DNA from: Palleronia pelagia
Lineage (GTDB): Bacteria; Pseudomonadota; Alphaproteobacteria; Rhodobacterales; Rhodobacteraceae
Direction: 5' to 3'
NCBI RefSeq assembly: GCF_900110115.1
Contig: NZ_FOCM01000002.1
Coordinates: forward strand, 372,001 to 436,000
DNA length: 64,000 nt
Below the pieces are notes generated by a model that did not search any database, had not been told where the DNA came from, and saw only the letters and a list, made by a program, of their open reading frames with translations. How positions within the stretch are numbered: the first letter of the stretch is position 1; every line of letters starts with the position of its first letter. Shown in pieces: positions 1 to 64,000 of the stretch. The position numbers and the translations under genes were made by a program.

Positions 1-532
1 GCCGAAGGACGGGATCGGCATCCGCCAGGTCCGCAGGATCGTCGATCCGCACGCGCAGGACCGACGCGCCCCCGGGTGGAAGGACGATCGGCAGGGACGC
101 CACCCTCTTGCTGTCCGCCAGGACCGGGCGACCCGCCGGTCCGCCCACCGGGGGCTGGTCCAGCACGACCTGCGCGCCGTCTTCCCCTTCCATCTCGAAG
201 GTATAGCCGGCCGAAAACGGCCCCTCGAAGTCGATCCGCCAGAGGCCGGGTGCATCGCGCGCGTTGCGCAACCGCACGCAGCCCGACGCGCCCGGCCCGA
301 CGGCGGCGTCCGCAAGCGGGGGCGCCGCGTCGCCCGCCGCGCACGGCCCCGCGGCACCGTCCGCAAGGCGCATCACCCGGAACAGGTCCTCGACCGTTTC
401 GCCCGGCTGCAGGGACAGAACCGCCCCCCGGCCCGCGAGACCCGGCCGCGAGTCGTCATCATCGTCCTCGTCCAGAACTTGAACGACGAGCAGCAACAGG
501 GCACTGAAGAACAGCGCCGCCAACAGGATCAT
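1..532 (-). CDS. Membrane-anchored protein, N-terminal part only (possible sensor kinase partner of the adjacent response regulator)
   Basis: The minus strand is open from an ATG at 532 to the window edge, so only the first 177 residues are visible. The protein begins with a hydrophobic segment (MILLAALFFSALLLLVVQVL), followed by an acidic stretch and a Gly/Ala/Asp-rich region with several beta-like runs (LWRIDFEGPF, AGYTFEMEG, VLRVRIDD). The topology fits one N-terminal membrane helix and an extracytoplasmic domain. I cannot name the domain. Because it is divergent from and almost touches a NarL/FixJ-type response regulator, a sensor histidine kinase is the natural guess, but no kinase motif lies inside the window. 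A longer start at ATG 562 would add ten residues and overlap the regulator's start. Both starts have weak Shine-Dalgarno-like sequence. Confidence 0.6.
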   Translation of the reverse strand, partial: MILLAALFFSALLLLVVQVLDEDDDDDSRPGLAGRGAVLSLQPGETVEDLFRVMRLADGAAGPCAAGDAAPPLADAAVGPGASGCVRLRNARDAPGLWRIDFEGPFSAGYTFEMEGEDGAQVVLDQPPVGGPAGRPVLADSKRVASLPIVLPPGGASVLRVRIDDPADLADADPVLR

Positions 533-549
533 GCTCCGGGAGGGTGAGA

Positions 550-1194
550 ATGTCACAGCCATGTCCTGCCGCCACCGTGGTTATCGCCGACGATCATGCA
601 CTCGTCCGCAACGGATTGAAGAGCATCATTGAGTCTCTCGACGGCGCAAGCGTGGTGGGCGAGGCGCAGGACGGGCTGGAAGCCATCGCCCTGGCGCGGG
701 AGCTTCGGCCCACCCTGCTGCTGCTGGACAGCGGAATGCCCAAGGCGCGCGGCATGGAAGTCTACGGCGAGGTGCGCCGCTGGGTGCCCGAAACGCGCAT
801 CGCCGTCGTCACCGGTTTCAATGCCACAGGCGTGCTGGCGGACTGGGTCGCGGCGGGGGTGGACGGGATCTTCCTGAAGACCACGCCCCCCGACGAGATG
901 GCCGAGGGGTTTCGCGTCCTGCTGCAGGGAGAACCCTACGTCGCGCGGGAAGTGCTGATGCGGCTGGAACGCGATGCGGGCAAGCCCGAGCTCAGCCCGC
1001 GCGAGCGGCAGGTCCTGCACCTGATCGCGGAAGGATGTTCGAACGCCGCGATCGCCGAGCGGCTGTCGGTCAGCGTCAAGACCGTCGACAACCACCGCAC
1101 GCGGCTGATGGCGAAACTGGAGGTTCACTCGGTGGCGCAACTTCTGTCCTATGCTCTGAAGGAAGGGCTGCTGAACCCGTCGTCGCAGCTTTGA
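550..1194 (+). CDS. LuxR/NarL-family two-component response regulator
   Basis: Cytoplasmic transcription factor of 214 residues. The receiver domain occupies about residues 8-125: acidic pair D14-D15, phospho-acceptor D60 in LLLLDSGMP, T88 and K110. It is followed by a C-terminal LuxR-type helix-turn-helix (about 148-195, ELSPRERQVLHLIAEG, IAERLSVSVKTVDNHR). The start is decided by the ribosome-binding site: GGGAGG at 538-543 is well spaced for ATG 550, whereas the in-frame GTG at 544 directly abuts it. It is transcribed divergently from the truncated membrane protein gene, suggesting a cognate pair. Targets cannot be read from the sequence. The gene ends before a strong hairpin shared with the converging RTX gene. 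Confidence 0.9.
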   Translation: MSQPCPAATVVIADDHALVRNGLKSIIESLDGASVVGEAQDGLEAIALARELRPTLLLLDSGMPKARGMEVYGEVRRWVPETRIAVVTGFNATGVLADWVAAGVDGIFLKTTPPDEMAEGFRVLLQGEPYVAREVLMRLERDAGKPELSPRERQVLHLIAEGCSNAAIAERLSVSVKTVDNHRTRLMAKLEVHSVAQLLSYALKEGLLNPSSQL

Positions 1195-1230
1195 ACGGGG
1201 CCGCACCGGGATGCGGGCGTGCGACACGAT

Positions 1231-1266
1231 CCGGGCGGCATGACCTTCAGGTGTCATGCCGCCCGG
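1231..1266. terminator. Perfect 14-bp stem-loop between convergent genes
   Basis: CCGGGCGGCATGAC at 1231-1244 pairs perfectly with 1253-1266 around an 8-base loop. It lies between the 3' ends of the response regulator (+) and the RTX gene (-), so it can serve both strands. There is no clear U-tract on either side, so termination efficiency is inferred. Confidence 0.65.
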
Positions 1267-1296
1267 AATTGGTCGCTCGCTGTTGCCAGCACCGTC

Positions 1297-3528
1297 TCAG
1301 ATGATCTCGAAATCGCTGGCCGCCAGGGTGGGCGCGCCTTCCAGGAAAGCGATCAGCGTCTCGCCCCCGTACATCCCGCCGTTGTCGTCGTAGAAGAGCG
1401 CCCCGTCGCGGTAGACCATCGAGTTGTCGAACGCGCCCATCATGCCCCACATCCACGGGGCCATCGCGTAATACGAGGGGTTCACATCCATTCCGAAGAC
1501 CAGGTCGTCCGTGCCGAAGCCGCCGTCGAACCCGAAGAAGACATCGCCGTCCAGTTGGATCTTGTCCGTGCCGGATTGGAAGTCGGTGATGACGTCGACA
1601 TCGTCCATGTTGTCGAAGACGAACACATCCGCGCCGTCGCCACCCTCCAGCCAGTCGACCCCGTCGCCGCCGTTCAGGGTGTCGTTGCCCTGCCCGCCTT
1701 CCAGCGTATCGGCCCCAGCGCCGCCCAGCAGCAGGTCGTTGCCACCGTCGCCCCGCAGCACGTCGTCGCCGCCATTGCCCGCGAGGTCGTCGTCCCCGCC
1801 CTGGCCGGACAGCGTGTCCTGGCCGTCCTGTCCGACCAGCCGGTCATCCGTCGCGCGGCCCGTCAGATCGTTGTCGCCGATCCAGCCGAACAGGTTGGTG
1901 CTGCCCTCGGCCAGGGTCCAGGTCGCCACGCCATCGGCGATCTTGTCGGTTCCGAAGTCTTCGGTGCGCAGGTCGACCGTCACGTCGTCGAAAGTGACGC
2001 TCTCGATCCCGTAGAGGCTATCCCGACCGTCGAGCGCGTAGACGGTCTGGCCATCGACGATCGTCTCCTGCCCGCTGACGACCACGCTGAGCGCATCGTC
2101 GACCACCTCGAGGGTCAGCGTGTAGTCCTGCTTGTCGCCGACGAAGATCGCCCGGTCCAGGCCGCCCTCGTCGTCGAAGAGCGTGTCGTTGCCGGTGCCG
2201 CCGAAATAGACGTCGTTACCGCTTCCGCCCTTCATGATGTCGGTGTTGATCCCGCCCTTGAGATAGTCGGAACCGCCATAGCCCAGCAGGGTCGCCCCGT
2301 CGTAGCTGCCGACATTGGTGATGAAATCGTCGCCGTCGGCGCTGAGGAACGGGTTGTCGCTTTCGCCGCGCTGGTCCGTGGACGACCGCGTGCCGTGGAA
2401 GGTGCCGTCGCCGTCGTGCTTCCGGATCATCTGGCCGTCGATCAGGTCGATCACCGGCGCGATCAGTTCGGCGGAGGTCTCGCCCGTGCCGTCCAGCGGC
2501 GTGCCCCCGTAAATCGCGTGGGTTATGGCGTCTTCCAGGTAGTTGGAGATGGTGTGGGCCGTATGCGAACCGCTGGTCAGCGTCAGCGGGGCGCCGCCGG
2601 TCGCCTCGGCCGGGATGGTCACGGTGGTGCCCGTCGGCACCCAGGCCGTCATCGGCGCACCGGGCGTCGAACCGTGCAGCTGATAGTCGTCCCCGAAAAA
2701 GGTCTCGAGGACGGCCTTGATCTTGGCGCCATCCGCATCGCCGTCGACATTGATGGTGTAGGTGGTGATGGTCTTGGACGGAACGCGGTAGGTGCTGCCG
2801 CCACCGCCGAAGCTGAAGTTGCCCGCGAACTCGAGGAAGTCGATCAGCGCGCCGTCGTCGGCCCGGGTCCACCATTCATTGTAATCCAGCGTAGTGTCGG
2901 TGGCGTAGTAGGTGGTGGTGGACTGCGAGACATCGAGGTCCAGCGCCTGTTCGGCGGCCTCGTCCAGCGCCTGAAGGATCTGGACCCCTTCGATCAGGTT
3001 GTCGCGGATCGAGTCGCGGCGATGGCCGCCGTGCTGACGTTCGCCCCCCTGGGTCGAGGCGTCGGGGCCCAGGTATTCACCCTCCGAGAACAGCGCGGCG
3101 GACTGGATCTGCACCAGCATCGCGAAGGACACTGCGCTGCCGACCGACAGGACCTCTTCGGGGGTCGGATCGCGGTCCATGATCCCCGTCGCCGTGTTCA
3201 CCACGTCGTCCAGCCCGTTGAAGGCGTCGCGGATGACCGACTGGATTTCGCTGGGGCCCAGTTCGGGGTAATCCTTGACCCGGTCGAACGCCTGCTTCGA
3301 CAGTTGCAGCCCGTCGTTCAGGGCCTCGATACGCTGCTGCTCGGCCAGGTCGTCGATCTTGCGACCCAGCTCGGCGATCTCGGCGCTGAGTTCCGCGACC
3401 GCGTCGTTCAGGCCGGCGCTGGGGTCGAGGATGTTCTCGATGATGTCCTTCGCGGTCATGCCAGTGCCGATGCCGCTGACCACCACGCCGATGACGTCCG
3501 CGACCTTGCCGAAAGTTGTCCAACCCAT
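1297..3528 (-). CDS. RTX (hemolysin-type calcium-binding repeat) protein
   Basis: 743-residue protein that is probably secreted by a type I system. The start ATG 3528 has a textbook AGGAGG seven bases upstream. The first 100 residues are helical with an amphipathic, coiled-coil-like stretch (AELSAEIAELGRKIDDLAEQ). A middle part of unknown fold follows, then two blocks of Asp/Gly nonapeptides, a first short one (SGNDVYFGGTGNDTLF) and a second of about eight repeats (GQGGDDDLAGNGGDDVLRGD onward) that would form a calcium-binding parallel beta roll. The C-terminus (LAASDFEII) resembles uncleaved type I secretion signals. There is no N-terminal signal peptide. No ABC exporter, membrane fusion protein or recognisable catalytic domain is present nearby, so it is an orphan RTX gene whose function, adhesion or toxin-like, is unknown. 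Confidence 0.85.
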   Translation of the reverse strand: MGWTTFGKVADVIGVVVSGIGTGMTAKDIIENILDPSAGLNDAVAELSAEIAELGRKIDDLAEQQRIEALNDGLQLSKQAFDRVKDYPELGPSEIQSVIRDAFNGLDDVVNTATGIMDRDPTPEEVLSVGSAVSFAMLVQIQSAALFSEGEYLGPDASTQGGERQHGGHRRDSIRDNLIEGVQILQALDEAAEQALDLDVSQSTTTYYATDTTLDYNEWWTRADDGALIDFLEFAGNFSFGGGGSTYRVPSKTITTYTINVDGDADGAKIKAVLETFFGDDYQLHGSTPGAPMTAWVPTGTTVTIPAEATGGAPLTLTSGSHTAHTISNYLEDAITHAIYGGTPLDGTGETSAELIAPVIDLIDGQMIRKHDGDGTFHGTRSSTDQRGESDNPFLSADGDDFITNVGSYDGATLLGYGGSDYLKGGINTDIMKGGSGNDVYFGGTGNDTLFDDEGGLDRAIFVGDKQDYTLTLEVVDDALSVVVSGQETIVDGQTVYALDGRDSLYGIESVTFDDVTVDLRTEDFGTDKIADGVATWTLAEGSTNLFGWIGDNDLTGRATDDRLVGQDGQDTLSGQGGDDDLAGNGGDDVLRGDGGNDLLLGGAGADTLEGGQGNDTLNGGDGVDWLEGGDGADVFVFDNMDDVDVITDFQSGTDKIQLDGDVFFGFDGGFGTDDLVFGMDVNPSYYAMAPWMWGMMGAFDNSMVYRDGALFYDDNGGMYGGETLIAFLEGAPTLAASDFEII

Positions 3529-3699
3529 GATCTTTCCTCCTGTCCGTGGCGCCCCGCGCCTGCTTCGTGATCCGATGCAGACAGGTCTACCGGTGCCCCG
3601 GTGGCGGGGGTTATGGGGTGGATCCCTCAATTGGCCCTGCGGCGCGGTCCGACGATCGGCGAGGAGGTCGGAGAAGCCGGTCCCGGGAACCGGCGCGGA

Positions 3700-4617
3700 T
3701 CAGCCGGCTTGCCGGGCGATCCACTCGGCCACGAACCGCGCCTCGGCCGAGGCGCGGGGATGGATCTGAAGGTAGAAGGGATGCGGCGACACCAGGTGAT
3801 CGGGCACCAGCGGGACCAGCGCCTCCTGCTCCAGCAGCGTGCCGATCAGCCGTTCCCAGCCCAGCACGGCGCCGACGCCGTCCTGCGCCAGTTGCAGCGC
3901 GATCATGAAGTTGTTCACGGTCGTCCGCTTGCCGGTCTGCGCCTCGACGCCGAAGGCGCCCAGCCAGTCCTTCCACCCGGTCCATTCCACCCGCCGGGTC
4001 GTGACATGCACCAGCGGCGCGGCGGCAAGGTCGGCGACCGACGCGACGGCATATCGCCGCGCGAATTCCTTCGAGCCGACCGCGACGATGTTGTCGGTGA
4101 AGAGCGTGACATAGGTGCCGTCATCGTCGGGGATCGGGCCGTACCGGATGCTCAGGTCCACGCGATCCTCCATCGGCTCGACGTCGCTGACGACCTGCGA
4201 GACGACCGTCTCGGGATGGTGGCTCCAGAAATGCGAGATCTGCGGCGTCAGCCAGAAGGCGCTGACCGCCGTGGTCGCGTGAATGATGACATCCTCGCCT
4301 TCGGGGCGGCCGCGGATTTCGCGCACGGCGCCCGAGATCCCTTCGAACCCGCGCTGCACGGCCACGAACAGGAAGGCGCCCGCCTCGGTCAGTTCGACCC
4401 CACGGTGCTGGCGACGGAACAACGGCTGCGCCATCTCGGCCTCCAGCGCCTTGATCTGGTGGCTCACGGCGGCGGGCGTCACGTTCAGCTCGGCCGCGGC
4501 GGCCTTGAAGCTGTTGTTGCGCGCGGCCGCCTCGAAGCAGCTGAGCGAGGTGAAGGACGGCAGGGCGTAGGGTCGGGACACGGGTCGCTTTTCGCCTTCG
4601 GGATGCCGCATGTGCAT
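3700..4617 (-). CDS. LysR-family transcriptional regulator (GcvA-like)
   Basis: DNA-binding regulator of about 305 residues. The N-terminal winged helix-turn-helix (FTSLSCFEAAARNNSFKAAA, AAVSHQIKALEAEM, PLFRRQHRGVELTEAG) is typical of LysR proteins of the GcvA/DsdC subgroup. The remainder is the two-lobed effector-binding domain. ATG 4617 is chosen; ATG 4611 is also possible, and an upstream TTG at 4635 would lie inside the palindrome at 4630-4647. The gene is divergent from a Rieske oxygenase operon, the classic arrangement for a LysR regulator controlling its neighbours. The inferred role is therefore substrate-responsive control of the betaine-demethylation genes. The ligand is unknown. 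Confidence 0.88.
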   Translation of the reverse strand: MHMRHPEGEKRPVSRPYALPSFTSLSCFEAAARNNSFKAAAAELNVTPAAVSHQIKALEAEMAQPLFRRQHRGVELTEAGAFLFVAVQRGFEGISGAVREIRGRPEGEDVIIHATTAVSAFWLTPQISHFWSHHPETVVSQVVSDVEPMEDRVDLSIRYGPIPDDDGTYVTLFTDNIVAVGSKEFARRYAVASVADLAAAPLVHVTTRRVEWTGWKDWLGAFGVEAQTGKRTTVNNFMIALQLAQDGVGAVLGWERLIGTLLEQEALVPLVPDHLVSPHPFYLQIHPRASAEARFVAEWIARQAG

Positions 4618-4629
4618 CAGGTTATCTGA

Positions 4630-5956
<1,327 letters not shown>

Positions 5957-5960
5957 CGCG

Positions 5961-7028
5961 ATGAACACCCACAGCCAGCCCCGCCTCGCCTTCTGGAGCG
6001 ACGAAGAACCGCTCGAATGCGTCTCGACCCTGCCCGAGGCGCCGAACGTGGTGACCTTCACCTTCCAGGCGCCGTCGGGTGCGCTGTTCTCGTTCAAGCC
6101 GGGGCAGTTCGTCACGCTGGAACTGCCGGTGGCCGGCGGGCCCCTGCACCGGACCTACACGATCTCGTCCTCGCCCTCGCGGCCCACCTCGCTGACGACC
6201 ACCGTCAAGGCGCAGGACGCGTCGCTGGGCACGCGCTGGATGCTCGACCACCTGCGGCCCGGCATGCGGCTGCGCGCGACCGGGCCGGGCGGGACGTTTT
6301 CGTACCTGAACCATCCGGCCCAGAAATACCTGTTCATCTCGGCCGGGTCGGGCATCACGCCGATGATGTCGATGACCGCGCATATGTACGATGCCGGGCG
6401 CGATCCGGACATCGTCTTCGTCAACTGCGCCCGGCGGCCGTCGGAGATCATCTTCCGCGAGCGGCTGGAGCATATCGCGTCCCGTATCACCGGGATCGAG
6501 CTGGCGTGGGTGGTCGAGGGCACGGACCCCTACCAGCCCTGGACCGGCTATCGCGGCACGTTCAACCAGCTGATCCTGGGCCTCGCCGCCCCCGATTACC
6601 TGGACCGCGAGGTGTTCTGCTGCGGCCCCGAGCCGTTCATGCAGGCCGTGCGCGAGGCGCTTTACGGTCTCGGCTACGACATGGACCGCTACCACCAGGA
6701 AAGCTTCCATGCGCCCCTGCCCGACACCTCGCAGGTGCCCGAAGACGTCACGCTGGACGACGCCGAGATGGCCGAGGTCGAGTTCACGGTCTCAGGCAAG
6801 CAGGTGAAGGTCGCGCAGACCGAAACGCTGCTGGCCGCGGCCCGCGCGGCCGGCGCGCTGCTTCCGGCGGGCTGCACCTTCGGGGTCTGCGGGACCTGCA
6901 AGGTGAAGAAGGCCGAAGGCCACGTCCACATGGTCCACAATGGCGGCATCACCGACGACGACATCGCGGCGGGATACATCCTCGCCTGCTGCTCCAACCC
7001 CATCGGCAAGGTGAAGATCGAGGCATGA
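5961..7028 (+). CDS. Ferredoxin-type oxidoreductase (electron donor of the Rieske oxygenase, GbcB-like)
   Basis: 355-residue NAD(P)H-dependent reductase with a C-terminal plant-type ferredoxin domain. The FAD-binding barrel carries RTYTISS at 64-70. The nucleotide-binding domain has GSGITPMM at 129-136 and the CGPEPFM signature. The [2Fe-2S] ligands are C305, C310, C313 and C343 or C344. It would pass electrons from NAD(P)H to the oxygenase encoded 4 bp upstream. Its stop overlaps the start of the following flavoprotein gene (ATGA), so the three genes are translationally coupled. The domain order (FAD, NAD, ferredoxin at the C-terminus) matches GbcB-like reductases. Confidence 0.9.
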   Translation: MNTHSQPRLAFWSDEEPLECVSTLPEAPNVVTFTFQAPSGALFSFKPGQFVTLELPVAGGPLHRTYTISSSPSRPTSLTTTVKAQDASLGTRWMLDHLRPGMRLRATGPGGTFSYLNHPAQKYLFISAGSGITPMMSMTAHMYDAGRDPDIVFVNCARRPSEIIFRERLEHIASRITGIELAWVVEGTDPYQPWTGYRGTFNQLILGLAAPDYLDREVFCCGPEPFMQAVREALYGLGYDMDRYHQESFHAPLPDTSQVPEDVTLDDAEMAEVEFTVSGKQVKVAQTETLLAAARAAGALLPAGCTFGVCGTCKVKKAEGHVHMVHNGGITDDDIAAGYILACCSNPIGKVKIEA

Positions 7029-9082
7029 ACACGCAAACGTCCACCGCGCAGGATCCGCTTTTCCAGCCCTACCAGCTGAAGCACCTGACCCTGAAGAACC
7101 GGCTGATGATCTCGTCGCATGAACCGGCCTATCCCGAGGACGGCATGCCGAAGGAGCGCTACCGCGCCTACCATGTGGAGCGGGCGCGTGCGGGCGTCGG
7201 CCTGACCATGACCGCCGGGTCGGCCAGCGTGTCGCGCGACAGCCCGCCGGTCTTCAACAACATCCTCGCCTGGAAGGACGAGGTCGTGGACTGGATGAAG
7301 GCGCTCACCGACGAATGCCACGACCACGGCTGCGCGGTGATGATCCAGCTTACCCATCTCGGCCGCCGGACGCGCTGGGACAAGGGCGACTGGCTGCCCG
7401 TGGTGTCACCGGGGCACGAGCGCGAGCCGTCGCACAAGGCCTTCCCTAAGAAGGCCGAGGACTGGGACATCGCCCGCCTCGTTGCCGACTATGCCTCGGC
7501 CGCGCAACGGATGCAGGCCGCGGGCCTCGACGGGATCGAGCTGCAGGCCTACGGCCACCTGATGGACCAGTTCTGGTCGCCGCTCACCAACGATCTCGAC
7601 GGGCCCTACGGCGGGCCGTCGCTGGACAACCGCCTGCGCTTCACCTTCGACGTGCTGCGCAAGATCCGCGAGGCCTGCGGCCCCGATTTCATCGTCGGCG
7701 TGCGCTACACGGGCGACGAGGACTTGGCGGGCGGGCTGACCAACGAGGACGGCCTCGAGATCTCGCGCCGCCTGAAAGACAGCGGGCTGGTGGATTTCCT
7801 GAACGTGGTGAAGGGCCATATCGACACCGACGCGGGCCTGACCGACGTGATCCCGGTGCAGGGGATGCGGTCGGCGCCGCACCTGGATTTCGCGGGCGAG
7901 ATCCGCAAGGCCACGGCCTTCCCGACCTTCCACGCGGCAAAGATCCAGGATGTCGCCACCGCACGCCACGCCATCGGGTCGGGCAAGCTGGACCTTGTCG
8001 GCATGACCCGCGCGCACATGGCCGACCCCCATATCGTCGCCAAGATCCAGCGCGGGGACGAGGCGCGCATCCGCCCCTGCGTCGGCGCGAACTACTGCCT
8101 CGACCGGATCTACCAAGGCGGCATGGCCCTGTGCGTGCACAACCCCTCCACGGGGCGCGAGCTGGAACAGCCGCACGAAATCGCCAGGGCCGAGACGCCC
8201 CGCAAGGTCATGGTCATCGGCGCCGGTCCCGCCGGGCTCGAGGCCGCGCGCGTCGCGGCGGCGCGCGGGCACGACGTCGTGGTGCACGAGGCCGCGAACC
8301 AGCCGGGCGGCCAGATCCGCCTGACCGCGCAGACCGAGCGGCGGCGCGAGATGATCCAGATCGTCGACTGGCGCGTGTCCGAGTGCGACCGCGCAGGCGT
8401 GCGGTTCCACTACAACAGCTTCGCCGCCCCCGAGGACGTGCTGGCCGATGGCCCCGACGCCGTCATCATCGCCACGGGCGGCCTGCCCCATACCGAGGTG
8501 CTGGAGACCGGCGACGACCTGGTCGTCTCGGCCTGGGACATCCTGTCGGGCGACGTGGCGCCCGGCGAGAATGTCCTGATCTACGACGACGCGGGCGACT
8601 ACCCGGCCCTGCAGGCCGCCGAGCGCATCGCCAGGACCGGCGCGCGGGTCGAGATCGTGACCCGCGACCGCACCATCGTCTCCGAGGTCATGGCGATGTC
8701 GCTGACGCCGTCGCTGCGGATCCTGCAGGACCACGACGTGACCTTCACGCCCACCTGGCGCGTGGATGCCGTGAGGCGCGACGGCAACCATCTGGTCGCC
8801 ACGCTGGGCAGCGACTACGGCGCCTTCACCCGCGAGCGTCGCGTCGACCAGGTCGTGGTCAACCACGGCACCCGGCCGCTGGACGACCTGTATTTCGACC
8901 TGCGCGAGGGCTCTAGCAACCGTGGCGAGGTGGACCACGAGGCGCTGATCGCCGGCCGCCCGCAGACCGTGACGCGAAACCCCGACGGACGCTACAAGCT
9001 GTTCCGCATCGGCGACGCGGTTGCCGCCCGCAACACGCACGCCGCGATCTACGACGCGCTACGGTTGATACGGTCGCTCTGA
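7025..9082 (+). CDS. Old-yellow-enzyme-type N-demethylase (DgcA / N-methylproline demethylase family)
   Basis: 685-residue flavoprotein: an N-terminal TIM barrel that binds FMN (about 10-350), a short cysteine region (about 352-372), and a C-terminal dinucleotide-binding part starting at VMVIGAGPAGLEAARVA (about 397). This is the architecture of trimethylamine dehydrogenase, 2,4-dienoyl-CoA reductase, DgcA and StcD. In the context of the betaine Rieske oxygenase, it most likely demethylates the product of that step (dimethylglycine or N-methylproline). The cysteine region reads PCVGANYCLDRIY..LC, so one position usually held by Cys in the [4Fe-4S] motif is Ala. ATG 7025 overlaps the previous stop. 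Confidence 0.85.
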   Translation: MNTQTSTAQDPLFQPYQLKHLTLKNRLMISSHEPAYPEDGMPKERYRAYHVERARAGVGLTMTAGSASVSRDSPPVFNNILAWKDEVVDWMKALTDECHDHGCAVMIQLTHLGRRTRWDKGDWLPVVSPGHEREPSHKAFPKKAEDWDIARLVADYASAAQRMQAAGLDGIELQAYGHLMDQFWSPLTNDLDGPYGGPSLDNRLRFTFDVLRKIREACGPDFIVGVRYTGDEDLAGGLTNEDGLEISRRLKDSGLVDFLNVVKGHIDTDAGLTDVIPVQGMRSAPHLDFAGEIRKATAFPTFHAAKIQDVATARHAIGSGKLDLVGMTRAHMADPHIVAKIQRGDEARIRPCVGANYCLDRIYQGGMALCVHNPSTGRELEQPHEIARAETPRKVMVIGAGPAGLEAARVAAARGHDVVVHEAANQPGGQIRLTAQTERRREMIQIVDWRVSECDRAGVRFHYNSFAAPEDVLADGPDAVIIATGGLPHTEVLETGDDLVVSAWDILSGDVAPGENVLIYDDAGDYPALQAAERIARTGARVEIVTRDRTIVSEVMAMSLTPSLRILQDHDVTFTPTWRVDAVRRDGNHLVATLGSDYGAFTRERRVDQVVVNHGTRPLDDLYFDLREGSSNRGEVDHEALIAGRPQTVTRNPDGRYKLFRIGDAVAARNTHAAIYDALRLIRSL

Positions 9083-9137
9083 TGGCGGCGGCACGCCCCG
9101 GTGGGCCGACCTTTCCACCGGATGGTGCAACCCTGAC

Positions 9138-10418
9138 CTAGCCCGGTGCCGAATCTGGCGCGGCGGCCTTGTCCCGGGCATCGAATTCCTTCTGGTTGGC
9201 GGCCATGGCCAGGGTCTCGGGCGTGGATCCCCGCGCCAGCAGCCTGGCGCGGATGCGGGTCTTGTTCTCGGGGCTGACGGCGGGCGCGGTGGCGATGCGG
9301 AGGATGGCGAAGGCGATCAGCAGCGCGTGGGCGCCCCCGGTGACCGCGAACAGGGTGGCCGCCCCGAACGACGTCATGGCGAAACCCGCCACCGTCGGAC
9401 CGAAGATCGAGCCGATCCCGAAGACCAGCAACAGCCCGCCGCTGACCTGGATGAACGATCCCGGTTCTGCGTGGTCGTTGGCATGGGCCACGATGACCGG
9501 ATACATGGCGAAGACGGTCGCTCCGAACAGCGCGGCCAGCGCCATCACCACCGGCGGCCCCATGGATCCCAGCGCGATGAAAAGACCGTCGGCGACCAGG
9601 GCCAGCAGGCTGACGCCAATCAGGACCTTGCGGCGGTCGAAGCGGTCCGACGCGATCCCCACGGGAATCTGCGACACCGCCCCGGCCAGGATCGGGATGC
9701 TGGCGAACAACGCGATCTCGCTCAGGCTCATGCCGATGCGCGCGGCATAAACGGCGGCCAGCGTGCCGAAGGACGCGTTCGACACCCCGACCATCATGAC
9801 CGCGAAGACGGCGATGGGCGAATTGCGCCACAACGCGCGAAGGTTCAGGGACACCTGGGTCAGCGGCGCTGGCGTGGTCGTCGCGCTGATCGCCGTGGGC
9901 AGCAGCGCCATGCAGTAGACGATGGCCGCCAGCGCGAAGAACACGTAGCCGGTCGCGTCGCCCAGCGTCAGGATCAGCTGGCCCGCCGTCGTCGCGGCCA
10001 GGTTCACCATCGTGTAGACTCCGAACACCCGCCCGCGCGACGACGCATCGGTGCGTTCGTTCAGCCAGCTTTCCACGATCATCGCGGCGCCCGCGAAACA
10101 GAAGCCCGACAGCGCGCGCACCGGGATCCAGACCCACGGCGTGATCAGGATCAGCGACAACAGCACCGCGATGGCCGCGATGGCGCACATGGCGCCGAAG
10201 GCCCGGATGTGCCCCACCCGCGCCACCAGCGTCGGCGTTCGCAGGCACCCGACGACATAGCCCAGCGCCCAGCCCGTGCCGAGCAGACCCAGCGATGCGG
10301 CGGTAAAGCCCTCGGCCTCGCCCCGGATGGGCAGGATCAGGCTGTTCAGACCACCGGCAAACAGAAGAAAGGCAGAGCCCATCAGCAGGGCGGCAAGCGA
10401 GAACAGGCTTCGGATCAT
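9138..10418 (-). CDS. Major facilitator superfamily transporter (YcaD-like)
   Basis: 426-residue inner-membrane carrier with about twelve hydrophobic helices in two halves of six, joined by a cytoplasmic loop around residue 190-200. The GRVFGVYTMVN and DRFDRRK segments are the positively charged loops typical of MFS proteins. The C-terminal 50 residues are hydrophilic. It belongs to the sugar/drug-like MFS group that includes YcaD; no substrate can be assigned. It converges on the betaine-demethylation operon with a 55-bp gap and lies downstream of nothing it obviously serves. It might import the betaine or export a product, but that is only proximity. Confidence 0.85.
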   Translation of the reverse strand: MIRSLFSLAALLMGSAFLLFAGGLNSLILPIRGEAEGFTAASLGLLGTGWALGYVVGCLRTPTLVARVGHIRAFGAMCAIAAIAVLLSLILITPWVWIPVRALSGFCFAGAAMIVESWLNERTDASSRGRVFGVYTMVNLAATTAGQLILTLGDATGYVFFALAAIVYCMALLPTAISATTTPAPLTQVSLNLRALWRNSPIAVFAVMMVGVSNASFGTLAAVYAARIGMSLSEIALFASIPILAGAVSQIPVGIASDRFDRRKVLIGVSLLALVADGLFIALGSMGPPVVMALAALFGATVFAMYPVIVAHANDHAEPGSFIQVSGGLLLVFGIGSIFGPTVAGFAMTSFGAATLFAVTGGAHALLIAFAILRIATAPAVSPENKTRIRARLLARGSTPETLAMAANQKEFDARDKAAAPDSAPG

Positions 10419-10527
10419 GGCGGCACCGTGGCGCGTGTCGGTTTACGGGTCAGGGCGGGTCACGGGGAACCCCTACACGGCTTGGCGCGGCGGGCAAAGG
10501 CCCGGCCGGCCTTCACTGCCGATCCGG

Positions 10528-11499
10528 TCAGCGCCCGGCCGAGATGATTTTCTCGGCGTAGTCGAGCGCCGACAGCATGTTGCCGTGATCCGCCTTCCCG
10601 GTCCCCGCGATGTCGAAGGCGGTGCCGTGGTCCACCGAACAGCGGTTGATCGGCAGCCCCAGCGACACGTTCACCGCCGTATCGAAGGCCACCAGCTTGA
10701 TCGGGATGTGCCCCTGGTCGTGGTACTGCGCGATGACCAGGTCGAAGGCACCACGATAGGCCCGGTGGTAGACCGTGTCGGCGGGCACCGGCCCTTCGAC
10801 GGCGATACCCTCGTCCCTTGCGGCGGCGACGGCGGGGGCGATGGCCTCGTCATCCTCGTTGCCGAAAAGCCCCCCCTCGCCGCAATGGGGATTGATGCCC
10901 GCCACGGCGATGCGCGGCTCGGGGTTGCCCATCTTCTTGAGGTGCGCATTCCCGATGCGGATCGTCTCGAGCACCCTTTCCGTCGTGGCCCGCCCGATGG
11001 CCTCGCGCAGGGAGACATGGGTCGAGACGTGCAGCACGCTCAGCTTTTCCGACGCCAGCAGCATCCAGGACGACTTGGAGCCGGTCAGATGCGCCAGCAT
11101 CCCCGTGTGCCCGTCATAGTGGTGACCCGCCGCGTTCAGCGCCGCCTTGTTGATGGGCGCGGTCACGATGCAGCGCGCCGGATCTTCCAGCGCCAGGTCC
11201 ACGGCGCGCGAGATGTAGCGGAAGCACGCCTCGCCGCAGGCCGGGTCCTGGACACCGAACCGGCCGGGCAGACCGTCGGTCGCGAGGTGATCGACCTGCA
11301 GGCCGTCGCCCTCCGCCCCGACATCGATCACCGGCAGATCGACGCCCGAAACCTCGGCCGCGCGAACCAGCACGTCGCGGTCCCCGATGACGGCCACGCG
11401 CCGGCGGAGGTTCGGGTCGCGCTCGGCCAGCGCCTTGACGGTGATCTCGGGGCCGACACCGGCGGGATCGCCCATGGTCAGCAGGATCGGAGCAGTCAT
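10528..11499 (-). CDS. pdxA: PdxA-like 4-hydroxythreonine-4-phosphate dehydrogenase family protein (PdxA2 type)
   Basis: 323-residue NAD-dependent metal-binding dehydrogenase. Family motifs are [13 protein letters not shown] at the N-terminus, [20 protein letters not shown] for phosphate and metal, and [12 protein letters not shown] near the C-terminus, with histidines and aspartate as metal ligands. ATG 11499 follows GGAAAG. Classic PdxA acts in pyridoxal-phosphate synthesis. However, this copy is divergent from a DUF1537 kinase, the pairing known from four-carbon acid sugar catabolism, where PdxA2 oxidises and decarboxylates the 4-phospho acid (D-threonate pathway) to dihydroxyacetone phosphate. 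I therefore favour the catabolic PdxA2 role over vitamin B6 synthesis, with moderate confidence. Confidence 0.85.
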
Positions 11500-11594
11500 T
11501 GGGTCTTTCCTTTCGTCTTGGCGGTCCCGGTGTGGGCGTTGCGCCCGCCCGGACCGGCGCATAGCATCAACGGCGTCCGAGTGCCGAGGTTCGC

Positions 11595-12614
11595 GTGCAA
11601 GTTCTCATCATCGCCGACGACCTGACCGGAGCGCTGGACAGCGCCGTCGCCTTCACCGGTGGCGGGCGCAGCGTGGTTGTGGCCCGCGACGTGGCCCGCA
11701 TTCCCGAGGCGCTGGAGCGTGCGCCGGATGTGCTGTCGGTCAACCTGGCCTGCCGCGAGGGCGACGCCGAAACCGCGCGGGCGCGGATGCGGGCTTGCAC
11801 CGACCGGCTCGATCTGGGTGCGGTGCCGGTCGTGATCAAGAAAGTGGACTCGCGGCTCAAGGGCCATGTCGGCGTCGAATGCGCCGCGCTGGCCGACGCC
11901 ATGGCACCCGAGCGGATCGTCGCACTGCCCGCCGTTCCGCAGATGGGGCGGATCCAGAAGGAAGGCGCCGTGACGGGCGACGGCATCGACGCGCCCATCG
12001 CGCTGGCGCCGCTGTTCGACCGGCCGGTGACGATCCCCGAGGCCACGACGGACGCGCAGTTGGACACCTGCGTCGCCGCGGAGGGCCGCGTGCTGTGGGT
12101 GGGGGCGCGGGGCCTGTGCTTTGCCCTGGCGCGGCGGCTGTTCGGTCCGCTCGATCCGGTAAACGGGCAACTGGCGCATCCGCTGGTCTTCGCCGTCGGC
12201 TCGCGCGACCCGATCACCGTTGACCAGGTCGAGGCGCTGCGCGTCTTGCTGCCCATAACCGCATTGCCCGACGGGCGGGCGACCGGGGACGTCCCCGCCG
12301 GCGGGACCACCGTCTTCCAGATGACCGAGAGCCGCGCGGGCCGGACGCCGGAGGATGCCGCACGCGATTTCGCCGACGCGGTCGCAGACCACTTGCGCGC
12401 CACCCGGCCCGACGGGCTTCTCGCCACCGGGGGCGAGACGGCGCAGGCAATCCTCGACCGGCTGGGCATCGGCGTGCTGCAAGTCCGCGCTGAACTCGCC
12501 CCCGGCGTGCCCGTCAGCGAGGCCCACGTGCCATGGGGCACGTTGCAGATCGCCACCAAGTCCGGCGGCTTCGGCGAATCCGACCTGCTGCGACGGATCG
12601 CGCGCGGCGCCTAG
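11595..12614 (+). CDS. Four-carbon acid sugar kinase family protein (DUF1537)
   Basis: 339-residue ATP-dependent kinase. The N-terminal substrate domain begins [13 protein letters not shown] with the conserved DD(L/F)TG, followed by [12 protein letters not shown]. The C-terminal nucleotide-binding domain carries [11 protein letters not shown] and IATKSGGFG near the end. Both are signatures of the DUF1537 kinases, which phosphorylate C4 acids such as threonate or erythronate, or 3-oxo acids. The start is GTG 11595; the gene is divergent from pdxA with 95 bp between starts. It would supply the phosphorylated substrate for the PdxA-like enzyme. At 339 residues it is shorter than the usual 410-430, so the substrate may differ from characterised members. 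Confidence 0.85.
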
Positions 12615-12628
12615 GGCACGAGCGCCGG

Positions 12629-13558
12629 TCAAAACCCGACCCGGTCGGCGCCCTTCAGGTCCAGCAACGCGCGCGCCTCGTCCGGGGTGGCGACCTCGAG
12701 CCCCAGCGTCTCGATCAGCCGCCGCGCCTTGGCGACCTGCTGGGCGTTGGACGTGGCCGCCTCGCCCGGTCCGATCCAGAGTGAATCCTCGAGCCCGACG
12801 CGCACGTGCCCGCCCTGCGCGGCGGCCATGGCGGCGATGTTCATCTGGTTGCGCCCCGCGCCCAGCACCGACCAGCGCCAGTCGTCGCCGAACAGCCGGT
12901 CGGCCGTGCGCTTCATGTGCGCCACGTCGTCGGGATGGGCGCCGATCCCGCCCATCAGCCCGAACACCGTCTGGATGAATAGCGGCGGCTTCACCAGCCC
13001 CGCATCAAGGAAATACTTCAGGTTATACAGATGCGCGGTGTCGTAGCATTCGAACTCGAACCGGGTGCCGTTCTCCGACAGCGTGGTGATGATCTTCTCG
13101 ATCTGGCCGAAGGTGTTGTTGAACAGGATGTCCTTGTTGCCCAGGTAGTCCCGCTCCCACTGGTGCTTGAGGTCGGGAAACCGCCCCAGCATCGGAAACA
13201 GGCCGAAATTCATCGACCCCATGTTCAGCGACGCGAGTTCCGGCGCGTGGGTGGCGGCGGGTTGCATCCGTTCCTCGACGCTCATGGTGGGCGCGCCGCC
13301 GGTGGTGATGTTCACGACCACGTCGCTGCGTTGCTTGATGACCTGAAGGAAGGGGGCGAAGGCCTCGGGCGTCTGGTCGGGGCGGCCGTCCTCGGGGTCG
13401 CGGGCGTGCAAGTGGACGATCGACGCGCCCGCCTCGGCCGCGCCCAGCGCCGCCTCGGCGATCTCGTGCGCGGTGACGGGCAGCGCGTCGGACATCGAGG
13501 GCGTGTGGATCGCGCCGGTCACGGCGCAGGTCAGGATGACTTTGCGGGAGCTTGGCAT
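12629..13558 (-). CDS. BKACE family beta-keto acid cleavage enzyme (DUF849)
   Basis: 309-residue TIM-barrel, zinc-dependent enzyme. BKACE proteins condense a beta-keto acid with acetyl-CoA and cleave it to a CoA thioester and acetoacetate. The metal-binding HLHARDP (H49, H51) and VNITTGG segments, plus GAGRNQMNIAAMAAAQGGHV and VGLEDSLW near the C-terminus, are family hallmarks. ATG 13558 has AGAGGAC upstream. It is divergent from an SDR 69 bp away, which could produce the beta-keto acid substrate by oxidising a beta-hydroxy acid. It converges on the DUF1537 kinase. The actual substrate is unknown. Confidence 0.88.
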   Translation of the reverse strand: MPSSRKVILTCAVTGAIHTPSMSDALPVTAHEIAEAALGAAEAGASIVHLHARDPEDGRPDQTPEAFAPFLQVIKQRSDVVVNITTGGAPTMSVEERMQPAATHAPELASLNMGSMNFGLFPMLGRFPDLKHQWERDYLGNKDILFNNTFGQIEKIITTLSENGTRFEFECYDTAHLYNLKYFLDAGLVKPPLFIQTVFGLMGGIGAHPDDVAHMKRTADRLFGDDWRWSVLGAGRNQMNIAAMAAAQGGHVRVGLEDSLWIGPGEAATSNAQQVAKARRLIETLGLEVATPDEARALLDLKGADRVGF

Positions 13559-13627
13559 GGGCTGTCCTCTTTCGGTTCGGTCGCGCGGCGCGCTAGGAAG
13601 GGATGGAAATCAGGGAAGGAATTGAAG

Positions 13628-14395
13628 ATGGACTGGGGAATGACGGGCGCACGGGTGATCGTGACGGGTGGCGCGGCGGGCATCGGCCTGGCCACCGCGC
13701 GGGCCTTCGCCGACGCGGGCGCGGTGGTGCATGTCTGCGACATCGACCAGGCGGCGCTGGACGCCCTGCCCGATGGCATCACCGGCACGCGCGCCGACAT
13801 GGGCGACGCGGTCCAGATCGAGGCCTTCGTCTCGGGCGCCATCGCGGCCATGGGCGGGCTGGACACGCTGGTGAACAACGCCGGCATCGCCGGGCCGACC
13901 GCGCCGGTGGACGAAATCGACGATGCCGACTGGGCCGCCACGATCGAGATCTGCCTGACCAGCCAGTTCCGCGCCACCCGCCACGCCGCCGCCGCGCTGC
14001 GGGCCAGCGACAACGCGAGCATCGTCAACATCTCGTCCCTGGCGGGACGGCTGGGGTTTGGCCTGCGCACACCCTACGCGGCGGCCAAGTGGGGCGTGAT
14101 CGGCTTCACCAAGTCGCTGGCCATCGAGATGGGCCCGGACGGGGTGCGCGCCAACGCGATCCTGCCGGGCATCGTGTCGGGTGACCGGCAGGTGCGCGTC
14201 CTGACCCAGAAGGCCGAGCGGCAGGGCCGCAGCTTTGCCGAGGTCGAGGCCGACGCCCTGCGCTATACCTCCACCGGCGCCTATGTCGCGCCCGAGGATA
14301 TCGCCCATCAGGCGCTGTATCTCGCCAGCCCGCTGGGCCGGGCGGTGTCGGGGCAGGCCATTTCGGTTTGCGGCGACACGCAGATGCTGACCTGA
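13628..14395 (+). CDS. Short-chain dehydrogenase/reductase
   Basis: 255-residue NAD(P)-dependent SDR. The cofactor loop is TGGAAGIG at 13-20, NNAG at 83-86, and the catalytic Ser136/137, Tyr150 and Lys154 are all present (NISSLAG, YAAAKWG). D38 and D40 at the end of beta-2 favour NAD over NADP. It is divergent from the BKACE gene and most likely oxidises a hydroxy acid to the keto acid cleaved by that enzyme. It converges on the TRAP permease gene with only 14 bp between stops. The family is certain; the substrate is not. Confidence 0.88.
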   Translation: MDWGMTGARVIVTGGAAGIGLATARAFADAGAVVHVCDIDQAALDALPDGITGTRADMGDAVQIEAFVSGAIAAMGGLDTLVNNAGIAGPTAPVDEIDDADWAATIEICLTSQFRATRHAAAALRASDNASIVNISSLAGRLGFGLRTPYAAAKWGVIGFTKSLAIEMGPDGVRANAILPGIVSGDRQVRVLTQKAERQGRSFAEVEADALRYTSTGAYVAPEDIAHQALYLASPLGRAVSGQAISVCGDTQMLT

Positions 14396-14409
14396 CCCCG
14401 GCACTGCGC

Positions 14410-15687
14410 CTATCGGTAGATCAGCGTCGGCAGCCACATGGCGATGGCAGGCACGAAGGTCATCAGCAGCAGGCAGGCCACCAGCGGGATCAGGAAGGGC
14501 GACGTCGCAACGACACAGCGTTCGAACGGCACGCCCGACACCCGGCTGAGCACGTATAGCACCATGCCCACCGGCGGGGTCAGCAGGCCCAGCATCAGGT
14601 TCAGCACCATGATGACCCCGAAATGCACCGGGTCGATCCCCAGTTCGACCGCGACCGGCAGCAGCACGGGCGTCAGGATGGTGATGGCCGCCACCGTTTC
14701 CATGAAGCAGCCCACCACCAGCAGCACCAGGTTGATCATCAGCAGGATCACCCAGGGCCGGTCCGACACGCCCAAGAGCAGCGACGCCGCCATTTCGGGC
14801 ACCCGGTTCGATGTCAGGATCCAGGCGAAGATCGCCGCGCCCGCGACGACGAACAGCACCACCGCCGTCGTCTCGATGGTGTCGAAGCTCACGCGCAGGA
14901 ACCGCTTCAGCGTCAGCGTGCGATAGACGATCAGGCCCAGGAACATGGCATAGGCGCAGGCGGCCACGGCGGCTTCGGTCGGGGTGAACGCGCCCGACAG
15001 GATGCCGCCCACGATGATGACCGGCGTCAGCAGCGACAGGAACGCGCGCTTGAAGGTGATCGCCAGCACGCCCCAGGCGAAGGGCTGGTCGCGCTGGAAA
15101 CCGTAGCGGCCAGCGAAGAAGAAGATCATCAGCATCAGGCTGAGCGCCATGACGAGGCCCGGGATGAAGCCCGCCGCGAACAGCTGCCCGATCGAGGCGC
15201 CCGAGACGACGCCATAGATCACCATGGGCAGGGACGGCGGAATGATCGGCCCGATGGTCGAGGACGCCGCCGTGATGCCGACGGAGAACCCGGGATCGTA
15301 GCCCGCATCGCGCATGGCCTTGATCTCGATCGAGCCGAGGCCCCCGGCATCCGCCACCGCGGCGCCGGACATGCCGGCGAAGATCACCGAGGCGCCCACG
15401 TTCACGTGGCCCAGGCCGCCGCGCATCCAGCCCACCAGGGCGAGCGCGAAGTTGAAGATCCGTTCGGTGATGCCGGCGGTGTTCATCAGGTTGCCGGCGA
15501 GGATGAAGAACGGCACCGCCAGCAACGGGAAGCTGTCCACGCCGTTGATGACGCGGTGCGCCACCACCATCGGCGGCACCGTGCCCGACAGGATGAAGAT
15601 CGCCGAGGCTCCGGCCAGCGCGACGGCGACCGGCACGCCGATGACCAGCAGGCCGAACAGGATGACGAACATGATTCCGATGGTCAT
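14410..15687 (-). CDS. dctM: TRAP transporter large permease (DctM)
   Basis: 425-residue inner-membrane protein with about twelve hydrophobic segments of the DctM/ion-transporter superfamily. It is the sodium- or proton-coupled translocation subunit of a tripartite ATP-independent periplasmic transporter. Recognisable signatures are FFILAGNLMNTAGIT, GMSGAAVADAGGLGSIEIKA and GPIIPPSLPMVIYG. Three bases separate it from the small permease gene, so it is the last gene of the gntR-ldh/dctP/dctQ/dctM operon. The substrate should be a carboxylate, probably a hydroxylated one judging from the neighbouring enzymes. Confidence 0.93.
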   Translation of the reverse strand: MTIGIMFVILFGLLVIGVPVAVALAGASAIFILSGTVPPMVVAHRVINGVDSFPLLAVPFFILAGNLMNTAGITERIFNFALALVGWMRGGLGHVNVGASVIFAGMSGAAVADAGGLGSIEIKAMRDAGYDPGFSVGITAASSTIGPIIPPSLPMVIYGVVSGASIGQLFAAGFIPGLVMALSLMLMIFFFAGRYGFQRDQPFAWGVLAITFKRAFLSLLTPVIIVGGILSGAFTPTEAAVAACAYAMFLGLIVYRTLTLKRFLRVSFDTIETTAVVLFVVAGAAIFAWILTSNRVPEMAASLLLGVSDRPWVILLMINLVLLVVGCFMETVAAITILTPVLLPVAVELGIDPVHFGVIMVLNLMLGLLTPPVGMVLYVLSRVSGVPFERCVVATSPFLIPLVACLLLMTFVPAIAMWLPTLIYR

Positions 15688-15690
15688 GGC

Positions 15691-16254
15691 TCAATCGGCT
15701 CCCAGGGTTGCGTCTTCGTGGGCGTCGGGGTCGATCAATCGGCTGGTTCCGTCGCGAAGGTGGCGCCAGGTGTTCCAGGCCGCGAACAGGGTCATGCCGA
15801 GGAAGCATGCCGCGACGTAGTAATAGACGGTGGATTTCGGGACCTCGATGGACACCATCAGCTGGTTCGTCCGCCCCGCCAGCTGGATACAGAGCCAGGT
15901 CATCCCGGCGAAGGCCGCGGTGGTTATGAGGTCGATGACGAGTTGCGCCACGCGGCGCAGCGACCGCGGGATCCAGCGGTAGAAGAATTCGACCGCGATA
16001 TGGCTGTTCTTGCGCGCGGCCAGCATCGAGCCGGTGAAGGTCACGGCGATCAGCAGGAAGCGTGCGATCTCCTCGGTCCAGCCCAGCGAGTCGTTCAGCA
16101 CGTAGCGGGTGAAGAACTGCAGGAAGACGACGAAGGCCAGCACCCAGAAGATGACCAGCACCAGGTAATCGAGCCAGGCAATGTCATCGAGATTGATCTC
16201 GTCCTCCTCGAAGACGATGGCTTCGGGCTCGTCCGTGTCGCGCTTGTCGGTCAT
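15691..16254 (-). CDS. dctQ: TRAP transporter small permease (DctQ)
   Basis: 187-residue inner-membrane subunit with four hydrophobic helices (about 28-50, 65-83, 105-128, 143-162) and hydrophilic acidic ends. The LNDSLGWTEEIARFLLIAVTF segment is the DctQ family core. It pairs with the large permease encoded 3 bp downstream. It is separated from the binding-protein gene by a strong hairpin that could lower its expression relative to that gene. Confidence 0.92.
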   Translation of the reverse strand: MTDKRDTDEPEAIVFEEDEINLDDIAWLDYLVLVIFWVLAFVVFLQFFTRYVLNDSLGWTEEIARFLLIAVTFTGSMLAARKNSHIAVEFFYRWIPRSLRRVAQLVIDLITTAAFAGMTWLCIQLAGRTNQLMVSIEVPKSTVYYYVAACFLGMTLFAAWNTWRHLRDGTSRLIDPDAHEDATLGAD

Positions 16255-16296
16255 CGCGGTCCCCCTGGCTGGCGTGGCGTCGGTGCTGTCATGCGG

Positions 16297-16329
16297 GATG
16301 CGCGCGCGACCCCGGGCCGCGCGCGCATC
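16297..16329 (-). promoter_or_regulatory. Intercistronic stem-loop between dctP and dctQ
   Basis: GATGCGCGCGC at 16297-16307 pairs perfectly with 16319-16329 (11 bp, 11-base loop). It follows the binding-protein gene and precedes the permease genes. Such hairpins commonly protect the upstream mRNA from 3' exonucleases, or partly terminate, so that the periplasmic protein is made in excess. There is no U-tract. Confidence 0.6.
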
Positions 16330-16348
16330 CTTCGCCTATGCGAACAGC

Positions 16349-17341
16349 TTAGCTGTCGGCGCCGATAGCTTGCAGGCGATCGTAGGTTTCCTGGTCCCAG
16401 GTCGCCATGTCGCCGTTGTGCATCTCCATCACCGCCTCGCGGAAGGGCGTGATGTCGACCTCGTTCACGTTCACGCCCTGCTCGCGGAACCAATCGGCCA
16501 ACTCGGCCTCGGCGTCGCGGATCTGGCTTGTCACGCAGTCCGAGGTTTCCTCGATGATCGTGGCCAGCGTTTCCTGGTCGGCCTCGTCGAGGCTACCCCA
16601 GGTCGGCCCGCCGACGATGCCCAAAAGGCTGTCGACGATATGGCCGGTCAGGTTGATATCCGTCTGGACCTCGTAGAACTTCTTGGCCTGGATCGTCGGA
16701 AGCGGGTTCTCCTGCCCGTCCACCGTGCCCTGCTGAAGCGCGAGGTAGACCTCGGCGAAGGCGATGGGCGTGGGGTTGGCGTCGACCGCGCGCGGGAACA
16801 TCATGTAGAGCGGCGCATTCGGCACGCGCAACTTCATGCCTTCCATGTCCGCGGGCGTCTGGATCGGCCCGTTCGAGGTCGTGTGCCGGGCGCCGTAGTA
16901 GGCCAGCGTGACCGGGTGGTTGCCCGTCGCCTCTTCGTAGCCGTTCAGCATCTCCTGGAACAGGTCGCTGTTGCGGTAGGCATCCCAGTGATCGTAGTCG
17001 CGGAACATGAACGGCGCGCCGCCGATGGCGATCGGCCCGTAGGACCGGCCGGCGAAGAGCTGGCCCGTCCAGATGATGTCCACGGTGCCCAGGCCAAGTC
17101 CTTCGTTGATGTCGACTTCCTTGCCCAGGGACGAGGCCGGGAAGACCTCGATGCCCAGGCGGTTGTCGGTCTGCTCGGCCAGCTTGTCGCCGGCCTCGAC
17201 GGCGCAGGTGTGATAGGGCTCGCTCGCCTCGTAGACGTGGGCCCACTTCAGGACGCGGTCCGCATCCTGCGCGAAGGCCGGTGCGGCAACTCCGATGGCG
17301 GTGGTGGCCGCCAGTGCAATTCTCATGGTGGTCTTGGTCAT
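16349..17341 (-). CDS. dctP: TRAP transporter substrate-binding protein (DctP family)
   Basis: 330-residue periplasmic protein with a cleavable signal peptide (MTKTTMRIALAATTAIGVAA, cleavage probably after AFA). The mature part shows the DctP pattern: LKWAHV, VDIIWTG, the conserved MKLRVPNAPLYMMF with the substrate-binding Arg, and GTVDGQENPLPTIQAKKF. ATG 17341 follows GGGAGAGAG. It delivers the substrate to the DctQM permease. It lies 31 bp downstream of the gntR-ldh fusion and probably shares its transcript. The conserved Arg implies a carboxylate ligand. Confidence 0.93.
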   Translation of the reverse strand: MTKTTMRIALAATTAIGVAAPAFAQDADRVLKWAHVYEASEPYHTCAVEAGDKLAEQTDNRLGIEVFPASSLGKEVDINEGLGLGTVDIIWTGQLFAGRSYGPIAIGGAPFMFRDYDHWDAYRNSDLFQEMLNGYEEATGNHPVTLAYYGARHTTSNGPIQTPADMEGMKLRVPNAPLYMMFPRAVDANPTPIAFAEVYLALQQGTVDGQENPLPTIQAKKFYEVQTDINLTGHIVDSLLGIVGGPTWGSLDEADQETLATIIEETSDCVTSQIRDAEAELADWFREQGVNVNEVDITPFREAVMEMHNGDMATWDQETYDRLQAIGADS

Positions 17342-17372
17342 TAATCTCTCTCCCTTTTGTTCAATGACCGTT

Positions 17373-19136
17373 CTAATCCGCCCGGCCGACGTCTTCATCG
17401 AGTCCGAGCGGGGCGATTTCGTGCGTGGCGGCAAACTCCGCCAGCTCCTTGATCGTGGTCGGGTCCAGCGTGATCCCGTGCGCGCGGCGGCGACGGCCCT
17501 CCTCCCATTCGCGGTCGCCGGCGGCCATGACCGACTGCCCCGGCGCCGCGTCCGACGCGCGGATGGCGGCGCGGTAGCGTGACACGACCCGCTGGAACAC
17601 GTCGCGCCCCATGAAGGCGTCGGGATCGATGGCCAGGACAAAGGCGCCGAGACCGCGCGGCGTCGACATGTCGTCCGAGACCATCGGCGCGATTTCGCGG
17701 CTGAGCGGCGCGTCCGACAGGGCCGACGACAGGATTTCTGAGATCCCCGCAAGCCCGGCGCCCTTGTAGCCGAAGGCCGCCCCGAGCGGGGCCAGCATCT
17801 CGGCGATACCGGGCGCGGTGGTGTCAACGCCGTTCGCGTCCGAGGCCGTGCCCTCGGGCAGGGCCTTGTTCAGCGACCGCGACAGCAGCACCTTGTTGTA
17901 GGGGATCGCGCTCGTCGCCATGTCCAGGAGCCAAGGCTCCTGACCCGGTCCGGTCGGTGCGGCGAAGGCGATCGGATTGGTGCCGTGGAACCGCTCGGCC
18001 CCGCCATGCAGGCGGACGAAGGCATCCGAATTGCACACGGCCAGCCCCGCCATGCCGGCCTCGGCGATGGCGGTTGCATAGGCACCGGCGGCCCCGAAAT
18101 GCGACGACGCGCGGATGGCGACGGCCCCGACACCGTATTCGCGGGCCAGTTCGATGGCGCGATCGACCGCGGCATACCCGGCGCGCGCCCCGTGGGCATC
18201 GTCGGCGTCCAGCACCGCGGCCCCGCCGGTTCCGCGCGGAAAGCTCAGCTTGGGTGTGGTGTTCAGCCGCCCCCCGGCGAAGCCTCGCAGGTAATGGGGC
18301 AGCAGCCGGTAGCCGTGGGTGTCGACGCCCAGGCCCGACGCGTGGGCCAGCGCGCGCACGACCGATTCCGTCGTGGCGGCGTCGGCGCCCACTTTCTCCA
18401 GCGCGGCGCGGGCGAAGCGTTCCATCTCGGCCAAGCTGACGCGGGGCGGAGCGCCGACCTCGCGGCTCGCGGAGCAGAAATCGGTATAAGCATCCGCATT
18501 GTCGCGCACGTGATCGCGCAGCAGGTCTATGGCGCGCTCCAATTCGCCCGCCTGCACGGCGGCGACGATGGCGGTGTGGGTGGCGTGCGACGTCCGGATG
18601 CGGTCGCGCTCGCGGGCCAGGCGGGTACGCATGGCCTGGATGCGCGGCGCGAACTGAATGAATGTCTGTTCCAGGTAGCGGTTGCCGCAGTGGCGGAAGA
18701 TCTCGAGGTGGAATTCGTTGTCCGACCGGCTGAACGCCTCGATATCGTCAGCCTCGAGCGCGGCGGCACCGGCCTGGACCTGGGCATCGAGCGCGGCGGC
18801 CAACCCGGCGGCGTCGGACGCCATCGCCATGCGCAGCCCGTCGACCTCGAGCATCTCGCGCAGGTGAGCGAGATCGCCCATGTCCCCCGCGCTCAACTGC
18901 ATCACGCGGGCCGACCGGTTGGGCGACATCACCACGAGCCCCTCGTAGGCCAGCTCGGACAGCGCCTCGCGGATGGGGCTCTTGCTCATGTTCAGCATCT
19001 GAGAAAGCTCGGATTCGCGCAGGACGCGCCCGAAACCGAACTCGTCATAGACGATCTTCTCGCGAATGAGGTCGCGCGCGATCTCGGACAGTTTCTGCCG
19101 CCCGGTCGCCTCGCGGCTGTCCAGTGCCATGCTCAT
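17373..19136 (-). CDS. Fusion protein: GntR/FCD transcriptional regulator + Ldh-family (malate/L-lactate dehydrogenase type) oxidoreductase
   Basis: One uninterrupted 587-residue reading frame holds two complete domains. Residues about 12-80 are a GntR winged helix (ELSQMLNMSKSPIREALSEL), and 85-220 an FCD ligand domain with candidate metal ligands H143, H187 and H209. From about 231 (RVSLAEMERFARAAL) to the end it is an Ldh_2-fold NAD(P) dehydrogenase with THG at 273-275, the catalytic-type SSHFGAAGAY (H346), DMATSAI and GYKGAGLAGISEIL. Normal GntR/FCD proteins have about 220-250 residues and Ldh proteins about 340-360, so the sizes add up. ATG 19136 follows GGGAGG. It heads the dctPQM operon and lies behind a GATATAT palindrome. 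I infer a regulator whose effector is the substrate or product of its own enzyme domain. Loss of a stop codon between two former genes is the likely origin. Confidence 0.88.
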   Translation of the reverse strand: MSMALDSREATGRQKLSEIARDLIREKIVYDEFGFGRVLRESELSQMLNMSKSPIREALSELAYEGLVVMSPNRSARVMQLSAGDMGDLAHLREMLEVDGLRMAMASDAAGLAAALDAQVQAGAAALEADDIEAFSRSDNEFHLEIFRHCGNRYLEQTFIQFAPRIQAMRTRLARERDRIRTSHATHTAIVAAVQAGELERAIDLLRDHVRDNADAYTDFCSASREVGAPPRVSLAEMERFARAALEKVGADAATTESVVRALAHASGLGVDTHGYRLLPHYLRGFAGGRLNTTPKLSFPRGTGGAAVLDADDAHGARAGYAAVDRAIELAREYGVGAVAIRASSHFGAAGAYATAIAEAGMAGLAVCNSDAFVRLHGGAERFHGTNPIAFAAPTGPGQEPWLLDMATSAIPYNKVLLSRSLNKALPEGTASDANGVDTTAPGIAEMLAPLGAAFGYKGAGLAGISEILSSALSDAPLSREIAPMVSDDMSTPRGLGAFVLAIDPDAFMGRDVFQRVVSRYRAAIRASDAAPGQSVMAAGDREWEEGRRRRAHGITLDPTTIKELAEFAATHEIAPLGLDEDVGRAD

Positions 19137-19157
19137 TCGAATCCTCCCGACCTCGAC

Positions 19158-19172
19158 GATATATCATATATC
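19158..19172. promoter_or_regulatory. GntR-type operator candidate
   Basis: GATATATCATATATC is a perfect 15-bp palindrome in an otherwise GC-rich region, 21 bp upstream of the gntR-ldh start. FCD-type GntR regulators bind short A/T-rich palindromes of this size, usually in their own promoters. Autoregulation is inferred. Confidence 0.65.
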
Positions 19173-19266
19173 ACATGACGCAAGGGCAGTGAGTCTGTGG
19201 GATCGGAAGCCGGTGGCCGAGCGGCGGACGCCCTACCGACACCGTTCATCGTGGCGATTTCCGCAA

Positions 19267-19317
19267 GTTAACGCAAGGTTAACGACTGTTCTGGAAAGAG
19301 CTAACGCCGGGCTAACG
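19267..19317 (+). promoter_or_regulatory. Four 11-bp-phased direct repeats (GYTAACG), SARP-type operator candidate
   Basis: GTTAACG at 19267 and 19278 and GCTAACG at 19300 and 19311 are spaced 11, 22 and 11 bp, so all lie on the same helix face. SARP activators, through their OmpR-like winged helix, bind heptameric direct repeats with 11-bp periodicity next to the -10 region. The array lies directly upstream of a SARP-family gene, about 210 bp from its likely start. The slot at 19289 that would complete five repeats is not conserved. Confidence 0.75.
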
Positions 19318-19529
19318 CCGCACTTCGTAGGATGATTCGTGCATTTGGAGGAAAGTGGAAAATTCATTTGAGCACCCAAGGCTTTGATCCATTCATTGAG
19401 GACGAACCTGTTGGGAGCGTCATCCGAAGGGCATCCATGGCTCGCCATGGGGCTGATCGGTGGCCCGACCAGCGGGACCATAGCCCCACTTTCCTTCCAA
19501 ATGCGCCAACGCCTTTCTATGGTTCGCAT

Positions 19530-21251
19530 ATGCTGGGCACGTCGCAACCCGTCGCACGACTTCACCTAATCGGCCCGCTGGCGCTGACCGATGCCGATGG
19601 CGCGCCGTGCACCCCTCGCGGTCAGAAGGCCTGCGCGCTTCTTGCCCTTCTCGCGCTTGCGCCCCGGCGGCAACGCACGCGCGTGTGGCTACGCGACAAG
19701 CTCTGGTCAGACAGCAGCGACCGCAATGCCTCGACCAGCCTGCGGCAGACCATTTTCGAGCTACGGCGCGACCTGGGCGACCTGTTCGACCAGATCCTCG
19801 AGGTCGACCGCCAGACGCTTGGCCTGCGCCCTGGCGCGCTCTGGATCGATATTCACGCCGTCGAAGAGAATTCAGCGCTGCTGGCGGCGTCCGGCCTGTC
19901 GGCCGAAACGGATTTGCTGGAAGGCATCGACATCGGCGACCCCGAGTTCGAGGATTGGCTGCTGCTGGAGCGGCAAGGCTGGCACGATGCGCGTGAACGG
20001 CTGGCCGAACGGGCCGCCCGCGCACCGGCAACGGCCGCCGCGCCCGCGCCGCCGTCCGCAAGCGTCGCGATGCCGAAGGCCGGGCGCATCTCGCTGGGAT
20101 TGATGCCGCATATCCTGCAAGGCTGCGACGACCAGACGGCCTTCGTCGCAGATCACCTGATGGAGTCGATCGTCCGCAACTTGGGCGAGTTGCATCCGAT
20201 TGCCGTCTACGATTTCCGCGACGCGGGTGGGCCATCGGACCGGCTGATCGGTGCCGGCGATACCGAGTACTTCCTGCGGGTGCGCACCCTTCAGGTCCAC
20301 GGCTCGCTGACGCTGACCTTCTTCTTCCATCTGGCCGAGACCATGACCCTGGCCTGGAGCCAGTCGATCCAGGCCGACCGTTCCGAGGTGCTGACCCCCG
20401 ACAGCCAGATCCTGGCCGGCTTCGTCACCCAGAACGCCGACCGCCTGTCGCGCGAGATCGAGCGGCGCCGGCCCGCGCCCGCGCAGCAAGGCACCTCGAC
20501 GCTGCTGACCGGCTACACCGCGCTGAACATGATGTTCCGCCTTGACCGCAACGCGCTGCAGAATGCCGAGACGATGCTGGCCGGCGCAAAGGGCAGCGCG
20601 GGCGGAGTCCTGATGCCGGCGCTCTCGGCCTATGCCACGAGTTTCCGCGTGGGCGAGAACCTGGGCTCGCTGGCGAAGTCCGGCGAGGACGAGACCCGGG
20701 CCATCGTCGCGGACGTGCTGCGCGATTCGCCGTTCAACTCGGTCGCACTGGCCTGTCTCGGGCACGCCGTCGGCTACGTGCTGCGCGACCACGAACAGGC
20801 GCGCGGCCTGCTGGAACGCGCCCTGCAACTAAACCCGCACCAGGCGTTCGTGTGGGATCACTACGCGCTGAACCGGATCTACGCGGGAGATTACAAAACG
20901 GCGATCGAAGCCGCCCGCCGTGCGGTGTCCATCGGGGCGTACAGTCCGCTCAGCTATACCTACGATACCACCCTCGCCATGGCGGCAACCATGGCCGGCC
21001 AAGACGGACAGGCCATCGCCGCGAGCCGCGCTGCCCTGTCGAAGCAGCCGCGCTTTGCGGCGGCCATGCGGTATCTGCTGGTCAACCTCTCCAAGACCGG
21101 CCGCGAGGACGAGGCGCGCGAAGTGTTCGAGAACCTGCTGCTGCGCGATCCCGAATTCACCGATCCGGCGGTGCAGAAAGCCCGGTTCCGCATTTCTCAA
21201 GCAGACCGCGAGGACGACCTGATCGCCGCGGTCCGACGCATTTCCGGCTGA
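19530..21251 (+). CDS. SARP-family regulator: OmpR-like DNA-binding domain, BTAD and TPR region
   Basis: About 573 residues. The N-terminus (RLHLIGPLALTD, TPRGQKACALLALLALAP, LRDKLW, SLRQTIFELRRDLG, GLRPGALWIDI) is a winged-helix domain of the SARP class. A bacterial activation domain (DIGDPEFEDWLLLERQGW) and a linker rich in Ala/Pro follow. A central domain (about 190-300) is of unknown type, and the C-terminus has TPR-like helical repeats (ARGLLERALQLNPHQAFVWD onward). No signal peptide or membrane helix is seen, so it acts in the cytoplasm. The start is unsure: in-frame ATG 19437 has a better ribosome-binding site (GAAGGG), and ATG 19332 is possible, but codon usage upstream of 19530 looks non-coding. 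Phased repeats upstream suggest autoregulation of this three-gene operon. Confidence 0.82.
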   Translation: MLGTSQPVARLHLIGPLALTDADGAPCTPRGQKACALLALLALAPRRQRTRVWLRDKLWSDSSDRNASTSLRQTIFELRRDLGDLFDQILEVDRQTLGLRPGALWIDIHAVEENSALLAASGLSAETDLLEGIDIGDPEFEDWLLLERQGWHDARERLAERAARAPATAAAPAPPSASVAMPKAGRISLGLMPHILQGCDDQTAFVADHLMESIVRNLGELHPIAVYDFRDAGGPSDRLIGAGDTEYFLRVRTLQVHGSLTLTFFFHLAETMTLAWSQSIQADRSEVLTPDSQILAGFVTQNADRLSREIERRRPAPAQQGTSTLLTGYTALNMMFRLDRNALQNAETMLAGAKGSAGGVLMPALSAYATSFRVGENLGSLAKSGEDETRAIVADVLRDSPFNSVALACLGHAVGYVLRDHEQARGLLERALQLNPHQAFVWDHYALNRIYAGDYKTAIEAARRAVSIGAYSPLSYTYDTTLAMAATMAGQDGQAIAASRAALSKQPRFAAAMRYLLVNLSKTGREDEAREVFENLLLRDPEFTDPAVQKARFRISQADREDDLIAAVRRISG

Positions 21252-21263
21252 AGGGGGCTACAC

Positions 21264-22136
21264 ATGGGACTTCACGACATTCTTGCGGCGAACCGCTTTA
21301 CCGTCACGCCGACCGGGCTGCTGCTGAACGAGACCTCGGCGCAGCCGGTCGCTGATCCCGCAACGGCCGCCGGAGGCGGCGGCGCACTTTCGGTGCTGGC
21401 TTTGAACCGCAACAGGAACCGTAATCGCAACAGGAACAGAAACCGTAACAGGAACCGCAACCGCAATCGAAACCGGATGCTCGACGCGGCGCCCGACGGC
21501 GGGCTGCAGGAGCCGTGGCGGGAACGGCAGAAATTGCACGCGCTGGCCGACCAGTGGATGGCGCTTCCTCTGCCGCCGCCGCCCGGACTTGACGGCCTGC
21601 GGCGCGAGGCAGTCGATCTGCTGATCAAGCAGGCGCTGCGCCGCAGTCCCGCCGAGTCCCAGCGCCACGAAGAGATCTACCGCGAAGCCGGGTTGGAGCT
21701 GTCGGGTTATCTTCGGCCCCTGGGGATCGAGGAGCTGGGCGACTACGGCGCGACCGAAAGCCTGTTCTACCTGATCCTCGCCCTGACCGACGAGATCGGA
21801 TTGCGGTACAAGGATCGCTTCGGCGTGCTCCGACCGAACCAGGTCGAGCCGCGGCTGCGCCCATTGCTGCCAAACCCGGCGCACCAGTCGTACCCGTCGA
21901 ACCATTCGTTCCAGTCGTTCTCGGTCGCGTTCCTGTTCTCGCGCGTGCTGCCGGAACACCCGGCAAGTGCCGAGATGTTCGTGGCCGCGCGCCGCATCGC
22001 CGAGAACCGCGAATGGGCCGGGGTGCACTATGCCTCGGACACGGCCGCCGGTTACGCCCTGGCCCGAATGGTTGCGCCGGTGCTGGAACAGGTCTGCGCC
22101 GAACAGATGCTGGCCGCCCAGGCGGAGTGGCTGTGA
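21264..22136 (+). CDS. PAP2-superfamily (vanadium haloperoxidase/acid phosphatase fold) protein with Asn-Arg repeat
   Basis: 290 residues, 12 bp downstream of the SARP gene and sharing a TGATG junction with the subtilase gene. The C-terminal half carries the three PAP2 motifs: K-x6-RP (K183 to R190-P191), PSNH (211-214) and R-x5-H-x3-D (R249, H255, D259). In the last motif the usual preceding Ser is Asn. This predicts phosphatase or haloperoxidase-type chemistry, with His255 as nucleophile or vanadate ligand. There is no signal peptide and no clear membrane helix, unlike lipid phosphatases. Residues 48-71 are twelve Asn-Arg dipeptides. Function in the operon is unknown. Confidence 0.8.
   Translation: MGLHDILAANRFTVTPTGLLLNETSAQPVADPATAAGGGGALSVLALNRNRNRNRNRNRNRNRNRNRNRNRMLDAAPDGGLQEPWRERQKLHALADQWMALPLPPPPGLDGLRREAVDLLIKQALRRSPAESQRHEEIYREAGLELSGYLRPLGIEELGDYGATESLFYLILALTDEIGLRYKDRFGVLRPNQVEPRLRPLLPNPAHQSYPSNHSFQSFSVAFLFSRVLPEHPASAEMFVAARRIAENREWAGVHYASDTAAGYALARMVAPVLEQVCAEQMLAAQAEWL
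21405..21476 (+). repeat. (Asn-Arg)12 coding hexanucleotide tract
   Basis: Twelve consecutive AAY-CGN/AGR codon pairs encode Asn-Arg repeats. The codons are diversified (CGC, AGG, CGT, AGA, CGA and CGG are all used), so the peptide pattern rather than the DNA repeat seems conserved. AGG and AGA are rare in a genome this GC-rich. Slippage would change length by whole dipeptides and never break the frame. Confidence 0.9.
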
Positions 22137-23515
22137 TGGATGGATATACCGAAACCGCCGTCCCCGCCGCGCTGCATTACGATGCGCTTTGGCACCTGGT
22201 CACCCTTGGCGTGCTGGACGCGGATCATGCCCCGCGCGGCTGGGCGCTGTCCAAGCCCGAGAAACCCACCAAGGTGGTTGTCATCGACACCTCCGCCGCG
22301 CCGGACCATCCGAACCTTGTCGACGCGATCGACCGCGACCTGTCGTTGGATTTTTTCTCGGCGCGGCTTGGGTCGTTTCCATACCTGCCAGAGGGGCAGG
22401 ACCAGATCGGGGCGCTGCCGCTGGACTGGACCACGACGATCGCCGACGGACTGCCACGCAGTTCCGGCTTGCTGGCCGAGCTGGTAGACCGGCTGTCCTC
22501 GGGCTCGGCCGCGCACCACCTTGGCGTGCAGCCCTGCGTGTCGCCGATGTTTTCGGCCCATGGCACCAACATCGCCGGGCTGGTCGGCGCCCGCCCCGCC
22601 ATCGCGCAGCAAGCCCTGCCCGGCGGCGGAACCGCCGACCTGCCCCTGCCCTACAGTGGTGTCGATCCCATGTGCCGGATCATCCAGGTGTCGACTAATT
22701 TCGATCCTGCGCCGGAAAGCCTGATCCTCGCGTTCCTCTATGCCGACCTCGTGGGCGCGGATGTTGTCCTGCTGCCCCGGGTGATCGCCGACCCGGTGCG
22801 CACCGTGCCGGAACTGGACGACATCAAGATCGGCGACCGCAGTCTTGGCGACATGGTGCGGCAGGTCGCCCCCGTCGAAGGCGAGGCCGACCTCTGGAGC
22901 GAACTGGCCGCCCTGATCGTCGCCGTGTCCCACCGTCGCCCGGTGGTGTGCGCGGCGGGGAACGCCGCCGAGGATGGCGGGATCTACCCCGCGAACCTGG
23001 CCACGGACCATAACGGGATCATCTCGGTCGGCGCCGTGAACGCCAAGGGTCAGCGCAGCGGCTTCGCCCCCGCGCGCGGGGTCACCGTCGCGGCGCCCAG
23101 CAACGACGCCGAGATCTTCGACGCGACCGAGATCCGCCTGGACGAAAGCGCACCGGACTATGACCCCATCGGCGTCCCGGTCGACAACGACAACGCCAAG
23201 TATTCGCGGTTCGACGTCATCAGCACCGATGTGCCGGGGCCCGCGGGGTATTCGGGCAGCTCGGTCCCGACGGACCCGGTTGGCGCCCCGATCAGGGAAT
23301 TCGGATCGTATTTCAGCCGGTTCGGCGGCACGTCAGCGGCCTCGGCCTTGGTGGCCGGATTCCTGTCGTTGGGGATGTCCACCGGTGCGATGACGGGGCG
23401 CTCGGGCGTTGAGGCGAAGGGCTGGCTGCTTGGCAAATGCCACGCGGTGGGCGACCCGGATGCGCCACTGTCGATGCCGTGCTGGGACGGTAAACCGACA
23501 TTCCCGGACGCCTGA
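22136..23515 (+). CDS. Subtilisin-family serine protease (S8/S53), no export signal
   Basis: 459 residues with an intact catalytic set: Asp51 (VVVIDTSAAPDHP), His142 (SAHGTNIAGLVGA), oxyanion Asn276 (CAAGNAAEDGG) and Ser400 (FGGTSAASALVAG). The N-terminus (MDGYTETAVPAALHYD) has no signal peptide, and there is no obvious inhibitory propeptide or membrane anchor, so it probably acts in the cytoplasm. An insertion of about 60 residues separates the Asp and His blocks. ATG 22136 overlaps the PAP2 stop by one base (TGATG), so the two are translationally coupled. This is the last gene of the SARP unit and ends before a strong shared terminator. Substrates are unknown; regulated processing of the partner proteins is possible. 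Confidence 0.85.
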   Translation: MDGYTETAVPAALHYDALWHLVTLGVLDADHAPRGWALSKPEKPTKVVVIDTSAAPDHPNLVDAIDRDLSLDFFSARLGSFPYLPEGQDQIGALPLDWTTTIADGLPRSSGLLAELVDRLSSGSAAHHLGVQPCVSPMFSAHGTNIAGLVGARPAIAQQALPGGGTADLPLPYSGVDPMCRIIQVSTNFDPAPESLILAFLYADLVGADVVLLPRVIADPVRTVPELDDIKIGDRSLGDMVRQVAPVEGEADLWSELAALIVAVSHRRPVVCAAGNAAEDGGIYPANLATDHNGIISVGAVNAKGQRSGFAPARGVTVAAPSNDAEIFDATEIRLDESAPDYDPIGVPVDNDNAKYSRFDVISTDVPGPAGYSGSSVPTDPVGAPIREFGSYFSRFGGTSAASALVAGFLSLGMSTGAMTGRSGVEAKGWLLGKCHAVGDPDAPLSMPCWDGKPTFPDA

Positions 23516-23540
23516 CCTACCTCGCGACCCGTGAACGAAA

Positions 23541-23564
23541 AAACGGCCCCCGAGGGGGCCGTTT
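23541..23564. terminator. Bidirectional intrinsic terminator
   Basis: AAACGGCCCCC pairs with GGGGGCCGTTT around a 2-base loop, with A and T runs on either side. It separates the convergent subtilase (+) and degP (-) genes. Confidence 0.85.
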
Positions 23565-23590
23565 TGGTGTTCCAGATCAGATCCCGCGGA

Positions 23591-25054
<1,464 letters not shown>

Positions 25055-25239
25055 GCGTCGTCTCTCCTTACGGGTTGAGAATGTCGCCTGTCGCGGGGCC
25101 ACGGAAAAAGCGGCGGGCCGCGCAAGATGTCATGTGCTTAGAATGTAGGCTGTGATTTGTTCAACACAACGGGCGATGACGCGCTCTCAAAGCAGCGTGA
25201 CAGATCGTAACATGGCGCCGGCGGACAGTCCGACGGTGC

Positions 25240-25434
25240 TCAGGCGCCCAGCGACCGTGCCCACGCCACCAGGATCACGCCCAGGGTCAGCGCCCCGAAC
25301 CCCACCAGGCGGCGCGTCTCGATCGGCATCTGTTTCAGGGCCGCCAGAAGGTCCTCTAGACGCGAAGGGGCCAGTGCGAACACCAGCCCCTCGATAATCA
25401 ATACAAGGCCTATGGCCAGGAGGATCGTGGCCAT
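25240..25434 (-). CDS. DUF2065 small membrane protein
   Basis: 64 residues with two hydrophobic helices (about 3-22 and 43-60) separated by SRLEDLLAALKQMPIETRR. This is the DUF2065/YjeT-like pattern. Its ATG overlaps the hflC stop (TGATG), so it is translated together with HflC and may be an accessory of the HflKC complex, as its repeated linkage suggests. No biochemical role is known to me. Confidence 0.88.
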   Translation of the reverse strand: MATILLAIGLVLIIEGLVFALAPSRLEDLLAALKQMPIETRRLVGFGALTLGVILVAWARSLGA

Positions 25435-26450
25435 CAGTTTGTGGCCGTTTCCCCGGAAGCGTCGTCATCCGTCGTGGCGGGCAGCTCGACCGTGGGGCCG
25501 GCACCGGACTCGTCCGTGGACCCGCTTTCATCGAATGCCTCCGACGGCGCGGACGCGACGGCCTGGATGTTCACGTCGCGCGGATTGTCCGACTTGAGGT
25601 AGTCGAAGAACTCGCTGTCGGGCGACAGGACCAGCGTCGAATTCTGCCCCTGCAGCGAACGGTCGTAGGCCGTGAGCGAGCGATAGAACTGGAAGAACTC
25701 CGGGTCCGATCCGAACGCCTCGGCGAAGATCGCGTTGCGCTCGGCGTCGGCCTCACCGCGGGCGATCTGCGCTTCGCGCTCGGCCTCGGAGACAAGCTCG
25801 ACCCGGGTCCGGTCGGCCTGCGCGCGGACGCGCTGCGCTGCTTCTTCACCGCGGGCCCGTTCGTCGGTGGCTTCGCGTTCCCGCTCGGCGCGCATCCGGT
25901 CGAACGTCGCGGCGAGGTTCTGGTCGGGCAGCGCGGTCTGCTTCAGCCGCACGTCGATCACCTCGAGCCCCAGCGCATTGGCGCGCAGCCGGGCCTGGTC
26001 GCGGATCCGCGTCATCAGCGCGGCGCGGTCCGAGGACAGGATCGTGTTCGACGTGACACCGTCCGAACCCAGCACCGCACGAGTCTGGGTGGTCAGGATG
26101 GACGCCAGCCGGCTTTCGGCCGAGCGCACGCCGCCCACGCCCACGGCGCGGCGGAACTGCTCGACATCGGCAATGCGGTAACGCGCGAAGGCATCGACCA
26201 CGAGACGGCGGTCATCGCTGGGCGTGACCTCGATCGGATCGGTGTCCAGCGACAGGATGCGGTCGTCGTAACGCACGACCTCCTGGATGATGGGCAGCTT
26301 GAACGCGAGCCCGGGCTCTTCCTTCACGGCGCGGATCTGGCCGAACTGGAGCACAAGCGCCTTTTCACGCTCGTCCACGATGAAGACCGCGCCGCTGATA
26401 CCAACGAGGGCAAGGGCCGCAAGGGCGAGGGCCACATAGGATTTACGCAT
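25434..26450 (-). CDS. hflC: HflC, SPFH/band-7 membrane protease modulator
   Basis: 338 residues: an N-terminal membrane anchor (VALALAALALVGISGAVFIV) and an SPFH/prohibitin domain (ALVLQFGQIRAVKEEPGL; YDDRILSLDTDPIEV), then a charged coiled coil (REREATDERARGEEAAQRVR) and a low-complexity acidic Ser/Thr tail of about 45 residues. HflC pairs with HflK to form a large membrane cage around FtsH and controls its proteolysis. Its start overlaps the hflK stop by one base. Confidence 0.95.
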   Translation of the reverse strand: MRKSYVALALAALALVGISGAVFIVDEREKALVLQFGQIRAVKEEPGLAFKLPIIQEVVRYDDRILSLDTDPIEVTPSDDRRLVVDAFARYRIADVEQFRRAVGVGGVRSAESRLASILTTQTRAVLGSDGVTSNTILSSDRAALMTRIRDQARLRANALGLEVIDVRLKQTALPDQNLAATFDRMRAEREREATDERARGEEAAQRVRAQADRTRVELVSEAEREAQIARGEADAERNAIFAEAFGSDPEFFQFYRSLTAYDRSLQGQNSTLVLSPDSEFFDYLKSDNPRDVNIQAVASAPSEAFDESGSTDESGAGPTVELPATTDDDASGETATN

Positions 26451-27622
26451 CAGTTCGACCCTCCGTTGGTCTGGGTCTGGTTGCCGGAACGGCGGTTCAG
26501 ATCATTGAGCGGCAGGTAGGGCACGACACCCTGCCCGGTGCCGCCACCGGCCTGTTCATCGAGGATCACCTTGTCGACCCGTCCCAGAACCTGCTCCATC
26601 GTTTCAAGATACAGCCGCTTGCGCGTCACTTCGGGTGCCTTCTGGTACTCGCCCAGCACGGCCGTGAAGCGGCTTGCCTCACCCTGCGCCTCGTTGACGG
26701 TCTGGGCGCGGTAGGCTTCGGCCTCTTCCAGGATCTGCGCGGACTCACCGCGAGCATCGGCCAGCGCCTGGTTGGCGTAGGCGTCGGCCTGACGCTCAAG
26801 CCGGTCGCGCTCCTGCTCGGCGGCCTGCACGTCGCGGAAGGCGTCGATCACCTCGGCGGGCGGGTCGGCTTTGTCGAGGTTCAGACGCACGATGTTCACG
26901 CCCGAGTCGTAGCTGTCGAGCGTCGACTGGATCAGCTCCTGCACCGTGTTGGCGATCAGGTCGCGGTCGCGGTTCAGGATCGGCGCCAGCTCGGACTGGG
27001 CGATGACCTCGCGCATGGCCGATTCGGAGACGGCGCGGATGGTCGCCTGCGGCTCGGCCAGGTTGAACAAAAACTGGGCGGGGTCGCGGATGTTCCAGAC
27101 GACCTCGAAGTCGATGTCGACAATGTTCTCGTCGGTGGTCAGCATCAAGCCGTCATCCTGGTTCGATCCGCGGCCGATACCGAGTTCCTCGGTTTGTTCG
27201 CGGGTGACCGGGATCACCTCGGCGGTGACGACGGGCCACGGCGCGAAGTTCAGGCCAGGATTGCCGGTCGAGGAATATTCGCCGAGGAACAATTCCACCG
27301 ACTGCTCTTCGGGGCGGACCGTGTAGAAGCTGGCGAAGAGCCAGAGAGCGATCAGCACGAGCCCGCCGACCACGAAGCCGTTTCGACCCATGCCGGGACC
27401 GCCGTCGCCGCCCGAGCCGTTCGGGCGGTTGTTGCCGCCACGGCCGCCCATCAGCACCTTCAGCTGCTGCTGGCCCTTGCGCACGATTTCGTCGATGTCG
27501 GGAACTTGCGGTCCATCGCCCGGGCGCCGATTGCCGGGCCGCCGGTCATCGCCGTTTCCGCGATTGCCGCCGCCCGAGCCACCCGAGCCGCCTCCCCAAG
27601 GGCCGCCGTTATTGTTCGCCAT
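26450..27622 (-). CDS. hflK: HflK, SPFH/band-7 membrane protease modulator
   Basis: 390 residues. A Gly/Asn/Arg-rich cytoplasmic N-terminus (GGSGGSGGGNRGNGDDRRPG) precedes a single membrane helix (GLVLIALWLFASFYTV), the SPFH domain (PEEQSVELFLGEYSSTGNPG; DENIVDIDFEVVWNIRDPAQ) and a coiled coil with Ala-rich YANQALADARGESAQ. It ends in a Gly/Asn-rich tail. ATG 27622 was chosen because the Gly-rich N-terminus is typical; an upstream in-frame start would add 24 residues. It is partner of HflC in the FtsH-regulating complex. Confidence 0.95.
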   Translation of the reverse strand: MANNNGGPWGGGSGGSGGGNRGNGDDRRPGNRRPGDGPQVPDIDEIVRKGQQQLKVLMGGRGGNNRPNGSGGDGGPGMGRNGFVVGGLVLIALWLFASFYTVRPEEQSVELFLGEYSSTGNPGLNFAPWPVVTAEVIPVTREQTEELGIGRGSNQDDGLMLTTDENIVDIDFEVVWNIRDPAQFLFNLAEPQATIRAVSESAMREVIAQSELAPILNRDRDLIANTVQELIQSTLDSYDSGVNIVRLNLDKADPPAEVIDAFRDVQAAEQERDRLERQADAYANQALADARGESAQILEEAEAYRAQTVNEAQGEASRFTAVLGEYQKAPEVTRKRLYLETMEQVLGRVDKVILDEQAGGGTGQGVVPYLPLNDLNRRSGNQTQTNGGSN

Positions 27623-27697
27623 GCTTGTTGTCGCCTTTTTGTCGATCGTCTTCGGTCGTATGGGTATGGTATCCAATTGGGCAATCGGGGCCAAACT

Positions 27698-29176
27698 TCA
27701 ACCCGTTCGGGTCGGCTCGCGCATGGTCACGAGTTCTTCACCGATGGTCGGATGAACCGCGCAAGTTGCGTCGAACTGCTCCTTGGTAAGGCCCGCCTTC
27801 ACGGCGATGCCGGCCAGCTGGATCATCTCGCCCGCGGCATCTGCGACGATGTGACAGCCCAGCACCACGCGGGTCTCGCGGTCCACCACCAGCTTCAGCA
27901 GCGTGCGTTCGGGCCGATCGATGAAGGCGGTCTGCATGGGACGGAACGAGGTGCAGTAGACCTCGATCTCGCGGTCCTCGCGGGCCTCTTCTTCGGTCAT
28001 GCCGACGGTACCCAGCTCGGGCTGCGTGAACACGGCCGACGGGATCATCTCGTGGTCCACGGGGGTCGGGTTGCCCTTGAACACGGTTTCGGTGAAGGCC
28101 ATGCCCTCGCGGATGGCGACCGGCGTCAGTTCGACCCGGCCGGTCACGTCGCCGATGGCATAGATCGACGGCACCGAGGTCTGGGAATACTCGTCCACCT
28201 CGATATTGCCGGACCGGCCCAGCTTCACGCCCAGATCCTCGAGCCCGAGGCCATCCGTCGACGGCTTGCGGCCGGTGGCGAAGAAGACGTGGTCATAGAC
28301 GTTCTCGCGCCCCGACGTCGATTTCACCCAGATCTTCTTGCCGGCGGCATCCTCGGTGCGCGACCTGGGGTTCTCGCCCAGAGTGCGGGACATCCCGTCA
28401 TTGGCGGGCGCCCCCATGGCAGCGTCCGATTGCGTGCCCTTGGGCCGGTGGTCGGCGTTCTCGGCCAGGTCCATCTCGGCGATATTGGTGCCGGTGTGGA
28501 TGCCGATCCCGCGGTCGCGCATCATCTCGGCCACGAGGCCGCGCGCCTCTTCGTCGAAGCCGCGCAGCACCTGGGCGCCGCGCAGGTACATTTCGACCTC
28601 GACCCCAAGCCCGTGCAGGATGCAGGCGAATTCGCAGGCGATATAGCCGCCGCCGACGATCAGGATGCGCTCGGGCAGCTGTTCGAGAAGGAAGATGTCG
28701 TTGGACACGAGACCCAGGTCGGCATTCGGCACTTCGGGCCGCACGGGGTGGCCGCCGGTGGCGATCAGGATGTGCTTGGCGGTCTTCGTCCCGCCATCCG
28801 CCAGATTCACTGTGTGCGGGTCTGCCAGTGTCGCGCGGCTGTCGTAGATCTCGACCTCCGACTTCTTCAGCATCGAGCGATACACCTCTTCCAGCCGGTT
28901 CAGCTCCTTGTGCAGGCGCGTGCGGAAGTCGGGCCAGTCGAAGGCGCCGATGCTGGCGTCCCAGCCGTAGGCCTGCGCGTTGGCAATGGCCTCGGGGTAT
29001 TCCGAGGCGAAGACCATGATCTTCTTGGGCACGCAGCCGCGGATCACGCAGGTGCCCCCCATGCGGCTTTCCTCGGCCAGGGCCACGCGGGCGCCGGTCG
29101 CGGCGGCGGTGCGTGCGGCGCGCACCCCGCCCGAGCCGCCGCCGATCACGAACAGGTCGTAGTCGAATTCAGACAT
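27698..29176 (-). CDS. gor: Glutathione-disulfide reductase with an unusual internal insert
   Basis: 492-residue FAD/NADPH flavoenzyme that reduces glutathione disulfide in the cytoplasm. The FAD motif is VIGGGSGGVRAAR, and the redox cysteine pair is GGTCVIRGCVPKK (C43, C48). The NADPH motif is ILIVGGGYIACEFA, and the C-terminal HPTIGEE holds the catalytic His. Bacterial homologues have about 450 residues. The extra length is a hydrophilic insert of about 42 residues (238-279, GTQSDAAMGAPANDG, RTLGENPRSR) inside the NADPH domain. It lies 13 bp downstream of rpiA on the same strand, so both probably share a transcript: the pentose-phosphate isomerase beside an NADPH-using reductase. Confidence 0.92.
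   Translation of the reverse strand: MSEFDYDLFVIGGGSGGVRAARTAAATGARVALAEESRMGGTCVIRGCVPKKIMVFASEYPEAIANAQAYGWDASIGAFDWPDFRTRLHKELNRLEEVYRSMLKKSEVEIYDSRATLADPHTVNLADGGTKTAKHILIATGGHPVRPEVPNADLGLVSNDIFLLEQLPERILIVGGGYIACEFACILHGLGVEVEMYLRGAQVLRGFDEEARGLVAEMMRDRGIGIHTGTNIAEMDLAENADHRPKGTQSDAAMGAPANDGMSRTLGENPRSRTEDAAGKKIWVKSTSGRENVYDHVFFATGRKPSTDGLGLEDLGVKLGRSGNIEVDEYSQTSVPSIYAIGDVTGRVELTPVAIREGMAFTETVFKGNPTPVDHEMIPSAVFTQPELGTVGMTEEEAREDREIEVYCTSFRPMQTAFIDRPERTLLKLVVDRETRVVLGCHIVADAAGEMIQLAGIAVKAGLTKEQFDATCAVHPTIGEELVTMREPTRTG
28340..28465 (-). other. In-frame insert within gor
   Basis: Encodes residues 238-279 of glutathione reductase, a Gly/Pro/Asp-rich hydrophilic segment where homologues have only a short turn. 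It holds two small dyads (CTGGG..CCCAG and CGGGACATCCCG). Origin as an inserted palindromic element is a hypothesis. Confidence 0.5.
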
Positions 29177-29189
29177 GGTTACTCCGCGC

Positions 29190-29978
29190 TCAGTCGTTCA
29201 GGTCGGAAAAGAGGTTCTCGGTATCGACGAAATCGATCCGGTCCTCCTGCGTGGTGCCATCGTTGATGTCCCGCACCTCGACCCGCCCGTCGCCATGGCC
29301 CAGCACCACCACGTCGCAGATGTCGATGAACAGGCCATTCTCGACGACGCCGGGGATCTGGTTGACGACCAGCGCCAGCTGTCGGGCATTGCCTATGCGG
29401 TTCAGGTGCAGGTCGAGAATGTGGTTGCCTTCGTCGGTGACGTAGGGCCGTGAACCATCCATGCGCAGGGTCACCTGGTCGCCCAGCACGTCCAGCGCGC
29501 TGACGGTTTCCTCGACCAGCGCCTTGGTGGTCTGCCAGCCGAACGGGATCACCTCGACCGGCAGGGGAAAGGCGCCCAGCGTTTCCACGTGCTTGGACTT
29601 GTCGGCGATGACGATCATCCGGTCCGACGCGGTGGCGACGATCTTCTCCTGCAGCAGCGCGCCGCCGCCGCCCTTGATGAGGTTCAGTTCGTTGTCGAAC
29701 TCGTCCGCGCCGTCGATGGTCAGGTCCAGCCACTTGGCCTCGTCCAGCGCGATGACGTCGATGCCGACGCTGCGCGCCAGCTCGGCCGTGCGGGTCGAGG
29801 TCGGCACGCCCTTGATGCGCAGGCCGTCCTTCTCCACCATCTCGCCCAGGCAGCGCACCAGCCACGCGGCGGTCGACCCGGTGCCGAGCCCGACGCGCAT
29901 CCCGTTCTCGACGAAGTCGCAAGCGCGCTTTGCAGCGACGAATTTCGCGGTGTCGATGGGCGAAAGCTGTGCGGACAT
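29190..29978 (-). CDS. rpiA: Ribose-5-phosphate isomerase A
   Basis: 262 residues. Converts ribose 5-phosphate and ribulose 5-phosphate in the non-oxidative pentose phosphate pathway. Conserved elements are GLGTGSTAAW (phosphate loop), the catalytic DGADE with Asp, and KGGGGALLQEKI. ATG 29978 lies behind GAGAGGTCC-type sequence. The C-terminal 25 residues (QEDRIDFVDTENLFSDLND) are longer and more acidic than in E. coli RpiA. It is divergent from sdaA and upstream of gor in one operon. Confidence 0.95.
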   Translation of the reverse strand: MSAQLSPIDTAKFVAAKRACDFVENGMRVGLGTGSTAAWLVRCLGEMVEKDGLRIKGVPTSTRTAELARSVGIDVIALDEAKWLDLTIDGADEFDNELNLIKGGGGALLQEKIVATASDRMIVIADKSKHVETLGAFPLPVEVIPFGWQTTKALVEETVSALDVLGDQVTLRMDGSRPYVTDEGNHILDLHLNRIGNARQLALVVNQIPGVVENGLFIDICDVVVLGHGDGRVEVRDINDGTTQEDRIDFVDTENLFSDLND

Positions 29979-30111
29979 GGGCGGGACCTCTCGGATGGTT
30001 CGCCGGCCTTATAAGCGGTGACGCCCGCCGGGGCCATGGCAAAGCCGCGCCCCCTTGCGCGCTCGGCCCCATGGATCAATCTGGCCGCGTGCCAAATCAG
30101 AAGGAGCCGCC

Positions 30112-31485
30112 ATGTTCCTGTCGGTCTTCGAGATGTTCAAGGTGGGGATCGGCCCGTCGTCCTCGCACACCATGGGGCCCATGGTGGCCGCCGCGCGTTT
30201 CCTCGACCAGTTGCGCGCGGGGCCGTTCACGCCGGCGTCGGTGGGGGCGGTTCTGCACGGCAGCCTTGCGTTCACCGGCAAGGGCCACGCCACGGACCGG
30301 GCGGTGATCCTCGGGCTGGCCGGCTTCACGCCCGAGGACTTCGACGCCGACGCCGCCGAGGCGACCCTGTCCGATATCGCCGCACGCCGCTCCGTCGCGC
30401 CCGAGGGGCTGCCGCGCATGGGATTCGATCCCGAGAAGGATCTGCGCTTCGATTATGAGACCGCCCTGCCCGGCCACGCCAACGGCATGGTCCTGCTGGC
30501 CCGCGACGCGCAGGGCGACACGCTGGTGCAGCAGGTCTTCTACTCGGTCGGCGGGGGCTTCGTGCTGACCGACCGCGAACTGGCCGAGGGTGCGGATACC
30601 GACACCGGACCGCCCGTGCCCTACCCGTTCAAGACCGCCGCACAGATGGTCGAGATGGCCGAGAGCTCGGGCCTTTCCATCGCCGCCATGAAACGCAAGA
30701 ACGAGCTGTCACGCCGCAGCGGGGGCGATCTGGACCGCGGGCTCGACCGGATATGGCAGGTCATGGCCGCGTGCATCGACCGGGGTCTGACAACCGACGG
30801 CACGCTGCCCGGCGGGCTGAACGTGCGGCGGCGCGCGGCGGGCATCTTCGATGCGCTGAAGGCCGAGCACGGGCGCAACCAGGCCACGCCCCACGTCATG
30901 CTGGACTGGATGAGCGCCTATGCCATGGCGGTGAACGAGGAGAACGCCGCCGGCGGCCAGGTCGTCACCGCGCCCACCAACGGCGCGGCGGGCGTGGTGC
31001 CTGCGACGATCCGCTACTGGCTGGACCACATGCCCGGCGCGTCGCGGCGGCAGGTGCCCGAGTTCCTGCTCACCGCCGCGGCCATAGGCGGACTGGTCAA
31101 GCACAACGCCTCGATCTCGGGCGCCGAATGCGGCTGCCAGGCCGAGGTGGGCAGCGCGTCGGCCATGGCGGCCGCGGGGCTGTGCGCCGTGCTGGGCGGC
31201 ACGCCCCGGCAGATCGAGAACGCGGCCGAAATCGCGTTGGAGCATCACCTGGGCATGACCTGCGACCCCATTCGCGGGCTGGTCCAGGTGCCCTGCATCG
31301 AGCGCAACGGGCTTGGCACCATCAAGGCCGTCAGCGCCGCGTCGCTGGCCCTGCGCGGCGACGGTGTGCACCTGGTGCCGCTGGACGCCGCGATCGAGAC
31401 CATGCGCCAGACCGGCAACGACATGAGCGAGAAGTACAAGGAAACATCCCTGGGCGGCCTCGCGGTGAATGTCCCGAATTGCTAG
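30112..31485 (+). CDS. sdaA: L-serine dehydratase (ammonia-lyase), iron-sulfur type
   Basis: 457-residue single-chain enzyme that deaminates L-serine to pyruvate and ammonia through a [4Fe-4S] cluster. The N-terminal beta domain begins [20 protein letters not shown] and the C-terminal alpha domain holds [20 protein letters not shown] and [18 protein letters not shown], whose cysteines provide cluster ligands. ATG 30112 follows AAGGAG. Its final four bases overlap the stop codon of the converging thiamine pyrophosphokinase gene (CTAG). Confidence 0.95.
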
Positions 31486-32135
31486 GCCGTCACCGCCGCG
31501 ATGGCCTGATCGAGACAGCTGCGCGGCAGCAGCACGATCGGCCCCGGCCCGTCGAAGGACAGCTCGACCGGGCCCAGCGCGCGGTTCGATGTCCCGACGC
31601 GGCCCACGGGCGACAGGGTCAGACCGTCGATGGGCCATTCCAGCCCCCGCGACCGCCCGGTGACCGGCGCCAGCGGAAACAACGACACCCGGGTCCCGGG
31701 CGCGAGGTCCAGCATCACCCGGCGCGGCGCGGCGAAGATCACGTCCTCGCCGCCCAGCAGAACGCAGGGCGGGCGCAGCCGGACCAGCACCGACAGCGCC
31801 GCCAGCATGTGGTCGTGCCGCCCGCCCGTGAATCCCACGCCCAGGATCAGCGGCGCCGAGACCCGGCTCAGCCCCTTCTCGAAATCGGTCGTGTCCTGCT
31901 CGTCGACCCGGATGACACTGTCGGGCGGCAGCGCCGCGAGCGCCGTCCCCGAAATCGAATCCATGTCGCCGATGGTCAGCGCCGGCGTGTGACCCGCGGC
32001 CAGCGCCACGTCAGCCCCACCGTCCAGCGCTACAAGATCCGGGGCACGGACCAGCGACTCGGCCAAATCAGCCGGATCGGATGCGCCGCCGCCCAACAGG
32101 GTCAGGCCCTGCGAAAAAACTCGGGTACTCGCCAT
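31482..32135 (-). CDS. Thiamine pyrophosphokinase (thiamine diphosphokinase)
   Basis: About 217 residues. Transfers pyrophosphate from ATP to thiamine to make the cofactor. Catalytic-domain motifs are TIGDMDSIS (metal-binding Asp), DTTDFEKGL and [12 protein letters not shown], followed by the beta-sandwich thiamine-binding domain at the C-terminus. ATG 32135 is chosen as the first codon with good homology-like sequence after it; an in-frame ATG 32198 would add a tail inside the divergent intergenic region. No thiamine riboswitch is seen upstream. Confidence 0.88.
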
Positions 32136-32278
32136 TTCCGTTAGATACTGCCATTTTGTTCTCAACGGCCACATTTCGGCCCCGAAAAAATACCGCAACT
32201 TTCTTGGTTCTGTTCATTTCTAGGAACCAATGCGTGGTAAACCTTTTCTTGCCTAATCGGAAAGAAAGCGAGACGCCG

Positions 32279-34801
32279 ATGACTGGATCGAACAAAATTC
32301 TGACCGTATCCTACGGCACATTCTCGTGCACTCTCGAAGGGTTCGACCAACCCTTCAGCACCATGCAGTCGATCGCCGAGTATTTCCGTGATCTGGCCGC
32401 CGAGGACAGGTATTTCGGCGCGGAACCGCCCCAGCCTGACGCGCAGATGCTGCACCAGATCGCCGAGCGCGAAGTGCAGAAGCGGGTCGAGGCGCGCATC
32501 GCCAAGAACGGTGTCGTCCTGCGCCAGATGGACCAGGACAGCGCGCTGCCCGCGCCGCTCTCCGCCCCGTCCAAGCCCGCCGCCGCGGCACCGGCCGAGG
32601 ATTGCACGCCCCCCGCACCGGCCGCCGCCGCATCGGGTGACAGCGTGGCCGACAAGCTCAGCCGCATCCGCGCCGTGGTCGCCAAGGCCCGCGCCGAGGC
32701 GCAGAACACGGCCCCCGACGATGGGATCGAGGACGCCGTGGTCAGCGATGACATAGACGCGGCCTTCACCGATGCGTCCGACGAGGACCAAGCAGACGTC
32801 GCGACCGAAGAAATGCCGCTGATGGACGACCTCTCGGTTCCGGCCGAGCCCACGGTCGCAGAGGACGAACCGGACGACGCCGAGCAGGAGGCCCGCGCGA
32901 AGGCCGAAGCCGAACGTACCGAGGAAGAAGCCCGCGCAAAGGCCGAGGCCGAGCGCGCCGAGGAAAAGGCCCGCGCAAAAGCCGAAGCCGAACGTGCCGA
33001 GGAAGAAGCCCACGCGAAAGCCGAAGCCGAGCGCGCCGAGGAAGAAGCCCGCGCAAAGGCCGAAGCCGAGCGCGCCGAGGAAGAAGCCCGCGCGAAAGCC
33101 GAAGCCGAGCGCGCCGAGATGGACCGCTTGAAGGCCGAAGCGAGGGAGGCCGAGCTTGCCGCCATCGAGCAGGCCCGCGCCGAGGAAAAAGCCCACGCCC
33201 AGGCCGAGCGCGCCAAGGCCAAGGCCGATGCCATCGCGGCCGAGATCGCCGCAATCGAGGCCGCGCAGGACAGCGTCGACGACGCTGACGAACAGGATGC
33301 GCTCGAGACCGCCACAGTTGACCTGGATACGTCCGAGACAGATGAAATCGCGATCGAGGACGGCAGCGCCGAGATCGCGATTGATGCCGGAGCCGAAGCC
33401 GAGACCCTCGAAGAATGCACCGCGCCCTTGCCGCCGCAGCAGGCGCGTCCCGCCGCGCCCGTCGCACGGGTCATCAAGCTCAAGCGTAGCGATTTCGAGG
33501 CTGCTCTGGCCGCCGGCGAGATCGAGGAAATCGAGGACGAGGACGATGCCGGCGACGACCTGACCGCCGAGATCGCCATTGACGACGACGGAACGGATGT
33601 TGTTGCGACCGCTTCCGATGAGGATGCCGACGCGGAGCTGCACGACGACGGGGCCGATACCCTGATCGCGGGCTTGATGGACGACGCCGACGACGATCGG
33701 TCCGACGATGTGGACGAGACCGAAAACATGTTCTCGGGGGACGCGGACGATCTTGCCGACGAGGAAGAGCACGCCGATGCCACCGGAGACACTTCGGCCA
33801 GCGAAGACGACGACCTGTCCGCCGGTATCCGCGACCTGGTCAGCGCATCGGGGCTGGACGCCGAGGACGAGGACGACCTGGTCGCCGAACTGGCCGAGGT
33901 AGAACGCGAGGCACGCCGCGCCGAAGCCGGTGAAACCGCCGAAGCCGACGCCCCGTCCGAGCCGCGCCAGATGCGGTCGCTGGATGAACTGATCGCCGAA
34001 GAGACCGGCGAGACCTGGGACGAGGACGAAGCGGTCGAAGCCGCCACCGACGAGGACGAGGACCACGCGGACGACCAGGTGGCCGAAGCTGCGCCACAGA
34101 ACGAAGGCGAAGAGGCCCTGAAGCGGCTGTTGGACAAGACCAACGCGCAGCTCGGCGACGCCGAAGGCAACCGCCGCCGGTCGGCCATCGCCCACCTGAA
34201 GGCCGCCGTGGCTGCGACCAAGGCCGACGGCAAGCTGCGCGACAAGCGGCAGGAGGAAGACGCCGAAGCGATCAGCCAGTTCCGGGACGACCTGGCCCAG
34301 GTGGTGCGTCCCTCGCGCCCCGCGCCCAAGGCTGACGGGGACCGCACGGGCCGCCCGCAGGCGGATATCCAGAGCCGCCCCGCGCCGCTGGTGCTGGTCT
34401 CGGAACAGCGGGTCGACAGCGAGGTGAAGCCGCGCCGGTCGATGACGATCACGCCCAGCCGCCCGCAGCGCGTTTCGGCCGCCCGGCCGGCCACTGCCAA
34501 GACCCTGGATGGCGAAAGCTTCCGCGATTTCGCTGCCCGGGTCGGCGCGAAGGAACTACCCGACATGCTCGAGGCCGCGGCGGTCTACGCCAAGATCGTC
34601 GAGGGGCAGGAGGGCGTGTCGCGCCCGACCATCCTGCGCCGCGCCGCCAGCGCCGCCGAGGGCGAGATCACCCGCGAGCAGGGTCTGCAAAGCTTCGGCC
34701 AGCTGCTGCGCTCGGGCCGGATCCGCAAGGTCGGCAAGGGCCAGTTCGCTGTGGACGACAGCGCCGAGATGATCGAACGCGCCCGCGCCACCGGCAGCTA
34801 A
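32279..34801 (+). CDS. Long acidic, Ala/Glu-repeat protein of unknown function
   Basis: 840 residues, strongly acidic. Residues 1-75 form a compact N-terminal domain ([33 protein letters not shown]). An Ala/Pro linker follows, then at 204-280 six tandem 13-residue units of the type [13 protein letters not shown], predicted as a long single helix or coiled coil. A very acidic disordered region (about 300-620) follows, and the C-terminal about 95 residues look folded ([37 protein letters not shown]). No signal peptide is seen and no transmembrane helix. The repeat resembles TolA/IgA-protease-type linkers, but that is low-complexity similarity only. ATG 32279 is the first start with coding-like sequence. 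Homologues exist in related genomes as far as I recall, often misnamed; I do not assign a function. Confidence 0.8.
32888..33118 (+). repeat. Six 39-bp tandem coding repeats
   Basis: Six near-identical 39-bp units, each encoding a 13-residue [13 protein letters not shown] block, lie within the acidic repeat protein. The first copy has Thr instead of Ala, and the fourth has His instead of Arg. Copy number should vary by recombination without shifting the frame. Confidence 0.9.
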
Positions 34802-34825
34802 GCGAGATACGAACGCAAGAAACGG

Positions 34826-34851
34826 AAACGGCGCCCCGCGGGGCGCCGTTT
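34826..34851. terminator. Bidirectional intrinsic terminator
   Basis: AAACGGCGCCCC pairs with GGGGCGCCGTTT around two bases, followed by TC and T residues. It lies between the acidic repeat gene (+) and the converging DUF2842 gene (-). Confidence 0.85.
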
Positions 34852-34873
34852 TCATTCGAGCTGAGCTTTCTGG

Positions 34874-35098
34874 CTAGGCCCCGTCATCATCGGGGTCGCG
34901 CTGCCCCACGCCCTTGAAGACGTTCTTGAACGGCAGCGCCCAGAGCACGCCGAGGACCAGGTAGACCAGCAGCTCGACGAAGATTGGCGGGCGGCCCAGC
35001 CAGGTGATGATGCTCGACGCCACGACGATATAAATCGGCAGCAGAACCAGCAGGATCACCAGCGACCAGCGGCGTTTGGCCTTGTGCGACAGCGCCAT
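34874..35098 (-). CDS. DUF2842 family membrane protein
   Basis: 74 residues: basic N-terminus (SHKAKRRW), two hydrophobic helices (about 13-34 and 41-57), and an acidic C-terminus (RDPDDDGA). This is the DUF2842 pattern. It starts 4 bp after the purA stop and is probably co-transcribed with it, a linkage I associate with Rhodobacterales. Function unknown; inner membrane is likely. Confidence 0.85.
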   Translation of the reverse strand: MALSHKAKRRWSLVILLVLLPIYIVVASSIITWLGRPPIFVELLVYLVLGVLWALPFKNVFKGVGQRDPDDDGA

Positions 35099-35102
35099 GG
35101 GG

Positions 35103-36395
35103 TTAGTCCGCGAAAGGATCTTTGACGAGGATCGTGTCCTCGCGCTCGGGCGAGGTCGACAGCATGGCGACCGGGCAGCCGATCAGCTCTTCCACGCGGC
35201 GGACATACTTGATGGCGTTCGCCGGCAGGTCGGCCCAGCTGCGGGCGCCGGCGGTGGTCTCGGACCAGCCCGGCATTTCCTCGTAGATGGGGGTGCAGCG
35301 CGCTTGCTTGTCCGACGCGGTGGGCAGGTAGTCCAGCCGTTCGCCATTCAGGTCGTAGCCAACGCAGATCTTCAGCGTGTCGAACCCGTCCAGCACGTCG
35401 AGCTTGGTCAGAGCGATGCCCGAGATGCCCGAGATGGCGCAGGTTTGGCGCACCAGGCAGGCATCGAACCAGCCGCAGCGGCGCTTGCGCCCGGTGGTCG
35501 TGCCGAACTCGTGGCCCCGCTCGCCCAGCATCTGGCCGTCGGCATCGTGCAGCTCGGTCGGGAACGGGCCCTCGCCCACACGGGTCGTGTAGGCTTTCAC
35601 GATGCCCAGAACGAAGCCCGCCGCGTGCGGCCCCATGCCGGTGCCGGTGGGCGCCTGACCCGCGATCACGTTCGACGAGGTGACATAGGGGTAGGTGCCG
35701 AAATCGATGTCCAGCAGCGCGCCCTGCGCGCCCTCGAACAAGATGCGCTTGCCCTGCGCGCGCTTCTCGCCCAGCACCTTCCAGACCGGCGCGGCGAAGG
35801 GCAGGATCTTGGGCGCCACCTCGCGGAGCTTGGCCAGCAGCGCGTCGCGGTCGATGGGCTCGAGCCCGAGCCCGCTGCGCAGGGCATTGTGGTGGACCAG
35901 CGCGCGGTCGACGCGCGTCTCAAGGGTCTTGTCATCGGCCAGGTCGGCCACGCGGATCACGCGGCGGCCCACCTTGTCCTCGTAGGCGGGGCCGATGCCA
36001 CGGCCGGTGGTGCCGATCTTCGCAACGCTCGCCTGGTTCTCGCGCGCGCGATCCAGCTCGCCGTGGAAGGGCAGGATCAGCGGCGTGTTCTCGGCGATCA
36101 TCAACGTCTCGGGCGTGATTTCGACGCCCTGCGCGCGGATTCCCTCGATCTCGGAAACAAGGTGCCAGGGGTCCAGCACCACGCCGTTGCCGATGACGCT
36201 GAGCTTGCCGCGCCGCACCACGCCGGACGGCAGGGCATGCAGCTTGTAGACCTCGCCGTCGATGACCAGCGTGTGGCCGGCGTTGTGTCCACCCTGGAAC
36301 CGGGCGATCACGTCGGCCCGCTCGGACAGCCAGTCGACGATCTTGCCCTTGCCTTCGTCGCCCCACTGGGCGCCCACCACCACTACGTTGGCCAT
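35103..36395 (-). CDS. purA: Adenylosuccinate synthetase
   Basis: 430-residue GTP-dependent enzyme joining IMP and aspartate in AMP synthesis. Hallmarks are [19 protein letters not shown] with the catalytic Asp, the GGHNAGHT loop, [38 protein letters not shown] and the C-terminal aspartate loop [14 protein letters not shown]. The length matches the family. ATG 36395 is divergent from secG over a 156-bp region that must hold both promoters. Cytoplasmic housekeeping gene. Confidence 0.97.
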
Positions 36396-36551
36396 GTGCC
36401 GTATCCTATCATGCGGAAATTGCGTGCCTTCCATACAGACCCCTCGCCGCGTGGGAAACCCGCAATCGCGCGGGGCCGGTTTCTCGGGGTTGCGGGTTCG
36501 CGGCTTGGCCTTTAGATACCGCCTGTCCCTGACCGCGAAGGCCTTTGCCCC

Positions 36552-36914
36552 ATGCAAAATATCGTGCTTGTCGTCCACCTGATCCTGGCGCTGTGCCTTA
36601 TCGGCGTGGTGCTGCTGCAGCGGTCCGAAGGCGGCGGCCTCGGGATGGGCGGCGGTGGCGGCGCGATGTCCGCGCGCGGCGCGGCAACGGCCCTGGGCAA
36701 GCTGACCTGGGCGCTGGCCATCGCGTTCATCGCCACCTCGATCACGCTGACGATCATCGCCGCCGATCAGAGCGCCGGAACGTCGGTCATCGACCGTCTG
36801 GGCGGCACGTCCGAGACCGAGGACAGCGCTCCCGCACCGTCCCTGCCCGATGGCAGCGGCCTTCTGCCGCCGTCCGCCGGCGATGCGCCCGCCCTGCCGC
36901 CCCGCGCGGAATAA
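36552..36914 (+). CDS. secG: Preprotein translocase subunit SecG
   Basis: 120 residues with two membrane helices (about 3-21 and 53-72) linked by the conserved [15 protein letters not shown]-type loop. It is the accessory subunit of the SecYEG channel. A hydrophilic Pro/Ser/Asp-rich tail of about 40 residues follows the second helix, as in many alphaproteobacteria. It is upstream of pyrG, the common gene order in this group. Confidence 0.95.
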
Positions 36915-37054
36915 GGGCCACATCATCCTGCGTCCCTGTTGCGACGGGTCCGCATACCTTGTAATGCTCAAATCCCGTGATGGGGCGATGTCGGATCGCC
37001 CCTTAAGCAGGATTTTTGGCCGATCGGGCCACCAGTCACGGGAGTCGTCGGCAC

Positions 37055-38698
37055 ATGGCGCGTTACGTATTCATCACCGGCGGTGTCGTCTCTTCGCTGG
37101 GCAAGGGCTTGGCCTCGGCCGCCTTGGGCGCGCTGTTGCAGGCCCGCGGGTTCTCGGTGCGGCTGCGCAAGCTCGACCCCTACCTGAACGTCGATCCCGG
37201 CACGATGAGCCCGTTCGAGCATGGCGAGGTCTTCGTCACCGATGACGGCGCCGAGACCGACCTGGACCTGGGTCATTACGAGCGGTTCACCGGCGTCGCC
37301 GCGCGCCAGACCGACAGCGTCAGCTCGGGGCGGATCTATTCCTCGGTGCTCGAGAAGGAACGCCGGGGCGACTACCTGGGCAAGACGATCCAGGTCATTC
37401 CCCACGTCACAAACGAGATCAAGGACTTCCTGACCATCGGCGCCGACGAGGTCGATTTCATGCTGTGCGAGATCGGCGGCACGGTGGGCGATATCGAAGG
37501 CCTGCCCTTCTTCGAGGCCATCCGCCAGTTCGGGCAGGAACGCCCCCGCGGGCAGTGCATCTTCATGCACCTGACCCTGCTGCCCTGGATCGCGGCCAGC
37601 GGCGAGCTGAAGACCAAGCCGACCCAGCACTCGGTCAAGGAACTGCGCTCAATCGGCATCGCGCCGGACGTGCTGGTCTGCCGCTCGGAACGGCCCATCC
37701 CCGAGAAGGAGCGCGAGAAGCTCGCGCTGTTCTGCAACGTGCGCCCCGACAGCGTGATCGCCGCCTATGACCTGAAGTCGATCTACGAGGCGCCGCTCGC
37801 CTATCATCGCGAGGGGCTGGACCAGGCTGTGCTGGACGCCTTCGGCATCTCGCCCGCGCCCAAGCCGACGCTGGACCGCTGGGACGACGTCGCAGACCGC
37901 GTGTTCAACCCCGAGGGCGAAGTGCGCGTCGCCATCGTCGGCAAGTACACGCAGCTCGAGGATGCCTATAAATCCATTGCCGAGGCGCTGACCCACGGCG
38001 GAATGGCCAACCGGGTGAAGGTCCGCATCGACTGGGTCGATGCCGAGCTGTTCGAGCGCGAGGACCCCGCCCCTTACCTCGAGAATTTCCACGCGATTCT
38101 CGTCCCCGGCGGCTTCGGCGAGCGCGGGACCGAGGGAAAGATCCGCGCCGCGCAGTTCGCCCGCGAGCACAAGGTCCCGTATCTGGGGATCTGCCTCGGG
38201 ATGCAGATGGCCGTGGTCGAGGCCGCGCGCAACCTGGCGGGCATGAAGACCGCCGGCAGCCAGGAATTCGACCACGAGGCGGGCGAGGCCCGGTTCGAGC
38301 CGGTGATCTTCCACCTGAAGGAATGGATCAAGGACAACCAGAAGATCGCGCGCGATGTCCTGGACGACAAGGGCGGCACCATGCGGCTGGGCGCCTTCGC
38401 CGCCAGCCTGAAGGACGGCTCGAAGGTGGCCGAGATCTACGGCAGTCACCGGATCGAGGAACGCCACCGCCACCGCTACGAGGTGGACATCAAGTACAAG
38501 GACGCGCTTGAAAACAGCGGGCTGGTCTTCTCGGGCATGTCGCCCGACGGTCGCCTGCCCGAGATCGTCGAGATCAAGGACCATCCCTGGTATATCGGCG
38601 TGCAGTTCCACCCCGAGCTGAAATCCAAGCCCTTCGCGCCGCATCCCCTGTTCGCCGATTTCGTGCGCGCCGCCGTCGAGATGAGCCGCCTGGTCTGA
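37055..38698 (+). CDS. pyrG: CTP synthase
   Basis: 547-residue glutamine-dependent enzyme converting UTP to CTP. The N-terminal synthetase domain begins [20 protein letters not shown] with the P-loop-like nucleotide site. The C-terminal class I glutamine amidotransferase domain has GICLGMQ with the nucleophilic Cys and the His-Glu pair in the HPELKSKPF segment. ATG 37055 is preceded by GGGAG. It is separated from secG by 140 bp. Full length compared with the family. Confidence 0.97.
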
Positions 38699-38794
38699 CC
38701 GCGGCCACCCCGATCACGATTTTCGGGCCGCAGGAACGCGAGCCCCGCGCTGACGTTGTCCCTTCAGATTGCAGCAAGCAAATGGAGAGACGCG

Positions 38795-38995
38795 ATGAGC
38801 GAGAACACCATCAAGGGCAAGGTCAAGGACGCGCTCGGCAAGATGAAAGAGGCCGCGGGCGACACCACCGACAATGACAAGCTGAAGGCCGAAGGCCAGG
38901 CGGACCAGGTCGAGGGCAAGGCGCAGGAAAGCGCCGGTCACGTCGAAGATGCCGTCGACACCGCGAAGGATTCGGTCACGAGCGATCGCAAGTAA
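38795..38995 (+). CDS. CsbD-family stress-response protein
   Basis: 66 residues, highly charged. The NTIKGKVKDALGKMKEAAGD start and KLKAEGQADQVEGKAQE centre are the CsbD signature. It is predicted to be a small soluble helical protein, general stress-induced in other bacteria, of unknown biochemistry. ATG 38795 follows TGGAGAG. It lies between pyrG and a periplasmic protein gene and ends before a GC-rich hairpin. Confidence 0.9.
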   Translation: MSENTIKGKVKDALGKMKEAAGDTTDNDKLKAEGQADQVEGKAQESAGHVEDAVDTAKDSVTSDRK

Positions 38996-39004
38996 AACAG
39001 CGAC

Positions 39005-39029
39005 CGGGGCCGCGCCTTGCGTGGCCCCG
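39005..39029. terminator. GC-rich hairpin after the csbD-like gene
   Basis: An 11-bp stem (CGGGGCC with its complement, one G-T wobble) and a 3-base loop start 10 bp after the stop. There is no U-tract, so termination is uncertain. Confidence 0.4.
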
Positions 39030-39088
39030 CGGTCTGAAACCAAAGGGCGGAACAGGTGTTGGGTCTTCGACCAACTTACGAGGATTCC

Positions 39089-39691
39089 ATGAACGCCCTG
39101 ATTTCCACAGCGATGATCACCACGACCCTTGCGCTGGCGACCCCTGCCTTCGCGCAGGAAACCGCGCGTCTGCGCGGCGAAGTCACGTCGACCAGCGGCG
39201 ACACCGTCACGGTGACCACCCAGGGCGGCGACAGCTATGACGTGACCCTGACCGACGACTTCAGCGTTCTGGTCTACGAGTATATCGAGATCGGCGACGT
39301 GCGGCAGGGTGATTTCCTGTCGATCCCGTCGACCGAGGGAGAGGATGGCCGCAAGGTCGCCGTCTCGATCAACGTCTTCCCCGAGGCCCTGCGCGGCACG
39401 GGGGAAGGCGAAACCGCGTGGGATCTGACCGAGGACAGCCTGATGACCAACGCCACCGTGGGCGAGGTCGTGAACGCGTCGGACGGATCGGTGATCGTGG
39501 TCAGCTACAACGGCGAGGATGAGCCGGTGCTCGTCCCCGAAGGCACCCCCATCACCGAGTTCAACATCGCCCCCGACCGCGACCTTTCCGAGGGCGACAT
39601 GGCGATCCTGTTCGTGACCCAGGAGCCCGACGGCGGGATCAGCGCGAACCTCGCGGGCGTGGCCGAAGACGGGTCACTCCCGCCCGTCTGA
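39089..39691 (+). CDS. Secreted protein of unknown function with a beta-rich domain
   Basis: 200 residues with a Sec signal peptide (NALISTAMITTTLALATPAFA, cleavage before QET). The mature part is acidic and beta-rich (GEVTSTSGDTVTVTTQGGDS, VSYNGEDEPVLVPEGT), with two similar OB-like segments, resembling DUF5666-type periplasmic proteins. ATG 39089 lies behind GAGG. No catalytic motif is visible. It stands alone between hairpins and converges on the OmpV-like gene. Confidence 0.8.
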   Translation: MNALISTAMITTTLALATPAFAQETARLRGEVTSTSGDTVTVTTQGGDSYDVTLTDDFSVLVYEYIEIGDVRQGDFLSIPSTEGEDGRKVAVSINVFPEALRGTGEGETAWDLTEDSLMTNATVGEVVNASDGSVIVVSYNGEDEPVLVPEGTPITEFNIAPDRDLSEGDMAILFVTQEPDGGISANLAGVAEDGSLPPV

Positions 39692-39713
39692 TCTTGCCCC
39701 ACCCAAGAAATGC

Positions 39714-39741
39714 AAAAAGCCGCCCAACCGGGCGGCTTTTT
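39714..39741. terminator. Bidirectional intrinsic terminator
   Basis: AAAAAGCCGCCC pairs with GGGCGGCTTTTT around AACC. Strong A and T runs make it a classic terminator for both the secreted protein gene (+) and the OmpV gene (-). Confidence 0.9.
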
Positions 39742-39762
39742 CGTTCGCGGACGATGACCGGA

Positions 39763-40584
39763 TCAGAAATCCAGCGTGATCTGGCGGGTGATACCCACGC
39801 GGATGCCGTACTGGTCGCGGTCGCCGGCCTGCACGATCGGGCTGTCGGCGGCGTCGCCGGTCAGACGGTCCCAGGTCACGGCGCCTTCGACGCCCCACTG
39901 GTCGTTGATCTCGTAGCTCGCGCCCAGCTCGACACCCGCGCTGAGGATACCACCGTCGGGATCATACGCGGTGAAGCCGCTGGTGCTGGCGGCGGCCTCG
40001 GCCGGGGTCACGCCGAAATACACGTCCGAGTACTTGCCGGACCCGACGAAGACGCGCGGCCCGACGCTCAGCGTCAGCCGGTCGCTGGGATGCACCTTGA
40101 AGTCGGCCCCAAGCTCACCGACCACGGCCTCGTGCCCGATGACGCCATAGCGCACGTCGGCGAAGGCGTCGAAATTGTAAGAACTGTAGCCCAGGCCAAG
40201 GCCCAGCTCGACCGAGGCGTCGATGTCGTTCAGGCCCGTCAGCTCGGGGTTGTCGGCATCGTCACGCTCACCGATGTAGCGGAACGATCCGCGCACGCCC
40301 AGGCCATAGCTGGGCGAGCCGTCGGCATTGCCGAACTCACGGCCGAACAGGTTGGCATAGCCCAGGCGGAAGCCGAAATCGGGCCCCACCGAGTAATCGT
40401 CGGATCCGAAATAGTCGGGGTTCACCGCGGCGCCGCCGCGCAGCGTGAAAACAAGGTTCGGGGTCGACGGCGCGGGCGCCTGGAACACCGGCTGCGGCTC
40501 GGGCGCAGGCAGGCTCAGGTCACCGGCCATGAGGGCCGAGGGGCCCATGGCAAGGGCCAGTACGGGGGCAGCGATTCGCAGCAT
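39763..40584 (-). CDS. MipA/OmpV-family outer membrane protein
   Basis: 273 residues with a signal peptide (LRIAAPVLALAMGPSALMAG). The mature part alternates beta strands and aromatic-rich turns (LRGGAAVNPDYFGSDDYSVG, GFRLGYANLF) and ends with a terminal Phe (GIRVGITRQITLDF), as outer membrane beta barrels do. MipA/OmpV proteins act as scaffolds or porin-like barrels. ATG 40584 is the start closest to a proper signal sequence. Divergent from the terB-like gene. Confidence 0.85.
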   Translation of the reverse strand: MLRIAAPVLALAMGPSALMAGDLSLPAPEPQPVFQAPAPSTPNLVFTLRGGAAVNPDYFGSDDYSVGPDFGFRLGYANLFGREFGNADGSPSYGLGVRGSFRYIGERDDADNPELTGLNDIDASVELGLGLGYSSYNFDAFADVRYGVIGHEAVVGELGADFKVHPSDRLTLSVGPRVFVGSGKYSDVYFGVTPAEAAASTSGFTAYDPDGGILSAGVELGASYEINDQWGVEGAVTWDRLTGDAADSPIVQAGDRDQYGIRVGITRQITLDF

Positions 40585-40716
40585 TGGATCGTCCAAACAC
40601 ACAAGAGTTCTGAACTACCTAGTCCCCGCACCGCGCATTGAACAGGGGCGCGCCGAATTAACACGCGAAAGTGGATGGGCTTGGCCTTCGTGCAACACGC
40701 GCCTATCTCAATCCGC

Positions 40717-41148
40717 ATGTTTGCAGATCTTCTCAAGCGCATGACCGCGCCCGAGCCCGCCCCCCTCGCCGATAGCGATTCCCGCCTGGCCCTGGCAGCG
40801 CTCCTGGTCCGTCTCGCGCGGGCCGACGGCGACTATGCCGCCGCCGAGATCGCGCGGATCGACCGCACGCTGGCCCATCGCTACGGGCTGACGGACGAGG
40901 CCGCGCAATCCCTGCGGGCCGAGGCCGAAACGCTCGAGTCCGAGGCGCCCGACACCGTCCGCTTCACCCGCGCCATAAAGGACAGCGTGGCCTACGAGGA
41001 TCGCCTGGCCGTGGTCGAGGCGCTGTGGGGTGTCGTGCTGGCCGACGGCCGGCGGGACGAGGACGAGAACGCCTTGATGCGCATGGTGGCCCCCATGCTG
41101 GGCGTCAACGACCGCGACAGCAACATGGCGCGCAAGCGCGTCGAGTAA
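40717..41148 (+). CDS. TerB-family protein
   Basis: 143 residues, all-helical. The segments LALAALLVRLARADGDY and VVEALWGVVLADGRRDEDE are the two TerB repeats with acidic residues that may bind metal ions. TerB proteins belong to tellurite-resistance and stress modules, but no other ter gene is nearby. It probably acts as a small cytoplasmic protein of unknown role. ATG 40717 gives a normal-length product; an in-frame ATG 40675 would add 14 residues. Confidence 0.85.
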   Translation: MFADLLKRMTAPEPAPLADSDSRLALAALLVRLARADGDYAAAEIARIDRTLAHRYGLTDEAAQSLRAEAETLESEAPDTVRFTRAIKDSVAYEDRLAVVEALWGVVLADGRRDEDENALMRMVAPMLGVNDRDSNMARKRVE

Positions 41149-41233
41149 CCCCGCGCGGGCCGGGCGTTGCAATCCCGGCGGATTTCCGCCCTACTGCGCC
41201 GCGACGCGCAACAGCCCGAGCCCGCCGGACCCC

Positions 41234-42001
41234 GTGACAGATACCCCCGTTTTCCAGATCCGAGACCTCCACAAGAGCTACGGCGCGCTGGAGGTCCTGA
41301 AAGGGGTCGACCTGACCGCGCCGCGCGGCCATGTCGTCTCGCTGATCGGGTCATCGGGGTCGGGCAAGTCCACCCTGCTGCGCTGCGCGAACCTGCTCGA
41401 GGACAGCCAGTCCGGCGAGATCTCGTTCGAGGGCGAGCCGGTCAAGTGGCGCGGCACCGGGGCGGACCGCAAGCCCGCCGATCCCCGGCAGGTCACCCGC
41501 ATCCGCACGAACCTGTCGATGGTGTTCCAGCAATTCAACCTGTGGGCCCATATGACCATCCTCCAAAACGTGATGGAGGCGCCGGTCACCGTGCTGCAAC
41601 GCGACCGCGCCGAGGTCGAGGAGGCCGCGCGCGGCTATCTCGCCAAGGTGGGCATCGGCGACAAGTGCGACGTCTATCCCGCGCAGCTGTCGGGCGGCCA
41701 GCAGCAGCGCGCCGCGATCGCGCGCGCCCTGTGCATGGAGCCGCGCGCGCTCTTGTTCGACGAACCCACCTCGGCGCTCGACCCCGAGCTCGAGCAGGAG
41801 GTCATCCGCGTGATCCAGGGGTTGGCCGAGGAAGGCCGCACCATGATCATCGTGACCCACGACATGGGCCTGGCCCGCGACTGCTCGGACCACGTCATCT
41901 TCCTGCACCAGGGCCGGATCGAGGAGGAAGGCGCGCCGTCCGAGCTGTTCGGCAACCCAAAAAGCGAACGCCTGCGCGGTTTCCTGTCGTCAACGTCATG
42001 A
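41234..42001 (+). CDS. Polar amino-acid ABC transporter, ATP-binding protein (HisP/GlnQ-like)
   Basis: 255 residues. Walker A GSSGSGKST, Q-loop FQQFNLWAHMT, signature LSGGQQQRAAIARAL, Walker B LLFDEPTSALDPE and the switch His in VTHDMGLA are intact. It energises import of an amino acid by the permeases encoded downstream. GTG 41234 is the likely start. Its stop overlaps the next ORF's ATG (ATGA). The order here, ATPase, unknown membrane protein, binding protein, two permeases, differs from the usual his or gln operons. Confidence 0.93.
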   Translation: MTDTPVFQIRDLHKSYGALEVLKGVDLTAPRGHVVSLIGSSGSGKSTLLRCANLLEDSQSGEISFEGEPVKWRGTGADRKPADPRQVTRIRTNLSMVFQQFNLWAHMTILQNVMEAPVTVLQRDRAEVEEAARGYLAKVGIGDKCDVYPAQLSGGQQQRAAIARALCMEPRALLFDEPTSALDPELEQEVIRVIQGLAEEGRTMIIVTHDMGLARDCSDHVIFLHQGRIEEEGAPSELFGNPKSERLRGFLSSTS

Positions 42002-42501
42002 CTCGTGGCGCCGAGACCGCGCCGCCGCGTCCGGAGCCCCTGGACAAGGAGGCGCGCCGGGCCTTTCTTCAAATGACCTATGACGAGAAATGCGGCATTG
42101 CCGCGCGATGCCGCGACCGGGCCTACCAACTGACCCGCAATTTCGTGCTGGGCGCCTTCGCCATCACCGGGTTCCTGGCGACGAATGCCGACATGGCGCT
42201 CGACACCACCCATCGGGCCGCAGGCGGAGCGGCCGTGTTGATCGTCACCGCCCTATGCCTTTTCCTCCTGCACCAATCATACCGGGTCCTCTACGCGATC
42301 CTGCAGATCGTTGCGAATCTCGAGCGCGCCGCGGGCTTCCACACGCCCGGGATATATCTCGACGGCCCGCTCTATCCCGTCGAAGCGGGATCGCCGGAGC
42401 GACTGGAGCAAGGCGACTACGACCGCCCGACCGAGTACTGGTACAAGACCGTGGTGGGCATCGCGGGGCTTCTCGTATCCATGTCCTTCGCCATTCTCTG
42501 A
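41998..42501 (+). CDS. Uncharacterised membrane protein inserted in the ABC transporter operon
   Basis: 167 residues. A charged, Pro-rich N-terminus (AETAPPRPEPLDKEARRAFL) precedes three hydrophobic segments (about 46-62, 72-93 and 147-165), with a hydrophilic loop of about 45 residues between the second and third. I do not recognise the family. It overlaps the ATPase stop by the ATGA junction, so its translation is coupled to a transport ATPase, yet it is not a canonical ABC permease. It ends before a terminator-like hairpin and the binding-protein gene. An auxiliary membrane subunit or unrelated passenger are both possible. Confidence 0.7.
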   Translation: MTRGAETAPPRPEPLDKEARRAFLQMTYDEKCGIAARCRDRAYQLTRNFVLGAFAITGFLATNADMALDTTHRAAGGAAVLIVTALCLFLLHQSYRVLYAILQIVANLERAAGFHTPGIYLDGPLYPVEAGSPERLEQGDYDRPTEYWYKTVVGIAGLLVSMSFAIL

Positions 42502-42626
42502 AAATCAGAGTACGCCGATATTCGGCCGACTGTACGCCTCGGGCGCAGAGATGCAGCATCCCGGCCGCCCCTGACCCTTAGGCAACATGCGACCGACCGC
42601 ATAAATCCTGCCCGATTTGGCCGCGA

Positions 42627-42648
42627 AAACGGCCCCGCGGGGCAGTTT
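42627..42648 (+). terminator. Terminator-like hairpin upstream of the binding-protein gene
   Basis: AAACGGCCCC pairs with GGGGCAGTTT (one mismatch, two-base loop) and is followed by a short T run (TTTCCC). It could end the ATPase transcript or attenuate read-through into the binding-protein gene. Confidence 0.55.
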
Positions 42649-42748
42649 CCCTTGGGGCACCCTTGCAAAAAACACGCATGCGCCCGATTTTGCGGCGGTC
42701 AAGGGCCGACCACAGGCCCGTCGAATCCGATCAATGGGAGATACCCGC

Positions 42749-43480
42749 ATGAAAACCATCCTGACCGCCACCGCCGCGCTTGCGCTTGGCACCGGCATGG
42801 CGTTTGCCGCCGAACACAGCGAGACCGTGCGCCTGGGCACCGAGGGCGCCTATGCCCCCTACAACTTCCTCGACGACAACGGCGAAGTCGCCGGCTTCGA
42901 GCGTCAACTGGGCGACGAACTCTGCGCGCGGGCCGAGCTGACCTGCGAGTGGGTCACCAACGACTGGGATTCGATCATCCCGAACCTGGTCTCGGGCAAC
43001 TACGACGCCATCATGGCCGGCATGTCGATCACCGACGAGCGGGACGAGGTCATCGACTTCTCCGATCCCTACACCCAGCCCGATCCGTCGGTCTACGTCT
43101 CGACCATGGACGACGTCGATGTCGAGAACGCGGTCGTCGCGGCGCAGTCCGGCACGATCCAGGCCGGCCACGTGGCCTCGATGGAGGGCGCGACCCTGGT
43201 CGAATTCGCCACCCCCGAGGAAACCGTCGCCGCCGTGCGCAACGGCGAAGCCGACGCGGTGCTGGCCGACAAGGCGTTCCTGATGCCCATCGTCGAGAAC
43301 GAATCCGAGCTGTCGGTCGTGGGGGACGATGTCCTGCTGGGCGGCGGCATCGGCATGGGCTTCCGTGAAAGCGACGGCGAACTGCGCGAGAAGTTCAACG
43401 CCGCGATCCAGTCCATGAAGGACGACGGGTCGCTGAACGCGCTGATCGAGGAATGGCTGCCCGACGGCGCGACGTTCTAA
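42749..43480 (+). CDS. Amino-acid ABC transporter periplasmic substrate-binding protein
   Basis: 243 residues with a signal peptide (KTILTATAALALGTGMAFA). The fold is class 3 SBP: VRLGTEGAYAPYNFLDDNGE, the signature GFERQLGDELCAR, and SGNYDAIMAGMSITDERDEV, DFSDPYTQPD near the hinge. These proteins bind polar amino acids; the exact ligand cannot be read. ATG 42749 lies behind GGGAGAT. It is followed by a strong hairpin before the first permease gene. Confidence 0.93.
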   Translation: MKTILTATAALALGTGMAFAAEHSETVRLGTEGAYAPYNFLDDNGEVAGFERQLGDELCARAELTCEWVTNDWDSIIPNLVSGNYDAIMAGMSITDERDEVIDFSDPYTQPDPSVYVSTMDDVDVENAVVAAQSGTIQAGHVASMEGATLVEFATPEETVAAVRNGEADAVLADKAFLMPIVENESELSVVGDDVLLGGGIGMGFRESDGELREKFNAAIQSMKDDGSLNALIEEWLPDGATF

Positions 43481-43491
43481 GATTGCCTCGC

Positions 43492-43520
43492 CCCCGGGCG
43501 CGCCATGGCTGCGCCCGGGG
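43492..43520 (+). promoter_or_regulatory. Intercistronic stem-loop between binding-protein and permease genes
   Basis: CCCCGGGCGC at 43492-43501 pairs perfectly with 43511-43520 (10 bp, 9-base loop), 11 bp after the binding-protein stop. This is the same placement as in the dctP-dctQ gap, consistent with stabilising the binding-protein message. Confidence 0.55.
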
Positions 43521-43633
43521 CATGACCGCGCCCCGACCGGGCGCCCGGCCCAGCGGGACGTCGACATGCACCGAAGCCCCACATCCCACAGCCCCGCCGC
43601 CGGACCGGCGCCGCACCACGGGCCCCGCTGAGC

Positions 43634-44503
43634 ATGTTCGCCTACTGCACCGACCCCGCATCGCTTGACGGCCTGGCCTGGCTGGCCTGCTACCTGACCA
43701 CCGGCAAGCACATGGCGTTCTACGCCTCGTTCGGCACGGTCATGCTGTTGCTGGCCATCACCGCGCCCACCGCGCTCCTGTTCGGCTTCGGCGGCGCCGT
43801 TGCGGCCCGTGCCCGCTTCCTGCCGCTGCGCATGCTAGGCAAGACCTATATCGCGATCGTCCGGTCCGTGCCCGACATCGCCTTCTTCCTGTTCTTCGTG
43901 ATCGCGCTGGACCAGGGGCTGGAATACCTGCGCCTGCTGGCGCTCTGCCCCGATTGGGACCAGCCGGTGCGACAGGGCAACGATTTCGTGGTGTGCAGCG
44001 CCGCCAAGCTGCCCTCGAACAGCGCCCCGCAATGGGTGCACGAGGTCTATGGCTTCCTGCTGGCCATGTTCACCTTCGCCATCGTCTTCGGCGCCTTCGC
44101 CGCCAACGTGCTGTTCGGCGCGATGATGGCGGTGCCGCGCGCGCAGATCGAAACCGCCGAGGCCTACGGCATGACCCGCGCCCAGACCTTCCGGCGCATC
44201 CTGGTGCCGCAGATGTGGGTCTACGCCCTGCCCGGCCTGTCGAACCTGTGGATGGTCCTGGTCAAGGCGACGCCGCTTCTGTTCCTGCTGGGGGTCGAGG
44301 ATATCGTCTACTGGGCGCGCGAGCTCGGCGGGTCGGTCACGCCGCGCTTCTCGGACTATCCCCACGGCGACTGGCGCGTCTGGTACTTCTTGGCGCTGCT
44401 GGTCTTCTACCTGCTGCTGACCCGCGTGTCCGAGATCGTGCTGGAACGGCTGATGAAACGGTTGACCTTCGGCCAGGCCACCACCGGGGGGATGGCGGCA
44501 TGA
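43634..44503 (+). CDS. Amino-acid ABC transporter permease (HisQ/HisM family)
   Basis: 289-residue inner-membrane protein with five hydrophobic segments. The coupling loop EAYGMTRAQTFRRILVPQMW is the EAA motif that contacts the ATPase. The extra hydrophilic stretch around residues 100-130 (CPDWDQPVRQGNDFV) lies in a periplasmic loop. It overlaps the next permease gene by ATGA, so the two permeases likely form a heterodimer. Confidence 0.93.
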   Translation: MFAYCTDPASLDGLAWLACYLTTGKHMAFYASFGTVMLLLAITAPTALLFGFGGAVAARARFLPLRMLGKTYIAIVRSVPDIAFFLFFVIALDQGLEYLRLLALCPDWDQPVRQGNDFVVCSAAKLPSNSAPQWVHEVYGFLLAMFTFAIVFGAFAANVLFGAMMAVPRAQIETAEAYGMTRAQTFRRILVPQMWVYALPGLSNLWMVLVKATPLLFLLGVEDIVYWARELGGSVTPRFSDYPHGDWRVWYFLALLVFYLLLTRVSEIVLERLMKRLTFGQATTGGMAA

Positions 44504-45306
44504 GCTGCGTCGAGACCATCGCCGACTACGCCCTGCGCTCGATCGGCTTCGGCGAACGGCTGCTCCCGCGCGAGGGATACACCCTCTGTCAGCAATTCAC
44601 CCTGATCGGCTCGGGGATGATCTGGAACATCTATTTCGGCGTGCTGGCGCTCTGCTCGGGCTTCGTGCTGGCCGTGGCGCTGGCGGTGGGCAAGGCGTCG
44701 GCCAACCCGCTGTTTCGCAAGCCGGCCGAATGGGTCATCTTCGTCTTCCGTGGCTCGCCGCTCTTCATCCAGTTCTTCTTCGCCTACCTGCTCTTTCTCA
44801 GCCTCAAGAACAGCTACCCGTTCTTCGGTGCCTTCACCGCTGCCTGGGCCGGGGCGCTGGTTGTGCTTTTCCTGAACACCGCCGCCTACTCGGGCGAGAT
44901 CTTCTACGGCGCGCTGCGCTCGATCCCCCGGGGCGACATGGAGGCGGCCGAGGCCTACGGCATCACCGGCTGGAACAAGTTCCGGCGCATCACCTTCCCC
45001 ACGATGCTGCGCCTGGCCTGGCCCGCCTACACGAACGAGGCGATCTTCCTGTTTCACGCCACCACGCTTGTCTTCTTCTCGGGCTTCCCTGCGTGGCAGC
45101 AACGGGGCGACGCGCTCTATTACGCGAACTACTTCGCCGACAAGACCTTCAACCCGTTCGTGCCCTACCCGATCCTGGCCTTCTACTTCATCCTGCTGAC
45201 CCTGAGCGTGGTGGGGCTGTTCGCGCTGGCCTCGCGCCGCCTGAACCGCCACCTGCCGCGCGAGGCCCGGCAGAAACTGCGCCTGCGTCCGAATTTCCTG
45301 CGCTGA
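44500..45306 (+). CDS. Amino-acid ABC transporter permease (second subunit)
   Basis: 268-residue inner-membrane protein with the EAA loop EAAEAYGITGWNKFRRITFP and GSPLFIQFFFAYLLF. Topology is like HisM/ArtM. It completes the importer with the ATPase (41234), binding protein (42749) and first permease (43634). The substrate is unknown; a polar or basic amino acid is likely from the family. Confidence 0.93.
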   Translation: MSCVETIADYALRSIGFGERLLPREGYTLCQQFTLIGSGMIWNIYFGVLALCSGFVLAVALAVGKASANPLFRKPAEWVIFVFRGSPLFIQFFFAYLLFLSLKNSYPFFGAFTAAWAGALVVLFLNTAAYSGEIFYGALRSIPRGDMEAAEAYGITGWNKFRRITFPTMLRLAWPAYTNEAIFLFHATTLVFFSGFPAWQQRGDALYYANYFADKTFNPFVPYPILAFYFILLTLSVVGLFALASRRLNRHLPREARQKLRLRPNFLR

Positions 45307-45340
45307 CGCCGGGCGCCCCGCGCGTCTGCCGCATCACTGG

Positions 45341-45376
45341 TCCTCAAATACTCCGGGGTCCGGGGCAGAGCCCCGG
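45341..45376. repeat. REP-like palindromic intergenic element
   Basis: TCCTCAAATACTCCGGGG followed by a perfect CCGGGGC-AGA-GCCCCGG hairpin (45360-45376) lies between two convergent genes. I recall near-identical intergenic elements in other Rhodobacterales genomes, so it may be a dispersed repeat that also terminates transcription. Confidence 0.6.
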
Positions 45377-45384
45377 TCCGACGC

Positions 45385-46791
45385 TCAATCGCCCAGCACC
45401 GCGCCCGGGTTCATGATGCCCGCCGGGTCCAGCGCGTCCTTGATCGCGCGCATGGCGGCCAGCTTGGCCGGATCGCCGTAGCGGCGCATCTGCTCGACCT
45501 TCAGCCGCCCGACGCCGTGCTCGGCCGAGAACGATCCGCCGCGCTCGGCCACCGCGTCGTCGACGATCCGGCGCAGGTCCGCCGCGCGGTCGCGATACTC
45601 GGCCTTCGACCGGCCCTCGGGCGGGAACAGGTTGAAATGCAGGTTGCCGTCGCCCAGGTGCCCGAAGCAGTTGATGCGCAGCTCGGCCGCGGCGTGCAGA
45701 CGTGCCCCGCACGCCTCGATGAAGCCCGGCACCTCGGACAAGGGCAGCGAGATGTCGTTCGACGCGATCGCGCCGGTGCGCTTGTTGGCCTCGGGGATTG
45801 TCTCGCGCACGGCCCAGAGCTCGTGGCGCTGCGCCTCGGACTGGGCGATGACACCGTCACTGACCTCGCCCGCCTCGAACCCGGCCTCGAACAGCCGTTC
45901 CAGCTGGCACGCCGGATCGCCCCCCTCGGGCAGGCCGAGATCCACGAGGACGCACCAGTCGGGGATATCGTCGAAGGGCTGGCGCACCGGCAGCGCGTGG
46001 TCGCGCAGGAACCGCAGCCCCTGCCCCGAGATCAGCTCGAACGCCGACACGCCGCCCATGGCCTGCGCCCGCGCCAGCAGCGACAGCGCCGCGCGGGGGC
46101 CATCCACCACCAGCATCGCCGTGCCCTCGGCGCCCGGCTGCGGGAACAGCCGCAGGCTGGCCGCCGTGATGACGCCCAGCGTCCCCTCGGCGCCGATCAG
46201 GAGGTTGCGCAGGTCGTAGCCGGTATTGTCCTTCCTCAGCCGCCGCAGCCCGTGCAGGATCGACCCGTCCGGCAGCACGGCCTCCAGCCCCAGGCAAAGA
46301 TCGCGCGCGTTGCCATAGCGCAGGACGTTCACGCCGCCCGCGTTGGTGGCCAGCAACCCGCCCATGCGCGCCGTTCCTTCCGAGGCCAGCGACAGCGGGA
46401 ACAGCCGCCCGGCGTCGCGCGCTGCCGCCTGCACGTCGGCCAGGATCGCGCCCGCCTCGGCCACCAGCACGTTCTCATCGGGATACACGGCGCGGATGGC
46501 GCGCATCCGTTCGAGGCTCAGCAGGATCGGCGCGGCGTTCGGCAGGGTCTGGCCGCCGACAAGGCCGGTGCCGCCACCCCAGGGGACCACCGCAACGCCG
46601 TGATCGCGGGCGAAGCAGATGACTTTCGCCACCTCTTCTGTGTCGCGCGGCGCGACGACGGCGCCCGCGCTGCCACGCCACGTGCCCCGCGGCTCGCTCA
46701 GGTAGGCGTCCGAGACTTCGCGCAGCGCGCCGTCGGAAAGCTGCCCAGCCAGCGCGTCGCGCAGATCGGGCGTCAGGGGACCACCGGTCAT
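45385..46791 (-). CDS. FAD-linked oxidase (GlcD / D-2-hydroxy acid dehydrogenase family)
   Basis: 468-residue VAO-fold flavoprotein. The FAD-binding PCMH domain has VVPWGGGTGLVGGQ, ATNAGGVNVLRYGNARDLCLG and GAEGTLGVITAASLRLFP. The C-terminal substrate domain carries INCFGHLGDGNLHFN and SAEHGVGRLK. Such enzymes oxidise D-2-hydroxy acids (D-lactate, glycolate, D-2-hydroxyglutarate) and pass electrons to quinone or an electron transfer flavoprotein. ATG 46791 overlaps the stop of the preceding metallo-hydrolase gene, so the two are coupled. No GlcE/GlcF partner is present, favouring a stand-alone D-2-hydroxy acid dehydrogenase. Confidence 0.9.
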   Translation of the reverse strand: MTGGPLTPDLRDALAGQLSDGALREVSDAYLSEPRGTWRGSAGAVVAPRDTEEVAKVICFARDHGVAVVPWGGGTGLVGGQTLPNAAPILLSLERMRAIRAVYPDENVLVAEAGAILADVQAAARDAGRLFPLSLASEGTARMGGLLATNAGGVNVLRYGNARDLCLGLEAVLPDGSILHGLRRLRKDNTGYDLRNLLIGAEGTLGVITAASLRLFPQPGAEGTAMLVVDGPRAALSLLARAQAMGGVSAFELISGQGLRFLRDHALPVRQPFDDIPDWCVLVDLGLPEGGDPACQLERLFEAGFEAGEVSDGVIAQSEAQRHELWAVRETIPEANKRTGAIASNDISLPLSEVPGFIEACGARLHAAAELRINCFGHLGDGNLHFNLFPPEGRSKAEYRDRAADLRRIVDDAVAERGGSFSAEHGVGRLKVEQMRRYGDPAKLAAMRAIKDALDPAGIMNPGAVLGD

Positions 46792-47612
46792 TCTGCGCCG
46801 AGGAAGGACGGTCGCAGGACCACCACCGTCGGCCGGTCGGGAAGGTTTCGCAGGCTGACCTCCATGGACGAGGTGTCGCGCAGATCCACGTCGAAGTCCT
46901 GCGAGATATCGTCGAGGAAGCGGCCCAGGGTCATCGGCCCGAACCAGTGCATGGGGATCACGACCGAGGATCTCAGCCGCTTCAGCGTCTCGACCATCGT
47001 GGGCAGGTCCAGCGTCATGCCGCCATCGACGGCCGCCATCACCACGTCCAGCCGGCCCAGCGCGGCAAATTGCGCATCGTCGGGCTTGTGATGCAAGTGA
47101 CCAAGGTGGCCGATGCAAAGGCCCCCGACCTCGAACACGAAGATCGAGTTGCCGAATTTCTCGACCCCGGTGCCGCGGCGGATGTCGGTGGGCACGTTAC
47201 GCACCCGCATCTCGCCCAGCATCATGTCGTGCAGGTTCGGCTCGAGGCTGTCGCCCCAGCCCTCCAGCAGGTTGGGGATGCGCGGGTCGGGCCGGACGGT
47301 CCAGTGGCTGGAATGGGCGTGGTTCATGGTCGCCACGTCGGGCACCAGGTCCACGCCGCCGATGAACCCGTTGTAATCTGTCACCGCCGAGGTCCCGTCG
47401 GGCGCCTGGATCAGGAACATGGAATGATCGATATAGGTCAGCCGCACGGTATAGGGGTCGCCGATCGGTTCGCGCCAGCTGGCCTTGTGCAGGTACTCGA
47501 TCCCCGGCGCCGCGTCGGCGATGGCGATGCAGTGGCTGGGCATGCGGTCCTGTGCGGCCGCCAGGGACGGCACGGCAAGGGCGATCAGGGCAAGTGAAAG
47601 AAGTTTTCGCAA
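46788..47612 (-). CDS. Secreted MBL-fold metallo-hydrolase with an atypical HxHxxH motif
   Basis: About 274 residues with a signal peptide (LRKLLSLALIALAVPSLAAA). The metallo-beta-lactamase fold is recognisable from the UlaG-like strands, IGHLGHLHHKPDD and PMHWFGP, but the first metal motif reads NHAHSSH rather than HxHxDH, so the usual Asp is Ser. TTG 47612 is chosen because GGAAGGGGAG precedes it. An in-frame ATG at 47696 would bury the signal peptide. It is coupled to the FAD-linked oxidase. Hydrolase of a periplasmic lactone or ester is a guess. Confidence 0.8.
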   Translation of the reverse strand: MRKLLSLALIALAVPSLAAAQDRMPSHCIAIADAAPGIEYLHKASWREPIGDPYTVRLTYIDHSMFLIQAPDGTSAVTDYNGFIGGVDLVPDVATMNHAHSSHWTVRPDPRIPNLLEGWGDSLEPNLHDMMLGEMRVRNVPTDIRRGTGVEKFGNSIFVFEVGGLCIGHLGHLHHKPDDAQFAALGRLDVVMAAVDGGMTLDLPTMVETLKRLRSSVVIPMHWFGPMTLGRFLDDISQDFDVDLRDTSSMEVSLRNLPDRPTVVVLRPSFLGAE

Positions 47613-47723
47613 GGTGGTCTCCCCTTCCTGAGGTTCCGCAACGTTAGCACGCCCGGCGCACAGGTCACCCGGTAGCGGCCTTGCCTGCCGCTTCACAATC
47701 GCGCGGGCGGATCGGCGGGCGCT

Positions 47724-48272
47724 TCACGGCGCCACCAGGATCTCGCCCACCACTTCGATCCCGTCCTCGCCCTCGCGGATCAGCAGGACCTCGCCCGAGC
47801 GGGTGCTCTGGCCGGTGAGGTCGCGGATGTTCACCTGGTGGCTGACCATCATCAGGCGCCCGTCGGCCGCGGCGATGATCTCGCGCATCCGTTGCGTCTG
47901 CGCGCCGCTGTCGCCGCGCCCCGCGAAGGTGGAGTTCAGCTCCGGCTCATCGACCACCGGGCCCACCTCCAGCAGCTCGGCCGTTTCGCGGCTGCGGCAC
48001 CACTGGCTTGTGAGCACCCGGTCGAAACGAATGCCGCGTTCGCGCAGGGCGGCGCCCAGCCGGCGCGCCTGGTGGCGGCCGCGCTCGTCCAGATTCCGCT
48101 GGGTGCTGCAATCGCCCAGCGTGAAATTGGCCGGGTCCCCGGTGCCGGGGGCCAGCGCGTGCCGCATGATCGCCATGACACCGGGCTCGGACAGACGATG
48201 CCAGTCATTGGCGGACGCCGACATCGGCGCGGCCAGGCACAGGGCGATCAGGACGGAACGAAGAAAGGTCAT
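47724..48272 (-). CDS. Periplasmic histidine phosphatase superfamily protein
   Basis: 182 residues with a signal peptide (LRSVLIALCLAAPMSASA). The phosphoglycerate-mutase fold is marked by IMRHALAPG (the catalytic His of the RH motif), VLTSQWCRSRETAELL and the second histidine in MMVSHQVNIRD. Phosphatase activity in the periplasm is predicted; the substrate is unknown. It is a short member compared with SixA- or phytase-type relatives. Upstream of the MBL/oxidase pair with a gap of 111 bp. Confidence 0.88.
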   Translation of the reverse strand: MTFLRSVLIALCLAAPMSASANDWHRLSEPGVMAIMRHALAPGTGDPANFTLGDCSTQRNLDERGRHQARRLGAALRERGIRFDRVLTSQWCRSRETAELLEVGPVVDEPELNSTFAGRGDSGAQTQRMREIIAAADGRLMMVSHQVNIRDLTGQSTRSGEVLLIREGEDGIEVVGEILVAP

Positions 48273-48335
48273 GGCGGGCGCAGCGGCTGTTTCGGTTCGC
48301 CGGACAGCTAGGGCCGCCGGCCCGCCCGGCCAGAC

Positions 48336-48923
48336 CTAGCCGGCGCCCGTTTTGCCGCGGCGGTCGGCGCGCAGGTTGGCGTAGAGCACATGGTTCCGCC
48401 ACCGCCCCGCGATCTGGAGATAGCTTTGCGCGACGCCCTCGTACTTGAAGCCCGACCGCTCCAGCACCCCGCGCGAGGCCACGTTTTCTGGTAGGCACGC
48501 GGCCTCGACCCGGCTCAGGTCCATCTTGTGGAAGGCATGGTGCACCAAGGCGACGATGGCCTCGGACATGAAACCCTGCCGCGCGAAGGGCGCCCCGATC
48601 CAGTAACCCAGCGTGCCCGACTGCGCCGGGCCGCGCCGGATATTGTCCAGCGTGATGGCGCCCGTCAGCATCCCGTCCTCGCGGCGGATCAGGAACAGGG
48701 GCACCGCCGTGTCGGCGGCAATGGACCGCTGGGCCCAGTAGACCCGGTTGGTGAAGCTCTTGCGCGTCAGGTGGTCGGCGGCCCAGACCGGCTCCCACAT
48801 CTGGAGGAAATCGGCGCTGTCGCGGCGCAGGTCGGCCCAGGCGCGGAAATCTCCGTGCTGCGGCGGGCGCAGGGTCAGGCGATCCGTCTGGATCGCGAAT
48901 TTCCGTTTTCGACCCAGCATCAA
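48336..48923 (-). CDS. GNAT acetyltransferase (RimJ/RimL-like)
   Basis: 195 residues. The pattern TDRLTLRPPQHGDFRAW near the N-terminus, GYWIGAPFARQGFMSEAI (acetyl-CoA loop) and ACLPENVASRGVLERSGFK are those of RimJ-type N-acetyltransferases that act on ribosomal protein or small-molecule amines. The target is unknown. Its start overlaps the stop of the M16 peptidase gene by ATGA, so it is part of the thrC-M16-GNAT operon. Confidence 0.9.
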   Translation of the reverse strand: MMLGRKRKFAIQTDRLTLRPPQHGDFRAWADLRRDSADFLQMWEPVWAADHLTRKSFTNRVYWAQRSIAADTAVPLFLIRREDGMLTGAITLDNIRRGPAQSGTLGYWIGAPFARQGFMSEAIVALVHHAFHKMDLSRVEAACLPENVASRGVLERSGFKYEGVAQSYLQIAGRWRNHVLYANLRADRRGKTGAG

Positions 48924-50182
48924 CCGGCCAGACGGGCCTGCAGATCCTGCAATACCGGCGCACGGTCGATGGGACCGTAAAGCGCCATGGCGGCTTGCGA
49001 CCGGGAGAGCATGTTCGCCGCGAACTCGCGCACCTCACCGGCGGTGACCGCGTCGATCCGCGCCACGGTCTCGTCGATGTCGGGCACGCGGCCCCAGATC
49101 GCCACCAGCCGCGCCAGGCGCTCGGCCCGGGCCGAGGGGCTTTCCAGCCCCATGAGCAGACCCGCCTTCATCTGGGCGCGGGCGCGCGCGACCTCGACCG
49201 CCGTCATGTCGTCGGCCGCGCGTTTCAGCTCGTCTATCGTGACGTCCGCCAGGGCGTCGATCTGGTCGGGCGAGGTGCCGGCATAGACGGTCATCATGCC
49301 GCCATCCTCGTAGGCGCCGGCCTGCGCGAAAATGGAATAGCACAGGCCGCGCCGTTCCCGCAGTTCCTGGAACAGGCGCGAGGACATGCCGCCGCCCAAG
49401 GCGCTCGACAGGACCTGCGCGGCGTAGAAGGATTCGTCGCGATACCCGGGCGCGTCGAAGCCGAGGGTGAAATGCACCTGCTCCAGCTCGCGCGTTTCGC
49501 GCCGCTCGCCGCCCTCGAACCGGGCGGGCGCGGCATCGGCATTCGCGCGCGGGATCATGTGGCCGAAGGTTTCCTCGGCGAAGCGGACGATGGCGTCGTG
49601 GTCGACCGCGCCGGCCGCCGCGACGATCAGACGGTCCGGACCGTAGCGTTCGGCTACGAAGCCCGACAGATCCGCCCGGCCGAAACCGCGCACCTTGTCC
49701 GAGGGGCCGAGGATCGACCGGCCGATGGGCTGTCCGGGATACGCGGCCTCCTGCAACCAGTCGAAGACGATGTCGTCGGGCGTATCCAGCACCTGCCCGA
49801 TTTCCTGCAAGATGACGCCGCGCTCGATCTCGATCTCGCGCTCCTCGAAGATCGGGTTCAGGACGATGTCGCTGATCACGTCCAGCGCCAGTGGCACGTC
49901 GGCGGCCAGCACCCGGGCGTAATACGCCGTCATCTCGCGCGAGGTGTAGGCGTTGATATAGCCGCCCACATCCTCGATCGCCTCGGCGATTTGCAGGGCG
50001 TTGCGCCGCTCGGTGCCCTTGAAGGCCATGTGTTCCAGGAAATGGGCGATGCCGTTCTGCTCGGGGCGTTCGTGCCGCCCCCCGGCATTGACCCAGATGC
50101 CTATGCTGGCCGATTGAAGGCCCGGCATGGGTTCGGTCACGACGCGCAGGCCGTTTTCGAGCGTGTGCAGTTGCGGGGTCAT
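48920..50182 (-). CDS. M16-family zinc metallopeptidase (mitochondrial processing peptidase-like)
   Basis: 420 residues. The inverted zinc motif HFLEH (HxxEH) in NGIAHFLEHMAFKGTE, with a downstream glutamate in IEIERGVILQEIGQ, is intact. So is the R-Y pair region in the C-terminal half (LFQELRERRGLCYSIFAQ). Such alphaproteobacterial enzymes are the relatives of mitochondrial MPP beta and are thought to be cytoplasmic or periplasmic peptide-cutting proteases. ATG 50182 overlaps the thrC stop (ATGA). The thrC-M16-GNAT order is one I associate with Rhodobacterales. Confidence 0.93.
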   Translation of the reverse strand: MTPQLHTLENGLRVVTEPMPGLQSASIGIWVNAGGRHERPEQNGIAHFLEHMAFKGTERRNALQIAEAIEDVGGYINAYTSREMTAYYARVLAADVPLALDVISDIVLNPIFEEREIEIERGVILQEIGQVLDTPDDIVFDWLQEAAYPGQPIGRSILGPSDKVRGFGRADLSGFVAERYGPDRLIVAAAGAVDHDAIVRFAEETFGHMIPRANADAAPARFEGGERRETRELEQVHFTLGFDAPGYRDESFYAAQVLSSALGGGMSSRLFQELRERRGLCYSIFAQAGAYEDGGMMTVYAGTSPDQIDALADVTIDELKRAADDMTAVEVARARAQMKAGLLMGLESPSARAERLARLVAIWGRVPDIDETVARIDAVTAGEVREFAANMLSRSQAAMALYGPIDRAPVLQDLQARLAG

Positions 50183-51564
50183 TTCAGGCGATCCTCGATC
50201 AGCGCTTCGATCGCGGCGACGTCGTTGTCGATGCGCGTCAGCCGCTCGTCGCGGTCGAACAGGTCGGCCATCCGGTCCGGCAGCGCCGGGCGTCCGCCTG
50301 TGGCGGCCTCGACCGCGTCGGGGAACTTGGCGGGATGGGCGGTGGCCAGGGTGATCATCGGCGTCCGGCTGTCGCCCAGATGCTCCTCGGCCACCTTGAC
50401 GCCGACGGCGGTGTGCGGGCACAGCACCTCGCCGGTGCGGGTGTGCATGGCGCGGATGGTGGCGGCGGTCTCATCCTCCGAGCAGCGGCCCGAGCCATAG
50501 ATCTCGCGCAGGGCCTCCAGCGCGCCCTGGCTGACAGGGAAACCGCCGGCGTCGCGTAGCTCGTCCATCAGCTGAGACACGGCGGCCCCGTCCCGGCCAT
50601 AGGCCATGAACAGCGCGCGCTCGAAATTCGAGCTGACCTGGATATCCATGGACGGGCTGATGGTGGGCGACACGCCGTCCTTGCGATGCTCGCCCGTGGC
50701 AAGCGTGCGGTGCAGGATGTCGTTGCGGTTGGTGGCGATCACCAGCCGTTCGATCGGCAGCCCCATCTGGCGCGCGATGTAGCCCGCGAAGATGTCGCCG
50801 AAATTGCCCGTGGGCACGGTGAAGCGCACGGGCCGCGCGGGCGCGCCCAGCGACAGGGCGGATGAGAAGAAATAGACGACCTGCGCCAGCACCCGCGCCC
50901 AGTTGATCGAGTTCACCGCCGTCAGCCCGACCCGGTCCCGGAAGGCGTGGTCGTTGAACATGGCCTTGACCGCCGCCTGGCAGTCGTCGAAATCGCCGTC
51001 GACAGCCAGCGCGTGGACGTTGGCCTCGGACGGCGTGGTCATCTGCCGGCGCTGCACATCACTGACGCGACCGTGCGGGTAGAGGATGAAGCATTCCACG
51101 TTGTCCAGCCCGCGGAACGCCTCCATCGCCGCCGACCCGGTATCGCCAGAGGTGGCGCCGACGATGGTGATCCGTTCGCCGCGGCGGCGCATGGCGTCCT
51201 GGAACAGCTGGCCGATCAGCTGCATGGCGAAATCCTTGAACGCCAGCGTGGGCCCGTGGAAAAGTTCGAGCAGGTGATGGTTCGGACCGAGCTGCACCAG
51301 CGGCGCGCGCGCGTCGTGACCGAACCCCGCGTAGGCCGCGTCGATCAGGGGTTTCAGTCGATCCTCGGGCAGCCCCGTGAACGGCTGCATGATCCGCAGC
51401 GCGATCTCTTCGTAGGGCAGCCCCGCCATGGCGGCGATGGCGTCTTGATCCAGCGTCGGAATGTGATCGGGGACGTAAAGACCACCATCGCGGGCCAGAC
51501 CCGCCAGCATCGCGCCTTCGAAATCAAGCTCGGGGGCCTGCCCCCTGGTCGAGACATACTGCAT
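50179..51564 (-). CDS. thrC: Threonine synthase
   Basis: 461-residue PLP enzyme making threonine from O-phosphohomoserine. The PLP-binding Lys lies in HGPTLAFKDFAMQ, followed by GATSGDTGSAAMEAF for the cofactor phosphate and TGNFGDIFAGYIARQMG. The length is that of the long (class with N-terminal extension, YclM-type or E. coli-like) form. ATG 51564 is chosen over a TTG six bases upstream. It starts 10 bp after the surf1 stop and overlaps the peptidase gene, so these share a transcript. Confidence 0.95.
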   Translation of the reverse strand: MQYVSTRGQAPELDFEGAMLAGLARDGGLYVPDHIPTLDQDAIAAMAGLPYEEIALRIMQPFTGLPEDRLKPLIDAAYAGFGHDARAPLVQLGPNHHLLELFHGPTLAFKDFAMQLIGQLFQDAMRRRGERITIVGATSGDTGSAAMEAFRGLDNVECFILYPHGRVSDVQRRQMTTPSEANVHALAVDGDFDDCQAAVKAMFNDHAFRDRVGLTAVNSINWARVLAQVVYFFSSALSLGAPARPVRFTVPTGNFGDIFAGYIARQMGLPIERLVIATNRNDILHRTLATGEHRKDGVSPTISPSMDIQVSSNFERALFMAYGRDGAAVSQLMDELRDAGGFPVSQGALEALREIYGSGRCSEDETAATIRAMHTRTGEVLCPHTAVGVKVAEEHLGDSRTPMITLATAHPAKFPDAVEAATGGRPALPDRMADLFDRDERLTRIDNDVAAIEALIEDRLK

Positions 51565-51573
51565 CGGCAACCT

Positions 51574-52260
51574 TCAGTTGGTGGACCTTGCCATACGCCG
51601 AAGCAGAAGCAGTGTCATCCCCGCCCAGATCGCGGCCAGGGAAAACCAGGTGATGGCGTATTGCAGGTGATCGTTCGGGATGCCTTCGCTGGTGATGGGC
51701 AAAGGCAGGATATCGGGATGGACCCGCGCGTTGGCGACCACGAGCACGAAGTCGGTGTTGAGCGTTGCGGCCATTGTCGGCAGGTCGCGGGCGAACCAGA
51801 TATTGTCGTCCAGGTCCGGATCGGGTGTGAAACCGTCGACCTCGTCCGGCCAGAGCAGGTTGCCCGTCACGGTGAGCGTGTCGCCCAGATCGGGGATGTC
51901 GCTGCCGGACGTGGCCGGCACGGCGCCCGCGTCCAGCAGGACGGCGCGGCCATCCGGCAGGTCCAGCGGATAGATCAGGCGATAGGCCGGGCCAAGCTCG
52001 GCGGTGGTCACCAGCACCCGGATCGCGGCATCGCGGGGCTGACCGGTCAGCGTGACCGGTTGGTACTCATCGGCGGCCTCGGAGACGTTCCGCGGCAGGG
52101 GTTCGGCCGGTCCCGCGATGCGGGCGTCGATGCGGGCGAGGATATCCTGTTTCCAGGCCAACCGCTGCACCTGCCAGATCCCCAGCCCCAGCAGCAGCGC
52201 AAGGCCCACCACGGCAAACACACCGAAACCGATCATCCGCACGCGAGTCGTCCGGGCCAT
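51574..52260 (-). CDS. SURF1 family cytochrome oxidase assembly protein
   Basis: 228 residues with two membrane helices (about 10-28 and 203-221) bracketing a periplasmic domain (EYQPVTLTGQ, PAYRLIYPLDL, NDHLQYAITWF). This is the SURF1 layout. In Paracoccus and Rhodobacter the SURF1 proteins donate or hold heme a for cytochrome aa3 oxidase assembly. It follows the coxIII terminator, so it may be weakly read through or use its own promoter. Confidence 0.93.
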   Translation of the reverse strand: MARTTRVRMIGFGVFAVVGLALLLGLGIWQVQRLAWKQDILARIDARIAGPAEPLPRNVSEAADEYQPVTLTGQPRDAAIRVLVTTAELGPAYRLIYPLDLPDGRAVLLDAGAVPATSGSDIPDLGDTLTVTGNLLWPDEVDGFTPDPDLDDNIWFARDLPTMAATLNTDFVLVVANARVHPDILPLPITSEGIPNDHLQYAITWFSLAAIWAGMTLLLLRRMARSTN

Positions 52261-52281
52261 TGGCCTTCCCCTGTCTGCAAA

Positions 52282-52306
52282 AAAGGGCGCTGCAAGCGCG
52301 CCCTTT
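52282..52306 (-). terminator. Intrinsic terminator after ctaE
   Basis: AAAGGGCGC pairs with GCGCCCTTT around a 7-base loop, with an A run on the left that becomes a U-tract on the minus-strand transcript. It lies between coxIII and surf1. Confidence 0.75.
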
Positions 52307-52367
52307 CGTCGTTCGTTTCAGGACCGGCCCGCCCTGCCGAAACAGGCATCCGGGCCGGTGCCGGGCG

Positions 52368-53159
52368 TCAGGAGCCCCAGATGTAGATCGACGCGAAGAG
52401 GAACAGCCACACCACGTCGACGAAGTGCCAGTACCAGGCGGCGGCCTCGTAGCCCACGTGCTTCTCGGGGGTGAAATGACCGGCCCGCGCCCGCAGGTAG
52501 CAGACGAACAGGAAGATCGTGCCGATGATGACGTGCGCGCCGTGGAAACCCGTCGCCATGAAGAAGTTGGCGCCGTAGATGTTGCCCGAGAACCCGAAGG
52601 CCGCGTGGCTGTATTCATAGGCCTGGAACACCGTGAAGATCAGGCCCAGCACCACGGCCAGGAGGGTGCCGTTCAGCAGGTCCTTGCGGTTGTTCTCGTG
52701 CACCAGCGCGTGGTGGGCCCAGGTCGCCGCCGCGCCCGAGCACAGCAGGATCAGCGTGTTGATCAGCGGCAGGTGCCAGGGATCGAAGGTCTCGATCGAG
52801 GGGGGCGGCCACTGGCCTTCGCTGAACGTCTCCATCGGGTACATGGCGTGCTTGAAGAACGACCAGAACCACGCGGCGAAGAACATGACCTCTGACATGA
52901 TGAACATGATGAAGCCATAGCGCAGGCCGATGCGCACCACGGGCGTGTGATCACCATCGCGGCTTTCGGCCACGACGTCCGACCACCAGCCGAACATGGT
53001 GTAGGCCACGACGGCCAGCCCGATGAAGAACATCCAGGGGCTGTCATTGGCCATCCACAGCACGGCGCCGAACAGCATGATGAAGCCGCCGACCGCGCCG
53101 ATGAACGGGTAAAGCGATGGCTGCAGGATATGGTAGTCGTGGTTCTTTTCGTGCGCCAT
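52368..53159 (-). CDS. ctaE: Cytochrome c oxidase subunit III
   Basis: 263-residue inner-membrane subunit with seven predicted helices. The sequence follows bacterial aa3 oxidases: [46 protein letters not shown] and [20 protein letters not shown] near the C-terminus. It supports proton-pumping by subunit I, whose gene is not in the window. It lies after ctaG, as in Paracoccus. Confidence 0.96.
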
Positions 53160-53186
53160 GGGCGGTCCCTCGGGTTTGGCTTCGGC

Positions 53187-53744
53187 TTAATTCAGGTCAA
53201 GCGCGGCCTGCTCTTGCGGCAGGTCGATCTGGTAGAACGTGTAAGACAGCGTGATGTGATTCACAAACTTGGCGTCGCGGTCGTCGACGATGGCGGGATC
53301 GACGTAGAAGGTCACCGGCATCTGCACCCGCTCGCCGGGCTGAAGGACCTGCTCCTCGAAGCAGAAGCAGTCGATCTTGGTGAAGAAGTTGCCGGCATCG
53401 TAGGGCGCCACGTTATAGGACGCGCTGCCCGCGATGGGCTCGTCGGTGGGGTTGTAGGCTTCGTAGAAGGCCAGCCCCGTCTCGCCGATCTTGAGCGTGA
53501 CCTCGGTCTCGACCGGCTTGAACTCCCACGGCATGCCGCGTTCCAGCGAGCCGTCGAAGCGGATGGTGATCTCGCGGTCCAGCACCGTGTCGGCCCCGGC
53601 CTCGGCCGTGTTGGTCGCACCGCCGTAACCCGTGACCCGGCAGAACCAGTCGTAGAAGGGCACCGACGCCCAGGCCAGGCCACCCATGACCAGCACGAGC
53701 CCGAGGGTCTGCGCGACCGTCTTCGTCTTGCCATCCATCTTCAT
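53187..53744 (-). CDS. ctaG: Cytochrome c oxidase copper chaperone CtaG (Cox11)
   Basis: 185 residues. One N-terminal membrane helix (AQTLGLVLVMGGLAWASVPF) and a periplasmic immunoglobulin-like domain holding the copper ligand motif CFCFEEQ (FTKIDCFCFEEQ) inserted into the oxidase subunit I CuB site. ATG 53744 overlaps the stop of the small ORF upstream. Length matches Rhodobacter Cox11. Confidence 0.95.
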   Translation of the reverse strand: MKMDGKTKTVAQTLGLVLVMGGLAWASVPFYDWFCRVTGYGGATNTAEAGADTVLDREITIRFDGSLERGMPWEFKPVETEVTLKIGETGLAFYEAYNPTDEPIAGSASYNVAPYDAGNFFTKIDCFCFEEQVLQPGERVQMPVTFYVDPAIVDDRDAKFVNHITLSYTFYQIDLPQEQAALDLN

Positions 53745-53923
53745 TGCGTCACCGCTGTGCCGGGCACGTTCGCGTTGTCGAAGCCGTCGACGGCGCCGAT
53801 CTGTTCGACTTTCACCACGGTCAGTCCGAAGATGATCGCGATGAAGCCCGCCAGGACCAGGCCGACCCCGACATTGCGGGATTTGCGGCGACCGTGAAGT
53901 TCGTGTTCCGCTTGGATTGCCAT
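53741..53923 (-). CDS. Small membrane protein of the ctaB-ctaG cluster (CoxF-type)
   Basis: 60 residues with one hydrophobic helix (VGVGLVLAGFIAIIFGLTVV, about 20-39) behind a basic stretch (HELHGRRKSRNVG). It has overlaps at both ends with ctaB and ctaG. Paracoccus-type oxidase operons carry a similar small ORF here, of unsure function, often called a cytochrome c oxidase assembly or CoxF protein. Its frame and spacing support it as real. Confidence 0.8.
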   Translation of the reverse strand: MAIQAEHELHGRRKSRNVGVGLVLAGFIAIIFGLTVVKVEQIGAVDGFDNANVPGTAVTQ

Positions 53924-54849
53924 CAGATGATACCCCCTGCGCGCAGGGCCGCATCGGCCAGCAGCGCGCCGAAATGGATGAACAGGTACAGCAGCGAGAA
54001 TTTGAAGAACGCCTTCTCGACAGCGAAATTGTCGGCCTCGGCCATGTCCTCGTCCCGGCGCGAGATCTCCCACGCGCCCTTCAGGAACCAGGCGTTCAGC
54101 GCGATGGCGGCGACCAGGTAGACCGGACCGCCCGCAGCCGTAAAGCCCAGCCAGACGGCGAAGGCCGCGAGGATCGCGGTATAGGCCAGGATGTGACGGC
54201 GTGTGGACCGGCGGCCGTGGGTCACGGTCAGCATGGGCACGCCCGCGTCGTCGTAATCGCTGCGCATGAACAGCGCCAGCGCCCAGAAATGGGGCGGCGT
54301 CCACAGGAAGATCAGGGCGAACATCAGCACCGACTCGAGGCTGACCGACCCTGTGGCCGCGACCCAGCCGATCATCGGGGGAAACGCCCCCGCGGCCCCG
54401 CCGATCACGATGTTCTGCGGCGTCGAACGCTTGAGCCACATGGAATAGACGACGGCGTAGAAGAAGATGGTGAAGGCCAGCAGCCCGGCAGCCAGCCAGT
54501 TGGTGGCCAACCCCAGCATCAGCACCGAGAAGCCCGACAGGGCCAGTCCTATGGCCAGCGCCTCGCCCCCCGACACGCGGCCCGACGGGACCGGGCGCCG
54601 CGCGGTGCGTTTCATCACCGCGTCGATATCGGCATCCCACCACATGTTCAGCGCGCCCGAGGCCCCGCCGCCCACGGCGATGAACAGGATTGCGCAGAAG
54701 GCGACGAAGGGGTGCAGCGACACGGGCGCGACCAGCAGACCCACCAGCGCGGTGAACACCACGAGGGTCATCACACGCGGCTTCAGAAGGGCGAAGTAAT
54801 CGCCGAATTCTGCCTCGCGCTCGGGCGTGTGGACTGAGATGTCGGCCAT
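53923..54849 (-). CDS. ctaB: Protoheme IX farnesyltransferase (heme O synthase)
   Basis: 308-residue inner-membrane prenyltransferase with about nine helices. The two Asp-rich loops are [19 protein letters not shown] and [13 protein letters not shown]. It attaches farnesyl pyrophosphate to heme B to give heme O, the precursor of heme A for the aa3 oxidase. Its stop overlaps the small downstream ORF. The order ctaC-ctaB-orf-ctaG-ctaE matches Paracoccus. Confidence 0.96.
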
Positions 54850-54900
54850 GGGTGCACTCCTTGCGTCCCGGCGCGACCCCGCCGCGCCGGGATCGCTGGA

Positions 54901-56034
54901 TCAGTTCGCGGTTTCGTCCGCGCCGTCTTCGGCCGCCGCGTCGTCGGCACTGGCATCGGTCGCTTCGCCATCCGCCGTTTCTTCATCGGCGGCGGCGTCG
55001 TCGGTCGTCCCTTCTTCAGAAGCAGCGTCGTCGGCCGCCGGTTCCCCGGAGGCGGCGTCCTCGGCGGGCGTCTCCTCGGCAGCGGCGTCGTCACCGCCTT
55101 CGGCCGGAGCCTCGTCCGACGTGGTGGCGTCGGCGTCACCCGTCTGCTCGGCCATCGCGGTTTCGCGCGGGGTGCCGCCGTATTCCTCGATCGACCGGTC
55201 CAGCCAGGCCTCGTATTCCTCTTCGCTGACCACCTTCACGGTGATCGGCATGTAGGCGTGCGCGATACCGCAGAGCTCGGAGCACTGGCCGAAATAGATG
55301 CCTTCCTCTTCGGCCTCGAACCACAGCTCGGCCAGGCGGCCGGGGATCGCGTCCTGCTTCACGCCAAAGGCGGGCACGGTCCACGAGTGGATCACGTCGG
55401 CGCCGGTGACCTGGACCACGATGGTCTGGCCCACGGGAACCACCATGGCGGTGTCGGTCGCCAGCAGGAATTCGTCCTGAGTGTAACCGGCCTCTTCCAA
55501 TTGCGCGACCACCTCGGACGACATGCGGTTGTCGCCGCCGGTCGCGGGCGAGCCGATCATGTAGCTGTCGAAGCTGAAGTCATGGTCGGGATAGGTGTAG
55601 CCCCAGTACCACTGGTACCCGGTCGCCTTCACCGTCACGTCCGCCTCGGGGATTTCCTGCTGGTTGAACAGGATCGGAAGCGAGAATGCACCGATGAACA
55701 CCAGGATCACGATCGGCACCACGGTCCACGCGATCTCGATCGGCGTGTTGTGGGTGAATGTCTTGGGATCCTTGTTGCGGCGGCTGTTGTACTTCACCAG
55801 AACGATACCCAGCAGCGCCACCACGAACAGCGTGATCGCCGTGATGATGATCAGCAGCATGCCGTCGAGCCAATGGACATCCTCGGCCAGCGACGTCGCA
55901 GCAGGCTGGAAGCCCATGGCGCCAGGGGTCGGCCGACCGATGATCTCGAGATCCTGACCGACTTCCTGCGCGCGGGCGGCGAAGGCGGAAAAGGCGGCGG
56001 TTGCGGCTGCGGTGATCGTTAAGGCTATGCGCAT
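54901..56034 (-). CDS. ctaC: Cytochrome c oxidase subunit II with a long acidic tail
   Basis: 377 residues. Signal peptide (RIALTITAAATAAFSAFAAR), two membrane helices (about 57-80 and 102-125), then the periplasmic cupredoxin domain with the CuA ligands of GQCSELCGIAHAYM. Relatives have about 280-300 residues. The last about 80 residues (54904-55165) are a low-complexity Ala/Asp/Glu tail on the periplasmic side. The domain itself looks intact. It transfers electrons from cytochrome c to subunit I. Confidence 0.95.
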   Translation of the reverse strand: MRIALTITAAATAAFSAFAARAQEVGQDLEIIGRPTPGAMGFQPAATSLAEDVHWLDGMLLIIITAITLFVVALLGIVLVKYNSRRNKDPKTFTHNTPIEIAWTVVPIVILVFIGAFSLPILFNQQEIPEADVTVKATGYQWYWGYTYPDHDFSFDSYMIGSPATGGDNRMSSEVVAQLEEAGYTQDEFLLATDTAMVVPVGQTIVVQVTGADVIHSWTVPAFGVKQDAIPGRLAELWFEAEEEGIYFGQCSELCGIAHAYMPITVKVVSEEEYEAWLDRSIEEYGGTPRETAMAEQTGDADATTSDEAPAEGGDDAAAEETPAEDAASGEPAADDAASEEGTTDDAAADEETADGEATDASADDAAAEDGADETAN

Positions 56035-56230
56035 CGGCTTGTCCTGTCAGGCTACGACGTGCGGGCGTCGCCGCGGACCCTGTGGGGTGCGCGCGCTCCG
56101 CCCGCTGGAATGTTGCCGCTTAAAACCATATTACCGCTCAGGGAACAAGCCGCAGGCTTGCGGCATCCCGTCACCCGATCGCCAATAATGACGCGGATCC
56201 CGTGCATTTTCCCGCAGAAGGAGCCCCTCC

Positions 56231-57655
56231 GTGACCGACGCACCCTTTCGCCCGCTCGGCGACCGAATCGACGAAGACGCCGCGCGCCGCCACCTGCGCA
56301 CCGCGCTGGACGGCGCCGACGACGGCGAGCTGTTCTTCGAGCGCAAGCGTTCCGAGGTTCTCAGCTTCGACGACGGGCGGGTGCGCAACGCCAGCTACGA
56401 CGCCTCGGAAGGCTTCGGATTGCGGGCCGTGCGGGGCGAGACCGCGGGCTACGCCCACTCGACCGAGTTGAGCGAACGGGCCTTGCTGCGGGCGGTGGAA
56501 ACGGCGCGCCTGGCGGTGGGCGACGGCGGCGGCGTGGCGGCCGATGCGCCCGCGCAGACGAACCGGAAGCTCTATACCGATGCCGACCCGGTCGCGGGGG
56601 CCGAGTTCTCTGTCAAGCTGGACCTATTGCGCGAGATCGACGCCTTCGCGCGGGGGCTGGACCCGCGCGTGGTGCAGGTGACAGCGACCCTCGCCGCGTC
56701 GTTGCAGGAGGTCGAGATCCTGCGCGTCGAGGGCATCCCGCTGCGCGACGTGCGCCCCATGGCCCGGCTGAACGTGTCGGTCATCGTCGAGGAAGACGGG
56801 CGTCGCGAGTCGGGCGGCATGGGCGGCGGCGGCCGCACCGGGCTCGAAGGCCTGATGGCGCCCGAGCACTGGCAGGGCCTGACGCGCGAGGCGCTGCGCA
56901 TCGCGCTGGTCAACCTGCGTGCCGAACCGGCCCCCGCCGGCGTCATGGACGTGGTCCTCGGGCCCGGCTGGCCCGGCATCCTGCTGCACGAGGCCATCGG
57001 TCACGGGCTGGAGGGCGACTTCAACCGCAAGAAATCCTCGGCCTTCGCCGGGCTAATGGGGCAGCGCATCGCGGCGCCCGGCATCACGGTGCTGGATGAC
57101 GGGACGATTCCCGACCGGCGCGGCTCGATCACCATCGACGACGAGGGCACGCCCTCGGGCAAGAACGTCCTGATCGAGGACGGCGTCCTCGTGGGCTACA
57201 TGCAGGACCGGCAGAACGCGCGCCTGATGGGCGTGGCGCCCACCGGCAACGGACGGCGCGAAAGCTATGCGCACCCGCCCATGCCCCGGATGACCAACAC
57301 CTACATGCTGGGCGGCGACGCCGATCCGGCCGCGATCCTGGCGGACCTGAAGGACGGGATCTACGCCGTCGGCTTCGGCGGGGGGCAGGTGGACATCACC
57401 AACGGCAAGTTCGTGTTTTCCTGCACCGAGGCCTACCGCGTGAAGAACGGCAAGGTCGGCGCGCCGGTGAAGGGCGCGACGCTGATCGGCGACGGGGCGA
57501 CCGCCCTGCAGAAGATCCGCGCGGTGGGCAACGACATGGCGCTGGACCCGGGGATCGGGAACTGCGGCAAGGCGGGCCAGTGGGTGCCCGTGGGCGTGGG
57601 CCAGCCAACGCTGATGATCGGCGGGCTGACGGTGGGCGGTTCCGCCGCGTCCTAG
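56231..57655 (+). CDS. tldD: Metalloprotease TldD
   Basis: 474-residue zinc-dependent peptidase, partner of TldE/PmbA. The HEAIGHGLEGD segment has the HExxxH zinc ligands, and the SCTEAYRVKNGK and RRGSITIDDEGTP segments are conserved in TldD. It matures ribosomally made peptides and degrades unfolded peptides in the cytoplasm. GTG 56231 follows AAGGAG. Divergent from ctaC. No tldE is in the window. Confidence 0.93.
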   Translation: MTDAPFRPLGDRIDEDAARRHLRTALDGADDGELFFERKRSEVLSFDDGRVRNASYDASEGFGLRAVRGETAGYAHSTELSERALLRAVETARLAVGDGGGVAADAPAQTNRKLYTDADPVAGAEFSVKLDLLREIDAFARGLDPRVVQVTATLAASLQEVEILRVEGIPLRDVRPMARLNVSVIVEEDGRRESGGMGGGGRTGLEGLMAPEHWQGLTREALRIALVNLRAEPAPAGVMDVVLGPGWPGILLHEAIGHGLEGDFNRKKSSAFAGLMGQRIAAPGITVLDDGTIPDRRGSITIDDEGTPSGKNVLIEDGVLVGYMQDRQNARLMGVAPTGNGRRESYAHPPMPRMTNTYMLGGDADPAAILADLKDGIYAVGFGGGQVDITNGKFVFSCTEAYRVKNGKVGAPVKGATLIGDGATALQKIRAVGNDMALDPGIGNCGKAGQWVPVGVGQPTLMIGGLTVGGSAAS

Positions 57656-57754
57656 GCCTGCCGCGTTCCGGCATTAGGGAAATTTGTCACCGACCGCGTC
57701 GCGGCTCGAATGCCGCTTGACGCGGGCCCGCCGCCCTGCGCAACACTGTCGCAG

Positions 57755-57965
57755 CATGGTGCCCCGTCGGGCCGCGTCAGAAGCCGCGGCAAGGGGGCTG
57801 AAATGGGAATGCGGACACGGGGGACCCATACCGGGCCCCGTCAGACCGCAGCCGCCCCCGCGACTGTACGCGGCGAGCGCGCGCCGATCACGCCACTGGG
57901 TCCGCACGGACCCGGGAAGGCCGGCGCAAGCGACGACCCGCAAGCCAGGAGACCAGCCATGCACC
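57755..57965 (+). ncRNA. Cobalamin (AdoCbl) riboswitch
   Basis: The conserved core is visible in order: GGGAATGCGG near 57805-57814, CCCGCGACTGTACGCGGCGA around 57857-57876, GCCACTGG near 57892-57899, and the classic GCCAGGAGACC near 57944-57954, close to the downstream start. This fits the B12 aptamer, with its characteristic B12 box near the end. It sits upstream of a HupE/UreJ transporter and the cobW-cobN genes, so high adenosylcobalamin should switch these off. The boundaries are estimates. Confidence 0.9.
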
Positions 57966-58096
57966 GGGCGCCTCGGCACCCGGCCTGCTGAACGGACGGG
58001 GTGTTCCGGGGATGGGGAAGGACGCGACGACACCGCCCGCGCCCCCTTGTTGCCAGACCCCCCTTTCAAAACTGGGATCCGAAAGGGGACAACGAC

Positions 58097-58738
58097 ATGA
58101 AAAAACTGATTTCGACCGGGGCCCTGGCCCTCGCCGCCACGCCCGCGCTGGCCCACCACCCGCTGGCCGGGATGGAGATGACGACCTTCGCCCACGGGCT
58201 GCTTTCGGGCGTGGGACACCCCGTGCTGGGCTTCGACCACCTGTTCTTCGTCGTGGCCGTGGGCCTCGTCGCCGCGTTCACCGGCCACCTGCGCACCGCG
58301 CCGCTGGCCTACCTGGGCGCCATGGCCGCCGGCGTGCTGTTCACCGTCGCGGGCGTCGCGCTGCCGCTGGCCGAAGCGGTCATCGCCGTGTCGCTGCTGG
58401 CGCTGGGTGCGGTGGCTCTGTCGGGCCGCAAGGTATCGCACGGGGCCGCGCTGGCGCTGTTCGCGGGCTTCGGCCTGTTTCACGGTGCTGCCTTCGGCGG
58501 CGCGATGGCCTCGGCCGAGGCGGGCGCGGCCATGGTCGTGCTGCCGGGCTACCTGCTGGGCCTGGTCGCGGTGCAGTACCTGATCGCGCTGGCCGCCGGC
58601 GCGCTCGCCCTGCGCGTGGCCGACAGCGCCGCCGCGATGCAGCCGCGCCTGGCGGGCGCCCTGGTCGCCGGCATGGGGCTGTTCCTGACGCTCGAGACGG
58701 TCGAGGGCGCGACCCTCACTGCGCTCGGCTGGGGCTGA
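58097..58738 (+). CDS. HupE/UreJ-family nickel/cobalt permease
   Basis: 213-residue membrane protein. After a signal-like start (KKLISTGALALAATPALAH) the histidine-rich HHPLAGMEMTTFAHGLLSGV and GHPVLGFDHLFFVVAVGL motifs are typical of HupE. Six hydrophobic helices follow. HupE proteins move Ni2+ or Co2+. The B12 riboswitch directly upstream and cobW/cobN downstream favour cobalt uptake for cobalamin synthesis. ATG 58097 follows GAAAGGGG. Confidence 0.9.
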   Translation: MKKLISTGALALAATPALAHHPLAGMEMTTFAHGLLSGVGHPVLGFDHLFFVVAVGLVAAFTGHLRTAPLAYLGAMAAGVLFTVAGVALPLAEAVIAVSLLALGAVALSGRKVSHGAALALFAGFGLFHGAAFGGAMASAEAGAAMVVLPGYLLGLVAVQYLIALAAGALALRVADSAAAMQPRLAGALVAGMGLFLTLETVEGATLTALGWG

Positions 58739-58757
58739 TCGCCCCTTGAAGACCACG

Positions 58758-58787
58758 CGCGCGTCCCGTAGCGGGACGCGCGATTTT
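58758..58787 (+). terminator. Intrinsic terminator after hupE
   Basis: CGCGCGTCCCG pairs perfectly (11 bp) with CGGGACGCGCG around a 3-base loop, followed by ATTTT. It should uncouple hupE from cobW to some extent. Confidence 0.8.
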
Positions 58788-58809
58788 CCCGTTCAGCAAG
58801 GCCGTTCAA

Positions 58810-59877
58810 ATGCCCGCAAAGATTCCCGCCACCATCGTCACCGGCTTTCTCGGCGCGGGTAAGACCACGCTGATCCGCCACCTGATGCAGAACGCCGAAG
58901 GCCGCCGAATCGCGCTCATCATCAACGAGTTCGGCGATCTCGGCGTGGATGGCGGCATCCTCAAGGGGTGCGGGATCGAGAATTGCAGCGACGACGACGT
59001 GATGGAGCTGTCAAACGGCTGCATCTGCTGCACCGTCGCCGAGGATTTCGTACCGACGCTGGAAAAGCTGCTGGCCCGCGACCTGCCGCCCGATCACATC
59101 GTGATCGAGACCAGCGGCCTCGCCCTGCCCCAACCGCTGGTGCAGGCGTTCAACTGGCCCGAGATCTCGACCCGCGTCACCGTCGACGGGGTCGTGACGC
59201 TGGTCGACGGCAAGGCCGTGGCCGAGGGGCGTTTCGCCCATGACGTGTCGGCCGTGGACGCCCAGCGCGCCGCCGATGACAACCTCGACCACGAAACGCC
59301 GCTGTCCGAGCTGTTCGAGGACCAGATCGCCTGCGCCGACATGATCGTGGTCAACAAGACCGACCTGCTTGAGCCGATCGAGGCCAAGGGCCTGGCCGAT
59401 CGCCTGCGGGCCGAGGCACGGGCCGGCGTGCAGGTCGTCACCACGTCGATGGGCGTGCTGCCCTCGGCCGTGCTGCTGGGCCAGAACGCCGCCGCCGAAG
59501 CCAGCGTCGACGCCCGCGCCGCGCATCACCACCATCATCATCACGATGACGACGACCACGACGATCACGATCACCACTACCATCACGACCATGACCACGA
59601 CGAGTTCGAGTCGTTCACGGTCGAGCTGGGCGAGATCTCGGACCCGGCGGCGTTCTCGGAAAAGGTCGCCGACACGATCCGCGCCCACGACATCCTGCGG
59701 CTGAAGGGCTTCGCCACCGTCACCGGCAAACCCATGCGTCTGACGATCCAGGCCGTTGGCCCGCGCGTCGACAGCTATTACGACCAGCGCGCCACCACCC
59801 GCGAAACGCGGCTGGTGGTCATCGGCCAGGCCGGGCTTGACCGCGCCGCCATCACGGCGGCGCTGCAGGCGGCGTGA
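58810..59877 (+). CDS. cobW: Cobalamin biosynthesis GTPase CobW
   Basis: 355-residue COG0523 metallochaperone. P-loop TGFLGAGKTT at 11-20, the metal-binding CxCC (C71, C73, C74, NGCICC), and switch/base-recognition NKTD at 182-185. Residues 239-263 are a metal-sponge loop of about 15 His and 10 Asp. CobW supplies Co2+ or aids cobaltochelatase CobNST in the aerobic B12 pathway. It is upstream of cobN with a GNAT gene and a reversed small ORF between. ATG 58810. Confidence 0.95.
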   Translation: MPAKIPATIVTGFLGAGKTTLIRHLMQNAEGRRIALIINEFGDLGVDGGILKGCGIENCSDDDVMELSNGCICCTVAEDFVPTLEKLLARDLPPDHIVIETSGLALPQPLVQAFNWPEISTRVTVDGVVTLVDGKAVAEGRFAHDVSAVDAQRAADDNLDHETPLSELFEDQIACADMIVVNKTDLLEPIEAKGLADRLRAEARAGVQVVTTSMGVLPSAVLLGQNAAAEASVDARAAHHHHHHHDDDDHDDHDHHYHHDHDHDEFESFTVELGEISDPAAFSEKVADTIRAHDILRLKGFATVTGKPMRLTIQAVGPRVDSYYDQRATTRETRLVVIGQAGLDRAAITAALQAA

Positions 59878-59879
59878 CC

Positions 59880-60050
59880 CTAGTCGTCGGACTTCTTCGC
59901 GTGGCCCTCGGGCCCGCGGACGTTCTTCGGCCATTCCTCGTCGATGGCGATGGCCTCGTCCCCCGTGGGCGGCTTGTCGAACTTGGTCTTGCCTTTCGCC
60001 TTGTCCTCGTGGGCGGGGCGGTCGGTGCGTTTTCCGTTCTCGTCGGTCAT
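59880..60050 (-). CDS. Small hydrophilic protein, 56 residues
   Basis: A minus-strand frame of 57 codons from ATG 60050 to TAG. The ribosome-binding site is excellent (AAGGAG, 8 bases before the ATG). The product is very polar (KRTDRPAHEDKAKGKTKFDK, then EEWPKNVRGPEGHAKKSDD) and has no hydrophobic core, as in small basic conserved proteins of this group. It overlaps neither neighbour; it converges on cobW within 2 bp. No function can be assigned. Confidence 0.7.
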   Translation of the reverse strand: MTDENGKRTDRPAHEDKAKGKTKFDKPPTGDEAIAIDEEWPKNVRGPEGHAKKSDD

Positions 60051-60090
60051 GATCGTGTCTCCTTTGCCCTAGGAACTGGAGCGCGGATCC

Positions 60091-60558
60091 ATGTTGACGA
60101 TTGAAAAATCGCATCCGCGTCAGCCCGACGCGGCGGCCCTGCTCGATGCGAGCCAGGCGATGATGCGAAAGCTCTTCTCGCCCGAACAGAACCACTTCCT
60201 ATCCCACGACGCGCTTGCCGCGCCCCACGTCACGCTGTGGCGGGCCCGCGACGGCGACGCGGCCCTGGGCGTGGTGGCGCTGGCCGACATGGGCGACTAT
60301 GGCGAGGTGAAATCGCTGTTCGTGACCGACGCGGGCCGTCGCCGGGGCGTGGCCCGCGCCCTGATGCGCGCCGCCGAGGACCTGTCGCGCGACCGCGCGC
60401 ACACGCATCTGCGGCTGGAAACAGGGACCGGGCTGGACGCCGCCGTGGCACTTTACCGTTCGCTCGGCTTCACGATGTGCGGCCCGTTCGGCGCCTACGG
60501 GCAGGACGGGTCCGACATTTCGGCCAGCATCTTCATGGAAAAACCGCTGGAGCCCTGA
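60091..60558 (+). CDS. GNAT-family N-acetyltransferase
   Basis: 155 residues. The acetyl-CoA-binding signature is VKSLFVTDAGRRRGVARALM (residues about 73-92, Q/R-x-x-G-x-G/A type) and the C-terminal VALYRSLGFTMCGPFG strand-helix. ATG 60091 has a moderate GGA-rich upstream sequence. Divergent from the small minus-strand ORF and 6 bp from cobN, so it may be co-transcribed with it. The substrate is unknown. Confidence 0.9.
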   Translation: MLTIEKSHPRQPDAAALLDASQAMMRKLFSPEQNHFLSHDALAAPHVTLWRARDGDAALGVVALADMGDYGEVKSLFVTDAGRRRGVARALMRAAEDLSRDRAHTHLRLETGTGLDAAVALYRSLGFTMCGPFGAYGQDGSDISASIFMEKPLEP

Positions 60559-60564
60559 CGCGCC

Positions 60565-63500
60565 ATGCACCTTCTCGCCGCCACCCCGGGCACCATCGAC
60601 GATGGGACCGAGCCCGTAGATCCCGGTCAGACGCCCGCCGACCTGCTGATCCTGTCGGCCGCCGATACCGACCTTGCCGCCCTGTCGATGGCACGCGCCG
60701 AGATGGACGATGCGCCCGGCCTGCGCCTGACCAACCTGACCTACCTGCGCCACCCCATGTCGGTGGACCTGCACCTGGAAAACTGCGCCCGCCAATGCCG
60801 CATGGTGATCGTGCGGCTGCTGGGCGGGGTGGGACACTGGAAATACGGTGTCGCGCAGTTCTCGGATCGTCTGTCACGGGCGGGTGTGCCCCTGGTGCTG
60901 CTGCCCGGCGACGACAAGCCCGATGCCGAGTTGCGGGCGCTCTCGACCGTGTCGGGGGCCGATTACGACGCGCTCTGGTCGTGCTTCGTCGAGGGCGGGG
61001 TCGAGAACGCAAAGACGCTGCTGACCCACGCCGCCGCCATGCTCGACGGGGCCGAGCGTCCGCCTTCCGCGCGCCCCCTGCTGCGGGCCGGGCTTTATTG
61101 GCCCGGGACGCCTGCGCCGACGCTCGACGACCTGCGCGCCGCGTGGACACCGGACGCGCCGGTGGTCCCGGTGATCTTCTACCGCGCGCTGGTGCAAGGT
61201 GCGGGGCTGCAACCGATCAACCGCATGGTCAAGGCGCTGCTGCGCGCCGGGCTGAACCCCATGCCGGTCTTCGTCGCGTCCCTGAAGGACCCCGTTTCGA
61301 CTGCAACGCTCGAGCACCTGTTCCGCGCCGCGCCACCGTCGGTGATTCTCAACACCACCAGCTTCGCCGTGGGCAGCCCCCACGCCGGAGAAGGGGCCGA
61401 CAATCCGCTGGCTGCCCCTTGGGCGAACGAAGCGCCCGTGTTCCAATGCGTTCTCGCCTCCTCGACCGAGGATCAATGGTCCGAGGGGCTGAGCGGCCTG
61501 TCGGCCCGCGATATCGCCATGAACGTGGCCCTGCCCGAGGTCGACGGGCGCATCCTGTCGCGCGCGATCAGCTTCAAGGACACCGCCTTCTTCGACGAGG
61601 CGACCCAGTGCAACATCACCACCTACCGCCCGCACGGGGACCGGATCGGCTTCGTCGCCGAACTGGCCGCGAACTGGGCACGGCTGCGCACGACCCCGGC
61701 GGCCGGGCGCAAGGTGGCGATGGTGCTGGCCAATTACCCCAACAAGGACGGGCGGCTGGCCAACGGCGTGGGGCTCGACACGCCCGCCGCCACGGTGGGC
61801 GCGCTGCGGGCGCTGGCGGCGGCGGGCTATGGCGTGGGCGATATCCCCGCCGACAGCGACGCGCTGATGGCACGGGTGATGGCGGGGCCGACCAACTGGC
61901 TGACCGACCGTGCGGACCGGCGCGGGGGCGAGGTCCTGCCCCTCGACACCTACCGCCGGCATTACGATGCGCTGCCCCTGTCGGTGCGCCAGGCCATCGA
62001 GGACCGCTGGGGCACGCCCGAGGACGACCCGTTCGCGGGCGCGGGCGGCATCCGCCTGTCGATCCTCAGGTTCGGCAACGCGGTCGTGGGCATCCAGCCC
62101 GCCCGCGGCTACAACATCGACCCGACCGACACCTATCATTCGCCGGACCTTGTCCCGCCGCACAACTACCTGGCCTTCTACATCTGGCTGCGACACGTCC
62201 ACGGCGCGCAGGCCATCGTTCACATGGGCAAGCACGGCAACCTGGAATGGCTACCCGGCAAGGCGCTGGCCCTGTCGGCCGAGTGCCTGCCCGAGGCGGT
62301 TCTCGGCCCCCTGCCCCATCTCTACCCGTTCATCGTCAACGACCCGGGCGAAGGCACCCAGGCCAAGCGGCGCGCGCAGGCCGTCATTGTCGATCACCTC
62401 ACACCGCCGCTGACCCGCGCCGAAAGCTACGGGCCGCTGCGCGATCTCGAGGCGCTGGTGGACGAGTACTACGAGGCGGCCGGGGTCGACCCGCGACGGA
62501 TCACCCACCTGCGGGGCGAGATCCTGTCGCTGGCCCAAAGCACCGGCTTGGACCGCGACGTGGGCTTCGCAGGCGAGGCCGAGGGCGACCTGGCCAAGCT
62601 CGACGCCTACCTGTGCGAATTGAAAGAGGCGCAGATCCGCGACGGGCTGCACGTTTTCGGCACCGCGCCCGGGGGGCGTCTGGAGCGGGACCTGGCCATC
62701 GCGCTGGTGCGGGTGCCGCGCGGCGACGGGACGGGGGCCGACGCCTCGCTGATCCGGGCGCTGGCCGGGGATCTCGGGCTGGCCTTCGACCCGCTGGATT
62801 GCGACATGGCCGCGCCATGGGCGGGGGCGCGGCCCGACACGCTGTTGGGCGACGGGACATGGCGCAGCACCGGCGACACGGTCGAGCGGCTCGAGGCGCT
62901 GGCCGCGCGGCTGGTCGAGGGGCGGGCGCAGCCCCCCGGTCCCGCCAGCGCCGCGGTCATGGATCACCTGCACGCCACGGTTCTTCCCGCGATCCGCGGG
63001 TGCGGCCCGTCCGAGATGGGGGCGCTTCTGCGCGGGCTTGACGGTCGCGCCATCGCGCCCGGGCCATCGGGCGCGCCCACGCGCGGACGGCTGGACACGC
63101 TGCCGACCGGGCGCAACTTCTTCTCGGTCGACAGCCGCGCGGTGCCAACGCCCACGGCCTGGGCGCTGGGGTGGAAGTCGGCCAACCTGCTGATCGACAA
63201 GCACCTGCAGGATCACGGCGACTGGCCGCGCGCGATGCTGATCACCGCCTGGGGCACCGCCAACATGCGCACGGGCGGCGACGACATCGCCCAAGCCATG
63301 GCGCTGATGGGGGTGAAGCCGAAATGGGACAGCGCCAATCGCCGCGTCACCGGCTTCGAGATCCTGCCATCCGGCACGCTCGACCGGCCCCGTGTGGACG
63401 TGACGCTGCGCATCTCGGGCTTCTTCCGCGATGCCTTCCCGCAGCTGATCGCGCTGTTCGACAGCGCCGCGCGCGCGGTGCAGGCGCTGGATGAACCCGA

Positions 63501-64000
63501 CGACATGAACCCCGCCGCGGCGCGGGCCCGCACGGGCGAGGACGGCGCACGCGTCTTCGGGGCGAAGCCCGGGGCCTACGGCGCCGGGCTGCAGGCCATG
63601 ATCGACGAGCGGCTTTGGAACGATACCGCCGACCTCGCGGAAGCCTACCTGACATGGGGCAGCTATGCCTACGGCGCGGGGACCGAAGGGCAGCCCGCCC
63701 GCCAGGCCTTCGAGACGCGGCTGGGCCAGACGGACGCCATCGTCCAGAACCAGGACAACCGCGAGCACGACCTGCTGGACAGCGACGACTACTACCAGTT
63801 CGAAGGCGGCGCGGCGGCGGCGGTCGAAACGCTGCAGGGCACCAGGCGGCCGATCTATCACAACGACCATTCGCGCCCCGAACGCCCGGTGATCCGCACG
63901 CTCGAGGACGAGATCGGGCGCGTTGTCCGCGCGCGCGTAGTGAACCCCAAGTGGATCGACGGGGTGAAGCGCCATGGCTACAAGGGCGCGTTCGAGATCG
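60565..64000 (+). CDS. cobN: Aerobic cobaltochelatase subunit CobN (3' end outside the window)
   Basis: Open from ATG 60565 to the window end, giving the first 1145 residues. CobN is the large subunit (about 1,250-1,300 residues in total) of the ATP-dependent CobNST complex that inserts Co2+ into hydrogenobyrinic acid a,c-diamide. Family signatures include VHMGKHGNLEWLPGK, GYNIDPTDTYHS, VPRGDGT-like loops and AWGTANMRTGGDDIAQAM. The last visible residues (VVNPKWIDGVKRHGYKGAF) are in the C-terminal third. The 6-bp spacing from the GNAT gene implies one transcript. Confidence 0.95.
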   Translation, partial: MHLLAATPGTIDDGTEPVDPGQTPADLLILSAADTDLAALSMARAEMDDAPGLRLTNLTYLRHPMSVDLHLENCARQCRMVIVRLLGGVGHWKYGVAQFSDRLSRAGVPLVLLPGDDKPDAELRALSTVSGADYDALWSCFVEGGVENAKTLLTHAAAMLDGAERPPSARPLLRAGLYWPGTPAPTLDDLRAAWTPDAPVVPVIFYRALVQGAGLQPINRMVKALLRAGLNPMPVFVASLKDPVSTATLEHLFRAAPPSVILNTTSFAVGSPHAGEGADNPLAAPWANEAPVFQCVLASSTEDQWSEGLSGLSARDIAMNVALPEVDGRILSRAISFKDTAFFDEATQCNITTYRPHGDRIGFVAELAANWARLRTTPAAGRKVAMVLANYPNKDGRLANGVGLDTPAATVGALRALAAAGYGVGDIPADSDALMARVMAGPTNWLTDRADRRGGEVLPLDTYRRHYDALPLSVRQAIEDRWGTPEDDPFAGAGGIRLSILRFGNAVVGIQPARGYNIDPTDTYHSPDLVPPHNYLAFYIWLRHVHGAQAIVHMGKHGNLEWLPGKALALSAECLPEAVLGPLPHLYPFIVNDPGEGTQAKRRAQAVIVDHLTPPLTRAESYGPLRDLEALVDEYYEAAGVDPRRITHLRGEILSLAQSTGLDRDVGFAGEAEGDLAKLDAYLCELKEAQIRDGLHVFGTAPGGRLERDLAIALVRVPRGDGTGADASLIRALAGDLGLAFDPLDCDMAAPWAGARPDTLLGDGTWRSTGDTVERLEALAARLVEGRAQPPGPASAAVMDHLHATVLPAIRGCGPSEMGALLRGLDGRAIAPGPSGAPTRGRLDTLPTGRNFFSVDSRAVPTPTAWALGWKSANLLIDKHLQDHGDWPRAMLITAWGTANMRTGGDDIAQAMALMGVKPKWDSANRRVTGFEILPSGTLDRPRVDVTLRISGFFRDAFPQLIALFDSAARAVQALDEPDDMNPAAARARTGEDGARVFGAKPGAYGAGLQAMIDERLWNDTADLAEAYLTWGSYAYGAGTEGQPARQAFETRLGQTDAIVQNQDNREHDLLDSDDYYQFEGGAAAAVETLQGTRRPIYHNDHSRPERPVIRTLEDEIGRVVRARVVNPKWIDGVKRHGYKGAFEI

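Follow-up and report, generated by a model that had tools for sequence, protein, structure and literature searches.

Results

A regulator and a dehydrogenase in one frame

Within the 64,000-nucleotide stretch of Palleronia pelagia DNA analysed here (the window), the minus strand carries at 17373..19136 a single open frame starting with ATG, whose 587-residue product joins a GntR/FCD regulator to an Ldh_2 dehydrogenase. Three Pfam domains follow one another along it: a winged helix-turn-helix (PF00392, residues 20-78, 18903..19079; 46.2 bits against a cutoff of 27), an FCD effector domain (PF07729, residues 88-211, 18504..18875; 75.1 bits against 24.3) and an Ldh_2 NAD(P) dehydrogenase domain (PF02615, residues 233-565, 17442..18440; 309.8 bits against 38.8, spanning profile positions 1-332 of 333). 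An earlier note on this DNA had placed the gene at the same coordinates and described a stop-free frame through two complete halves. This description holds, as 587 codons are open from the ATG and all three domains, including the near-full Ldh_2 profile, exceed their Pfam cutoffs; only the linker, formerly given as residues 220-230, is put here by alignment and model at about 212-231 (18444..18503), where both length and sequence vary. With helix-turn-helix and FCD above their cutoffs and the Asp/His/His/His set present, the first half belongs to the FCD/FadR subgroup of the GntR family, and the second, with full-length PF02615, two invariant histidines and the cofactor residues, belongs to the Ldh_2 or L-sulfolactate dehydrogenase-like family.

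Just 5' of the ATG, a Shine-Dalgarno-like GGGAGGA was recognized by eye (19142..19148, minus strand). Further upstream lies the palindrome already remarked on earlier, which is exact at 19158..19172 (GATATATGATATATC), is operator-like and recurs ahead of other fused genes. It overlaps a promoter-like TTGCGT-N16-TATCGT (19156..19183, minus strand) found by pattern search.

The TRAP importer and its surroundings

Also as claimed earlier, the fused gene stands at the head of TRAP importer genes, all on the minus strand and assigned by Pfam: the solute-binding protein DctP (16349..17341, 31 nt 3' of the fused gene, with its ATG chosen by eye), the small permease DctQ (15691..16254) and the large permease DctM (14410..15687). 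The same P, Q and M genes follow downstream on the same strand in all 14 fused loci that we collected, and the fused gene is presumably co-transcribed with them. Beyond the importer, an SDR gene (Pfam) runs in the opposite direction to the fused gene (13640..14395, plus strand), and near it a gene for a beta-keto acid cleavage enzyme (BKACE; 12629..13558, minus strand) scores 531 bits against the NCBIfam cutoff of 430 for 3,5-dioxohexanoate:acetyl-CoA acetone transferase. Among the stretches compared, close relatives of SDR and BKACE lie beside the fusion in Palleronia and Marivita only, and we therefore regard the repressor-enzyme and the importer as the conserved unit.

The nearest solved relatives of DctP are 4pc9 and SiaP proteins, from which its ligand cannot be read, and a literature search for 4PC9, 4PCD or RD1_1052 returned nothing. 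Three unfused loci possess a TRAP P protein 71-74% identical to it (G289/L112, G183/L078 and G132/L113). The varied neighbours of these loci do not reveal the substrate: an Ldh_2 is present in L078, and neither L112 nor L113 has a match to Ldh_2 or GntR. Beside the TRAP locus of L112, a gene at 9322-10488 of that locus (G289) encodes a different pairing of regulator and enzyme, a MerR helix-turn-helix (residues 3-68) together with a methyltransferase domain (187-281).

Two further genes of the window deserve mention in their own right. A four-carbon acid-sugar kinase of 339 residues (11595..12614, plus strand), with partial Pfam matches to both domains of this family, is short relative to the matching family models (418-451 residues), and it is 339-340 residues long in two other Palleronia genomes. 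At 21264-22136 (plus strand), a protein contains about 12 consecutive Asn-Arg dipeptides; the run is slightly longer in the Palleronia salina copy (L039), so that the repeat length seems to be variable.

Occurrence of the fused gene

Near-full-length matches to the fused protein occurred in 5 of 394 genomes of the family (the window genome G000, G025, G315, G152 and G188) and in 10 of 40 loci from GTDB r220 contigs; after removal of L046, which is identical to L011, 14 distinct genomes carry the fused frame, the window included, with protein identities of 46-97%. Besides the window, named carriers are Palleronia (two), Marivita, Limimaricola (two), Tranquillimonas, Maritimibacter (two), Roseicyclus and one uncultured Rhodobacteraceae bacterium, and the window protein and its Palleronia salina counterpart share 97% identity. 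All 14 proteins are 580-592 residues long and free of internal stops, with start codons of the relatives chosen by hand, and a TGA at the end of the match in G315 is the gene's own stop. Thus, the same domain order, for which the earlier note had advised a search, exists in 13 further distinct genomes, and since the same frame recurs there without internal stop, the sequencing or assembly error between the domains that had been feared is excluded.

Within the window's genus, one further genome (G066) gave no match at E <= 1e-20. A search of 385 genomes of the class, part of which belong to the same family as the window, was run at E <= 1e-95, a threshold that would miss a weaker fusion; it returned only the window and two Ldh-only matches. 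A plasmid origin was rejected, as in none of the 974 plasmid records with a match does a single place cover 80% of the query; a phage origin was rejected as well, none of 10 pattern-matching viral-contig stretches encoding a relative.

A single clade whose sisters have hydroxyacid-type neighbours

In the tree of Ldh domains, the 14 fused rows of 69 form one group (support 100/100), and the same 14 of 68 do so in the tree of GntR domains (100/98); both trees leave out repeated records of the same gene. No split member falls inside the fused group in either tree, and one fusion event suffices. A length filter removed from the Ldh tree L071 of Paracoccus mutanolyticus, whose Ldh gene (7352-8385) is broken into two overlapping parts that lie in different frames. 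Unfused Ldh relatives are about 50-58% identical, and GntR genes are frequent in their vicinity, in either orientation. Derivation of the fused GntR from these neighbours is not supported, its sister group being other unfused GntRs (L136-L150).

Six sister loci were inspected (L151-L156), with part of their neighbours scanned. Importers of the TRAP type occur in L152, L154 and L155 and of the ABC type in L155 and L156; an FMN-dependent dehydrogenase (FMN_dh) is encoded in L152 and L155, and a D-isomer 2-hydroxyacid dehydrogenase in L151, L153 and L155. L154 possesses genes matching PF01969 and AIRC, which we take to be LarC- and LarB-like, respectively; lactonase-type SGL proteins are found in L155 and L156, and a keto-deoxy-galactonokinase in L155. 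Because the sister GntRs adjoin importers and/or hydroxyacid dehydrogenases, FMN_dh and LarC/LarB-like genes, their neighbourhoods suggest 2-hydroxy or sugar acids as ligand class, and the regulator lineage appears to be tied to such acids. In the fused branch of this lineage, the regulator itself ends in an Ldh_2.

The tether could also be a fusion of convenience, in which the halves act independently, stoichiometry or expression alone is fixed, and the FCD ligand is neither substrate nor product of the enzyme. Its restriction to a single clade, which may descend from one event, and the poorly conserved linker described below would agree with that. However, all 14 members, whose identity falls as low as 46%, retain the fused form and, without exception, the TRAP linkage, and the hydroxyacid-type neighbours of the sisters hint at a ligand shared by both halves, so that we regard mere convenience as distinctly improbable.

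Both halves look functional

As the earlier note had it, key residues are kept in both halves. In the regulator, 13 of the 14 fused proteins have exactly the recognition helix SKSPIREAL, and D139, H143, H187 and H209, matched to 3fms by alignment, are kept in all 14; from this alignment, we presume them to be the metal ligands of the FCD domain. With the effector domain intact throughout, a sensor already exists apart from the Ldh domain. Over six pairs, dN/dS is 0-0.14 in the helix-turn-helix (one pair having saturated dS), 0.05-0.39 in FCD and 0.07-0.22 in Ldh.

For the enzyme half, the accessible part of the AllD paper names His44 and His116 as invariant, candidate catalytic residues and Thr156, Pro158, Asp174 and Lys224 among those of the cofactor site. 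By eye, and with the chain numbering running 2 ahead, these align with H274, H346, T386, P388, D405 and K458, which are kept in 14 of 14 fused proteins. The substrate residue Arg48 of AllD instead aligns with Leu278, which implies that the substrate probably differs and that AllD is no guide to it; likewise, the NCBIfam equivalog cutoff for AllD is not reached (179.9 against 496.2 bits). Judged by the kept histidines and cofactor residues, the Ldh half is apparently active and NAD(P)-dependent, and both halves of the protein look functional. Neither the kept residues nor dN/dS give any sign of a pseudogene or a dead half.

One half might still have lost its own activity, with an enzyme fold reduced to a sensor, for which MocR and BzdR are precedents in the accessible parts of their literature, and the DNA-binding half of one member (L012, see below) indeed looks altered. 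The catalytic and cofactor residues conserved in every fused protein and the low dN/dS in Ldh and helix-turn-helix make this scarcely credible.

Linker and structural model

The single-chain AF2 model (mean pLDDT 85.3, pTM 0.63) is mostly confident in both halves and leaves their mutual placement unfixed; pLDDT falls below 50 at residues 1-13, 225-227 and 582-587. Its last FCD helix reaches residue 224, and only about 225-231 are loose before Ldh. Along the linker (212-231), none of 26 alignment columns is invariant and the mean pairwise identity is 0.25. Its dN/dS, estimated from few codons, is 0.81-0.89 in three of six pairs and 0.16-0.20 in the other three, and because of the latter the linker is not clearly free of constraint.

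These features bear on a strict trigger enzyme, in which occupancy of Ldh by cofactor or substrate would alter conformation or dimer geometry and thereby switch DNA binding, a proposal that we consider unlikely. Every row of the clade has both domains in one chain, the predicted helix leaves only a short loose segment between them, half of the pairs show low linker dN/dS, and, by analogy with the relatives of each half, which are dimers in the accessible parts of the AllD and NanR papers, a joint dimer is conceivable. However, the linker is of low identity, has no invariant column and shows dN/dS of 0.81-0.89 in the remaining pairs, and the fully kept FCD effector site would be needless if Ldh were the sole sensor. 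Since the linker evidence is mixed, direct switching by the enzyme keeps its place among the readings.

The same region could encode two products, namely the fused protein and a separate Ldh whose translation begins internally, at the ATG of EMERF. All fused genes but one (13 of 14) have this ATG, and the exception, L045, has an ATG 12 nt upstream, while four parsed unfused rows have Leu at this position and the other 51, by eye, have no Met there. Yet no Shine-Dalgarno is seen by eye at proper spacing, and initiation there would remove the strand at 232-233 of the predicted model; a second product is thus very unlikely.

A candidate operator over a predicted promoter

Upstream palindromes of the fused genes were scored by mismatches to GRTATATSATATAYC. 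In 12 of 14 loci the best site has at most 2 mismatches and lies 31-43 nt 5' of the start; L045 has 4 mismatches and L012 has 7. When the upstream stretches were shuffled base by base, only 2 of 4200 shuffles scored as well. In the 3.85 Mb genome, GRTATATSATATAYC has one exact match, the site at the fused gene, and five further places have 2 mismatches and none has 1; a reversed control pattern yields 2 places against 6 for the palindrome. Sites with at most 2 mismatches were confined to fused genes among the loci then compared. Random-piece nulls gave 20 of 4000 with at most 2 mismatches for the fused upstream regions and 113 of 1500 with at most 3 for the sister comparison, figures that overstate chance since the pieces include true sites.

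Twelve of 14 fused loci contain the pattern TTG-N3-N16-TA-N3-T, as opposed to 2.2% of single-base shuffles, and in 11 of these loci it overlies the palindrome, with a different register in L040; it is absent from L009 and L045 and present in L012, where the palindrome is missing. A general promoter scan of 17250-19330 with a stricter threshold returned no sigma-70 site. Both patterns were picked after inspection and scored on the sequences they came from, and the rows are related as one clade; the figures thus express conservation and are not independent proof.

A related motif extends to the sister regulators. Within about 215 nt upstream of the GntR genes, at most 3 mismatches were found in 12 of 15 sister unfused GntRs against 6 of 39 upstream regions from other GntRs, and for the core TATATCAGATAT at most 2 mismatches in 12 of 15 against 2 of 39, the 39 including repeats of one gene.

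Among the fused members, L012 (G188; also L083) alone shows no trace of the palindrome, and it alone departs from SKSPIREAL. Its GntR branch is long (1.05) and its Ldh branch measures 0.4, and it keeps the promoter pattern, the FCD and Ldh residues and the TRAP genes. The joint difference of helix and site supports binding of the palindrome by the fused protein in the other members, although L012 is one case and L045, with 4 mismatches and an intact helix, fits the pattern poorly. We infer that 19158-19172 is a putative operator of the fused protein.

Discussion

Our study leads to a reading that we hold to be probable, if by no means secure: the fused protein would be an autorepressor of its own operon and a dehydrogenase at once, in which FCD senses, and the tethered enzyme consumes, the imported hydroxy-acid inducer. 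Both halves are complete, the gene heads the TRAP genes, and an operator-like palindrome lies ahead of it, which makes it plausible that a single protein exerts feedback on the imported acid. DNA binding, repression rather than activation, the ligand class and catalysis are all inferred here from sequence features.

In the proposed cycle, the GntR part would bind the palindrome, which overlaps the predicted promoter in its spacer and -10 region, when the nutrient is lacking, and the bound repressor would hold the fused gene and the TRAP importer low. The few fused copies made would serve as repressor and as basal enzyme. Once a 2-hydroxy (or sugar) acid enters, the acid or its keto product would bind the FCD pocket, probably held at a metal on the Asp/His/His/His set, causing release from DNA and a joint rise of importer and enzyme. 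The tethered Ldh would then oxidise the acid with NAD(P)+ and remove the inducer. Hence, as the reader of the acid would also be the one that clears it, repression would return by itself. We suggest that this feedback acts through ligand consumption rather than domain-to-domain allostery, and we prefer it to direct switching by the enzyme because the linker sequence is unconserved and FCD is intact.

A further variant, which we deem quite unlikely, would be a class of one-component regulator, of which our literature search turned up no case, with two metabolite-reading modules in one chain: FCD would read the acid and the intact dehydrogenase, through its catalysis, the NAD(H)/acid ratio, and both would set the occupancy of the protein's own single operator, forming a redox-gated import switch.

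Should the autorepressor reading be correct, the oxidation of an imported acid and the control of its further uptake may lie in the same molecule. The unit is small and self-contained, comprising the repressor-enzyme, the importer and one operator-like site with a single exact genome copy, and nature offers 14 variants of it, including one lineage in which both the recognition helix and the site are different. It would let one test if tethering a sensor-repressor to an inducer-destroying enzyme alters induction dynamics, and if simple gene fusion gives enzymes a regulatory function. To our knowledge, few well-studied enzymes double as transcription factors.

One of these is PutA, an autorepressor fused to proline catabolic enzymes, which senses through the enzyme's flavin. 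By analogy, the fused protein would also repress its own catabolic operon and catalyse the pathway; in contrast to PutA, whose DNA-binding domain and enzymes are unrelated, it has a separate sensor domain.

With respect to each half alone, close counterparts are known. Foldseek matches the N-terminal half to VanR and TM0439, and the GntR/FCD regulators TM0439 (3fms), VanR Atu1419 (6z74) and NanR share with it the winged helix-turn-helix and the FCD D/H/H/H residues. The solved regulators matched have about 200-260 residues and lack such an enzyme, whereas the fused protein carries an Ldh_2. According to the accessible part of the NanR literature, the TATAT half-sites of the candidate operator resemble the GGTATA repeats of NanR; however, NanR binds direct repeats and the site at the fused gene is a palindrome. 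For the enzyme half, the nearest solved Ldh_2 is 1z2i of A. tumefaciens (53% identity over 349 columns; Foldseek TMt 0.88), with the two histidines and the cofactor residues kept. Nevertheless, the solved Ldh_2 chains matched have about 330-385 residues and stand alone as enzymes, whereas in the fused protein a regulator has this domain as its C-terminal half.

For GntR, 76 different companion domains are counted in a survey of transcription factors whose main text contains neither the word "dehydrogenase" nor "FCD"; in open-licence PMC full texts, no description of a GntR/FCD-Ldh_2 fusion was found. Comparable in architecture, as far as the accessible sections of the BzdR literature extend, is BzdR, whose helix-turn-helix part is likewise joined through a linker to an enzyme-derived, shikimate kinase-like domain; that domain is inactive, whereas the Ldh residues of the fused protein are kept. 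MocR, GabR and PdxR similarly attach a GntR-type helix-turn-helix to a metabolic enzyme fold, which in the available portions of the papers on them is an aminotransferase-like sensory domain. No aminotransferase class I domain is among the Pfam matches of the fused protein, which instead keeps its FCD and adds a different, apparently active enzyme. Thus, fusions of transcription factors with enzymes or enzyme folds are known as such, and the GntR/FCD-Ldh_2 combination appears to be a new variety among them.
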